From Antedon mediterranea (Eukaryota > Echinodermata > Crinoidea > Comatulida > Antedonidae): a stretch of 64,000 nucleotides of DNA. Position numbers and translations under genes: made by a program. Each line of letters begins with the position of its first letter. Positions within the stretch are counted from its first letter, which is position 1. Positions 1 to 64,000 of this stretch are shown one piece after another. The stretch spans positions 24,782,288-24,846,287 of the forward strand of contig NC_092676.1 in assembly GCF_964355755.1 (NCBI RefSeq), given 5' to 3'. Below the pieces are notes generated by a model, which saw only the letters and a program-made list of their open reading frames with translations, ran no database searches and was not told where the DNA came from.

Positions 1-101
1 AGTACGAGTTCGCAGCAGATCAGCAGAGTTAAACCTTACCGTTTAAACGGCACATAAGCGCAACTGATTCTTTTTTCAGACATTAGGCCTAGCCTACTCA
101 C

Positions 102-347
102 CAAACACATCAATTTCAAACTGGCATAGTACAAAATTCGCGGCTTCGTCAATGGCTCTGAAGGTGACTGTAGTTGTGGAAAAGAGAAATACGTCACCAG
201 TGTTATGATCAGACGTAATGGTAGGCGGGATCTGTGAGTTATCCGATGCACTTGGCTGGGTCCAATTCACCACTGCTGTGTACAGGCCATCATCAGTACC
301 AATTGAAATATCAGATGGACAGTAAATAAAATATGGCTTCTCTAAAT
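102..347 (-). CDS. HYR domain exon 11, last in window
   Basis: Starts DLEKPYFIYCPSDISI, with ASDNSQIPP, FLFSTTTVTFRAIDEAAN and a closing LCQFEIDVFG. It ends with a GTGAGT donor, so at least one further exon lies left of the window. Confidence 0.87.
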
Positions 348-2661
348 CTATCGAAATAAGGTAATAATACACTTCTATGAACACCGAATGAAAGTAAATA
401 TATTTATATTTAAAAGTTACAATGATACAAAATATAATAGTGCAGGTAACATATTAAAGACTGTTTGTGGTACACCACATACATTTAGTATGAACAGCAA
501 TGTGACACCACCTTAGAAACAATACTCTTCTATAGCTGGTTTCCATTGCGCCCATTGTGAAGCTTACTATTGTTTTAACTTTCACACCAGTCCCACCCAA
601 TTTCCTCTATATTCCCAGTTTTCTGAACTTTCTTCATTCTCACTCCCGGGGACGATCGAAGTATGTTGATCGAAACGTCGAGAAACTCATCAGTTCCTTT
701 CATTACTATACGTGGTGTACCGCAAACTTTACATCAACATTTTGATTTCACTATGCAAAACTTCAAACAATATATTAAAGACTATTAATAACATAAAGCT
801 ATACCTAAAACTGTAATAACGAAAGAACAGTTCTGTACGTTTGATGCACCATCTGAAGCAGTGTAGATGACTTGTGTTTGGCCTACAGTAAAAGCCTCTC
901 CTGGCACGTAATTGGTAGTAACTACTGGATGGTGTCCAGAATTGTCAATAATGTCTTGGAAGTCCCACTCTACGCGTGCCGAAGGCAATCTGTACTCTGT
1001 GTTGACGGTAATATCCATAGGACAGGTATAAAATACAGGTGCTTCAGTGTCTGATAAATAGCCAAGAAAATAGATAATAATGCTATGATAACTATTAAAT
1101 TGTTTATTCTATATACAAAGAAACATCGACCTCAATTCTTTTGAATTATGCGTATTGCTGTTTAATAAAAAATATTCTACTAATATACTTGATTCCCACT
1201 GGGCGCAGCGCAGGGACTAAGTGTTTTGACAAATCACAAACGATGGAGTATTCGAACTGCCGTTTGTCATTGGTCAACTCGCTTGCGTTACGTCTAGGTA
1301 CTTACGTTACGTCCTAATGGGACCAAAGCTTAAACAATACGATCAATTGTGATTACCTTCAACTAGTATATGAAACACACACGTTATTGTGTTCATAGAT
1401 GGATCAACAGCAGTAATGTTTCCAGTGTGGAAACCAATAGTAAACTCATCCCCTGACAAGTGCGAGTGATGCATTGTGGGTGCTTCTCCTGAATTATCCG
1501 TTGCATTAATGCTATCCCAGAAGACAGTCGCTGTTGGCATTCTGTGATCCGTAGAGACCGTAACATTGGCAGGGCAATTATGAATAACTGGAGATTGATC
1601 ATCTGAAAAATAGATACAGTTTGTTTATGAAGCGCTGAACGAGAAACTCGGAAAAACCTCATTTATAAGGAAAAATATTTATCTCTATCAACTAGCTCTA
1701 TCTATTAGCTATGTTGCTAATTCTTCTTACCTAAAACTGTTATATTGAATTGGCAATATGCAATGTTTCCCGCAGCATCTTCAGCGGTGAATAAAATAAG
1801 ATGAAATCCAATTTGGAGTTCCATTGACGTCACTTCCCGATCAGCAATCAATGGATTCTCACCACTGTTGTCAGTTGCGTTCAGATAGTCCCATGAAACG
1901 ATTGTTGTTGCAACATTAGGATCTGAAAAACCTGTAAGATCCTGAGGGCAATTTCTGAATACAGGGGCGGTAATATCTGGAAGATAAAGATCACATCATT
2001 TATTGTAGGCCTACAGTGATACCAATTTCGTTCAATTCATCCAAAGGTTTTACAAAGATTCGGCAAACTTTTTGAGATATCTTATCAATGGACAATCTTG
2101 ATGTATGTAGGCCTCGAAAGCTTTTTTAGTTTTTCATTTTAAGAATAAGTATTTGATTTTTTACCGATTATAGTGATAGTAAATTCACATGTATTAAAGT
2201 TTCCAGCTTCATCTGTTGAATTGTAGACAACGTCTGTATCTCCAATATAGAAATTGTCACCAGACTGAAAGTTTACAGTTACGACTGGAGCATCTCCAGA
2301 GTTGTCCGTGCTGCTAGGTGCTACCCACGTGACTTGTGTAAAATCGCTTGTGTCCAATGCAACATCCTCAATATCTGTTGGGCAGTTTGTAAACTCGGGA
2401 TGTTCTTCGTCTATTAATGGCAAAGAAAATTAGTAATTTATCATTGTAGACCATTTAATTGCATTTTTTAGTCGGCTACAGCTACGGTTGGTCGGTAAAC
2501 ACTAACTTGAGCACGCGACTTCAGACATGTATATGGCCTTGTTAAATATGAGTAGACTCATTCGAGAAGGCAGCACTCGAACACATTTCACGGCTGAAGA
2601 CTTGTTCAACGGAGTATATTTACTTATCATGTGACTCACAATCTTCCAATCAATTGACAAG

Positions 2662-2697
<36 letters not shown>

Positions 2698-5600
2698 TCA
2701 GTGTATTACACAGAGGCGCCTTACAAGATGGAACCATCTTAGCTTCAAGGCGCCTCAGATTAACAAATACAACATTTTAAAACAACTAACAGAAACATCA
2801 ATTAAATCTTCCAGAATTAACAAGAAATTGTTGTACATAATAAAATAATAAAGCATTTTCACAATTCGAAAGAAGATCGGAACCAAAAATAAAAATTTCA
2901 CTTAAAAATGTAAAATTAAATGTTAAAGAAAAAATGTAAAATTAAATGTTAAAGAAAAATCATAATAAGAACGTTTTTTTGTTTCAAACAAATTGGATTT
3001 CTGTAGCAATTTTTTAAACTCAACAAGAAATGAGGAATGTTTTATTTCATTATTTAACTCATTCCAATGTGTTATAATAGATGGGACAAAAGATAAACGA
3101 TATGATGTGGTCTTACAAAATGGAATTATTATATTTCGGATGTTACGCAAGTTATAAACTTCAATATTGTCAGAAAAATTAAATAAGGAGTAAAGATACA
3201 CTGGTGTTAACTTATGAATAATTTTAAAAAACAGTATTAGGTTAAGAAATTGTCTAAGTTTTTCCAATGATAACCAGCCTAATTGACAAGAATTTACCTA
3301 GGTGTGTTATGAATATTGTTACAAATTCTAAACTACAAATAAAATCGGTTGCTGTAATTATTGTCTTACCCTCAGTAATTACGTCAAATGCGCATGTGTT
3401 CTGATTACTTGACGAATCAGTAGCTTCGTAAGTAACTGTCTCGGAACCAATCGTAAACACGCTTCCAGAATTTCTAGTTTGACTTATGGTTGGTTCTAAG
3501 CCAGAGTTGTCTGTAACGACTGGTTCTTGCCAGTCGATGGTAGCCGATGGTAGGCCAGGTTCAGAAGGTGTGTGAATATCAGGGGGGCAATATGTAAACA
3601 CTGGTAGTTCATCATCTGCGAGAAAATAACAAAACAACAAATTGTTCACCTATATTCAAATAATAAATTAGTATAGACCTATTTATATGAATACTTAAGG
3701 TATTTAATTTAGGTATATTTAGGACGGACTTTACGTTGGTTTCCATTTCTTGGACGCAACGTACGGGCAACGCAAGTGATCAACCAACCACAAGGACAGT
3801 TTGGATGATCCATCGCGTCGTGATTGGTCAAAGTACTTGAGTTGCGCTGACACATTTGCTCTTAATTGTTCCTAAGGCTAGATCTACTTAAAACCCTATA
3901 AAACCAAACTTTCTCTTTGTATTATATTGTTTCGCATACCTATAACTGTGATTGTAAATTCACAGAGTGCTATGTTATTAGAACTGTCCACTGCACTGAT
4001 CGCTAGGTAACTTTCACCAATCTGGAACGTGTCCTGTGTGCGAGTATCATTAATGCTAGGGCTTTCCCCGCTGTTGTCAGTTGCTGCTACCAAATCCCAT
4101 GTCACGTCAGTCGTTGGTTCCCCAGTGGCTGTGTTCGTAGTGACGTCATCGGGACAAATTGAAAATACAGGAGGTGTGATATCTTGAAAGAAAAACAATA
4201 ATATTGATAGTTTGTGACGTCACTATTGTTTGATAAAGTATTCACAAATTATTTTGTATTCATATTAAAATAATTTGATTCAAAATATGTAACTCTGGTT
4301 GACAGAAAATAAACAAATCTATGAGGAGACCTAAGGAACAAATGACGATGTCTAATTATGATTTTACGTGTTGGGTTTGATGAGCAAAAGTGCTCAATAC
4401 AAAAGCAGTTCAAAATAGATATATTAATAATGTATCTATTTTTAAATATAGATACATAAGTAAATAAATACATTTCGATTTCAAATCATTTGTTAATGTA
4501 TCGAAACATACTGTTCTAAAAAATGAACGAGTTAATCAAGTTTATTTATTCCTACCGTTTATGTCCACGTCAAATGTGCATATGACACTAAGACCTGCAT
4601 CGTCCGTAGCTGTAATCTGGACGGTGGTAACACCAAGAGGAAACTGCTGCCCGTTAGAATGGCTTCCGGACGTTGTAAACTGATTTGAGTTATCGTCAAA
4701 CACAGGGTCTGCCCAATTGCCAATGCCCCATGAATTACTGTCTTCGAGTGATCCTGTTACAGTATTAGGGCAGGATACGATTTCTGGTGGCTCAGTATCT
4801 ACATGAGATACGGTAAATGCACTTATAATTTTAAAACATTTTTTCAGCATATGATGTAGGCCTATGCTAAAAGTACAGATAACGTCAATATAAATTAGGA
4901 GTTAATTTAGGCACTAATGTATTTGCCTGTTGCCGTCACAAACACGGTACTGCATAACACCAGGAACACAATAGGGCCTCCTTCAAATCGTGTGTATAAT
5001 ACCCAATAGAACAGGTCTAAATTATGTACATAATAGTGTATTACTATACAATATCACACGAAATGAATATTAATGTTAGAAGACGTGATATTGAAGGGTG
5101 TTTAGTGTCGCTAGACCGGGCGTTTATCTGGTATAATAGACGTACCTTCAATGTCAATATTAAATGAACAGTGGTCCGTGTTTCCCGATGGATCAGTGGC
5201 GTCACAATTCACGACTGTGTTCCCGATTTGTATTTGACTGCCTGAATTAGGTGTACAAGTTACTGTGCTGACGGCAATATTGTCCGTTGCTGCTGGAGTG
5301 GACCAGTTAATGACGGCATGATCTTCACCACTATCCGTTAACTGAGAAATATCACTGCCACACGTAATTGTCGGTGGTACAACATCTAATAAAAAGAGTA
5401 TTATTTTTGATGAAATGTGATTATGATTGAGAAATAACTACAAAATCATGTTTGAATTGACAGTATATTTAGAAATAAAGGCATTTAAAGCACCGAACAT
5501 GCAGTGCATTAATAGAATACAGGGCCTAAAAACTAATGTGTATGGTACATTCGAATCCTGATCGAAACGGTGAAGGATTTACGGTACAATGCATTAATGT

Positions 5601-8600
5601 AGAAAAAATCAAATCAAAATTTCAACAAACCGTTTCAGATTTTCAACACTGTATATGGCATGCGATTTATTTAATCAAAACTTTAAAGGATAGTAACTTG
5701 TATTCATTTATTTATATATTTATCATATATATGTATTATTAAAATGATCTACTATGTTCAAAACATATTTCAAAATTGTACAATTTGACAATAAAGTAGA
5801 CTTGTATCTTGTAAAGGAATCAACGATGATACTGATTGTGATAAGAAACGTTTAAATACCTCGAACGATTACATCAAATGTACAAATTGCATGCAAATTG
5901 CACATGTACGGGTCTTTAGCAACAAAACGCATTCCATAGGTGCCTGGTCCAAGAACATCACCTGGGCACCCATCACTAACTTTACAATCAATGGACGAAA
6001 CTGCATCATTGTCCGTTGCTGTTAAACCGGGTGACGCATATGTAATTGTAGCTTCGCCTGGCAAAATGTCAAACACAACATCTGTAGTAGGGCAGTTATC
6101 AAACACTGGTGTCTCGTTATCTAAAAAAAAATGATAACATATTAATAAGCAAATGTATATTACTTTCTTTTAGCTTTTACTTATCACTGATTGAAGCATG
6201 GCATCATCATTATCCTTTCTAGGCACGTGATATCAATCCATTTTTAAACCACTTACGGGCCATGTTATGCATAAATGTAACTATGCATGTTATTGAAGGG
6301 AAAAAGGTAGTTTTGAATGTTTTGGTATAACGTATGAAGGTACAGTTGATAATGAGCAATATTATGTACTTTATTATTATATATTTATACACTATTACAC
6401 ACTTTCAAACTTTATGTGACAACAAAAATGAAGATGCTTATATTGATATGATGATGGCATATCACTGACACTACTATATAATGGACACATCATACTTTTT
6501 TGTCGCATAAAGTTTGATAGTGTAGACATAGCTTTATACTTGGAAAATTCACTGGTAAGTAAAATCCGAACCACATACCTTGAACGTGTACAACAAATGT
6601 GCAGACGGACGTCCCGACGTCGTTTGATGAACTGATAGTGACCGTCGTCATTCCTACTGGAAATTCGTCACCAGATTGATGCGAACTCGTCAGCGCACTA
6701 GCAGACCCGTATGTGCTAGATGCTGTTGGATCTGTCCATGTAGCACGTCCTATGTTTGTTCCAGGATCAATAAGTACCTTGATGGTATCTGGACAGTTAC
6801 TCATTTCTGGTGCCGGAAATGCTATAGGAAAAAGACGATCAACAAAACAAACTATTAAAAAACGAGAGCATAAAAGCCAATTTACACAGACGAGCGGTAA
6901 CGGTAAAAAAAATATAGAATCTATGTTATTCCTTATGACCATTTACAGAACGCCGCGAAACGGACGGGCGATTTCCGCTCAGGATAGATACAGACCATGG
7001 AGGTATAAATTTTATAACTCCATGTACAGACTTTACGTGGGACAAGCTACGCGGGTTTTTTTTCGCTTGCCGTTTACCGCTCGTCTGTGTAAATTGGCCT
7101 TAATGGTAATATCAAAATTACATTTTTAAATAAAATAAAAACACAATTAAGGTTTTTGATGGGATTGACCAAACATCATTCTTATAGTCTGGACATAAAA
7201 TGTATACTAATTCTTGAAAAGGAAGAAGAATATCTCTGATGATTCCAATGAAAGGTTTGTTAATGGTACTTTATATACACATGCATAAGACTGTTTATGT
7301 ACTAATTCTATGCAAGTTAATGATGCTATTAATAAACTCCCCATGGGTAAATCCCCTGGATTTGATGGTTTGACAGGCGAACACATTAGGTATGCGAGTA
7401 AGCGAATTTACGTAGTCCTCAGTATATTCTTTAATGCCATGATATCTCATGGTCATGTGACAAAAGAGATATCTAAAGTTGTGCTCATACCAATAAAGGC
7501 AACTACCGACCTATTGCGCTTGCATGCGTGATGTCTAAAGAGTCTGTTTTGATTTATATATGCGAGGATACACAAACTTAATTTGTGTTTTGTATGTAAC
7601 ATTAGGGTTGAGGGATGGGGAAGAGGATGGGTGCAAAGAAGAACAATTTTTAAATATATTCTTTATCCATTTAGTAACGAAATATTAATTGTTTTCATGT
7701 TTTACAAATAATATACCACTATACACAGTAAAACATTGCGATTTAATACTTTGTTGAAACTATCACCGTCGATTGAAATAGTATAGTACATGTAACGATA
7801 CATCACTACGACGTGTATATGTTTATATAATTTAAAACAATTTGTGAAAACCCGCCTCTATTCGGGCAAAATCATAAATTCGATTTAATGGTCAATAAAT
7901 ATTAAATTATCTAACTCAACTTAATTAGTAGGCATAATGGTTTTCAATTGTTTCTTAGAGCCAATTCCTACTTAAGTTGGTTCCTATCCTACCCTCCAAA
8001 GTTGTTCTGCGTTTAGTTAGGGCATGTGATGTACCGTAGGCCCATCCTCTACTGGTTTTACAACGCTACTCATGCCAGTTAGGGAAGGGTGGTGATGTGG
8101 GTGGTTTAACTGCAATAATAAAGATGTGTACATAATATACGGCGAGTGAAAGCGCTAGCTCATTATCTGTTTAAAAAAATGTATATCCAACCTCTGCAGC
8201 ACAGATTGAAATGGTTGGGTTGGTTGAAAAAAAAATGGATCGAATTTCTGTTATGAGTATACAGTACTTGCCTTTACGACGCCTGAGGGAATAGACACTT
8301 GTGGAACAGAGATTGGAATGTTCCATTCATCGCAAATCAATACATTTGTATAAACGTATATTAAATCTATCAAAATAGTATTTTTTTTTTTAAATCTGTC
8401 TTCAACATTCTTATGCTGTACTCGAGCTGTTCAACCGGTTTTCAGCCATTAAAAACAGTTATCGTAGGAGGAGATAGGAAAATGCGAAGCATCCTCGTAT
8501 TATTGTCTGCGGGTATTTTTCAAGACGAACATCCATTAGACAGTGTATACCGCGATCGAAAAACACCCCTATTTGGGGCAAATCGTTGAACCTAAATTCG

Positions 8601-11600
8601 TTTTAATCGTCAATAACTAATTATCGAACTCAATTTAATTAGTAAACAGGGTTATATCAGGTGGTTAAAATCAGTAGCGAAAGTACGAACCAACTTTATA
8701 TACCATCGAATAAACATTCTAGAAATAACGCGCGATTTACCGAATTTTGCCCTTACGTAAATTTATATATAGATTAAGAATGAATACACATGTAACATTA
8801 TCAATGGGTTAATTTCAAAGAAAAACTGTCAGAATTTTGTCAGTAAGCTTTAATGGAAATAAAGTATATTGTCTGTATGTATTCTTTTAATTTGTGTATA
8901 TACATTTCCATTTTTATATGTTTTTTATGCCCGTATATATAGGTATAATGTACTATATTTGTGTATATTTTTTATCGTTCTTTTAATGTTAATTTTATGC
9001 ATATGTGTATATATTGTATGGGTATATGTGTGTATGTATATATATTTGATATATAGTATGTATTTCTATATATATACGTGTGAATGTATTGATATTATTA
9101 TATACAAATATATAAACTGAAAGACACACAAATTATGATAAATAAGTTAACAAAACGTTTCATAAGTAAACAACTTTTTTTAATAAATATGCAATATATT
9201 TTGTAATAGATAACATAACAAAAAATATGCAGAAAATAATGTAAATATATATGAGATTCTGTTATTTTTGTTTATGTAACATTGAATGAATAAAGGTGGT
9301 GGTTAACCACAACAGATTTTTAAAAAAAGAAATGGTAGTCCGATTTATGCCTGTTTTTTAAATGTCTCCCAAAGCATTTGATCGTATTAATAATTGGACA
9401 CTGTACAAGAAACTGATTAATAGGGGAACCCCTTATGTGTAGTTAGAGTTCTTGTGTCTTGGTATACCAACCAACATCTAATTCATATGTGTGAAAAATA
9501 CTCATTAACGCATGATATATTGTATACGAAGAAAAATCTGTATGTATGTTATTCTGTCCTACAGTCAGGAAATTATCAAAGCTTCCCACTTTAAACTTAG
9601 TTTAGTCGGAACTTGCCTTGTTAAGAGTTTTTAAATTACTTTTGGGTCACAGTTTTGACACCCGATTTGAAAGATGATACGGATATCAAACGATAGTACA
9701 GGTCATTGTGCATCAGAGCTAATACCAAAGATAATAAAAGGAGAAGATACAACAGTTCCGTTGGCGGTGTAAACCACATCCGGGTTACTATTTGCCTACG
9801 CCTGAAGGTGGCGCATTTCTTTTTCACTAGAAGAAGTGCGCCACCTTCAGGCGTGGGTAAGGTAAAACTTTTATTGTAAATATCTATAAAAATGCAAACG
9901 ATGATTATTTATCAAAATGATTATCAAAATATTAAAAATATCAAAATTAGTAGAGCACAGACGCGAGAACACATCAGATCATCACGATCCATCGAAACGT
10001 GGGATTAGACGGGAACCATATCTAGAGCCCGCCGTCGTTCGGCTGCTGGATTCTTACGCGTCAATGAATAAGCGTCCGCGTTTCCTATCCTTCTATGTAT
10101 AACAGCGCGTACTGTTGATTCTTTACCTATTTATATTCTTTGCTAATACACTATGTAGAACCTTCCCAACAAGATGCTCTAAAAAGAGTCTGCCTGATGT
10201 GTTTATATATATAAAAGTATCTCTTCGGAGATCCCGCCTGCGATTTTTTTTTCCGTACGAGAGTTCCTCCATCGGTTCGTTTCGGACTCAATCGACTCTC
10301 TTCGGTATTCGGTAAAGTCAGCTCACTGATGCGTGACAACATAATACAAACATTTACAAACCGCGAGCTAATACCAAAGAATTCTTTGCTAATACTTTCA
10401 CACAGGCTCTCATAATAGTAAAATGAATCTACACTAATACGAGTTTTGATGACATTAAGTAATAAATACTAGGCCTACTTAGTAATTACATTAAGAACCC
10501 AATAGCATATTGAAGATATTTAGGTCTACGACCCAATAGTAGGTCGTATCAGATATTATTTTTTGAAGTTGAACCATGGAGGTATAAAATACCTCCATGG
10601 TTGAACGACCTTTTGTCACGAACGAGAGGCTCTTTTCTTATCGTTTATGGTATTGTAGCTAGCCCATGGCTAGCCTAGCCAAGCTTGTGTAAGCCTATGC
10701 AAGGTATTACTTTTGAATTTAAAATGATTATGTACAGTAGGAATTCCTATGCACAGTGTATGTTTTTTATACCTTTTAAAATAACATTATTAAATTAATA
10801 TTTATATTGTAAGGTAATGGAAATTTTACGTTAAAGGTGTACGTATTAATTATCCCCAATCTTGAAAAATAAAGATTTCAGACTTTTAATATAGGCAATT
10901 TTGGAGTTTTAATTAAGTTATAGGCCTACAACTAATATTATTGTTTATTATGTGTATATGTAATTTGGAAAATCATAAAAAATACATGCAAAGTAAAAAA
11001 TATTCAATTACGGTACTGACACGACTGCAATAGTACAAATACATTTAATAAAACGCATTTTCCATGAAGCTTATAATTATATAAATAAATATAAATATTT
11101 GTAATCTTAGGTCTTGGGTCTTAGCTTTCGTGATCTTAGGTCTTAGGGGGTCTTAGCTTTCGTGACACCCTACTATCATCTTGTCATGAAGATCGGTTTT
11201 CTGTATTCCATATTCTTGATTTTATTTTTTTTATTATGGTTTCTGAAATAATTTTTTTTTTTAAATTGTTCATTTTAATTCGAAATTTCCACCGGCCAAG
11301 ATATCAATAATTATTAAATTAACACAATATTAAACGCTTTATAAGCAAGCATGTGTTTCTATACATTACAACTTACAAGAATACATGTTACTAATACTAG
11401 GCCTATAATGTATACAATTTTTCAAATGTTACACTTAAAAACCTGAAGAAAATTTTAATTTTCTTGATAAAAACATCTGTTAGTGTTACTTCTGTACATA
11501 TAATTTCTAACCTACTACTGTACTTCATCTTATTAAAATAAAAAATAGTACTGTAGATGGAAATGTACTACATTGAATTTGAAGCACACGTAGCGTAGTG

Positions 11601-13142
11601 CTAGGCTAGCTAGGCCTTGCTTGTGACGACCAACAAAGTGCTGCTGCTGTATGTGTGTTACTGTTTGTGAATCTGATGGTACATACATTGGTTTGTGGCT
11701 GCCTATACAGTATTATATTATTAAAATTCTAGGCCTATTATTATTATTACAATGACGTTCAGTACTACTATTAATAGTTATTATTATATTTACAGTGAGT
11801 ATAGTATTAGCCTCTAGTAGTATGTACAGTATGTATAAATCTGTCACTCGTGAAAAAAAAAGCTGTACTGCTCACGTTTTGTCTTGTGGTTGCTGTCACG
11901 CATCAGTGAGCATCGGTGGCTTACCGAAGAGTCGATTGAGTCCGAAACGAACCGATGGAGGAACTCTCGTACGGAAAAAAAAATCGCATCCCGCCTCGTG
12001 AATAAAAATACTGAAAAATGAGGGCGTATCAATCTCTGGTGCGCGTGCGTACAACTGAGGACTAGTGTTGTTCCGCCGCTATTCAATCGAGTTTGAACAA
12101 TACCCTCAGTGGTCTAATGGTTAGGACATCTGCATATCAAGCAAGCGGTCCGAGTTCGAGTCTCGGTTGGCATAATAGGCATGATATGAAGGAGTTTAAA
12201 ACAATAAAAATAATGCATGTTCTGTAAGTAGATCTATTAACGCTCAAAACGTAGGACGATAACTTAAAAATTGTGGAAGTTATTGTGGAAAAAAAAAAAA
12301 CAAAAAAAAAAACAGGTACTTTACTTTACAACATTTTATTTTTCTAAGTAAAAAATTGTACTATCATTTTACCTGGTTGTTTACAAACTCCCTTATACTT
12401 CTCGTCACAGCTCGTCTCTTCCCACATGTAGTTGTAGCCTTGGTCCATAATAGTACAGAGTTGGATTGCGATTTCTTCCCAGTCACTACCATACGCTGTG
12501 AAGTCTACTGGTGTCCCATCATACCAGCCCCAATTGCCGTTCGATTTATGCAAACCGATGAACGCGTAAGCATTATAAGGTAACAGGACGTCCCGGATGT
12601 AGTCGTGCGCCTCCTGTGAATGGACAGATGCTAGTTCCCCCAGGTAGTATCGTCCACATATATAATTTGCATCATCGAAGTCGTAACTCCCGATGGTTAA
12701 TCGAAAGCAACCGCCTTCTCCTAATATATATTGCTGACCGCTTTGGCAGGTACCTAAAAAAGACGTTACCTGTTTATATATACGGGGCGCTGTTGTAGCA
12801 TAATTTTACATGTTCCAAACGGCGCCCGTATTACATAAACTACAATTTAGATCGTAAGCTAACAATCGAGAACTCCAATGTGCTCTCTACCATCGAGGGA
12901 GGGCTTCATTTAATGTTCAATCGTAGTGGTCTAATCCTTCCAAAGTTATCATTTTTTTATGACATTTTTCATAACAGAAATAGTGAATATGTTTACACTG
13001 TGATCTTTCGATTCCCGACGACATGAACCTAAAAAAATGTTCTTTCATTATTTAGTCATTTTATGAATAACATTTTTTATTATTAATACTATTTTATCAT
13101 TACTGTTAGATCCATATTACTTGATGATTTGCTAGCATTATT

Positions 13143-13175
<33 letters not shown>

Positions 13176-15097
13176 GTTTAAGCATAATTATACTGATTGC
13201 CGTTTCAATGCATCCGGGGTACATTGAAATACTTGAGTAGGCTAGTTAAGTTAATTAGCCTCCTCAAGGAAAATTACCAAAGTTTTTTTACTTTAGTAAT
13301 ACTGAATAACACCCATTACTTTCTTTTGACACCATTTTGGAAGTTTCAAGACTATTATTTTCATAATTATTATCCAAAAAAAAATTGTTTCAACGTGCCC
13401 CGGTCTCCCCACTATGTACTTGCCCCTCTTGAATATGATTGAAATCTCCTCGTATGACTTAAGTTGGTGGTTGGCCCATTAGTTGACTTTTAAAAGATTA
13501 TTTTATTTTGTAGTCGTCGTCGTCGTTCAATAACATAATTTAAAAGGTTAGCCTACCGTATATCTAAAAGAAGTTTCAAATCGTGAAAAATTGGAAACTC
13601 ATCGAATAGAACTCCACATTACGTCATGATTTTAAGGACGTTTTGGTCGTCGCAAAACAAAGAGCTCCTTAATACCGAGTGATGACCTCTGATAATATGT
13701 ATTTTGCAGAAATGATGTGTTTGATAAAACACAGCATTGATTTATAATTTTACTACAATCCATTACCATAAGTAATTATCAATTATAGAAAAGTTAAAAA
13801 ACCAACCTGGGTTAACAGTGATAGTGAAAAAACATTCTTCGCAGCTATTACTGTCAGCAAACCTTTCAAAAACCCTGGTCACACCTGGCTGAAATGTATC
13901 CCCTGATTGCGCGCTTCGTTCTGTTTTTACAACCCCTTCAGATTGCGTTATACTGGTTTCAGTCCACGTCACAACCTGATTTTGCCGTCGACCCTCTACG
14001 CTTGTTGATGAAGCACATGACACGCTTATTGCACCAGTTTCTGAAACAGGATAATGACTGTCTGATAATATTGTACGGCTGCGCGGTGAGTATATTAAAA
14101 AAGGTATTACACGAATTTCTTAATTATAAAAATTGAATATTGTTATTTAAGGTGTAAACGCATTTCTTTATGCAAATCGAATAGACTGTGAATCCATTGT
14201 ACTGTACCTATATCTGATTTTTTACGTTACGTTCATTTTTTTAACCTAGATTTTTATTTATCATATTGTGTTTATAATGGTCATTTCGTGACAACAATTT
14301 TGTACTTCTTTTAAAAGACTACATTGTTATATATCAACAAACCATGTCATTTTATTTAGGCCTATCAGTGGGATTTTTTTTTCAATTACCTGTGTCTGCA
14401 CTCACGCTGTCCTATATCACTCTGGTTATCATAGACTTTATTGACCGTTAATCAACGAACGAATGATACAAGATCCTTATTTTAACTTTTAAAGCTTCAT
14501 TATATTCAAGTTATGTTATATCCCCAAACTTGTTTCTGGATTTCCTCTATCTCGTCGCCTACAAATCGTTTTATAGTTACAACGCCTTCAGATTGCGTTA
14601 TACTGGTTTCAGTCCATGTCACAACCTGATGTTGCCGTCGACCCTCTACGCTTGTTAACAAATCATTGCTAGTGACCTATTCCAAGATTCCGTACTAAGA
14701 CTACGTTCACACTGATCCCGGTGTATGAACGTAGCCTAAGGGTTACGGCCGGTGGGAGCAACCTACTTTTTTAACCGTTGTGTACCTTATTTTTTGCCAA
14801 ATGTTCACCACATTCGATTCTTATTTATTCAGCAAAATTCATTATAAAATGTGCCCATTTTTTTTGCCGCGATATTGATAAGTGTTTAATTATTATGTTT
14901 GATTAATTTATAATAAAGTCTGTTTAGTTAAGGTTTATACGATAACGATATTATTTATTGTCATTTTAATGATGTACAAATGAAATTTGGTTGGTTTACA
15001 TTTTGATTTACATACAATGTATACGTATGGACAAACTAGTGTTGTCCAGTTAACTATTACACTTACCAGTCACCAGTGTTCCTGCAACTATCAGAAT
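102..15097 (-). CDS. Secreted HYR-repeat / C-type lectin protein (3' end outside window)
   Basis: Spliced gene on the minus strand. Coding exons in transcript order: 15067-15097, 13807-14040, 12373-12753, 6579-6821, 5860-6120, 5146-5385, 4556-4798, 3940-4182, 3370-3615, 2165-2410, 1731-1976, 1357-1602, 805-1050, 102-347. Together they give about 3.35 kb of coding sequence. From the second exon on, every exon starts and ends in phase 1, has GT/AG borders and holds one domain. The order is short hydrophobic leader, divergent HYR-like domain, C-type lectin domain, then 11 HYR domains. HYR domains have an immunoglobulin-like fold and occur in extracellular adhesion or recognition proteins; C-type lectin domains bind sugars or proteins. 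A secreted or cell-surface role is inferred from this make-up. No stop codon or transmembrane segment was found, so more exons should lie past the left edge. The start exon is uncertain. I do not recognise a specific named orthologue. Confidence 0.88.
805..1050 (-). CDS. HYR domain exon 10
   Basis: Starts DTEAPVFYTCPMDITV, with IIDNSGHHP, FTVGQTQVIYTASDGASN and a closing NCSFVITVLG. Exon borders are TTATCAG acceptor and GTATAG donor. Confidence 0.87.
1191..1325. mobile_element. MITE-like copy, TTCCCACT family
   Basis: Imperfect palindrome starting TTCCCACTGGGCGCAGCGCA and ending in the inverted form CGTAATGGGACC-like. The same family recurs at 3728-3880 and 45168-45420 with the core words CGCAACGCAAG and GACCAATCACAA. 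It lies in an intron of the HYR gene. No coding capacity is seen. Confidence 0.5.
1357..1602 (-). CDS. HYR domain exon 9
   Basis: Starts DDQSPVIHNCPANVTV, with ATDNSGEAP, SGDEFTIGFHTGNITAVD and a closing TCVFHILVEG. The acceptor is CTATTTTTCAG and the donor GTAATC. Confidence 0.87.
1731..1976 (-). CDS. HYR domain exon 8
   Basis: Starts DITAPVFRNCPQDLTG, with ATDNSGENP, LQIGFHLILFTAEDAAGN and a closing YCQFNITVLG. It has no ATG in a useful place but is open end to end in phase 1-1, 246 nt like five other exons of the array. Confidence 0.87.
2165..2410 (-). CDS. HYR domain exon 7
   Basis: Starts DEEHPEFTNCPTDIED, with STDNSGDAP, SGDNFYIGDTDVVYNSTDEA and a closing TCEFTITIIG. The acceptor TTAATAG is pyrimidine-poor but the frame and length match its neighbours. 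Confidence 0.87.
2667..3280 (-). mobile_element. 5'-truncated LINE copy with poly(A) tail
   Basis: The insertion runs on the minus strand and ends in a poly(A) tail, read as about 30 T on the plus strand from 2664. A 15-bp direct repeat, AATTGACAAGAATTT, flanks it at 2652-2666 and 3281-3295. The open frame at 2923-3267 encodes YNLRNIRNIIIPFCKT, YRLSFVPSIITHWNELN and a following LVEFKKLLQKS. This is the typical C-terminal tail of non-LTR retrotransposon polymerase proteins. A 25-bp unit near 2908-2955 is duplicated in tandem in its 3' UTR. It is a dead, 5'-truncated copy in a HYR-gene intron. Confidence 0.85.
3370..3615 (-). CDS. HYR domain exon 6
   Basis: Starts DDELPVFTYCPPDIHT, with VTDNSGLEP, SGSVFTIGSETVTYEATD and a closing TCAFDVITEG. 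A LINE fragment sits in the intron just downstream (2667-3280) and does not disturb the splice signals. Confidence 0.88.
3728..3880. mobile_element. MITE-like copy, TTCCCACT family
   Basis: Starts TTTCCATTTCTTGGACGCAACG and ends with the inverted GTTGCGCTGACACATTTGC region. The interior GGTCAA/CACAAG segments match the copies at 1191 and 45168. It is more diverged than the 45-kb copy. Confidence 0.4.
3940..4182 (-). CDS. HYR domain exon 5
   Basis: Starts DITPPVFSICPDDVTT, with ATDNSGESP in the middle, AVDSSNN and a closing ALCEFTITVIG. The phase 1 acceptor follows a pyrimidine tract and the donor is GTATGC. Confidence 0.87.
4556..4798 (-). CDS. HYR domain exon 4
   Basis: Starts DTEPPEIVSCPNTVTG, continues with DDNSNQ and QQFPLGVTTVQITATDDAG, and ends VICTFDVDING. 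The close match to the HYR pattern FPxGxTTVxxTATDxAG makes this one of the clearest members. Confidence 0.87.
5146..5385 (-). CDS. HYR domain exon 3, four-cysteine form
   Basis: A 240-nt phase 1-1 exon beginning DVVPPTITCGSDIS and ending DHCSFNIDIEG. It has two further cysteines at TVTCTPNSG and VVNCDATDPSGN. This is the four-Cys pattern seen in many canonical HYR domains, whereas most of its neighbours keep only two. It contains ATDN and DPSGN, close to consensus. Confidence 0.87.
5860..6120 (-). CDS. HYR domain exon 2, long form with extra cysteines
   Basis: At 261 nt this is the longest HYR exon. It begins DNETPVFDNCPTTDVV and ends AICTFDVIVRG. It carries extra cysteines in SIDCKVSDGCPGDV and DPYMCNLHA, suggesting additional disulfides in an otherwise normal HYR fold. 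Confidence 0.83.
6391..6532. mobile_element. Palindromic MITE, CTACACTATC family
   Basis: Ends in GTTTGATAGTGTAGAC with the matching inverted left end around CACTTTCAAACTTTATGTGAC. The interior keeps the ATGATGGCATATCACTGAC segment of the family. It lies in the HYR-gene intron just downstream of HYR exon 1. Confidence 0.6.
6579..6821 (-). CDS. HYR domain exon 1 of the array
   Basis: Encodes 81 residues in phase 1-1. Landmarks are PAPEMSNCPDTIKV at the start, SGDEFPVGMTTVTISSS in the middle and SVCTFVVHVQG at the end, the usual HYR Cys pair. The DNSG turn is replaced by SSTYGSA. It is separated from the lectin exon by a 5.5-kb intron filled with mobile elements. Confidence 0.85.
6873..7101. 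mobile_element. MITE with 30-bp terminal inverted repeats
   Basis: The left end GCCAATTTACACAGACGAGC and the right end, its reverse complement GCTCGTCTGTGTAAATTGGC, enclose about 230 bp. A second, incomplete copy lies at 29467-29590. The element contains a CCATGGAGGTATA palindrome also seen at 10572 and 59009. It is non-coding. Confidence 0.75.
7305..7545 (+). pseudogene. Decayed LINE reverse transcriptase fragment
   Basis: The frame reads VNDAINKLPMGKSPGFDG, LTGEHIRYASK, FFNAMISHGHV and VVLIPI. A frameshift follows, then NYRPIALACVMSK in another frame. GKSPGFDGLTxEH and NYRPIAL are hallmark reverse transcriptase motifs of non-LTR retrotransposons. No intact gene remains. The piece at 9360-9530 continues the same protein, so about 1.8 kb of other DNA now separates the two. 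Confidence 0.85.
7858..8670. repeat. Diverged direct repeat pair
   Basis: Segments near 7858-7950 and 8570-8670 share TATTCGGGCAAA-like starts, AATTCGATTTAATGGTCAAT-type middles and AACTCAACTTAATTAGTA ends, with many substitutions. They fall between the two halves of the LINE pseudogene and may belong to whatever inserted there. Confidence 0.4.
9360..9530 (+). pseudogene. LINE reverse transcriptase fragment, catalytic region
   Basis: Reads SKAFDRINNWTLYKKLINRG, TPYV, a stop, then LEFLCLGIPTN. KAFDRxNxWxLxKKLxxRGxP is the conserved block around the first catalytic Asp of non-LTR retrotransposon polymerases. In-frame stops show it is inactive. It is probably the downstream part of the copy that begins at 7305. 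Confidence 0.75.
9799..9853. repeat. Perfect 17-bp hairpin
   Basis: CGCCTGAAGGTGGCGCA at 9799-9815 is the exact reverse complement of 9837-9853, with a 21-base spacer. It is GC-rich in an AT-rich intron. It may be a tiny foldback element or its core. Confidence 0.7.
10240..11987. mobile_element. Mutator-like non-autonomous DNA transposon
   Basis: About 1.75 kb bounded by near-identical inverted ends that start GCGATTTTTTTTTCCGTACG and extend about 95-100 bp (10240-10340 and 11895-11987). The flanks carry a perfect 9-bp direct repeat, ATCCCGCCT, at 10231-10239 and 11988-11996. Long inverted ends with a 9-bp target duplication are the mark of Mutator-like (MULE) elements. No transposase frame is visible inside, only AT-rich DNA, so it is non-autonomous. 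The short frames in each end that read SPKRTDGGTLVRKKK are the inverted repeat, not a gene. Confidence 0.82.
10572..10602. repeat. CCATGGAGGTATA palindrome inside the MULE
   Basis: AACCATGGAGGTATA is followed within a few bases by its reverse complement. Related palindromes occur at about 6994-7024 and 59009-59038. It lies inside the Mutator-like element. Confidence 0.7.
12103..12172 (+). tRNA. tRNA-like sequence, probably pseudogene or SINE head
   Basis: It has a good pol III A box (TGGTCTAATGG) and B box (GTTCGAGTC). The T arm CCGAG-TTCGAGT-CTCGG pairs perfectly. The acceptor arm pairs poorly and the anticodon stem is imperfect around the loop ATATCAA. It looks tRNA-derived but is unlikely to be a working tRNA. 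Confidence 0.45.
12373..12753 (-). CDS. C-type lectin domain exon
   Basis: A 381-nt phase 1-1 exon encoding one complete C-type lectin-like domain of about 127 residues. Landmarks in order: TCQSG, GCFRL, a helix ending in YICG, LGELASVHS, AHDYIRD, AFIGLHK, WGWYDGTPVDF, LCTIM, MWEETSCDEKYKGVCK. The four core cysteines are present, plus an additional N-terminal pair typical of long-form domains. Classical calcium-dependent sugar binding uses EPN or QPD and WND; I see neither, so canonical mannose or galactose binding is unlikely. It lies between a divergent HYR-like exon and the main HYR array. Confidence 0.88.
13149..13175. repeat. (TA)n microsatellite
   Basis: A run of about 13 TA units in an intron of the HYR gene. 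Confidence 0.8.
13807..14040 (-). CDS. Divergent HYR-like domain exon
   Basis: Encodes 78 residues in a phase 1-1 exon. It keeps the HYR layout: an early Cys (SVSCASS), a mid-domain TWTE, then SGDTFQPGVTRV, which corresponds to the usual SGxxFxxGxTxV. It ends with CEECFFTITVNPG in place of the usual CxFxITVxG. The canonical DNSG and AxDxxGN motifs are missing, so it is a diverged member of the fold. Confidence 0.65.
14578..14657 (-). pseudogene. Partial duplicate of the HYR-like exon
   Basis: About 80 bp match 13928-14007 inside the divergent HYR-like exon with only a few differences, including CCTTCAGATTGCGTTATACT and the GTCGACCCTCTACGCTTGTT end. The duplicate stops mid-domain and has no splice signals, so it is a broken exon copy about 650 bp upstream in the gene. 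Confidence 0.75.
15067..15097 (-). CDS. Possible signal-peptide exon
   Basis: A 31-nt exon bounded by an AG acceptor and a GTAAGT donor. It reads ILIVAGTLVT plus one base, which joins in phase 1 to the next exon at 14040. The strongly hydrophobic stretch fits the core of a signal peptide. It enters in phase 0, so an upstream ATG exon is needed. One candidate is a 9-nt exon at 16404-16412 (ATG CGA GAG followed by GTAAAA), which would give MREILIVAGTLVT. That choice is a guess. Confidence 0.5.
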
Positions 15098-15171
15098 CTA
15101 AGAAGTAAAAAGTGAAAGACTATTAATGTAATAATTTATTTGATCTCTACAAGATAAGGACTGCATTTTAT

Positions 15172-15577
15172 CAAAGAACTTATAACACAAGAATCTCCTG
15201 TTCTTCAATTTGCATTCAAACACAGTATCGGAAGTACAGGGTTAAAAGGTCAAACTGGGCGACGCCATTTCACAGCATGGAGCAGCGCCCCCTCCAAACT
15301 AGGAAGTCAATTACTCTACCCCCTAGAGTATTAGCAGATCCCCTCTATGATTTTGACTTTCTAATTTGATGCGGGCGCCCTACTCCTCAGTCAATTACTC
15401 TATCCCCTCTAGAGCATTAGCAGATCCCCTCTATGATTTTGCCTTTCTAATTTGATGCGGGCGCCCTACTCCATGGCTCACAATGGCCCCACCCATAGCT
15501 CTATTCTATCCCACAATGCCTTTCGAAATTGTTACGCGCTTCGGACGAACAGGAGATTCTTGTGTCAAGTTCTTTGA
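15172..15577. mobile_element. Inverted-repeat element with 85-bp tandem duplication
   Basis: Arms of about 30 bp at 15172-15204 and 15547-15577 are inverted copies (ACACAAGAATCTCCTGTTC and its complement). Between them an 85-bp unit starting TCAATTACTCTACCCC is repeated at 15306 and 15391, unusually GC-rich for this area. It abuts the MITE at 15584. It is non-coding. Confidence 0.6.
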
Positions 15578-15583
15578 TTTTAT

Positions 15584-15845
15584 TCTTTAAAGATGTATTG
15601 CCATAAAAAATGAAAATTAATAAAATCAGATTTAAATAGGCCATTTTGCAGTTATTCACGTACTTAAAAGGATAAAAGAAAAGAAAAAAACCTTTTCTGA
15701 CAGACAATTTAAGTATATTTTTGCTTTAATTTTTTTTTTTTTGATCCAGTTTTAGTCAAAGTGAATAACTATTATGTGTCATTAAAAAGACATTCAAACA
15801 AAAAATTGGGGAAAAATATTTTAGGGAGGCAATACATCTTTAAAA
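15584..15845. mobile_element. MITE, AAAGATGTATTG family
   Basis: The ends TTTAAAGATGTATTG and CAATACATCTTTAAA are inverted repeats around about 260 bp. A second copy lies at 27806-28137 with the same ends and similar interior (GGTCAAAGTGxATAACTATTATGTG). A remnant of one end is at about 40300-40325. The open frame running in from 15501 is this repeat, not a gene. Confidence 0.75.
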
Positions 15846-17280
15846 AATATTATTTATAAAATAAATAATTGCATTCAAATTAAATTATAATTGTATATCA
15901 TACATTTATACACAAATATCATGTGTTTTAAAATATAGAAAATTATAAATATATCTGTATAAGAAGAAATTTTAAAAGAATATTCTACAAACATTCTAAA
16001 ATCGTCATTAACATATCTTATTTTGTGCGCTTCGTTACTTTTACGTTTCTTATCCTCTTTATATACAGTACACAGTAGGCCTATAAACTATAACATAGTT
16101 ATGGCAATATGACAAAAGATTTTTATAATTATATATGTATAAGGAAATAGATAAAAACATATTATTGAAAATGTTACGGATAGATATATTCTATGTAGTT
16201 TGATTTATTTAACAACATCTTTATACAGGATTACACAATCAGCTAAAAGAAAACCTGTGAAAAACTGTATAAATGGAAAGAATAAATGTGGGACGCACCC
16301 ACCAAAGAGAAAAAAAAAAACAACTTACCAAAATAAAATCCATTGCGTTTTATTCTATTCCTTCCATCCCATCCTATGGTCTTCTGAAAATTGTTTATTT
16401 TACCTCTCGCATTCTTAATCAACACAACCGCGGCGTAATATTGGAAATCAAACTATTGATTTTATACATAATTACACGATGAATAATTTAACTGCTTATT
16501 AATTATTATTATAACGCGAATGAACACCTACATAAAGCTAATAAAATATTATTTTAAAATCATAAGGCAAATTGATGAAAAAATGACAATGCTGTGGATG
16601 GATCTCAATAGAGATACAAAATAAAATAAGCAAAAAACTAAATCAAAACAGCCAGAAAAATTAGCAGAGCATTCGGGAAATTCTAGCCCTTCATCATTGC
16701 AAGTATAATATTATATTAATATATAATTTTTAATGAGATTTAATTACTTTGATTGGTTCACCGTGCTGAATTAATGCATTATATGAATGTGAGTAATTTA
16801 GAGAAAATGCTGGGTATTTAAATCTCGTTGGCTTAGGCCTTATAGTTTGCATAAACAATTGATCCAACTCTTCGGTGACCGATCAATACAGTATATTTGC
16901 TAATAATACCCACAGTATTGACGTAACCTACAATATTGTATCTTTCAACAAAAGACGTCAAAAGACTGCAGAAAAATAAAGACAATTTTCTGGGGTGTGG
17001 GTGAAGTTTGGGGTTTGCTTGTTCACATGACTTACGCATGATAAATGTGTGCACCTTCACATTTCACGGTGGTGGACCAGAATCCTGAAAAAAGTTCAAT
17101 TTATCTTTATTATGTTTTCACAAACAGGTATAAAAGGGGTGGAGGTGCTTAATGCAATTAACCCATCAACTTAACCCACCCAGCCTGTGATATTTCTTTT
17201 CGTACATAAGTTGGGGACCCCTCATGAAACGTCACAAAAACATGAATATTTTGCAAACGCTTTCCGCCGTCGAGCCGTCT

Positions 17281-17348
17281 GTACAGTCGAGTGGATTGGA
17301 CTATGGACTTTACATGTCGATGTATGGGGTTCGAATCCCATGAGCAAC
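17281..17348 (+). repeat. tRNA-derived sequence
   Basis: Contains a perfect B box in GGGGTTCGAATCCCATG and, upstream, GTCGAGTGGATTGGAC, which resembles the D-arm region of serine or leucine tRNAs. It is followed by CTTTTTAC. Arms do not pair well, so I call it a tRNA relic or SINE head. Confidence 0.4.
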
Positions 17349-18353
17349 TTCTTTTTACTTTAATTTAGTGAGACAGAGATTATTTAGAGGGTTAGGTTTA
17401 GTTATATTTAGGAAGTAGTTCGGCTATCTTTTACATATATGTACGGAAAAAATCGGGAGACCTAAAGAACCACAAGCTAATGGAATTAACACTTAAATTC
17501 ACTTTTAACAGCACATTGATCAATGCTGTAAAATTCGTATAGAAATTCAATCATAATTGAAAATCATTACGCAAAAAAAATATATACAATGTTAACTATA
17601 TACCATGTAATATTGTTGACTTATTGATTTGCCGCGTATTGCTTATCACTGTTGGTGGTGGTCGTTAATGGATACTCTTCTAACTAGAGGTTTATTTTAA
17701 CGACCCAGAAATTGTTCGATTGATATTTAGGGCTATCTTTATCTCTAAAACAAGTGCGTCAACCTATTAGTATTGATTCTTTTTTTGTTGTTGAAAAACA
17801 AACTTTGAGTGTGTAACGTTATTAATAATATTCAATCAATTTATTACTAAAAAGACAAAGAAGCCTAGATATAGCATAATTAGTACACACATCAATGGCC
17901 ATGACACGCAACAATTTGCAATCAACTATCTCTTTCTTTTCCTTGAAATATTAATTTACTTGTAATATTGTTATGTTTCCAACCTTATTATCTGAAGTTG
18001 TAAGAAATGTGTCCCATTTTACGCCAGGGCAGCCATGATAGAAGTTCATAATGTTTGTAATGCCTTCATAACTAAAAAGGCGCAGGAAGAAAATTAGTTC
18101 TATCAATCATACTGAGCACACCTAACTATCTACAGATAGATAGATAATAAAGACAGTATTCATTCTCACAAGACAATTTAAATTTTAAAAAAGTTATTGA
18201 AAAGAAGAATGATGAATACTAAGAGGTATACAACACAAAGGGGTCGGCAAAATTTGCGTTATTTGACGTTCTAAAGACTGATTTAAGACTCTTTGTTGTG
18301 GCTTGGGCTAGTTGAACGATGGACACCAGAACTTAACGCTTTCATGATGTTTA

Positions 18354-19486
18354 AAGGCCAACTCAGGCCCTGTTCAGACCCATGGCGTTAGACCGTTTTA
18401 GCGTACAACGTTACTATCAAGGTCACGTTACAAACCGCAGAGAAAAAAACGAGGTGTTCAGACCCATAGCGTACGATTATCGTTACAACGGAAGTACGTC
18501 ATTCAGGTTGTTTCTAGTTGCATATTCATGTGCTCTTACCCACGTGTTTTCATCATTATTTCCACTGTATTATAGGCCTAGATCTCAGCCCTACAATTAT
18601 GACAAAATTTGCCGTAAATAAAACATACCTCAGCATTTATTTAAGAAAAATATAGTAAAGCCAAATTTCTGTTTCTATTGTTTTTATTTTGTATTAAAAA
18701 ACATTTTCCCCAGGTTCTTGTGTTACGAAAATAAAGCAGGCCTTCTAATGATGAAGAAAAAATTGATTGTGATTAGTCTATCCAGTCCAGTCAAAAGATA
18801 TATATTCTTTGTTCCAGTCGGTTGAAAATAACCCTTAACTTGCTAATAAAAGGGACACAGCTCCCCTTGTTTGTTTACTGATTTTTTTAGGAGTTAGGGG
18901 GTTTTCAGCATTAAACTTGTCCAGTCTAGTCTGCCTTGTATGATGAATGAGTGACTTGATTGTCCCACGCTAGTTTTTAGCTTGAATGAAATGCGTGAAT
19001 GGCTCTAGGCCTAGCTAGGCCTAAAAGCGGATGGGATCGTAGTCCCTATGTTTAAATACAAGGTGCATGTATTATGTCATTTGTTAGAAAATATAATGGT
19101 AATCAGTTGATAATAGTTTGTAGCCTTTGTAACAGTTGTATTTGTAGTGTAGTTAGGCCTTATTTATTCTGGCCTTTTTGTTATTGAAATCCATCTAACA
19201 CATTGACGATACAAGATGTCAGCCTAGGTCAAACCTTGTTTCGCGTCATAACAGGAAACGTTCTGATTGGATACAACGTTGACTTACAGTAGCGTCGTAC
19301 GCTAAAACGGTACTATCAACCGTTTTCCACTACAACGCTACAACCGTTGTACGACGCGTTGTACGCTAATCCCCAACTGTTCAGACACACATTCTTTTAG
19401 CGTCGTACGCTAAAACGGTCTAACGCCATGGGTCTGAACAGGGCCTCAGACAGCGTCGTACGACGCTGTCTGAGTTGGCCTTCCTT
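18354..19486. mobile_element. DNA transposon-like element with long inverted ends
   Basis: The left end starts AAGGCCAACTCAGGCCCTGT and the right end is its inverse (ending CTGAGTTGGCCTT). Inside, GTTCAGACCCATGGCGTTAG and CGTTTTAGCGTAC recur in inverted order. The arms contain further nested palindromes (CAGCGTCGTACGACGCTG at about 19451). The interior of about 1 kb has no supported coding frame. Confidence 0.7.
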
Positions 19487-19639
19487 CCCTTGTTTAGGCG
19501 CCGTATTCGATAGTGTCTCTGTATTTCCAGACACGTCCTTAATTCCGCCGGTTAAGTTAGACAGGTTCCATTTCTCAAAAAAACGGCCTAGAAAACGAAT
19601 CAAGAAGCATTTTTGGGTAGAAGCTGGGATCCACTTGAT

Positions 19640-20340
19640 TTAGGATATTTTTTTGACCTCGTTGATTACAAATATGGCGGATCCCAAGCGAAATTTGGCC
19701 ATCTAAGCCCTTAATTTGCATAATTAAAAATGGCGGCCATTTTTTATAATTACCCTATATCTCGAGAACCACTAGTCACAGATAATTAATTTTGGTGTCA
19801 AAATGTTTTAAATATATGTTTTTATATTCACTTTAATGACACATTTTCTCAAAAAATTGATGCAAGTCGTATTTCTGACATTTTGACCTTTGACCTTGAT
19901 TTATCGTATCTCAGTAACCAATAATCGGAGAGACACGAAATAGGGCTCAAATTGTTCAGAAACTATACATTCATATTTATTATAATGAAATGTTTTTACA
20001 AAAAAATGGCCGATTCTACAACTATTGACCTTTGAACTATTAGTCAAATATAATAATATAATAATAATATAACTTTGAAAATTGTGGTCTTATGAATTTT
20101 TTTTTCTTTTTAAATTGTTTAAAACATGTGTGTTTCTATCCAGTCTAATGGCATATTTTGTACAAGAATGGCCGATAGTATGGTTATTGACCTTTTAACT
20201 ACAGCATAGGCCTACTGTATACTAAATATAATATAATTGCATAACTATGAAATTATTTATACATAATAATAATTAGTAAAATTATAAATTCACTGCCATC
20301 AAATATGATGTGTTATGATTTATATAGATTTAAAAAAAAA
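19640..20340. repeat. Diverged tandem repeats with TTGACCTTTGA words
   Basis: Segments around 19880, 20000 and 20160 repeat ATGGCCGATxxTA, TTGACCTTTxAACTA and TAATATAAT words with heavy divergence, suggesting an old tandem array of roughly 130-170 bp units. The first holds TGACCTTTGACCT (19884-19896), which matches a nuclear-receptor DR1 site. No gene is seen. Confidence 0.45.
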
Positions 20341-20379
20341 TTGGAATACGCAAGTTACATTTGTTGAAATTTGAAATTA

Positions 20380-20945
20380 CCTGCCATCAATATGATGGAG
20401 CATGATTATAGATTTTCTAAAATGTGAACATGTCAGCTACATTTAGAAATTCCTGCCATCAATATGATGGATTATGATTATAGATTTAAAAAAGAATTTG
20501 AACACGTAAGCTACATTTGAAAATTACCTGCCATCAATATGATGGATTATGATTACAGATTTAAAAAAGAATTTGAACACGTCAGCTACATTTGGAAATT
20601 TGGAAATTACCTGCCATCAATATGATGGATTATGATTGTATAGTACCTGCCATCAATATGATGGATTATGATTGTATAGTACCTGCCATCAATATAATGG
20701 ATTATGATTACAGATTTAAAAAAGAATTTGAACACGTCAGCTACATTTGGAAATTTGGAAATTACCTGCCATCAATATGATGGATTATGATTGTATAGTA
20801 CCTGCCATCAATATGATGGATTATGATTGTATAGTACCTGCCATCAATATGATGGATTATGATTGTATAGTACCTGCCATCAATATAATGGATTATGATT
20901 GTATAGTACCTGCCATCAATATGATGGATTATGATTGTATAGGTT
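20380..20945. repeat. Minisatellite, 37-bp unit with longer variant
   Basis: The core ACCTGCCATCAATATGATGG followed by ATTATGATTGTATAGT repeats about 12 times. Some units carry an added segment of about 50 bp containing TTTAAAAAAGAATTTGAACACG and GCTACATTTGGAAATT, so the array mixes short (about 37 bp) and long (about 85 bp) units. The repeated reading frames on both strands are a by-product of the array. Confidence 0.9.
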
Positions 20946-21844
20946 TTTGAAAGAAAAGTGAACACGTAAGCTACATTTGGAATGAACATGTTAAGGGCAT
21001 CAGTTTTGATCATTCATGCAAAGCGTTGTTACAGTAGCATAAAGCTGTACATGGTAGTTTTGAATTTTTGCACCTACATCTATATGGTTATGCATCGTGT
21101 CTTGCATCCACAATAAATCATCTCTAACGAAGCAGTAGGAATAGCTTCATTTTTCAGAAGCACTGGTTGAAGTTTACCATTAGATAGCTCCCACCCAAAA
21201 TCTGTTGGTGATGGCAAATGCTGGATTGGCGATACAAATTTGTTAAAATATATATATATATATATTTTATAATAACAAAAAAATAAATGCTAGGGCCTAC
21301 ATGGAAGTTAGGATACATCAAAGAATGAACCAATACAAAAAACATACACATTCACCCCTCTTTTTATGCAGTATATGGCTTTCTGTGTGTTTTTTACACA
21401 AACTGCGCCGCCAACGTTATTACCATTCAGAGACTCGTTCATCATTTCATTTGTAATAATTTGCCTTTATTATTTAAATATTGTTCATACCCTTTTCAGT
21501 ATACTGTATTAAGAAATATATCCACGACACTTTATTATTTTATTTAGTCATCAAAGCATGCATTATGAATTGAAAATATTACATAATTGTTATTAATAGG
21601 ACGTAGTTATGGGATGTTTTGTTCCAAAATCAATCAATCGAACGTTATAATGTACTAGCGCACGCGCAATATTCTTTGGCGCAAGTACTTCTGTACGCTG
21701 TGCACATCGATATTTCATCGTAAAATGTGCAATTACATTTTTTTTAATACAAGAAAAAATTGAAAGTATTTTGTTGCTCCTATACTTTACATGCATTAAT
21801 GCAGACAAGTTTGACACATTTTGATCTGCATATCACGTGACTAT

Positions 21845-22552
21845 AATCCAATGTCGTAACTCTTTATATATGGCTCTGAGTTAAGACAGAGCCATATAGA
21901 GTTAAGACAGAGCCTTATATAGAGAGAGTTACGGCATTGAATGGATTAGAAGCCGTGTTTGTGTCCAACTATTCCTATGTAGCGATGGAGTTGAGTCTTT
22001 TGTTTTAAAAAATGTATAACGTTCAAAAGGCTTTAATTATCGAATTTAATATCAAAACAATCAATTTGATTAAAGGTTTTTGTTAAAATAATAAAAAAAT
22101 TATAAAGTTACTGCGAACATGATTTAAAACAACAAAAATAAAATTAAAATCATGTTCGCAGTAACTTTATGATTTCGTTATTATCTTAACAAAAACCTTT
22201 AAACAAATTGATTGTTTTGATATTAAATTGGATATTTACGCAAAGTCGTAACTCTATATATGGCTCTGAGTTAAGACAAATTGCTTTTTTTGTTGTTTTA
22301 AATCATGTTCGCAGTAACTTTATAATTTTTTTATTATTTTAACAAAAACCTTTAATCAAATTGATTGTTTTGATATTAAATTCGATAATTAAAGCCTTTT
22401 GAACGTTATACATTTTCAAAACAAAAGACTCAACTCCATACGCTACATAGGAATAGTTGGACACAAATACGGCTTCTAATCAAAGAACTTTTAAGTTCTT
22501 TGCTTCTAATCCATTCAATGCCGTAACTCTCTCTCATGGCTCTGAGTTAAGA
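21845..22552. mobile_element. Foldback element upstream of vinculin
   Basis: A nested palindrome of about 700 bp. The left arm runs from about 21923 to 22139 and the right arm, its near-perfect reverse complement, from about 22286 to 22534. Both contain ATCATGTTCGCAGTAACTTT, TCAAATTGATTGTTTTGATA and GGAATAGTTGGACACAAA words in opposite directions. A third partial arm lies between them at 22147-22279. The short segment ATATATGGCTCTGAGTTAAG recurs at the edges and middle. It ends about 170 bp before the vinculin start codon, so it may lie in the promoter or 5' UTR. Confidence 0.8.
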
Positions 22553-22724
22553 AGTATCACACCGCCCTCTTACAACAGAGAATGTAATAGAGGGCGATCT
22601 ATCGTTCGTGTTTATTTTTTTTTTCTCGGAGAATTTTTTACGGAAGAGTTTGTAAACTTTTGGCCTACGAGAAGAAAATAGGCCTAGCATTTTAGGTAAT
22701 TTAAGCAAAGGAGACTAGATTAAA

Positions 22725-25700
22725 ATGCCGGTTTTTCACACTAAGATTATTGAGTCTATTTTGGACCCAGTTGCTCAACAGGTAGGACCCATTAATTTTT
22801 ATTCTGTAAATATGTACTAGCCTACTACCTAGGCCTACATACAGTGAGCCAGGCTAGGCTACATACGCCTACTATAATAGCCACCAGGTTGGCTAGCCTA
22901 TCCGAAGTACTGTAGTAGGCGGCCTTCCTAAATTAAACTAGGCATAGCCTGCACAGTCACAGTTTGCTACTACTAATATTGTCAAGGCCTATAAACTAGC
23001 TAGGCATATATAATAGTATTAATACTACTCTCTAGAATAGAAAGTTAGGAAAGTGGTCACATTTTTATTTTGTTTGTTTACTTTGCCACCTAACTGGGCA
23101 TATCATCACTGTCGCGCAACGGGTGAATTAAAAAACAAATTATTAGAGATCCAATTGCAAAAGTATAGAGTAGCACCCCTCCTGGAGTATTGTATGGGGA
23201 GCCTCTACTGTAGCTATGAATTTGATCATATTGGTCACATTTTTAATTTTGTTTGAGTTGAACTACTGTCGCCCTAAAATTGAAACGCAACCCGATTTCA
23301 GGATCAAGGTTGTGATAATTTATTTCAGACAAACTGTCCATAAAACATTTAAAAAAAGAGAAAGAAATACAAGAATTATGTCACATGTGGCAACGGTCAT
23401 GGACATAGGACTTATCTGTTGACATATAGTGCCTCTCTCCACTTTTGGAATCTAACAATAAATATTAAATACAGTTTAACATTATGTTTTTGCTTTTCAT
23501 GATTGTGGAAGGAAACTGTAAATTGTCAGCCTAAACAATTCATTAAAAAAATATAATTTTCACAGTGTAATTCATACATTTTTATCCAATACTGTACTAA
23601 TAACTTTGATACTTAGAATTAATTATAAATATAGTGTTACAGTATCTATCCATACAGTTTTATATAATTGTAATTAGATTATTTCAATGGCATTTAATTT
23701 AATTGAATTTCAAAAAGATTTTACATTTATTCTTGTATTAATTATTATTTAATATCATTGAGTAATTATATCATGTTTTATGTTCTCAAGATTTATTCAA
23801 TTAAATCAAAATTGTCTTATTTACATTTTTAAAGAATCAATAAAACACAACAAATGTGATTCTTCAATTGTGTTTTAAAAAACTCCTTTTGAAATGAAAT
23901 AAAACTTCTTCACTAGCAGCAGGCTATCACTCCCTATCAAGAAAAAAGGGAATATAAGACAGTAACTGGAGATACATACCAGAAATTCCAAGACAAAAAT
24001 AAGCATCATTGGAATACCTATTTAGCCAATCATATCATAGAAGGGTTAAAGGTCATCTACTTTCCAAACTAAAGCACAGACTTTTATTGGCTCTTAAATG
24101 TTTCTTTTACTAATCATCCACCCACATACAAGGATTTTGTATTTGAGGTTTTAATAATCTTTCAATACATGTTTTCAATTGTGATGTAAAATACATGTTT
24201 TCAATTGTGACATAAACTTAATTGTAATTTTAAAAGGCTATACAGCTGTACAGCTACAGTATTATGAAGGGGAATTGTATTTAATACAAATGTACTGTAC
24301 TTATTAGCCTAAATATTCCACCAAGATAAATAATAATTAAAACAAATAATTATCAATTTAGGATGAAAGATTGCCAGTGCTGCTCTAATAATTTAATTAA
24401 AATTATAATAAATATATTTATTTATTTATTTATTCAACTTTGAAGCTGTACTACAGATTTGTATAGGCGGTAACCCAAAACAGCATACAGTATGCTGTCG
24501 TGAGGTAATTTCCCGATTGATCGTAATCAAAACGGTACTCGGTATAATCTACTAGTTTTTCTGCTCCCAACCAGTACATCCATTCATAGAAGCCTTGATG
24601 AAGTAAGCCTACCTGGTGGTAACCATAGAACGGTCCCGAGGTAACGACTATACTTGGGAAGTATAATCTAATGTGCTCTACAACAATCACAAAAAAATAA
24701 AAATAATAGTAACAATAAAAGAAAATTCAATAGTATAAATATGGTACAGATTTGAGGATAAAAAAATATATAGGATATAGGGAGTATAGGAATTTACTGA
24801 ATTTTCTGACATTATTTATTTGATTGTGAATTTTACTGTGCAATAATCATATGTTAATGTTGAAAACTGACTCACAGAAACTGAAAATGAAATGGGCTTA
24901 ATACCAAATTGGGAATTACTTATATCAATTACCTTTCATAAATAGCCTATTGACTTAACATTAAATGAATCATGTCCAAAATTGGTACATCATGGCTTTT
25001 TAAGGTAAAAAAACAGATAATGATGAGGAAGTACATTATGCATGGCATAGTAATTATGATTTCTTACATCTCTTTTTGCATTCAAAATATGGTGCAGTGT
25101 TAAAGTGCACAGAAATTCAATTGTAATATTGGGTTCATTGGTTCACTCTCATCAGAATTTCTAATTGGAGAGAGATATTTACAAATATTTTATTTATTGA
25201 GATGTCTCCTTTCACCAGGTATTATTAGCCAATAACCTTTTGAACTTTGTCATTTAGTAAACTCTTCATTAGTGGAATATGTTCAGGCTCATGAAATACC
25301 TAGAGTAGAATTGCTATTCGTAAATTAGAACATCTCTGGAATACAGTTCTTCAAAATTCACAATTTAATAATATACTTTAATCTATCTAAAAGTACTATT
25401 ACATTTTTATTTATTGTAATATGGAATTGGAAGCAATTTTCTTGCTTGATGAACAAACCAGAACCAGAAATATTTCTTACAAAATACACCGCTCGACTTT
25501 TTGATCTAACAGTTTTAGTTATTGTTATTTCTTCATTATATGATGATTTTTATTATTGATATTCTATTTAATAATTTAAGAAATATAATTGTTATCAATT
25601 GTTTTTGTTTAACATCAATCAGTTGTAAACATTTTGTGGAACGTAAATATAGTCTAAAAGTCCTACAAGTAAACTAATAGTACCACTACTATACATATTT

Positions 25701-28700
25701 CGGGGTAGAGGTGTTACTCCCTAAGTCTGTGTGACCTAACAATTTTTTCAATCTTCTATCGACTAAAGCCGTAGTATAGTCGTTATCTCGGGACCGTTCT
25801 ATGGTTACCACCAGGTAGGCTTTCTTCATCAAGGCTTCTATGAATGGATGACGAGTTGGGATCAGGAACACTAGTAGACCATACCCAGTACCGTTTTGAT
25901 TACGATCAATCGGGAAATTACCTCACGATACCCAAACATTCCAGTAAACAACAATTATAATTTTCCAGCCTCTGACAAACCTAAATCAAACAATTCTTCA
26001 TCTATAGAGGTCACATCATTTGGCAAAAAAAGGAATGAACCTGAGACTTTAAACTTTAGAACCCTTTTACTAGACTTACCAACATTTTTAAATACATTTA
26101 TTAACATTTTCTTATTTTAATTCTTTTATACTGTAGATTTCACAACTGGTGATCCTTCATGAGCAAGCAGAAGATGGCGCTGCGATGCCCGACCTCACCT
26201 TGCCTGTCAGCGCTGTCGCAAACGCTGTCAACAACCTCGTTCAGGTACCGTAATACCTTAATTAATAATACCAATGCCTTGTTAAAATATCATGCAGTAA
26301 ATAGTACTGATCATACTACTACAGTGTGCTACTTTAACTCTATGCTATGCTTAAACTTATTACAAATTAACTAGTATTTCTTCTAACACTCACAATTATT
26401 GTAAAAGTTAATGTGGAAAGCTTCCCTCAATGACAACTGTAGTAAGTATATATGAATAACTTATTTCTACAAATAGAACATTTTTTAAATTATACTTTGT
26501 TGAGAGCGCTGTTGTATTTTTTAATCTTCGAAAAATGTCATTGCGAGATGAAGATTTGTTGAAAACAAGTCGACATTTATACTGGTAGAGTTGTATTTTA
26601 TTATTTTGTAGGTTGGCCGACAAACTGGGGAGTCCTCTACGGACAAGGTTCTGAAGGAAGAAATGCCATTTGCTTTAGATAAAGTTGAAAATGCCAGTAT
26701 TAGTTTGATACGAGCAGCAAAAGCTTTGCTAGAAGACCCACTCTCAAGAAGTGCACGGGATACTCTCATCAATGGCGCAAGAGGTTAGTGAAAATCGTCA
26801 GCTTTTAAACTCTGTCTACACTATCATTGATAATGTAGACAGAGTATTAGAATGTGGACAACACTATTTTTATTTTATTTACACAAAAACAAAGTTCCCA
26901 CATCAGGAGGCAACAAACAAGGTAGATAGAGGAGAAATAATGCCATTTTGACAAACATTAACATGGCTAAACAAACATTGACAGAGGCAGTGACTGGGAA
27001 CTTTAAATTAAAGATTACAGTCAAACATATTAAATCATTTATACAAAAACAAGAGGTTAAAATACATGCGTTTAAATGACAAACTAACATTCTTCTAAAC
27101 CTTGAAGTATGAAAAAGTAGTGTGTCAAACTGCAGACTGGTGATCTGGAGGTGTGGGTTCGAGTTTAATATTTCAGTATTTATGTTTTTTACCAGATTTT
27201 ATTACTAAAAACTATGATTATTTATCCATTTAAAAAGGAATTCTAAGTGGCACGTCTGCTCTGCTGTTGTCTTTGGATCAGGCAGAAGTCCGTAAGATCA
27301 TTCGTATCTGCAAAGGAGTCCAAGAATATTTGGCAGTAGCGGAGGTTGTTGAGGGCATGGAAGATCTCATAGTATATGTGCAGGTAACCATGTCACTGTT
27401 CTTGTAGCTGTAGCTGACTTCACTGCTGGTGTACCATGCTATACACTTTTTAAACATTTTAACTTTTTCTACTGTATGAAATATATAATATATTTTACTA
27501 TGATCCTGTTTTGTGTATTCCATAACCAGTTAACAAATGTCTATAACAGGATACATTGTAACTTTATTTTTACATTGAATTTCCGTATTCTAGAATTTGA
27601 CCCCAGGAATGACCCAGATGGTCAAGATGGTGGATGGACGTCAGGCCGAACTGACCCATCAAGTGCATCGTAACATTCTTATAGCATCTAAAGATAAGAT
27701 AAAGAACCTTTTACCTGTGCTTATATCGAGTATTAAGATCTTTGTAACAACAATGCAATCTCGTAAGTCAATTTATTTTTTATGTAAAACAGCTTTAGTC
27801 ACCTTCTTTAAAGATGTATTGTCCCCCCAAAACATGCAAAATTAAGATTAATTAAGCTTAATCTTGGAATAGGTTATTTTGTAGTTTTAATCAAGTTAAT
27901 CACTTCCGTAGAAAAAAAACGGAAAAAATTATGTTTTCACTTATAAATTAACATAATAAATGGTTAAATTCAACCAAAAATAAATTGGTCAATTTGACCA
28001 TTTTTGCTTTTAAATTACAGTTTTTTGTTGTTTAGATTTTTGGTCAAAGTGGATAACTATTATGTGACATTAAATGGCATATTTAACAACAAAAATTGTA
28101 AAAAAATTATTTTTTAGGGGGACAATACATCTTTAATAGTTACCATGCATTTATTCTAAACTACTTTTTCTTTTGAGGTTTATATTATATTTGTGTAATT
28201 GTTTGATTATTTTTTCTATGCTATTGACATCAAAGAAATGTTGTTAATAATAAAAAAAAAATTTGTTTTTAGCTGGAAGACGAGGTCTGGAGGAAGCTGC
28301 CTCCAACCGGTTGTACGTCGTCAATCAGATGTACACAGAAATTGAAGAAATTATCCGCGTTCTTCAGTTAACGACGTACGATGAAGATGATTGGAACGTA
28401 GATGACGTGACAGTCATGAAGAAGGCGGCTGGCAACATCACGTCCAGGATGAAGGGTGCTGTGGACTGGCTTAGAAACCCAAACAGCGCTCCTGGAGGAC
28501 TTGGTTCGTTCATACTTGCATTCACTTATTTAGTGGAGTAGTAGCTTGGTGGTTATGATGCTTGGCTACCAATTCAAGGGTCCTGGGTTCAAGTCCTGTC
28601 ATATGTCAGGATTTTTTCTAATGACAAATTACAACTCCACTCCCAAAGACGTGTAATAAGACTTCTCTTGTCTTGTAAACGGGATTGCCACCTTTAAGAA

Positions 28701-31700
28701 GGATAGTGAATTAATTCGCTTATGGTTATCCTTGGCAATTTGCCTAAAACATATAATAAAAAATATTTAAATGTAAATTACGTTTTTTATTTATAACCAC
28801 ATATTTATTTCCATTCTTATTATTATGTTATCGACTTTTTTTTTTAAAGGTGAGCAAGCCATACGAATGATATTGGAAGATGCACGAAAAGTAGCCGATA
28901 GATGCGATGACCCAGAACGAGGTCAAATTCTACGGTTGGTTGATGACATCAATGCCATGACCAATGAATTGGCAAATCTTAGAGGAAGAGGATTGGTAAA
29001 CCACAAATAAAAAATTTATTTGTAATAAATAAGTATTCAAAATTCAGATGACAAAAGTAATAACTTTAACATAAATCTTTGCGTGCCATTTTATCAATTA
29101 TTAATAAATATTGTTTTTTTGTAGGGCAACACGCCAGAGGCACTAAGATTAGCCAAAGATATTGAAGAGAAACTAAATCGCCTTGAGAATCTCGTAGAGC
29201 ATACTGTTAAGAAAGCCGAAAGAAGTGGAATTAGGAAACCGGCATACACTGTGGCTGGAAAGGTTGACCAAGCGCAGAAGTGGTTATCAAACCCAGGCAT
29301 AGACGATGGAGGTGTCGGTAAGCCAAATCACATTTGTCAATGACATTTTATGAGAAAACAAAATGTCTGTTTTATTTATAAGAAAACTGATAGTACATTT
29401 GTTGTTTGGTAAATGGCTTGACTGCATATATTTATATTTAACTACAGTAGATCTAAATAAAACCAGTTAAGGCCAATTTACACTGACGAGCGGTAAACGG
29501 TAATAAAAATATAGAATCTATTTTATTCCTTATGACCATTTACAATACGGAGCGGACCGTTTTCCCTCAGGATAGATACAGAGTCTATCAATGACTAAAA
29601 GTTATAGTTAATACTTTATGGTAGTATTACAATTACCCACAGTATGTTATTACATACTTCCGTCCAACCAATACCCAATATGACATCCTGTATAGTAGTC
29701 TACTCACTTCTATTTTTACATACTCAGCATCCTAAGCCAAACAAACAAAAATCCAGTATTGGTTAAAAAGAAGATTCTCTTTCTGCTAACTTGAAAATTC
29801 ACAGCAAACTACTTTATTTTAAACATCTTTCTAACTGAAGTATAATATTTATGGCTTTGTCTTGAAGGTCTCCGAGCGATTGCAGGTGTGGTTGAGGAGG
29901 GTCGACGTCTGGCGCACTTCTGCACGGGCAAGGATCAAGAAGAACTACTCAGGCTCTGCGACGAAACCGAACTACTGTCAAAAGAATTGGCCAATATGTG
30001 TGCTAGAGGAATGGTAAGTAAAGAAATGATGATGGAGCAGGGTTCATGGAATTTACCATCATCTGGCAGGGTGTTTCATAAATTTGTTATATTTTCAAGT
30101 TGTAGCTCTCTGCTCAGAGAGAATAGGCCAATGTCAGTTTATCCAGTTAAGCTAGCACTCATAGACTAAAACCACCACTTTAGGTTTGTATAAATGAAAA
30201 CATTTTTGCTAATGACATTTAGACATTTTTATTTTAAGTTTTCCTTTTGGTGCAAAATTAAGGACTTTAAAAAAAAATTGTGTACTATATATTATACTAT
30301 GTTTTATTTTTATTTCAGGGTAACACTCCACAAGCTCAAGCTCTTTCTAAACGTCTGGCTGATAAGTTGGAGCAGCTTAAGACAAAGATGGAAGACATTC
30401 TGGTTAAACAGGTGGGTGGAATAATTTGCATACATTGCATGCCAAGAGGAGACATTTATTTCCTTGTTTAAAGTTAGGTATATGCCTAAATTATGCTAAT
30501 AATAATAGACCCTCGATACAGTAAAATCATCAATGTCCACATACAGTATAATACAAGTAAGTTAAGTGAGCAAGAAGGTACAAGAAGAAATAGGTGGTTG
30601 TTGTTAGGAAATTTCATATTTTTTATCCCCTAAGTTGCTGAAAATTAATTTGTTAAATATTTTTGTCTCAATTTCTATTTTTATCCCCTAGGTTGCTGAA
30701 GATTTTATGGACACAGTGACTCCATTAAAACAACTCACAGAAGCAGCATTAGCCCCAGAAGGTAAGCAACCTTCTATCAAAATGGAATAGTCCAAATTAA
30801 ACAAAATGACTGCAATATAACAAAGTTTTTTTATGATGAGAGCCTAATTTCTCTTCTCTTTCACAAATAATGATAGTTGATATCAATTTTTTTAAATTTT
30901 CAGACAAGCCTAATCGTGAACAGATATATACAAGTAAGGCTGAGTATTTCTTAGAGCATAGCAACAAACTTGCTGACACGGCTCGCCTGATTGGTCAAGC
31001 TGGAGGGTCAAATGATAAACGACTTGTAGAAGAAATCAACTCAGCCGCCAATCAGGTAAACTCTCACAAAAATATGTTCAATTCAAGTTTATATATTTGC
31101 ATTTATTTTTTATCAGATGTTTTCAAGAAACTAAACAATCGTTGACTGTTTTTGCTACAAAAAAAAAAAAAAAAAAATAGTTTTTGTAATTATAAATGCT
31201 TTTTCCCAAACAGATGGATGCCTTAACACCTCAAGTAATTTCAGCTGGACGTCTTGTTTTATACCACCCTAATAGTACTGTAAGTATTAGCTAACAGCTA
31301 GAAAGATTTCAGATTATTTTCTCCCAACAGATAACATTAAATTGTGTTGAAGTAATAACTAAATTGGGAGTTTACACAGATGTACTTATTTACCACTCAT
31401 ATAAAAACACATGTTTAAGAATGGGACCTGGATAGGTGTTTTTCATTGCACTAGTTTTTAATAGTGGAGCTGTACCTTGGTGGTTAATGTGCTTACCTTC
31501 CAATCCCAATGTACGGGGTTCAATCCTGAACTAGTGCCAGGTTAATAACTCACAACTTTTTCAACTCGACTCCCTAAGCCTCAAATGAGACTTAGTTTAT
31601 AAGCACGATAAATTATTAAATAGTGTATTCATCCTGTAATTGGCGAGTTACTCGCTGTTGGATTTGTATGAAATAAAAAAATATTACTTGCGGTTGACAA

Positions 31701-34700
31701 TCTCATGTATTTTTTAACACAATAGGCTGCCGTGGAACATTTTGATCTGTTGAAGAAGGAATGGACCAACAACACAAACAACCTGACACGACTCGTTGAT
31801 GATGCAACAGACTCTGTGGAATTCATTAAAGCATGTGGTTAGTTATATCAAGGCAATCTACTAACAACAGGACACTGTGCTCACCCTGCCAAGATAGGAA
31901 CTCTAACAGTCCTTTGATCTTATGTCTGGCTGCGACAAATACCTACAGTACTGTACTATGTACATATTCTCCGCAGCGTGCGGTGTATGTTAAGAGACAT
32001 GTAACTGATTATGTCGCAGCCATAGATAAACCCTTGATCTCTGTAGCTCAGAATCCTGTTGGTAGATTGCCCTGGTCATATATACTATAACAATAATCTG
32101 CTGCTAGCTTGAGTGTGAAGGTCCTAAGTCATTGCCAGTGCTGTCATTGAACAATACACCTTGTCCTTCAGATGAAATGTTAAGCCATTGGTCGCCTTTA
32201 AAAATGGTGAAAAATGTTTTTTTTTACCCTGTAGAGGAAGTCATTCGTAAAGAGACGGTTGAAGCAGAATTCGCTGTCAGTCAAGAGCAGCCTATACCAT
32301 TCATCAAGAGTACCTCAAAGATCGCCAGATGCGCTCAACGTGTTGTCATGGTAGCGCAACAAGAGGCAGACAATTCGGAAGATCCTACGTTTGTTGAGGC
32401 AGTTAGCAAAGCTGCAGAAGAACTCGAAAGCTGTAAGTACACTTTTGATATGCCATACAAGAAAAATTTGTACGCAACCTTCAATCAAAATAAAATAGTC
32501 TAAAATGCTGTAGCTTGGTGGTTAACATGCTTGCCTTCCGATCCCAAGGTTCAATCTAGACATAGTGCCAGTGCTGTAACTCATAACTGTTTCTATGCGT
32601 CTCCTTAAAGCTCTGTCTACACTATCAAACTTTATGTGATGTGCCTATATATGGACATGATAATGTCATATCACTACCATACTTGAGCAAATCACTGCCA
32701 TATTTGGGCACATTACATTTTTGTAAAACTAGTTTGATAGTGTAGACAGAGCTTAAATCTCAAATGAGAATTAGTAAGCACTGTATAGTTGATCAATCCT
32801 GTAATTGGCGAGTTGCTTGACTGATAAAGTTCATGTTTTTTTTTTTTATTCTTCAGCTATCCCAGCAAGTGTGGGCTTCGCCAGAGGTGTTGCTACGCAA
32901 CCTAACAACAAACAAGCCCAAGATGACTGGATGAATGCCAACCAAAAGGTACAAACAAAAACATTCAAAATAAATTAACCATCTTGTTATCATCCTCTTA
33001 CACTACTTCATAGGTGCCATTTTGTTCTACTGAATTTTGAAATGGTTTCTGATGGTGTAATTTACATTAATTAAATACAACTTAAATTCTCCCCTCCATC
33101 AAAAATCGTAGAAAATCAAAGAAACTATTTCGTTGTTTTTTCAAGAAATATTTCTTTACTACTAACATACTGAGTCTAATGTAACATTTTATTGGTGGGA
33201 GTCATGTATTATATCAATTTTGAATCAAACAAACAAACTATGTATTTCTTCATATGAACTTTTCTAAAAAATAGGAAAATGTTTCTCACTGCTCTTTTAT
33301 GTACACCATGTTCTTTCTTCATGTTTGTTCTTATCATATGTGTGGCTTTTTCTTTATCATATGTGTGGCTTTTTCTTTATCTTTTTTATACTATCTTTCT
33401 ACATAGCTATACAGGTCGGTTCTGAAAGTTCGTAAGCCGCTCACTGGAGAGGATAACAATCCTCCTCTCCCCCCACCACCCGCACTCCAAGACGACGAAT
33501 TGGACGAATCACTGATACAGGTTTTCATAGCTAATTTCTTTCTGCTGTTTTCATTCATTTCAGAAAATGTATTTCTAATAAAAACAGCAAAATCAGCATT
33601 GTAGTTAGGTAACAGTAGGCAAATTGGTTATGCTTACGACGAGACGTTATAATTGATAACGTAGGCTTATTATCCATCACACATGCTCAGTAATCACTTG
33701 AATTTAAGAGGCATCCATTAATTGGCCCATCAATTATTACAGTTTTAGATCTTGTTACATCAATTGGTCGGAGTTCAAAACCAAACAGCTTAGATATGGA
33801 GGTATTTCTGTGGGTGGGTGCCATGTATATCTTCCTTACATTGTTTAGCTCGTCGTAAGCATAGCTATATCGTATTAAAAAAAATACCCAGCAAAGCTTT
33901 ATAGGAATCAGCAAAAAAAAGTAGTTAAAGAAATATTAACCATTTGCTAAATTCAAATCTTTAAAATATAGCTAACATTAGTTTATAGTTTTTTAAGAAT
34001 TTATTTTACTTTGTAAGAATAAAATTTGGGTTTTTTTTTTTACAATAGTTGCTACAGTATATTTGCGATTTTATTTTTAAGCGCTTTATTTATTTTTGGT
34101 TTATCACTGTACAATATGTTATAGTTTAACATAGACAATTTTGCCTATTACTTTTACTATATAGAATTAGAAAAAGAAAGTAATTGATGCAGTTTCTTCG
34201 AGGTATTTTGAATATTTGTGAAAATGCTGTTGTCATACAAGCCGTGTGAATAAGATGTAAAAAAGGAGACATTTATCTAGTTTGTTTTTAGCTTGGTGGT
34301 GTGAACAGAAGTTTAATTAGTTGCGTAGTTGAAAACCAGGCAAACCATACCTATTGTCTATTAGGCTCTTAGTTCTCCTTGCATGTGTACACTGAGTAAA
34401 TGACCTAACGAGCACTGCAACGCTAAAAATGTTATTACATTTGATTTTAGGTACAGTATAACCCTTAAGGTTCTTACAGTGACATTTATTACTGATGTGC
34501 TTATTTGGTCATTTACTGTACTCTCGGCCTGTACCATTGTTGTTAAAGGGGTGTTGTAGTTATTCATATCTTCCATTTTTCCTCCATGCTTCCTATAGCT
34601 AGAGCAAGCAATGCGTGAACTAGACAGGCCAGACTCTTCAGACAAGGTTCTTTCTATTCTTTTCTTTCTGCTATCTCTACTACGTTTTGCTGTCGTTTAC

Positions 34701-37700
34701 TCACATTTGGACACGACCTAGGCCAAAAGAAAATAGTTTGTTTGCTAATCCTGGCTTAAAATATAAATGGAGAAAAGTTTCAAAAGAGCTCAACATAAAC
34801 TTCCAATATCAATGAATTACCAATAAATATTGATAAAAGCAATTTAGAAATGTTTTTTTAAATGTTAAATAATACTATTTGGAAATAGTATTGCACCATT
34901 TCATCATAAAATCAAGAAAACTGTAAACAGCAAACAAATTATTTTGTTATGGCCTATTTATTATTATTTTTTCTCTTATGTTACACACTGGATGTGAGTG
35001 ATTTTTAAATAATTTTGGCGTAAGCATGATTGCTGTGATCTATTAAACCAGTTTATCTAAAAATTAATAAATATCCCTCTTTTTAAACATTTATTTTCTT
35101 TTTTGTTTTATCTGATTCTATTTATATTTTTCAATATTTTGTCCTCCAATATCTAGTGTTATGCCGTGTAAAAAGCATGCGCTAGTGGTGTTACAAATTA
35201 ATGTATGCGAGTGAAATGATTTTATAGACACACTGCTGTAATTATTATTTTTTACAGCATTTACTGTAGTTTGTACATAATATTTGATAGTTAGGTCTAC
35301 TGTATCACTATTTTTTTTTTTTTTTTGCAAATCATATTAGTATATTGTGCATGAAACTTCCAAACTTCTGAGCTATTAAATTCCAAGGATTTGCATTTAA
35401 TATACAATATATAATATAATATACAATAATATACAATATATAATAATTGTTTTGTTTATGTGATTCCATGGGTATAAAACTTGTAATAGTCCTTAACTTT
35501 TCAAGATTTTTTATCCAATGAAAAGAATTATAGAAAAAAAATAGAAACCAGTAAGACGAGTCTGATTGCATCGTCAGAAAAATCAGTTTGTATTGAGGGC
35601 GCCGGAGAGATAATTTTTAGCAGTTAAGGTGTCATTCTTTAAATGATTTACGTAATATTTACTATTTGCAGTGTTTTATAAAGAATAAAAACATGTTAAA
35701 ATGAAATTAACTTTAGAAAATGTAATTAAGTTTAATAAAATGAATTCTAAATTCAAATTGTTATTAAGAAACAATTTTCTATTGATATCAGTAACTTAGA
35801 AGATACAGTACTCGTTTTTATTCTAACAACTTTTGCTTATAGATTCATGAAGGGGCACAACATGTTAGAGCATCAATAGATGGCGGTTACCATGCTAAGA
35901 GCGCACCTATACTGACACTACCACCGCCACCACCACCGCCTCCTCAAGCTTACATATCACCACCGCCACCAGCCTACTCAACTCAACTACCGCCACCGAA
36001 CTTTACCGCACCACCACCACCAGAATTTATAGCACCACCTCGACCGCCACCCCCATCCTCCATTATGAGACAACCCCAGAAGACTGAGGTGGTTTTTCTA
36101 TCTTAAACTCAGTCAACACTATCAAACTAGTTTGACAACAAAAGTGTGAGATGTGCCCAAATATGGTAGTGATATTTATCCAAATATGGCAGTGATATTA
36201 CATCATTATATCCATATATGGGCACATCACATTTTTTTGTCACAAGTTTGATAGTTTAGCCAGAGCTTTACTTGATGGATGCCTTCATTGTAGACGGAAT
36301 GATTCCCCCTCACTAACCCCAGTGTGTTTCTAATATTTGCATTATCTCCTTTTCAGATCACAAGCATTTTGTACCATTCAGCATGATAATAGTCAAGAAC
36401 AACTAAATACATTTCATTCTTTTACAGACGGATAGCATATTTAATATATTGTAATTTCATACCTTTAATAGCATTTGAGTAATTTACTTATTATTTATTT
36501 TTATTATTATTCATAATCTAATCACTTTAATAATTTACAATCATGTATATTTTTTGCTGTGTTTTAATTAATTAATTAAAAAGAAAACTAATTTTAAATA
36601 AAATGATTTTAGTATTTTTTGTACTGTACAGTATAGATATTGCAGTTCCAACCACAATCAGCATACAGGGAGTGACAACCTACACCTTTTAACTTAATAA
36701 TTTTAATAGCATTCTTTATCATATGTACTAATGGTTTAATGTTCTATCTGATGAGGCAATGAGAGTAAAGCATCATCCTCATACTAAATTAATTGTTTCA
36801 TTTATCATTAATATTTACATGTAGATTAGTAATTTTCACATTAACGTTCATTGTATACATTTTGAAAAGAATAAAAACCTGTATAACACACCTTATATTT
36901 ATGCAAATTTATAGATGAGAATTTGCATGAAAAAATAATCCTGCTTCTAATGTAATAGTTTGATTTATTTGACTTTAATTGAAGAAAGTAATTTGTTTTA
37001 TAATTTTAATCCTTGATTTTCTTAGATGTAGATGTGTGCTGCTCATGTGAAAAATTAATTATAAAATTCTCGCAATACACAAATTTCTGCACTATTATTA
37101 TATCTTAAATTTATTGGAGTTTGTACTGAGAACAAGTGGTGCAAAGACCTGATTGGTTGATTTGGTAATTTATGCATAAAAGCAGACTTTTGATTGGACT
37201 GTCTTTAATTTTTAAGATTGTTGATGGAGTTGTGAATGTTCGTGATGCAGTCTTGGTATCCCAGCAACCTCCTGTTGAAGAGTTTAGTCAGATGAATTTG
37301 AAAGGTTTATTTTCATTTTTCTTTCTTTTTTTCTTTTATTGACACATTTGCATGTAGTATTTTAGTAAGACTGAACAAACAGATTATAATAAATTAATGG
37401 ATCATTTAATTTTATATTGTTAGATACACAATCAGCTCCACCACGCCCACCATCCCCAGGACCACCACCAAGGCCACCACCACCAGAGGAGGAGGAAGAG
37501 GTTCACTTTCCTAAGCCAGGACCAGATCAGCCCATCATGGTAAGAATATTTATCTTTCATTAGTTCATTGTCTTTCTTTTTTTGTCTTCTTTCACATTCA
37601 TTTCTTTCATTGTCTATCTTTCTTCTTACATTGTCTATATTTCTTCTTTTATTGTCTTTCTTCTTTCAATGTCTTCTTTCTTTAATCGTCTTCTTTCATT

Positions 37701-39317
37701 GTCTTCTTTCATTGTCTTTGTTTTATTGTCTTTCTTTTTTCATTGTCTTTCTTCTTTCAATGTCTTCTTTCTTTAATCTTCTTCTTTATTGTCTTTGTTT
37801 TATTGTCTTTCTTCTTTCATTGTCTTTCTTTCATTATCTTCCTTCTTTCATTGTCTTTCTTCTTTCATTGTATTTCTTCTTTCATTTTTTTGTCCAGACT
37901 GCTGCTTATGACCTGCATCAAGAAGCCATGAAGTGGTCAAGTAAAGGAAATGACTTGATTGCTGCAGCAAAGAAGATGGCGTTACTCATGGCTGAAATGA
38001 GCAAACATGTTAGGTATGTCTCTCTGTCTGTCATGCTGAATGGTGTAACGCTGAATGGTGTAACGCAGAGTCCTGAGGTTCCTGGTTTAGGAAGAGGAGG
38101 AGTTGCCCTCCAACGCTGGAGGCCTCAGGTGTTTTAGCCCTTTTTGGCATATTTTATTGCCTCTTTTTTCCACTGGACACTGCTCAGGAGCCATCATAAG
38201 CTCCGTTAGGGTTAGCCAGTGAGCGCTCATAGCCGTTATGCCACTTGTCATACTATTTGGTATTTATCAGTTATTGTTATCAATATAGGAATATTAAATA
38301 CAGTAGAACCTCCATTAAGGGAACACCTTCGGGACCAAACAAAGCTTCCCTTAATAGAGGTGTCCCGTAGTGGTTACATATTATATTACCTCTACTGTAG
38401 TTTGTTTTATGAGAAAGTGTTCCCTTAATAGAGGTGCCACAAAAAAGGAGTCGCCTAATAAATTCTTGTTTTTGTATTACAGAGGAGAAGGAGGTTCAAA
38501 GAAAGAACTGATTGATTGTGCCAAAGCCATTGCAAAGGCATCAGAAGAAGTCACCAGACTTGCCAAAGAAATCACAAACAGATGTCCAGACAAGAGAATG
38601 AAAACTGTTAGTATACAAATAATGAATCTTTATGAGTGTAATGGTACAAATAATGGGGTGAATGATGAAATATAACCTTTTAATATTGAACGGCCGTACT
38701 ATTGCATGCCATGTGACCCACAATCGCCCAATCAAATGACTTTGAACTTAGAACCAGTATATCACATCATTATGTTTTGTCTTACTTTTTGTTTGTAGAA
38801 TCTTTTCCAAGTTTGCGAACGTATTCCAACGATGGCAACACAACTAAAGATTTTATCAACCGTAAAAGCTACTATGTTAGGGTGTCAAGGTAATCTAGTT
38901 GTATCCCACTTCTTAAGCTCTGTCTACACTATCAATCAACTGCACTGTGTGCCCATATATGGGCATGATGATGTCATATCACTACCATATTTGGCCACAT
39001 CACAAACTAGTTTGATAGTATAGACAATGCTTTAAACTAGAAGTTTATTGTGATTTATATCTATAATTATAGACAATCCTACCACTAGCCTAGGTTTCAA
39101 TGTGTTTATTTTATTATTCTAAGTTTGATAATTTATTTTGTTATTTAAAGACTCCGAAGAAGATCAAGAAGCGACAGAGATGCTGGTAGGGAACGCTCAA
39201 AACCTGATGCAGTCTGTGAAAGAGACGGTACGTGCAGCCGAAGCAGCTTCCATTAAAATCCGCACAGATGCGGGTCACAAACTCCGCTGGGTCCGTCGCA
39301 ATCCCTGGTATCAATAA
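22725..39317 (+). CDS. VCL: Vinculin, complete, 25 coding exons
   Basis: Vinculin links integrin and cadherin adhesions to actin by binding talin or alpha-catenin (head) and F-actin and lipids (tail). Coding exons: 22725-22781, 26137-26244, 26612-26783, 27238-27383, 27594-27762, 28273-28503, 28850-28995, 29125-29317, 29868-30013, 30319-30411, 30692-30761, 30904-31055, 31214-31279, 31726-31837, 32235-32432, 32857-32948, 33407-33520, 34599-34646, 35843-36088, 37217-37304, 37424-37539, 37898-38013, 38483-38606, 38799-38889, 39151-39317. All are GT/AG and in phase, giving 1086 aa. It begins [19 protein letters not shown] and ends [10 protein letters not shown], as in vertebrate vinculin. Head and repeats are residues 1 to about 717, the proline-rich linker about 718-921, and the actin-binding tail about 922-1086. 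Only two central repeats are seen ([11 protein letters not shown] and [11 protein letters not shown] starts) against three in vertebrates. The linker is much longer than in human vinculin. Confidence 0.96.
24499..25928. repeat. Long inverted repeat in vinculin intron 1
   Basis: Arms of about 155 bp at 24499-24654 and 25774-25928 are inverted copies sharing GAGGTAATTTCCCGATTGAT, CATTCATAGAAGCCTTGATG and TGGTTACCATAGAACGGTCC, with indels. The spacer is 1.1 kb of AT-rich DNA. The short frames in the arms are not recognisable proteins. It could be a decayed DNA transposon; no target duplication was seen. Confidence 0.7.
26802..26848. mobile_element. Mini copy of the CTACACTATC MITE
   Basis: A 47-bp palindrome, CTCTGTCTACACTATCATTG and its inverse, immediately downstream of vinculin exon 3. 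It keeps only the ends of the family, so the interior has been lost. Confidence 0.65.
27806..28137. mobile_element. MITE, AAAGATGTATTG family
   Basis: The inverted ends CTTTAAAGATGTATTGTCCC and GGGGGACAATACATCTTTAA enclose about 330 bp in the intron after vinculin exon 5. The interior has its own small inverted repeat (AAGATTAATTAAGCTTAATCTT). Confidence 0.75.
28535..28740 (+). mobile_element. tRNA-derived SINE, family 1
   Basis: The head GTAGCTTGGTGGTTATGATG with B box GGGTTCAAGTCC is followed by an unrelated body (ACAACTCCACTCCCAAAGAC). Related copies at 31460 and 32503 share head and body in the same orientation, all within vinculin introns. Confidence 0.65.
29467..29590. mobile_element. 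Half copy of the GCCAATTTACAC MITE
   Basis: Begins GGCCAATTTACACTGACGAG and follows the 6873-7101 element through CTTATGACCATTTACA and CAGGATAGATACAGA, then stops without the opposite inverted end. Confidence 0.7.
31460..31650 (+). mobile_element. tRNA-derived SINE, family 1
   Basis: Head ACCTTGGTGGTTAATGTGCT, B box GGGGTTCAATCC, body AACTAGTGCCAGGTTAATAA and end CATCCTGTAATTGGCGAGTT. The copy is intact enough to act as the empty-site reference for the MITE insertion in the next SINE. Confidence 0.7.
32503..32840 (+). mobile_element. tRNA-derived SINE, family 1, interrupted by a MITE
   Basis: Head GCTTGGTGGTTAACATGCTT and body CATAGTGCCAGTGCTGTAAC lead to CTCCTTAA, where the MITE 32609-32752 is inserted. 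The SINE resumes at TTAAATCTCAAATGAGAATT and ends CAATCCTGTAATTGGCGAGTT. The continuity with the 31460 copy proves the nesting. Confidence 0.75.
32609..32752. mobile_element. MITE with TTAA target duplication, CTACACTATC family
   Basis: 144 bp with the ends AGCTCTGTCTACACTATCAA and TTTGATAGTGTAGACAGAGC, flanked by TTAA at 32605-32608 and 32753-32756. The interior is ATATATGGACATGATAATGTC then ACTACCATACTTGAGC, itself partly palindromic. TTAA targets are typical of piggyBac-type transposases; that assignment is inferred. Confidence 0.8.
33629..33863. mobile_element. Small inverted-repeat element
   Basis: TATGCTTACGACGAG at 33629-33643 and its exact reverse complement at 33849-33863 bound about 235 bp in a vinculin intron. 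The interior frame on the minus strand has no recognisable protein. The copy number in the genome is unknown. Confidence 0.6.
36107..36266. mobile_element. CTACACTATC-family MITE
   Basis: Starts after TTAA with ACTCAGTCAACACTATCAAA and ends AGTTTGATAGTTTAGCCAGAGC. The interior has two copies of CCAAATATGGxAGTGATAT. It begins 19 bp after the end of vinculin exon 19. Confidence 0.75.
37541..37890. repeat. Pyrimidine-rich tandem repeat in vinculin intron 21
   Basis: Imperfect repeats of TTCATTGTCTTTCTTC fill the whole intron up to the exon 22 acceptor. The long open frame across it (37568-38137) is driven by the repeat plus exon 22 and is not a separate gene. The tract may act as an extended polypyrimidine tract. 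Confidence 0.85.
38917..39030. mobile_element. CTACACTATC-family MITE
   Basis: Flanked by TTAA at 38913-38916 and TTTAA after 39030. Ends are GCTCTGTCTACACTATCAAT and TTTGATAGTATAGACAATGC. It lies in the last vinculin intron. Confidence 0.78.
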
Positions 39318-39623
39318 GTTATTCAATAACATATTCCTGCTTTATTCTTTTCTACTTAATTGGCGTACCATACCTGGAGCACTGCCTTATAAGGGTATAT
39401 GTTCTAATCAATGCACTTCACTTCTCTAAGAATATGACACAATAATTTATATTATATTTAAGTCAAATCTAGGGTACCATACTTAAGCCCTGTATGGCTG
39501 AAAAATGTTGCTGGTTTGAATAGAAATTTATCATGCATATTTTTTATAGAACTTCCTCTTAAAAAACAGTATGGACACTGTACATAAAAAATGTTCAAAG
39601 ATAAAATATTTAACAATTAAAAC

Positions 39624-39629
39624 AATAAA
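39624..39629 (+). promoter_or_regulatory. Candidate vinculin polyadenylation signal
   Basis: The first AATAAA downstream of the vinculin stop, about 300 bp into the 3' flank. Further AATAAA words lie near 40518. Which one is used cannot be told from sequence. Confidence 0.3.
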
Positions 39630-40737
39630 TGGTAGTAATTTAAATTTTAACTTTATATATTAATAATAATGTAATAATGAACCGGCTTTTAAAATGTAAA
39701 GATATATATGCCTTGAATTTGGTATTGTACATTGGAACTTGTATTCAATTACTCATCATTTTGGAAAGTTAACATTTTATAAGAAATTTGTATTACAGAA
39801 TTAATTAATGTATTAATTTGTTTTCAGAACAATTTAGTGGAATTGTATAGTTTATATATTAACTATAGAGTTAGTAGAATTATAAACGTGCTAGGCCGGT
39901 TTAGTTTTTTATTCAAATATTTATTCATACCTTACAGTCCTCTGATAAATTCTCAAAATGTACAATGTCCCTTAAATTTGTCTTAGAGAAAAGAAAATAG
40001 TCAAACTGTACAATTTAAGCATTGTTCCTTAATTGTGATGAAATAACCAAGCTTGACACAAGTATAGACATTTCTGAATAGTTCAATCAATTTTAAAATA
40101 AACTAGTTTGTATTTTTGTTTAATGTTTTTATAAATAATGTAGTTAACATAATAAATTATGAATTTATAGATTATATAGAAATAGAAATTTATATAATAA
40201 TATCGTGTGTAAGTAGAATTAATTAATAAATAGAAAGTTAGTGATGTGTTTGGAATATAAACAAATGTTTTTGATATGCAAACAATTCTGAAGGAAATTC
40301 TGGGGACAAAATACATCTTTAATAATGTATTAGCAGATGAAAACAGTAGGGGTCAGTCATCTATAGTATATTGTAATTGTTTTGTTTCCTATCAGTATTA
40401 TGCAGTTCATCGTTAAAGGTTAAATCTTAAGTAAGAGTGATTTTATCTTGTATTTGCTTGTATTACTTTTTTTCCTATTGAAAATTAACAATATTATCTT
40501 TAAAATGGTGCTCGTCAATAAAACCTTCAGCCAAGTTGGTTAACTTTAAAAAACATGTTTAACAAAGTACATTTTCCAATTTGGAGTTTTTTATATTTTG
40601 TTGACTATAGTAAAAGAATTTACATGAAACATGACAATATTAGCACATACTCAATTGTTTAAAATCCATATAAGGATAATTTAAACAATTGTGAACATTT
40701 CAAGAAAAAAAATTGCCAAATTATAGTAACCATAAAT

Positions 40738-40870
40738 AATAAAATAATAAACAGTATTTATATAGCGCCTAATGGATCACTGACCCCTCTAGGTGCTTTA
40801 CATTAGACCTTAACTAATGGGAATAAACTATACCCCGCCGGACACCATTCCGGTATTTCTTAGTCGAGGT
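40738..40870. mobile_element. SINE tail fragment, family 2
   Basis: ATTTATATAGCGCCTAATGG, CTAGGTGCTTTACATTA and CCCGCCGGACACC resemble the body end of the SINE copies at 52328 and 53588. The tRNA-like head is missing. Confidence 0.5.
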
Positions 40871-40879
40871 TTCGGGGAT

Positions 40880-43800
40880 GGAGACAATCAATAATGTGGA
40901 AAAAAAATGGTTACTATAGCACAACAAACATGCGCAGAGTCGAATAGTGCGTTTTGCGCATGTTAATTGTGCTATAGTAACCAGTTTTGACATAAATAGT
41001 TACTATAGTTCGAAAAATGGCTGATTTCCGATCCTTTTATATTTTGACATAAATGGTTACTATTGCATAATAATGTTTATTATGCTATAGTAACCATTTA
41101 TGTCAATTGTGTTATAGTAACCAGTTTTGACATAAATGGTTACTATTGCATAATAAACATGCGCAGAGACGAATAATGGGTTCTGCGCATGTCAATTGTG
41201 CTATAGTAACCAGTTTTGACATAAATGGTTACTATAGCATAATAAACATGCGCAGAGACGAATAATGGGTTCTGCGCATGTCAATTGTGCTATAGTAACC
41301 AGTTTTATTGAAAAATTTAAAGGTCGAAAATTTGCAATTTTTTTTAAAAAAATCCCTGTACTATATATAGTACAGGGAAATTTTCGAAAAATGGCCGATT
41401 TAAGACCCTTTTATATTTTGGCATAAATGGTTACTATTGTATAATAAACATGCGCAGAGACGAATAATGGGTTCTGCGCATGTCAATTGTGCTATAGTAA
41501 CCAGTTTTGACATAAATGTACTATAGCATAATAAACATGCGCAGAGGCGACTCATGGGTTCTGCGCATGTTAATTGTGCTATAGTAACCAGTTTTATCGA
41601 AAAATAAAAAGATCGAAAATTGGCCATTTTAAAAAAAAAATCCTTGTACTATAGTACAGGGAAATTTTCGAAAAATAGCCGATTTTCGACTATTTTATTT
41701 TTTGACATAAATGGTGACCATAACACAATAAACATGCGCAGAAGCGAATAATGGGTTCTGCGCATGTCAATTGTGCTATAGTAACCAGTTTTATCGAAAA
41801 ATAAAAAGGTCGAAAAATTGCGATTTTTTTTTAAAAAATCCCTGTACTATAGTACAGGGAAATTTTCGACAAATGGGCGATTTTCAACCCTCTTATTTTT
41901 TGACATAAATGGTTACTATTGCATAATAAACATGCGCAGAGACGAATAATGGGCTCTGCGAATGTCAATTGTGCTATAGTAACCAGTTTTGACATAAATG
42001 GTTACTATAGCATAATAAACATGCGCAGAGGCGAATAATGGGTTCTGCGCATGTCAATTGCGCTATATTAACCAGTTTTGACATAAATGGTTACTATAGC
42101 ATAATAAACATGCGCAGAGTCGAATAGTGGGTTCTGCGCATGTCAATTGTGCTATAGTAACCAGTTTTATCGAAAAATAAAAAGGTAGAAAATTTGCCAT
42201 TTTTTTGGAAAAAATCCCTTTACTATATTTAGGAAATTTTAGAAAAATGGCCGATTTTCAACCCTCTTATTTTTTGACATAAATGGTTACTATTGCATAA
42301 TAAACATGCGCAGAGACGAATAATGGGCTCTGCGAATGTCAATTGTGCTATAGTAACCAGTTTTGACATAAATGGTTACTATAGCATAATAAACATGCGC
42401 AGAGGCGAATAATGGGTTCTGCGCATGTCAATTGTGCTATAGTAACCAGTTTTATCGAAAAATAAAAAGGTAGAAAATTTGCCATTTTTTTGGAAAAAAT
42501 CCCTTTACTATAGTACAGGGAAATTTTCGAAAAATGGCCGATTTTCGACCCTTTTATATTTTGACAAATGGTTACTATTGCATAATAAACATGCGCAGAG
42601 ACGAATAATGGGTTCTGCGCATGTCAATTGTGCTATAGTAACCAGTTTTATTATGCTATAGTAACCATGTATGTCAAAAGTGGTTACTTTTGACATAAAT
42701 GGTTACTATAGCACAATAAACATGCGCAGAGGCGAATAATGGGTTCTGCGCATGTCAATTGTGGTATAGTAACCAGTTTTATCGAAAAATAAAAAGGTCG
42801 AAAATTTGCAATTTTTTGGAAAAAATCCCTGTACTATAGTACAGGAAAATGTTCAAAAAATGGCCGATTTTCGACCCTTTTATTTTTTGGCATAAATGGT
42901 TACTATTGCATAATAAACATGCGCAGAGGCGAATAATAAGTTCTGCGCATGCCAATTGCGCGATATTAACCAGTTTTGACATAAATGGTTACTATAGCAT
43001 AATAAACATGCGCAGAGGCGAATAATGGGTTCTGCGCATGTCAATTGTGGTATAGTAACCAGTTTTATCGAAAAATAAAAAGGTCGAAAATTTGCAATTT
43101 TTTGGAAAAAATCCCTGTACTATAGTACAGGAAAATGTTCAAAAAATGGCCGATTTTCGACCCTTTTATTTGTTGGCATAAATGGTTACTATTGCATAAT
43201 AAACATGCGCAGAGGCGAATAATAAGTTCTGCGCATGCCAATTGCGCGATATTAACCAGTTTTGACATAAATGGTTACTATAGCATAATAAACATGCGCA
43301 GAGGCGAATAATGGGTTCTGCGCATGTCAATTGTGGTATAGTAACCAGTTTTATCGAAAAATAAAAAGGTCGAAAATTTGCAATTTTTTTGAAAAAATCC
43401 CTGTACTATAGTACAGGGAAATTTTCGAAAAATGGCCGATTTAAGACCCTTTTATATTTTGGCATAAATGGTTACTATTGTATAATAAACATGCGCAGAG
43501 ACGAATAATGGGTTCTGCGCATGTCAATTGTGCTATAGTAACCAGTTTTATCGAAAAATAAAAAGGTCGAAAATTTGCAATTTTAAAAAAAAAAATCCCT
43601 GTACTATAGTACAGGGAAATTTTCGACAAATGGGCGATTTTCAACCCTCTTATTTTTTGACATAAATGGTTACTATTGCATAATAAACATGCGCAGAGAC
43701 GAATAATGGGCTCTGCGAATGTCAATTGTGCTATAGTAACCAGTTTTGACATAAATGGTTACTATAGCATAATAAACATGCGCAGAGGCGAATAATGGGT

Positions 43801-44330
43801 TCTGCGCATGTCAATTGCGCTATATTAACCAGTTTTGACATAAATGGTTACTATAGCATAATAAACATGCGCAGAGTCGAATAGTGGGTTCTGCGCATGT
43901 CAATTGTGCTATAGTAACCAGTTTTATCGAAAAATAAAAAGGTAGAAAATTTGCCATTTTTTTGGAAAAAATCCCTTTACTATATTTAGGAAATTTTCGA
44001 AAAATTGCCGATTTTCAACCCTCTTATTTTTTGACATAAATGGTTACTATTGCATAATAAACATGCGCAGAGACGAATAATGGGTTCTGCGCATGTCAAT
44101 TGTGCTATAGTAACCAGTTTTGACATAAATGGTTACTATAGCATAATAAATATGCGCAGAGGCGAATACTGGGTTCTGCAAATGTCAATTGTGCTATAGT
44201 AACCAGTTTTATCGAAAAATAAAAAGGTCGAAAATTTGCCCTCTTATTTTTTGACATAAATGGTTACTATTGCATAATAAACATGCGCAGAGACGAATAA
44301 TGGGTTCTGCGCATGTCAATTGATGTTTTG
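40880..44330. repeat. 3.4-kb array of palindromic tandem repeats
   Basis: Built from two kinds of hairpin. The first, about 85-90 bp, runs TGGTTACTATAGCATAATAA, ACATGCGCAGAGACGAATAA, GGGTTCTGCGCATG, TCAATTGTGCTATAGTAACC, so its two halves pair. The second, around TCCCTGTACTATAGTACAGG, is flanked by TTTTCGAAAAATGGCCGA. One to three of the first alternate with one of the second, giving periods of roughly 200, 285 and 370 bp. Blocks such as 42841-43060 and 43127-43350 are nearly identical, showing recent segment duplication. Many in-frame repeats appear on the minus strand, but no gene is supported. Confidence 0.9.
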
Positions 44331-45167
44331 CCCCAAAAATAAGTAGTTAACAGTCAAAATGTAATATTTTTTTACATGGATATACCCAGTGGGTTGTACA
44401 CTACACTACACTACACTTTTATGTTGGTTCGGTGGGCTTTGCTATGTTTTTTTGGAGGTTTGCGGGGTTTAGCAATACCTGATAATAGTAAACATTTTTG
44501 TCAATTATTTTTACAGGGATTTTTTTCTAAAAATGGCCAAGATACACACTTTTTAAAATACTAATTATTTAATAGTATGCAATAATATTACTATGGGCAT
44601 ATATTGCGTTATCATCATCTTATAGACGTATAGTAACCATTCATGTCAATTATTTTTGTTTTAATGGGATTATTTAACATTATCTATTCTATTGAGGTAA
44701 CATGCGCAGACTATATTATTTGATTAAGCAAATTATTATAATTAAAAATAATAAATAATAATTTAATAATATTATGATAGTCAAGTTCACATATATTTAG
44801 CCACCAACAAAAGAAAAACAGTCTGGAATTGCAATGCATTTTTTTGTAGTCAATTTATAAAAATATGACATTTTGAGACCTGCACTGTGCTAGTAGAGGT
44901 TTGTGTAGTCACAACAATGCGCTTTTATTTCATGAGAAAATAATTAGGCAATGATACATTATTATGTAAACAACATCTTTATTGAATAATCTCCAAACAC
45001 TAAAATGAAACAACAGGTGTAAACAATATACAAAAAAAAAAGCGTATTAGGTACACAGGAAAACTGAATGTTTAAAATGTCCCACCAAGACAGTCTGCGC
45101 ATGCTCAGAAATGCAATAAGAGCAGGTTGTTGTTGAATTATTGCAGTATACGAGTATTAAGCTTTGT

Positions 45168-45420
45168 TCCCACTAGGACACAACGCAAGTGGTTGGACCA
45201 ATCACAAGTGATGAATTATTCAAACTTGCGCTTGTTGCAGGTCAACAGGTTAAAATTGCACCTAAAGCTCTGTCTACACTATCAAACTTAATGTTAAAAA
45301 ACAAATGCGATGTGCCCATGGACATGTCATATTACTACCATATTTGGGCACATCACATTTTTTTTTAAACTAGTTTGATAGTGTAGACAGAGCTTAAATC
45401 CTTGCGTTGCTTCCCTAATT
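45168..45420. mobile_element. TTCCCACT-family MITE interrupted by another MITE
   Basis: Starts TTCCCACTAGGACACAACGC and ends with the inverted CCTTGCGTTGCTTCCC at about 45400. A complete CTACACTATC-family MITE (45266-45393) sits inside it, which dates the two insertions relative to one another. Confidence 0.6.
45266..45393. mobile_element. CTACACTATC-family MITE, nested
   Basis: Ends AGCTCTGTCTACACTATCAA and AGTTTGATAGTGTAGACAGAGC; TTAA follows on the right and CTAA precedes on the left. It is nested in the TTCCCACT-family element. Confidence 0.78.
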
Positions 45421-46131
45421 GAAACCAAATTTTAGCATTAGTATAAAACGAAAAATCTGGTATTTGGTGATCTTTTCAAACTACTACAACAAATACTATA
45501 GTATACCATGTGTTAGTGTAGATTATCATTTGCTTAAATTCCTTCATTTAAAACTTAACCTAATTAGGCCTAAAAGGGTATGCTTGCCGTTCATATTAAA
45601 ATTGTGAATTTGGAAGGCTGGAAGAACGCCCACAAAGTTTGAGAAATAAATTTTCTTAAAATGAGTACATAAAAGTACGTATGCCACTTTAAAGTACAAC
45701 AAAATCACAGAAAAACATTTTTTTTGTTGCAGATGATGGCAAACAAGTTTGTTTTCACCTTAAGAAACTATCAGATGTATTGTTAAAATATTAACAAATA
45801 ATACATATATACACCATCTTCTTCATTCACAAAAATCCTACCCATTCAATATATTAGGAGATAACTAAAGTGGTTCTTGTGATGAAATTATTTTGATTTT
45901 TCTTTTTACCTTGTAATGCAAAGCAAAGCTACTCTATGTTAAAGTGAAATTATGATTTTGTTTAATTTATTTTTAAAAAACCCTAAATTATTAAGTTTCA
46001 TTGAATCATCGTACAATTTATTTTTCATTCGGATATTACAAAATGTAAAGAAGCGCAAAACAAATGTTTCATCTCAAATTGTTTTGGCGATCATAAAAAG
46101 GAGCAATTTAGTTTGAACACTTTTTGTTTAA

Positions 46132-46229
46132 GCTCTGTCTTCACTATCAAATTATATGGTAGTATTATGCCAAATATGGTAGTGATATGACATATATGGG
46201 CACATAAAGTTTGAAAGTGTAGACAGAGC
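46132..46229. mobile_element. CTACACTATC-family MITE, short form
   Basis: About 98 bp, from GCTCTGTCTTCACTATCAAA to AAGTGTAGACAGAGC, with TTTA-like flanks on both sides. Part of the interior is lost. Confidence 0.72.
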
Positions 46230-47363
46230 TTTATATTCCAATTTTACCCCTTCCCAACAAACCATCTCTAAAAACATGAAAGCAAAATTGCTTGATTTAA
46301 AAGATATAAAAAAAAGTAAAAACTACAATTTTTTCCTGAAAACATTTTTTTTTCTTAATTATATCTTTATCATTGAAACAAAAAAACTGACCAAAATGAT
46401 TATCAAATAATTACAAGTGATGTGTATTCTTACACCAAATATGGTAAATATATTACATTTTAAATTAGTTGACTTTCCTACTTTGGTAAGTTTCTGGCAG
46501 TAAGCTCAATTTATAATATGAAGGCGTTAATTACAGTATACATTTATAGATTCCAGCTCACAGTATCCACTAGCCACATCATTTAATGTTGACCAACTTT
46601 AAAACCAAATAATGGTGCCCTTACTTAGATACTGTATGTCAAAATATACTGCAATTCACTTAGATACTGTATCATATTATGTAGATTACTGTAATATTCC
46701 ATTTTCGACAGGGTTCACAATGTAACACTATGGTATATAGATTACCATTTACAGTATCTCAAACTTGTCATATAGTATACATACAGTAATTACTGTTTAT
46801 TTAACAGTATATGTGTTAGTAATAATATATCTGCATGTAATCGTTATTATTGAGGTATAATCAATTAGCTATATGGGATTTCTTTTTTCACATGGAATAT
46901 AAATTTGTTTTTTCGGTATGTTTTCTGGAAATAAACAGTAACATTACAATGATTGGAAGGTGCGCCATAAATATCTTGCCAAAATATAGCTTCTTTCACC
47001 TCATTTAAATATGTTAATTAGCACCAGCATTTAATTATTAATATTTATGATTTACACGTACAGTACCCGTGACTTTGTACAGAGGTGTAGTGTTTACACA
47101 AATTGCATGACGGCTTTCTTTTGATCCAGTGTGAGTTTTAAACTTGCATACTCTATTCGGTGCGTAGCTTGTTGTAAATAAAATGTGTATGTTAAGACCC
47201 TTCAAATGATGATACTGTCATTGCATTGAGAAAGCCTAACCTTGCTTGTGATATAAGCTTAAATATTTCGTGGATCAAAACTAATGTACTTCCAAACATC
47301 GTTGCTGAGTCAATTTTTGTTACTTTGACTTTACTTGAATAAAACTGAGGTTGATGCCTTTAT

Positions 47364-49475
47364 TTAAGATACATCTGCAAAATTCAACAATATCACAAAT
47401 TATAATAGTACAAAATAAAAAAAAATCATATTAACATCATACCAGCCCATTATTTTGAATTCAGTAATATTATGGATAATATTATATTTTCTTCCAATGT
47501 ATACTTACATGATGCTGTCGATTGGCCAAATTGTCTATGAATTTGGTCGTAAGTAAATCGAACAAATGCATCGTATTGTTCTAAAAATGAAAACATATTT
47601 AAAATATATTTGAATAAAACGATTTAGATTACTATAAATTTTTGAGACAAAATAAACAACTACTGTACTGTACAGTACTCTAACCCCATCTACACTATCG
47701 AACTAGTGTGATGTGCCTAAATATGGTAGTGATATACCCAAATATGGTAGTGATATACCCAAATATGGTACTGTATGACATCATCATGTCCATATATGGG
47801 CACATCACATTGTTTTGTCACATAAATTTTGATTAGTGTAGACAAAGCTTCATAATAATGTTAAGGTTTGCTTTAGGTTGACTTACCAGATATTTTTTCA
47901 TTGAGAATTTTCTCATATTCTTCTTTCATCTGGCAGTCACGCTCTTTCAAAATACGTTCACATATTATAAGCACTTGTTTTAGCGTAAATAGTGGCTGTT
48001 CTTTTCGGCCGGCGGCAGCATCGGCGTTACCGGTATTCATACTTGTTGACGGGCCAGCCGACGACGACGGAGAGTCGGGATAGTTTGATTGCACAAGTTC
48101 TTGTGATGATGAGGCCATTGTTTCAGATACATTACAATTGGAAAAACTATCTTCTGCCGCAAGCTTCTTTTTTCTTTGTATTTTTCTCCATTCAATAGTT
48201 ATACTATTTGCTAATTGTTCTAAAATATAAAGGGTAATTTTTTTTTTACAATTTCTATATACATATTTTTTATTTAATTAATTTTTTTTCAAATTACTTT
48301 TAATTTTAAACAGGATTTATATATTCTGGTAATCAGATTACCACCAGTAAATAAATATCAGAAAGTTAAAATTACTGGTACACAGTATTATTGTATACAG
48401 TATCTAAAAAAATGCAGTTCTTTTTTAATTTTTAAACTGTACAGTGTACTGTGTTTTTTGTTTTTTTTTAGTTTACCATGCAAACATATTTAATAATAAT
48501 ATTTCTATTATTAAACACTGGGCTATGCAGAAATAAAAAAACTCAAGCCATTGTTAACAAATTATTTCTTTTTAAGCAATAAAGGATACTGTGCTTAATA
48601 TGATGGTTTTACAATTTTTTTTGTGAACAAAAAAAAACAGGATATAGCAACTGGTATTGGATTATCATCCCAGGAAATGACATCAAAATCCAAAGATTTT
48701 CAGTTTAAATGTTTTCAATTGGATGGAGTAATTTAATGATAAAATTACAATACTGTATACCAAGATTTAACATCTCGGTTATAACTATTTCACCCCTAGT
48801 AACTATAGGTAGACCCCATTTATGGCTTTTAAAGTACCATTTTCGATATTTTTTTTTATTTGCCCAAACATCCCCAATATTTTTTTCTCAGAAATTTTAC
48901 ACCATAAAAAAACGTAATATTACTTATCATTCATTCACAACTGATCTCACTTTGGGCTTGGCAATTCAAACACTTCTTTTGTTGAGCAACACCTTTATAT
49001 ACAAATCATCTGACCTAATTTGACCTCTGCCTTTATTTGCATTTGAAACAGCTGATCAATAAAATGGTTCCAAAGCAGAGGCATACATACAGAATTCTTG
49101 AAAAGAACAATTCCATAAACCAGAGGACTATGAATAAAGGTTTAGTAGGCCTATATTGGGATATAGGCTAGGCCTAGGTCGTGTGACTGATGGGTCAATT
49201 ATTAATATAAATATTTAACACAGCAACAGCAACCAAAATAGACCAGAACCAAAAGGGCAGAAAGGTCACCTTCAATTCAATAAATTTATGAGAAACACCC
49301 TACCTCTATTCAAGAATTTCGATGATACATTTTCAAACGGTGACGGTTTCTTGCACTGTTGTTGTGGTGGGGTAGATGGTTTTAAAACTGGCATACATCT
49401 CCTTCGCTTTGGGGAAGCAGAAGGGCTGTGTAGTGGATCAAAATCTAGTGTCCGTTTCAAAGTAGCGCAAGCCAT
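47364..49475 (-). CDS. AKIRIN: Akirin, complete, four coding exons
   Basis: Akirins are small nuclear proteins that help NF-kB-type factors and chromatin remodellers activate immune and developmental genes; vertebrate AKIRIN2 also brings proteasomes into the nucleus. Coding exons in order: 49304-49475, 47887-48219, 47509-47580, 47364-47374. All borders are GT/AG and phases match, giving 195 aa, the usual family length. The start [15 protein letters not shown] and the basic nuclear signal SPKRRRC are diagnostic. The second exon gives [20 protein letters not shown] and [12 protein letters not shown]. The third gives [20 protein letters not shown]. The final 11 nt supply the conserved C-terminal Tyr-Val-Ser and a TAA stop, the motif that in AKIRIN2 docks on the proteasome. 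The middle region is Ser-rich and variable, as expected. The ortholog number cannot be assigned for an invertebrate. Confidence 0.94.
47685..47848. mobile_element. CTACACTATC-family MITE with internal duplication
   Basis: Starts CCATCTACACTATCGAACTA and ends GATTAGTGTAGACAAAGC. The segment CCAAATATGGTAGTGATATA occurs twice and once more in variant form. It lies in the akirin intron between exons 2 and 3. Confidence 0.72.
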
Positions 49476-51043
49476 TGTTTTGAAATAACACCGAAAAGAA
49501 CGGACAGTTAAACGTTCCCTCTACCACTACAACCGAGGTTTATCCAAATAATTTATCCTTTAGCTCCACCTTAGATATATTATCTAAACACTGATTCACA
49601 CAAACTAGTATTTTATATCGTCTAAGGGCTTGATTTACAGGATTCTTCTCAGTCCTTCTATTTATCTTCGATGTCAACAGACCCACCGACAATTCAAAAT
49701 GGCTGTGTTTCTCAATCAAGCAGCCTCGATTTCGATCTCAGATTCTATCAGCGTTCCATTAACTCCTGGGGGCGCTCTATCTATAAATTATTTTACGGTG
49801 GCCTTGACTGACCTTACTCGAACTGAAAAATTAAATACTATTTAAATTTTGTTTGTATATATTGTCGTGAACAAAATTGATATTTCAACCAGAAAAATGG
49901 ATATAATTGTCTTGAGAAAACTGATATTTTTAATCCTTGATTATACTGGGAAAGTATTACTTCTTTCTAATTCTGATGGGAACTTACTGGCCACCGTAAC
50001 TAAATCAACTTTATACAGTAAAGTAATATCAGTATTTCTGAAATACCTTAGTAATATAATAATTATAGTACAGTTCTAAAAAAATGTACAATATTTCTTT
50101 GTATTTTATTATTTTATTTTCATATATATTCTTTAAATTTTAAGAAAATAATTCTTATTCATAAATGTACTACACTAACATTATAATTTAAGTCTAACTT
50201 ACAAATTTGAATTATCAAATCTAATAAAATATATGCAAAATATAAAACTGGAATGTCTTGATAAAGCACTTATTTATGTCAGAATGTCAACATGATTAAA
50301 AACATAGTAGGCCCTATCTTAGATTTATTTTTACAGCAATAGCCTCTTGATATGGGTAGACTTTCAGACGTACATTACTGCTAAATAAATACAAGTATTC
50401 CTGAGTAAGTTTCAATACAACAATTAATATAATACAGTTACTATTATTTTAAGTAATCTCTGTCAAACTATGTTCATCTACCTTTATTCTTTTTAAGTAA
50501 AAAAAATGTCTTTCACTGCATAAGTACCAACGCTAATGCACTTTCGCAATTTTAAAACATTCACCCGTTGCGCAGCGGTGATGGCGAGTGACCGTGGAAG
50601 TCTTATGCCCAGTTTTAGGTGCGAAGTGCAGTAGCGTCCAAAGACTAGCATATCGCAGTAATTTAAACTGTTGCAAAATGACTAACTAATTTACCAATAT
50701 GATAAAAAATAATTAAGAAAATGTAATTTCAAATTCGATAAGCTTTTCTATATTGGAATATTTTTATACAAATATAAAACTAGTTATAGATATTGCACCT
50801 TCTTACTAGAATAAATGATAAATGAAAAATCAGTGTCCTATAACTAAACTGAATTTAACATGAATTAGTTGAAATGAAGTATAAACACAACTGGATTATA
50901 TACCATGTTTATGTATGTATTTCATATGTATATAAATCATACTGTCAAATTATAGAAAAAGTGCTCATATTCGGAACATGATCTTATAATCGCGTCGAGC
51001 ATAGCTCATCAGCGAAAGTTATGAATTTTAGTTGTATGAAAAA

Positions 51044-51113
51044 TGTCTATGGCGGGATTCGAACCTGCGACCTCTCGCTTACAGGGCGAGTATCATACCA
51101 CTAGACCACAGAC
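51044..51113 (-). tRNA. tRNA-like gene, anticodon TGT (possible Thr), maybe pseudogene
   Basis: On the minus strand the A box TGGTCTAGTGG and B box GGTTCGAATCC are perfect. The anticodon arm CTCGC-CCTGTAA-GCGAG pairs fully with TGT in the anticodon position. GTCTGTG pairs with CATAGAC as an acceptor stem, and TTTTT follows as a pol III terminator. Against a working tRNA: the acceptor pairing uses bases normally unpaired at positions 8-9, one T-stem pair is mismatched, and base 33 is C instead of U. Confidence 0.55.
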
Positions 51114-51523
51114 CCATATATGGTATTATCACAGATTTTCACCCACCAGATACATTCTCTCATACAACAAACACCCTCACAATCATCAGTGGAGGCTTAA
51201 CAACATGTATGCATAACATGTGATTTATGTGGTTTAATTTTTTTATCTGTAATTACAATATGCTAACCAAGCATTGTACGTCTTGTATTGTCAGCCAGTT
51301 ATATTTTGTGAGCATAGGGAAAACAATGTCATGTTTACAGTACCTTATGATTGTAGTCATGACAATGAAGATTTTCTTATTAAACACAAACAAAAACACC
51401 ATTTTTCGACCCTATTTTTCATACCAATATAAAGAGTTTGTGTTGTAGAATACAAAGTTTAACAAGAAAAAAACTTGGTTTCATTGGTATAGTAGAACGA
51501 TAAATAATAGGACAAATTCTAAA

Positions 51524-54500
51524 TCATTTATCCTTTTTCTTTTCATTTGTATACTCTTGTTCATCATCTACATTCAAGTTACGATTTAAAGGATATACTA
51601 TCTGTAAGGCTATACCACAAGAGCCTAGAAAAATAGCAATGATGCTTGGACAATATACACTGTATTCCATTGCGACACCGCTCACTAGCGGTGCCACAGT
51701 GCGCGATATGGACATCACAGAAGTTGTAAGGCCCAGAAGAGATCCTGTGTCAGACACACCGCCGCGTTGTATTCCGATATCCACCGCGCAAACTCTAGAT
51801 ACTGAATTAAAAACGGATAGACAGGTTGAAAACATCATAAAATATAATAATGATGGTGACAAGGTCATAAGAATAAGAGTTATAGTCATACCAATTGAGG
51901 AATGTTTAAATAAACGAGAAAGGTTATTGTAATACCGAACCACGTGCCCAACCATCATCCCAGACAGCGTACTGATCAAGCTACCGTAAGAAATAATCCA
52001 ACCGTTTATCTTTGGCGTCGTTTCGAATCGTTGCTCGAGTAACAACGTGAAATTACTCCGGAACATCATCATACAGAGACCGAGCAGGAAGCGTATCGCA
52101 AATAAATCGGGCTGTGTTTTTGCGATTTTCTTAAATGCGGAAAAGAAGCCCTTAATGTTGATGCTGTAATCATCGGTAGTAAACTTTTCAATAGACGCTG
52201 TTCTTTTAACATGTTCCTTTGGTGATGATGACACAAAGAAGAAGACAAGAGCTATGGTAAAATAAAAGAGTATAATTTAATTGCATTTGGTAATTATATA
52301 GTTTTCAGGAAACTGATTGGTAATATAATATCATAATAAGATCATGGATTTATAAAGCGCCTTATGTTGTTAAACCTCTAAGCACTGTACATATTATTAC
52401 CCCAGTCATTTTTGGGTCAAACACGTATGGAAACATACTCCCATAATGCAGCTAGTAATCAGCCCAAAGTTGTGTCTTGACATTAACAGGTACTTATTTG
52501 TACACTTGGGTGGAGAGAGGCAAACATAAGTAAAGTGTCTTGCCTAAGGATACAAGCAATGCAACGAACATTGGATTTGAATCAGTAGTCAAACACACTG
52601 CACCACATGCCCTTACAGTAGGTATGGTAATAAAAGTTTGAAATACTTTCTGAAACTCACCTAAATTTACCATAAACGTGAGGAATGTCAGAAAACACAC
52701 TCTACCAAAACGAGTTGAATCTTCAGCAATGTAACCACCGAGTACAGGCCCTATAATGAATCCTGCCGTGCTGATTGCATTGTAACGCCCAAACATCTCA
52801 GCACGCTGATGTGCTGGCGTGATGTCAGCTAACTGTGATTTTGCTAAAGACTGTGTTTGTTTAAATATGCCTGAAAGTAATATAAAGATTAAAAGTTAGT
52901 CATGAATGCATAGAATTTAACATAGGCCCTATATTAGTTCGATAAACTGAGAACAATTTTATCTAAAAGACTTTATTATGAGATAAAGAATCATCCAATT
53001 ATTTAAATTTTAAATGAAATTGTAAAATATCCTCACTATTGTAACATTTTGCAAACAGTTTTATTGATAATTTGGGAATCATTTTAGAAATTTAATTTTT
53101 AAAATATTTTATTGCCTCTGTTTTAGTCACTATCTGATTTTGTTATATTCTGTTTGTATTCTGTATTTTCACTCCTTTTATCATAAATGTACATATATTT
53201 TGGACTTAATTTGTTATGTTACTGTTTTTACATGCTTTAAAGAATTCTGTATGCATGTTTTAACCTTTTATTTTCTATAAACATGACCAGGTGATACATC
53301 TATACAGTACCTGATATGTTTTTATCCTGTATAAATATGTTTTAAATAAGTAAAAATTAAAAAAAAAATAAATACAAAAATGTTTCCTATCTTGTTGGTA
53401 TGAGAGACTTTTGTTGTACTAACCTAGTGGTATTCTTGTTAACACTATCAATGTCACACTGTTTGTAATACCCATTAATCCATAGGAAACACCAGTAATT
53501 AAAATACACCAGAACAATACACGATGATGACCAAATATATCACTAAACCTACCCTGTTAAAGAAAAACAACTGTAATTAATAAAAAATAATATCCTGAAT
53601 TTATATAGTGCCTAATGTTGTGAAAACTCTAAGCCCTGAACATTATTACTCCGGTCATTTTTTGCATCAAACACGTATGGAAACATACTCTCATAATGCA
53701 GCTAGTAATCAGTGCAAAATTGTGTCTTGATCTAACCGGGTACCCATTTATACACCTGGGTGGAAAGAGGCAAACGTAAGTAAAGTATGTTGTCTAAGTA
53801 TACAAGCAATGCGGCAGAGTTGGATTTGAACCGCGATCTCACGATCAGTAGTCCAACGTCTAACACACTGCGCCACACACCCTTACGACAGTACCAGTGG
53901 CGTAACGAATGAGTGCTTACTGGCTAAACCCAGGGCCCCCTACATGAGCAGCCCCAATACAACTAGCCAGCGTTGGAGGGCACTTCAGGAATGCTAAATC
54001 ATAGACCTTTGTCACCTGTGTTAGTGTTACACCACTGAACAGTACAAGGTAAGGGAACATGGTAAAATGTCCACGACACGAGAAGCTTACCAGCCTTATA
54101 TTATAAATAAATAGGCGTGGACATGATAGTTGTCTTAGAAACACTGTAATCCCTTGCTTAAAATATTAATGAAAACCACTTACAACCATTGGTCCTGAAA
54201 AGAACTGCAAAAAACCATAGACAGACACTAAGATGAAATAAGAAAATATTTGTTTAATACAGTATAACAATTATATCTATTAAATAAAATACAGTATGCA
54301 AATAAAAAATCATTTATTTTATAAAAATATTATTTTAAAATTTTTTTTACTTACTAACTGCACCAACAACTCCTGGAGATGCTCCAATGCTTGACATATA
54401 CTTTGTCAGATGAGGAATCAACATAGCAACTCCTAGAAAATCCTACAATACAAGATAATATGATGAAAATGTATACATACATACATGATTCTTGTTACTA

Positions 54501-55449
54501 ACTTTAGGTAGGCCTAGTACTAGTAGTAGTAGATAGCTAGCTTAGTCAATACTAAACCTGCCTAAACTAGACTCTACCTAACTAGCTAGGCAGGCCTACC
54601 TACCTTAATTTATTAGGCCTCTAGACTAGTACGCCTAGCCTACAGTACGTCTATGACGTGTATAAACAAACCACTACTAGATTAGAGGCCTACTTATACT
54701 ACTAACTCTATAGTATCAGACTAGGCTAAGGCTATGTATGGCCTAGCTAGTACAAGTAGTAGGCCTAGTATTACTACTACTAACTCTAGGCTACACTGAC
54801 TAGGCCTCTCCAAAAAGAGTAGGCCTAGGCCCCTCTACTTACTAGGCCTAGCCTAGGTAGGTAGGCCTACCTCTAGTCTTTTATTAGAGAGGGTCAGCTA
54901 GCCTCCTTCCTTCTACTACTAGGCTAGTAGTACTAGCTAGCTGGTTAGTAGGTCTAGGCTAGGCCTATCTAGCCTATACAGTAGTATACTACTTCAGTGT
55001 TAGGGCCTGCTAGCCTTAGCTAGCTAGCTAGTACTAGTAGTAGTACTAGTAGTAGGCCGGCCCTAGCTAGCTAGGCTACTACCTACACACCTCCTCTATC
55101 TAATCTAACTAGGCTACTAGCTTAGGCCTAGGCAGGCCGGCCCTAGTATAAATAAAAAAGGTAGGCCTAGCCTAGGCCTAGTTAGGCTACTAGGCCTAGG
55201 CTAGTCTAGGCTAGGGCCTAGTATACTTTAGTAGTAGTAGCCTAACTAGCCGACCGGCTTTAATTTTTGGGTCGGCCCTATCTAGTTTTAGAGGTATATG
55301 GGATAAACCAATTGTTTACGAATTGATCTGTATGTGTTTACGACGGAATTATTTAACAAAATAATGAACAACTTTACCAGAAATCCAACAATACACAAAC
55401 AAATTTGCAGTTTATTCATTTTTGTTTTGTTGTCGCTGGTAGACGCCAT
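51524..55449 (-). CDS. MFSD9/SLC22A18-like major facilitator transporter, complete
   Basis: Membrane transporter of the major facilitator superfamily; the substrate is not known for this branch with certainty. Coding exons in order: 55378-55449, 54355-54442, 54184-54227, 53424-53553, 52661-52870, 51524-52251. All join in phase and give 423 aa. The start MASTSDNKTKMNKLQICLC leads straight into the first membrane helix (IVGFLDFLGVAMLIPHL). SIGASPGVVGAVMSVYGFLQ is followed at residue 69 by GRFSDIFGHHR, the superfamily motif A between helices 2 and 3. IFKQTQSLAKSQLADITP and RAEMFGRYNAISTAGFIIGP match the MFSD9 and SLC22A18 pattern. The C-terminal half has six further hydrophobic segments and ends in a charged lysine-rich tail. 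Two SINE copies and a CTAG-rich tract lie in its introns. The choice between MFSD9 and SLC22A18 needs a tree; I favour MFSD9. Confidence 0.9.
52328..52622 (-). mobile_element. tRNA-derived SINE, family 2
   Basis: About 295 bp in an intron of the transporter gene. The tRNA-like head is at the right (GTGGTGCAGTGTGTTTGACT on the minus strand) and the tail, TATAAAGCGCCTTATGTTGT, at the left. It is collinear with the copy at 53588 along its whole length, with about one change in six to seven bases. Confidence 0.78.
53588..53885 (-). mobile_element. tRNA-derived SINE, family 2, better preserved
   Basis: The minus-strand head reads GTGTGGCGCAGTGTGTTAGA and, further on, CGCGGTTCAAATCC, a good pol III promoter. 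The body includes CATACGTGTTTGATGC and ends at the conserved TATATAG element. Body and tail resemble SINEs spread through marine animals; that is inference. Confidence 0.8.
54510..55245. repeat. CTAG/AGGCCT-rich low-complexity tract
   Basis: About 730 bp made almost wholly of overlapping AGGCCTAG, CTAGCTAG, TAGTACTAGTAG and GGTAGGTAGG words on both strands. It fills the first intron of the transporter gene. Single AGGCCTA words are scattered through the window, but nowhere else this dense. There is no fixed period, so it is not a simple satellite. Confidence 0.85.
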
Positions 55450-56617
55450 CTTGATTTGTTTTCATGTCTTGTTGGCCAATAGATGGCGTCTTTTGTTCTG
55501 GTTACCGCCAGTGAATTTCATTTCTTGCAAAGCTGCTCCTCCGAAAGCAAAAATGAAGCACCCCCTCGTAGGTTTGTTTTATGTGAATCCCAAAAAATAT
55601 TCGATTAAAAATCTCTGAACTTGTAATGTACGAATTGTACGTGAAAATGTATCTGATCATTTTCCTTGTGGTGTTACGAAAGAGGTTTATTAACCTACAA
55701 AAGATGACATGTTTATACACCAGTAATAAATTATATAGCTGATAATTCGATGTGATATTTTAAATCCAGTTAAAGCTTAAGTTCATCCATTGAGATGAAA
55801 ATAAAAATACAGTAATGTGAAAATATACGAGCATCTCATGTAATAATGAAGTACTGTACTCTGATGCAGAGACACAATAACAAAGTTTCATTAACTGCGT
55901 TTTTGCAAATATGGTCGGATATATTATAGTTGATCTGAAATGATAGTTTTTGACAAAGACGGACATTATACCGAAATCGAATTATTAATGAATGCATTTC
56001 ATTAAAATGAGAAGAATCTCTTGTTAAGCTATGCTCAGACGTTCAGTCTAGTCGATGAAATTCAAATGCTTCATGCATGCAGTATACCTAAGAGTAATTA
56101 GTCACGTGATACATCTATTGATGCATGCTGGACATAATAATTATAGTAGTATCGTCAAGTTTAGCAAAGTTGAACACACGGTGAAGCACCACGCGCGCAT
56201 ACAAAATGTATTGTATGTCTGAACGCCGCCGCCTACCGAAATCTGTGAAAACAATATAATATAATACGATGATATAATAATACCAATTTTCCAGATTAAT
56301 TTCTTGAATTATGAAAACGGCGCGCGGTTAAAAAAATCTGTGAAATATAATACAACATACGGGTTATTTTGCTGTAATACTTATATTTCATTGTTCATTC
56401 CCGCTGTATAATTAGTCATCTCATAGCTTTGTGTTTGTAAACTGTTATTGTATAAGCAAGGAGTTGTAATTCCTAACTATATAAGTAACAAGACAATGGA
56501 TTTTATTGTGGGCGATAAAAACGCACAACGCGTTACAGAATAAAATAATAGGCCTATATATATAGAAACGGGGGGACAACAGATCTGTTTTGTTGTTGGA
56601 AGAATATGAGGATATTC

Positions 56618-57065
<448 letters not shown>

Positions 57066-59008
57066 ATTAAGCATGAGGCACGATGGGATGGGTGATGCAA
57101 CGATAATAAATGGGATGAATCAGGTTATTTTATAATATTACTAATACTAATGATAAGAAGATGTTAGTAATTATGATGAAGATGATGAATTTATATATTA
57201 GTGATTTAAGACAAATATTTCAGAAATAAATGTCAACTTTGTTATCATCACGTGACAGATTTAATTAATCTGTTTGAAGCGTCATGACTATTGTATTTCG
57301 ATTTCAACATATTTTACATGTCATGATTATGCATTAAAATGTTAGAATATAGAGAGTCGACGTTCGCATCTCTATTACGTCGACAAATTAAATCCAATCA
57401 TTCATTATTTTTATTTCTGTATCTTCAATTTCGTCACCCGGATTCTTAATTATATATCAATCGCCTTTCGTCTAATGAGAAGGTAACAATCGAAGAATGC
57501 TTCATGCGTGATGTCATCATTACGTCATCCACGAACGTCATACTCAATAGCATTAGAGTACGCTTCAAATGCGACTATTATACAAAATCTATTGAATCCC
57601 GGAAAATCACTCCGTGTCTGTTGTTTTGCGCTGAGAGAAACCTTAGCAACGTATGTAATGATTATTTATTGTCGGTAGACATTATAAAAAAAATTTAATT
57701 AATTTTAAAATACCAACAATATTCATCATTTATAATTGTCATCGGCATCATCACATCATATCATTAGTAGACCTATACGAATTATTTTTTTCAGACATCA
57801 AAGTAGGGTAAAACATCCAATTAACTATCCATATTATTATTATAATTTAATATTATCACCAACAAACTAGAAGATTGTTTTTATTATTTGTTATCGTATT
57901 ATTTATATTCTTTTTTATAGTAAAACTCTGAAATTAATATAATCATTTTATCACTACATTCATTCAACAATAATATAATTATCATTATCCATATTATTAT
58001 TTATTAATATTATCTTTTTGAGATAGCCAACACTATGTTCATCATTATTCTTGCGCAATCATAATCAAGATTATCATTTTCTTCATCATTTCACCAATAC
58101 CCAGCACATAACATCAATCGCAATTTCTCAATCTTCAATCAATGATGTCATCAATAATTATTCTTTAATATTTGATTACCAATTCAATACGAGTCAATTG
58201 TTTTGGTTTTGCGGTTGTCATGGCAACTATGTCGTGTACGTCTCAATAAAGAGAACATTTTAACTTTGCGTCAAAAAATGAGTCCACAGTACTCTCGTTA
58301 CACAGAAAGAAATCATTAGGCCTACTTTAGGCGTGCAAACGTAAATAATGTCTTTAAACAAAATAAGTGCCACGCTGACATTACTTGATAGTGACATTTT
58401 TGTACACGCGCTCGTCAACTGTGTTAGGTGTCTATTTCTCGTTTTCTCGTGTCACGTAGTCGATTTGTAAATTGTTTCTTACTTATTTTATAGCAAGAAA
58501 CTGAATTAATTAGGGTCCCATAAAGATGAGTACCTAGCCGGCCTTAGTACCGTGCCTTCCACGGTACTTCGTTGTTGCTCTCTTTACTCCGTTAGTCTCT
58601 GAGAGAGAAAGGCCTGTACTAAAAAAAAAAACTAAAACAGTGCCGATGTATCTATTTATCAATCTATGTAACTTTTTCATTATAATTATCAATAACCAAT
58701 AGTAGAAAACTAATCAAACTGCCATTCAGAGCAGTATACAGTATTTTGCCTATGGAACAATGTTGTGTTTAGCCTACAGTACTAACGTACCATCTTTTAT
58801 AGACTTGCCATAAGTAGTCTGTAGGTCTATTTATTGTCTTTTTTTATGCGAGTCCACCACACCAGTCGGTGTTTCGATTGCCTGTCTAAATATATGAACT
58901 CATGTATTATACGCATGAAAGGCCATATGTGCAAAAACACCTAACTTTTTATTACTAATTTCGGTGTAGAACCTAGACTACATTTTTTATTACGATATTA
59001 GGTCCTGG

Positions 59009-59038
59009 CCATGGAGGTATGATGTTATACCTCCATGG
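59009..59038. repeat. CCATGGAGGTAT palindrome
   Basis: CCATGGAGGTAT, a 6-base spacer, then its reverse complement. The same 12-base arm forms the palindromes at 10572 and, in weaker form, 6994. Confidence 0.75.
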
Positions 59039-59767
59039 TCCTGGACGCATACACAATTTTAATTCTTCAACTTATATTTTCTGAGTTTTTTTATTTCACG
59101 AATGTTCTATTGCAGATGTGTAATTCATTGACCGGTGTGTTTCTGATCATTATGTGTCAATATTTAATTCATCTACCGTTGACACGGTATGTCAGTGATA
59201 AAACGATTTACGATTCCCGTACGTATGGCGTACTTACAAAGAGCATTATTTGACGTACATTGCGCCATTCGCCATTTAATTTAGTTTTATCCGTATTAAA
59301 TTATTCAGTTCATACAACTAGCGTGTATAGTGTTTATGTCATATTCTTCCTGAGAAAACAATGAATTATCAGAGTTCAAATATTTCTAGGCGTTTGAAAT
59401 ATACGTTTGACCTACACAACAAGAAGAGTATCTATCGGTATAATGAAATGATATTGTATTATATGCATTTGCCATGGACCCGTGGTGGAATATACTAACT
59501 AGCCGATTCTCGGTTATACAGGCCTACAGTATTTAAATGTGTGCAATATCATAGAAAAAATTATGCGAAACATAATGTAAAGCTTTGTCTACACTATCAC
59601 ACTTTATGTGACAAAACGACAGGCTTAATTCTAAACACAATCTGATCAGCAAAAAGGAAATATATCTCAAAAATTGTAAAATGTTGACAATAAATTAGAC
59701 TTGTATCTTGTATCTGGCAATATAGCGGCAATATAGATCTATACTATTTAATAATAGTTGGCTTAAC

Positions 59768-59899
59768 TCTTTCAACACAATCAAACCTTATGTAACAACA
59801 AATGTGATGTGCCCATATATGGACATGATGACGTCATACCACTACCATAGTTGGGCACATCACACATTGTTGTGAATAGTTTGATAGTGTAGACAGAGC
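59768..59899. mobile_element. CTACACTATC-family MITE
   Basis: The right end TTTGATAGTGTAGACAGAGC is intact and followed by TTAA. The left end (TTTCAACACAATCAAACCTT) is diverged. A second partial end, GCTTTGTCTACACTATCACA, lies nearby at 59582-59645, perhaps from another broken copy. Confidence 0.68.
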
Positions 59900-60073
59900 T
59901 TAAACTAAAGTCTTTATCTAATATAGACCAACCTACGCAACGTTACCTAACCTTCCATAAATGGTACAGGCACCACATGTGAACACACACGAGATCTGCA
60001 CTGTAGAAGTTTATGATACCAGGGAAAAGTGAAATGTTCTCTGATGATACTGACAAAAAATGTACCATGTAAA

Positions 60074-60258
60074 GGGCCTTTCACATCTGCTCCGACACGG
60101 TTCCGGTCCGGCGACGGCAAATCCAATCGTCCAATCAGTTTAATACGCGGCTACGCGCATATCGAATGGTGTATAGCCGCGTGAAGCGTCGTGAAAACAA
60201 ACATTGGGGTTCGAGTCGCCGTACCGTAACCGTGCCGGAACAGGTGTGAAAGACCCTA
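60074..60258. mobile_element. MITE with GGGCCTTTCACA ends
   Basis: The left end GGGCCTTTCACATCTGCTCC and right end GGAACAGGTGTGAAAGACCC are inverted repeats about 185 bp apart. The arms extend inward with GACACGG/CCGTGCC. The interior is GC-rich with CGCGGCTA/TAGCCGCG as a second palindrome. It is non-coding. Confidence 0.75.
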
Positions 60259-61975
60259 ATCGGCTCTACTAATAGAGGTATATATGTATTACCGTGAGTT
60301 TATGTAAAAAGTAACTATGGAAAAATGATATTTTAATATGATATCGTAGCTTTTGTGTGCTTTCAACAATTTGATTGAAACAAGTTCTAGTTGAATTGCA
60401 AAAAAATGAAATTGAAAACGATAACGTCTAGGTCATCAAGAAATAGCATATAAATGGCATTATTATTTATTAGATAGGCCTAGATAAGATTCAAAGAAAT
60501 ATTATCCATTTGGTCGACACTGATAGTTTATAATTTTACTGAAAGACCGTTTTTTGTGTGTGTATATTATGTCCTCAAGAAATACAAAATTAATAGCAGA
60601 GTTTGAGTACCGCAGTAGACACAGAGACGACGCAACGCTTCGGGTTATGTGAGTCCGTATTAATCTTTATGATACTGTGGGTTACGTCATTTTGCATTTT
60701 GTTAGCCAGCAGTGAATTGATCGTTGAATGGTGGTTACAAGATGGTCAAATCGAAGAAACTTCGGCGCCTAATCCGTATTGGTTTGCTGTCATAAAGCGT
60801 ATGCTTAACAAAAAAGAATTTCGATTTTTTGTATTCGTCAAACACGTAAAAAAACATTGAAAATGTCAACAGAGAACACATTCACATCATATATGACACA
60901 TTCATAAGCTTAAATTTAGAAATCGCTGCAGTTAGGTTAGGATAAACATTCTAGTAGTCGCAAGAGGCCCGATGAAAAGTCGGGGGGGGGGGGGGGTTCT
61001 TTATACTGATATAGGGGTCTACAGCATACCCCCTCCTTGTTGTGACTCTAGTTTTTCGTTTCCATACGGTACGGTCTAAATTTCCAACTAACATAATCCT
61101 ACGTCTCAAAGTATACTGATATCTGGATCGACTTTCGTGATCTAATTTAAAAACAATTGAAATCCTTCAAACACGATACCTGCATCATTGTGACGGTCGA
61201 TATTTTCATCAACGAAATGCAGAGGGTGGGTAAATACGGAATGTGTAACATTTTTTTTAACGTAAGAGCGGTCGTTAGCCACTTGTAAATTCCTCCAACT
61301 TAAGGAAACGTCGTCGTGGATCGCGGAGGAAACGGGAATAATTCGGTCGCTTTGATCACACGACGCGTATTATTCTTCCGCAATACGTACGACGCGAGTG
61401 TATATGCGTCGTGGGTATACATGACAGATGTGACCAAAACGTGACTATACAGCATCGCGGATACGACGCGGAATTCAACCTCTTACATTTCAATTTTCAC
61501 TTTCAATCATAACCTAATTGATAGTTTTTATCACAGGAAGCTTCTGAGTTTTATGAATTACTTAGGGAATGTTTACTAATCATCAGAACAGCAGAAAGTC
61601 ACAGGTTTCTCATGAAAAACTCGACAAAACATTCTTTTGTTTTAAGTTCACGGTATGTTTGGTGACGTGAATCCCCTTTGAAGATCAAATCAGTTAAAGA
61701 AAGAAAACTATAGGCTACGGTTGATACATGTTCTACCCACCATGTGGGTCCTGTAGCTAAAATACTTGGGGTCCGAACCGTCCCTTGTCGGATCCTGGCT
61801 ACGGCCCTTGTATACTAGGCCTATAACATACATATTTTTTTGCTGTTGGTCTGTACGTGATTATCTTTCACGACCATTTTACAGGGTGCGGTTATTTTCC
61901 GGGTAATAAAAAAACACTTAACCTTGATATTGATAGTGTCACAAGGCATTCATTGACAATGAAACCACAAAAGGG

Positions 61976-62105
61976 ACGCGCGCGTTGAAACGATGATAAT
62001 ATGGTACATATTTTGTACGCGCGCGTTAAAACGATGATAATATGGTACATATTTTGTACGCGCGCGTTAAAAAAGGCCAGTAATAATGGTACGCTTTTTG
62101 TACGC
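61976..62105. repeat. 41-bp tandem repeat, about three units
   Basis: Units contain GCGCGCGTT, AAACGATGATAATATGG and TACATATTTTGTAC, at exactly 41-bp spacing (61981, 62022, 62063). The third unit is altered. CG-rich ends sit within AT-rich DNA. Confidence 0.85.
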
Positions 62106-63931
62106 ACCCCAGGTTTGTGTTTCTCTCTTGGTGCTTTTGATAAATTACATGACAAATTGTCAATTTTACTTTATAAACATCGCATTTAGAGAGCATTAAA
62201 ATAATATTATATGCATTAAAAATAAGGCACAGCGAACGATCAGCTTTTCTGCTGACCTTAACAGACCCATTACACGCGTACACTGATTAAAAGGCACCCG
62301 GCAATTCGCCTTCATCAAGCGCCATGTGTGTAATTTAGGACGTAATTAAGCTTTAATACACGAATCTCTTTCTCACATTATTATATGTAATTACACTAGA
62401 ATATTCCCGTGCGCTGCTGCTAAGCAACCAATCTGTCGTATATCACGCGTCACTGGGCAATCAAGAAAACGCTACATACGTCATCCGTTTATTCGTTTAA
62501 TCATCATCCATCGTCAAGATAACTTGACTATTGAGAAAATGTGTACAGTATAAGAATACATCAATGACGTCATATACAGCATTATTCCGACTGAATTGCT
62601 ATAGCAACAGACATGCATTTTGACAGCTTCTTAAGGTACTTTTGATATTTCTAAATCTATGAAAAAGAACAACAAAAAAATAAATAAAGCACAACAAATG
62701 TATTTTCAATATTGTTTCATCTTCATTTTTCTTTTAATCTAAAAAGCTTATATACAGTATACCATTGACAGAGGGTATGATATTAATCACGAAAATTTAA
62801 GACACTGAGGATGTTGATTTGACTAATCGAAAAAATCATTAAAATAATACAATAATATTCTCTAGTAACTAATTATTTACATAACAATAAACTCTAAACT
62901 TTCAATCTTAGTAAATCTGCTTATACAGACTTAAACCGGAGAGAAAAAATAGGGGAAATAAAGACAACATGCGAAGGCTATATCAACACTGCAATGCAAT
63001 AACTATAATACAACAGGTATAAAATAAAAACTGTTCATTAAAAACGATTGGATTAATATTAAATAAGTTAATTTTATCAATAACCAATTCAATTAATAAG
63101 TTAGTTTTATTGATGATTAATAATTATATTGTAAAAAATATTTCTTTAATGACTATAGTAATTAGAACATCTGTCATATTAAATATTATGTTGTTTTATC
63201 TGAACAATCTTTACTAATCAAAAACTCATTTAAAAACATTCGCCATTTACAAGAAAAGAAGAAAATTATTTGGCACTCCATACTTTGCATACTTGGCACT
63301 CCATACTTTGCAGCTTCCACTAGTTTTTCCTTGTAGTATAGTACGATAAAAAAAAAATGTCAAGACTTTTTCTTTTACTAGGTAACAACAAAGACTACAC
63401 TTATGCCAATTCAAGTTGTGATAGCTTCTGTGACTGATACCAGTTTCCGAATTTAGTTTTGTTATGCTCTATTGTTTGTAAGTATATACTACCTATAATA
63501 TAATTTCAACTCGTTCTTAGAACTGCAAAGAACTCACTAAACGCAATAATATGTTATGCATTCAAAGAGGGAGGTTCCCAACACCAATCTTTGTACGAGT
63601 ATATGGTGGGCGGGACAGATGTAATAAGTCAGCCTAACTTATGCATGATAGTCATTCCTCACAGAACATTACACCTCAATAGCTAATGTCCATAGAGGTC
63701 TTTTCTAATAAAAAAGAAAGCATTTGGTTTCAAATTTGTCAATGATGAGGATAATTATCGTTACAAACTAGATACATGGTTCAATGCCAAATCTTTTTCT
63801 ACATTGTATTCAAACACAAGCCCATGGGGCTATCATAATGACTATAAAATGCAATACAAATTTGTGTCCAATTCTGGATATTCATCTAACACAACATAGT
63901 ACATTAAGATACAGGTTAAACTCAATATCTT

Positions 63932-64000
63932 AAGCTCTGTCTACACTATCAAACTAGTTTGACAAAAAAGTGTGACGTTTCCACATGGTAGTGATATACT
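63932..64000. mobile_element. CTACACTATC-family MITE, cut by window end
   Basis: TTAA is followed by GCTCTGTCTACACTATCAAA and the usual interior (TGGTAGTGATAT). The right end is outside the window. Confidence 0.72.

What the first reader, a model, noticed from the sequence alone, without database searches (positions are those of the whole stretch)
40880..44330. 3.4-kb composite array of two alternating palindromes
Nearly the whole array can fold: each ACATGCGCAGA...TCTGCGCATGT hairpin of about 90 bp has arms continuing into GGTTACTATAGC/GCTATAGTAACC, separated by a second palindrome TGTACTATAGTACA. The unit number varies from one to three between spacers and whole blocks are recently duplicated. 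Such dense hairpins just 1.5 kb after vinculin and 3 kb before akirin may act as a fragile site, a replication barrier, a structured non-coding RNA, or a boundary between converging genes. I know of no named repeat with this structure.
Basis: partly seen in the sequence, partly recalled or inferred. Interest (0 to 1): 0.72.

Follow-up and report, generated by a model that had tools for sequence, protein, structure and literature searches.

The report
Palindromic satellite DNA scattered genome-wide
The 3.4-kb hairpin-rich block is one of many copies of a scattered satellite repeat in this animal genome, whose unit seems to have arisen when an older repeat folded back and copied half of itself in mirror image; nothing found here points to a job at the two neighbouring genes.

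Summary
The array is real (about 40905-44321): 23 aligned "H" units (89 bp, a 76-nt foldback) and 10 full "S" units (107-113 bp, a long imperfect palindrome), one to three H between S, with block duplications. It is not unique. In the same 354-Mb genome GGTTACTATAGC occurs 3152+3201 times (reversed control 9+19); the first 100 listed sites all fall in four clusters. Twenty-six stretches read (chosen because they hold it, window included) have the same H/S units, usually H-H-S, mostly in one orientation. Older monomers of about 165-200 bp (types B and C) lie at or in 21 of the 26; four C/B-type loci read hold no exact young 12-mer. The young unit matches the left half of C followed by its own inverted copy, pointing to fold-back template switching, then amplification and spread. 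Pairing shows no compensation: 396 distinct H units have 6 double changes against 6.5 by shuffling, which argues against a structured RNA. No shared transposon ends were found. Young arrays lie nearer chromosome ends than old ones (post hoc, incomplete lists). Best reading: a dispersed satellite, new variant of a known kind; a local function at vinculin/akirin is unlikely.

The parts
40905..44321 (+). whole H/S array (first H arm to the truncated last H)
41125..41302 (+). two H units (89 bp each) before the first full S
41303..41415 (.). first full S palindrome (113 bp; centre expanded to CTATATATAG)
41042..41124 (+). rearranged H: hairpin without the ACATGCGCAGA arms, joined to a second right end
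40985..41041 (+). chimera: H left arm joined to the S right half at the shared ACTATAG
42076..42164 (+). example H unit; 76-nt foldback, -27.8 kcal/mol as DNA
43349..43456 (.). example S unit with perfect 22-bp core TCCCTGTACTATAGTACAGGGA
41519..42483 (+). block duplicated at 43276-44240 (95.5% identical)
42688..43223 (+). block duplicated at 42974-43509 (97.8% identical)
44207..44248 (+). S unit with its centre deleted
44249..44321 (+). last H unit, cut short
44460..44640 (+). degenerate old monomer of type B at the right edge (S-like piece about 44512-44553, B-specific part from about 44536)
44692..44710 (+). start of an old monomer of type C (TTGAGGTAACATGCGCAGA), one of 63 exact copies in the genome
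39132..39317 (+). last vinculin-matching ORF (Pfam PF01044, profile 797-852 of 852)
47873..48277 (-). akirin-matching ORF, C-terminal part
49272..49520 (-). akirin-matching ORF, N-terminal part

Best explanation
This is one locus of a dispersed satellite DNA family. An older satellite (monomers of about 165-200 bp carrying a small hairpin and a quasi-palindrome) gave rise to a new unit when a strand folded back at the quasi-palindrome and copied its own left half, turning the monomer into two alternating near-perfect palindromes (H and S). Some S palindromes were then lost by deletion between short TTTT repeats, giving H-H-S units. These amplified within loci by unequal exchange or slippage and spread between chromosomes, often at or beside places that already held the old satellite. 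Shown: the genome-wide family, its H-H-S order, homogenisation within loci, old monomers at the edges, old loci without exact young motifs, the mirror-image match of the right half, and no compensatory change. Inferred: fold-back template switching as the event, its direction, the route between loci (circular DNA or gene conversion at homologous old arrays), and the absence of a local function.
For: 3152+3201 exact sites against 9+19 for the reversed control; the first 100 listed all lie in four clusters, none isolated. Profiles of the window's units find H/S arrays in 26 of 26 stretches (chosen for them) and nothing in 58 kb of the window away from the array. H runs between S: two in 170 of 263. 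H divergence within a locus at the same position 4.1-4.4%, first against second position 6.9%, between loci 7.2-7.9%; nearest neighbour in the same locus for 439 of 554, ties allowed; no clear chromosome effect (p 0.148). Old-type monomers on a flank at 18 of 26, inside the stretch at three more (L009, L011, L028), none in the 58-kb control. Old monomers differ by 27.8% between loci, S by 8.4%. Young right outer arm fits the reverse complement of the old left arm better than the old right arm in 19 of 19 old monomers from 11 stretches (0.749 against 0.632; shuffled 0.609). Against a C consensus from 12 monomers of three C-type loci: 86% against 64%. Four of four C/B-type loci hold no exact young 12-mer. 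No covariation in 396 units.
Against: Direction (old to young) rests on divergence, edge position and the right arm shared by B and C; no outgroup species was available. The 26 stretches were picked by first position on C1 (5; L012 and L013 adjoin), by similarity to S (20), plus the window: not a random sample. The four C/B-type loci were picked, for several C words each, from 43 places; at least six other C places lie close to young arrays (C1:36.55, C2:13.09, C7:17.95, C7:24.83, C8:2.27, C8:10.36). There the H profile still finds two partial matches in L034 and L036, C and H being homologous. An earlier, unequal-length form of the mirror test gave 14 of 16, not all. The loop of H varies more than the stems (0.106 against 0.044), which some would read as stem constraint. 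The H-H junction could be the earlier state, with S inserted later. The B set behind the 27.8% may include some young-like copies. A transposon that carried the first arrays and lost its ends is not excluded.
Confidence: 0.75

Rival explanations
1. H is a miniature inverted-repeat transposon (MITE) or the array is the repeat domain of a foldback transposon, and a transposase moves it.
For: 76-nt foldback with 31-nt inverted arms; published cases of satellites born from MITEs and from the foldback Tetris.
Against: None of the first 100 listed sites is isolated, though the list covers only the first 4.4 Mb of C1. Arrays are mostly single-orientation (620 H against 19; 19 of 26 stretches with none inverted), not inverted pairs round a middle domain, within stretches of at most 10 kb (14 kb for the window). 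Similarity among 24 upstream and 24 downstream flanks stops at differing distances, and where I read the shared part it consists of B/C or H/S pieces. Target-site duplications were not searched for.
Confidence: 0.13
2. The arrays are the tandem-repeat core of a Helitron/Helentron-type element, as described in oysters.
For: Scattered short arrays of units of about 165-200 bp resemble the oyster pattern.
Against: No shared 5' or 3' end outside the arrays in the flanks compared, up to 2 kb each.
Confidence: 0.05
3. The hairpins act as a structured RNA or small-RNA precursor.
For: The four units folded do far better than shuffles. The loop varies more than the stems.
Against: No covariation: 6 double changes against 6.5 by shuffle in 11,276 cells; 61 of 500 shuffles reach the window's own score; 0 of 31 predicted S pairs compensated. 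Stems (0.044) are no more conserved than the unpaired 5' spacer (0.045). No Rfam match in the array at gathering threshold.
Confidence: 0.03
4. The arrays serve a chromosome function such as dispersed centromere units or meiotic pairing sites, for which dyad symmetry is favoured.
For: At least 50 loci on nine contigs by my hand count; dense dyad symmetry; homogenised within loci; young loci near chromosome ends (KS p 1.8e-5 for 38 loci, post hoc). Repeat-based holocentromeres in plants use dispersed satellite arrays.
Against: About 0.24% of the genome by rough estimate; arrays from under 1 kb to about 13.5 kb; no chromatin data; an end bias is unlike the even spread described for Tyba holocentromeres.
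Confidence: 0.06

Closest known systems
Scattered satellite DNAs of the oyster Crassostrea gigas (PMC8268682, passages seen)
   Same: Short satellite arrays scattered across the whole genome; monomer sizes in a range linked to nucleosome spacing.
   Different: Short oyster arrays are described inside Helitron/Helentron elements; no such ends were found here. An alternating H/S palindrome unit made by mirror-copying was not in the passages seen.
Tetris / TIR-220 satellite of Drosophila virilis (PMC4079207, abstract and section 10 read)
   Same: Tandem units of about 220 bp linked to foldback DNA and forming kb-size arrays.
   Different: Tetris has long inverted terminal repeats round a middle domain and 8-10-bp target-site duplications; here arrays are mostly single-orientation, and duplications were not searched for.
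MITE-derived satellites (Xstir, miDNA4 of Xenopus; described in review PMC12628747, passages seen)
   Same: Stem-loop elements tied to tandem repeats; microhomology deletions invoked.
   Different: No intact MITE copy was recognised here and no solo insertion among the first 100 sites listed.
Palindrome elongation and quasi-palindrome correction by template switching in rad27-deletion yeast (PMC5677150, passages seen)
   Same: Same proposed event: the nascent strand folds back and copies itself, the palindrome grows, amplification may follow.
   Different: Observed there in yeast mutants; here inferred as the origin of a satellite unit.
Tribolium madens macro-dyad satellites (PMC13081366, abstract and outline seen)
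   Same: Satellite arrays with dyad symmetry able to form hairpins or cruciforms.
   Different: There tens of kilobases in multi-megabase (peri)centromeric regions; here the palindromes lie inside each unit and the arrays are short and scattered.

Membership tests
Satellite DNA (dispersed arrays) | tandem head-to-tail units | tested here: met
   26 of 26 stretches, chosen for them; 170 of 263 H runs between S are two
Satellite DNA (dispersed arrays) | concerted evolution: copies more alike within a locus than between loci | tested here: met
   H 4.1-4.4% within (same position) against 7.2-7.4% between; S 6.1% against 8.4%
Satellite DNA (dispersed arrays) | many loci on several chromosomes | tested here: met
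   at least 50 loci on nine contigs by hand count
MITE | terminal inverted repeats | tested here: met
   76-nt foldback with 31-nt arms
MITE | dispersed solo copies | tested here: not met
   0 of the first 100 listed exact sites isolated (the list covers only the first 4.4 Mb of C1, 100 of 6353 sites)
MITE | target-site duplication | not tested
   edges of some arrays were read but no search was run and no empty site was available
Foldback transposon | two inverted arms of tandem repeats round a middle domain | tested here: not met
   620 H in one orientation against 19; 19 of 26 stretches with none inverted; a partner further off than the stretch would be missed
Helitron/Helentron | conserved ends flanking the repeat core | tested here: not met
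   24 upstream and 24 downstream flanks of up to 2 kb: similarity stops at variable distances
Structured RNA | compensatory base changes | tested here: not met
   6 against 6.5 expected
Repeat-based holocentromere | CENP-A/CENH3 on the arrays | not testable with these tools
   no chromatin data

The most novel reading that the evidence does not exclude
The mirror-copied palindromic unit took over older scattered satellite loci because dyad symmetry serves a chromosome function, such as dispersed kinetochore units or meiotic pairing sites concentrated towards chromosome ends; the array beside vinculin would be one of a hundred or more such sites.
Probability: 0.06. Interest if true: 0.8.

Novelty: new variant of a known kind. 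Interest (0 to 1): 0.45.

Why it matters
Satellite units are often palindromic, but the step that makes them so is seldom visible. Here the older, less symmetric monomers survive at the edges of young arrays and in arrays of their own, so the step from quasi-palindrome to a fully alternating palindrome unit can be read, together with its spread over many loci and an apparent shift towards chromosome ends. It makes a concrete test case for fold-back template switching as a source of satellites, and for whether palindromic units out-compete their ancestors.

Tried and rejected
Structured RNA: rejected on covariation. Continuing arm-to-arm correction in H: not seen. MITE, foldback and Helentron membership: see Membership tests. 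Protein-coding carrier: ORFs of 180 codons or more in the 26 stretches include simple repeats, pieces read through the array itself, unexamined ORFs and reverse transcriptases (Pfam run on two of them); in L015 the 1007-codon reverse-transcriptase frame lies between two array halves and is read as an insertion into the array. Spread mainly to neighbours on the same chromosome: no clear effect (p 0.148). Pattern scan of viral contigs: 0 exact matches. Literature: seven searches, of which only the word search bears on the sequence itself. Species not identified. A genome-wide map of all arrays was not possible: lists stop at 100 places or 40 scored candidates, and most whole-genome requests did not complete. 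A C search by profile was contaminated by young units because they share sequence and was replaced by anchored searches. A first mirror test with unequal lengths (14 of 16) was replaced; monomers lacking a recognisable left or right part were dropped there without being counted.

Full report
Observation. The window holds, at about 40905-44321, an array of two alternating palindromic units. H (89 bp) aligns over 23 copies at 96% mean column identity (one copy is 87 bp, and the last row begins in flanking sequence); its core is a 76-nt foldback with 31-nt arms TGGTTACTATAGCATAATAAACATGCGCAGA and a 14-nt loop. S (107-113 bp) aligns over 10 copies at 90% and is a long imperfect palindrome round CCCTGTACTATAGTACAGGG. 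Inverted-repeat cover is 22.8% against at most 1.3% in 100 shuffles. Rearranged pieces mark the left end (40985-41124), and an S with its centre deleted lies at 44207-44248. Two large block duplications are 95.5% (965 bp) and 97.8% (536 bp) identical.

Surroundings. Vinculin-matching ORFs lie on the + strand up to 39317 and akirin-matching ORFs on the - strand from 47873, so the array is between convergent genes. Rfam at gathering threshold finds only two tRNAs in the window, far from the array.

A genome-wide family. The window is C7:24782288-24846287 of a 354-Mb assembly in 18 contigs; GGTTACTATAGC occurs 3152 times forward and 3201 reverse, against 9 and 19 for the reversed control. The first 100 listed sites (all within C1:0.43-4.42 Mb) form four clusters of 32, 30, 12 and 26 sites, the last in at least two blocks; none is isolated. 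A search with S gave its best places on C1, C2, C3, C4, C5, C7 and C11 (40 of 1733 candidates scored). Together with a rarer H variant (72+65 sites, control 0+0, first 100 listed) I count by hand at least 50 separate loci on nine contigs: 26, 20 more, four. With 686 exact 12-mers for 639 H hits in the 26 stretches, 6353 sites imply roughly 5,900 H units and, at two H per S, about 0.84 Mb or 0.24% of the genome; this is rough and from a chosen sample.

Order and homogenisation. The 26 stretches are the window plus L009-L033; five were taken from the start of C1 (L012 and L013 adjoin), 20 for similarity to S. Between consecutive S units the number of H is two in 170 of 263, one in 55, three in 25 and more in 13. 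Orientation within a stretch is nearly constant (620 against 19 H; 19 of 26 with none inverted). H units at the same place in the H-H-S unit differ by 4.1-4.4% within a locus, first against second by 6.9%, and between loci by 7.2-7.9%; the nearest neighbour lies in the same locus for 439 of 554, ties allowed; 7 of 396 distinct sequences occur in more than one locus. The first H after S carries T at one stem column in 61% (n=268) against 7% of second H (n=201), over all loci, so the H-H-S register seems to predate part of the spread. Loci on the same chromosome are not clearly closer (7.44% against 7.72%, permutation p 0.148).

Older relatives. Beside the young arrays lie diverged monomers of about 165-200 bp. 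Type C starts TTGAGGTAACATGCGCAGA and has a small hairpin, then ATAGTAACCAGTTATGTC..., a quasi-palindrome round the same CTATAG centre, and CGACTTTTTAAAATATG. Type B shares the middle but continues into GCAATAATATTGCTATATATGCGCATATATTGCG. Old-type monomers lie on a flank at 18 of 26 stretches (mostly within a few hundred bases, at L027 and L033 further off) and inside the scanned span at three more, L009, L011 and L028; the control, 58 kb of the window, has none. Of the other five, the arrays of L025 and L026 largely fill the fetched stretch. In the window a B remnant is near 44460-44640 and a C start at 44692. C-type words occur 63 times exactly in the genome (30+33, control 0+0), at 43 places by my grouping. 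Four of these, picked for holding several copies, were fetched (L034-L037) and hold no exact young 12-mer; L034 is a C array of about 2.6 kb. At least six other C places lie close to young arrays. B monomers differ by 27.8% between loci, S units by 8.4% (the B set of 76 may contain some young-like copies).

How the young unit arose. The left half of the young unit (H loop to S centre) matches the left half of C, and the right half matches the reverse complement of that same left half, not the right half of C: 83%, 86% and 64%, with shuffled maxima 67%, 67% and 60% (C consensus from 12 monomers of L034-L036). A consensus composed by eye gave 89%, 92% and 66%. C is itself a weaker palindrome (63%, shuffled maximum 58%), and the two young halves are 84% alike. 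In 19 of 19 individual old monomers from 11 stretches the outer right arm of the young unit fits the reverse complement of the old left arm better than the old right arm (means 0.749 and 0.632; shuffled 0.609; some margins are small); an earlier form of the test with unequal lengths gave 14 of 16. The simplest account is a fold-back copy at the existing quasi-palindrome. Template switching that corrects and lengthens palindromes, sometimes with amplification, is documented in rad27-deletion yeast (PMC5677150, passages). H-H junctions are 15 nt in 265 cases (AGTTTTGACATAAAT in 121), which reads as the left end of S joined to its right end between TTTT runs; in L010 a different 48-nt junction occurs 14 times, an independent loss of the S centre. 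The opposite order, S inserted into an H-H junction, is not excluded.

Function. If the hairpin were used as RNA or a maintained cruciform, compensatory changes would be expected. In 396 distinct H units, 29 pairs and 11,276 cells there are 6 double changes, against 6.5 by shuffling; pairing is 94.8% observed and expected. Stems vary no less than the 5' spacer (0.044 and 0.045), although the loop varies more (0.106). The C and G columns of ACATGCGCAGA vary more than its A and T columns, as ordinary CpG decay would give. So symmetry looks like a product of origin plus homogenisation, not of selection on pairing. That the motif resembles an NRF1 half site is recalled, not tested.

Position. Young loci lie nearer chromosome ends than expected: median 0.23 of a half-chromosome for 38 loci (KS p 1.8e-5), old C-type loci 0.53 for 36 of 43 places (p 0.36), difference p 0.0015. 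This was noticed after seeing the lists, without correction; the 12 loci alone give p 0.018. C6, C8 and C9 were left out for want of lengths (nine of the young loci, seven old places), the lists are incomplete, and some young and old places coincide. A further pattern meant as an independent check did not complete.

Known kinds. Satellites derived from mobile elements are reviewed in PMC12628747 (passages) and scattered short arrays are described in oyster (PMC8268682, passages). Foldback, Helentron and RNA features tested were not met within the limits stated; for MITE one feature was met, one not, one not tested (Membership tests). I file the feature as a dispersed satellite, a new variant because of the alternating palindromes and their readable mirror-copy origin. 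Whether the family already has a name could not be checked: no repeat library was on hand and the species is not known to me.

Noticed in passing
20369-20942: Another tandem array (periods 36, 75/83 and 155 bp) whose unit holds the small palindrome CCATCAATATGATGG; no H or S profile match there.
   Followed up: no
45230-45420: A common dispersed repeat: pieces of it match in many of the other fetched stretches, often in both orientations, like a small inverted-repeat element (printout cut).
   Followed up: partly
40735-40880: A stretch that looks SINE-like (TATATAGCGCC...AGGTGCTTTACA) sits at the left edge of the array; the likeness is recalled and its comparison was not seen in the cut printout.
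   Followed up: no
L015:3002-6022: A 1007-codon open frame with endonuclease and reverse transcriptase domains lies between two halves of an H/S array, probably a LINE inserted into the array.
   Followed up: partly
L029 (oriented) about 2370-3700: A separate array of a 45-46-bp unit (TTGAGGTAACATGCACATACCACATTATGTGATTATGCACATTATA), apparently the C-type hairpin alone amplified.
   Followed up: no
G000 C1:11125660-11126010 and C1:11154858-11155208: C-type words recur with identical spacing 29 kb apart, suggesting a segmental duplication.
   Followed up: no
38 young and 36 old loci: Young arrays lie towards chromosome ends while old C-type places do not; noticed post hoc.
   Followed up: partly
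61976-62072: 41-bp tandem repeat beginning ACGCGCGCGTTAAAACG, 98% matches.
   Followed up: no
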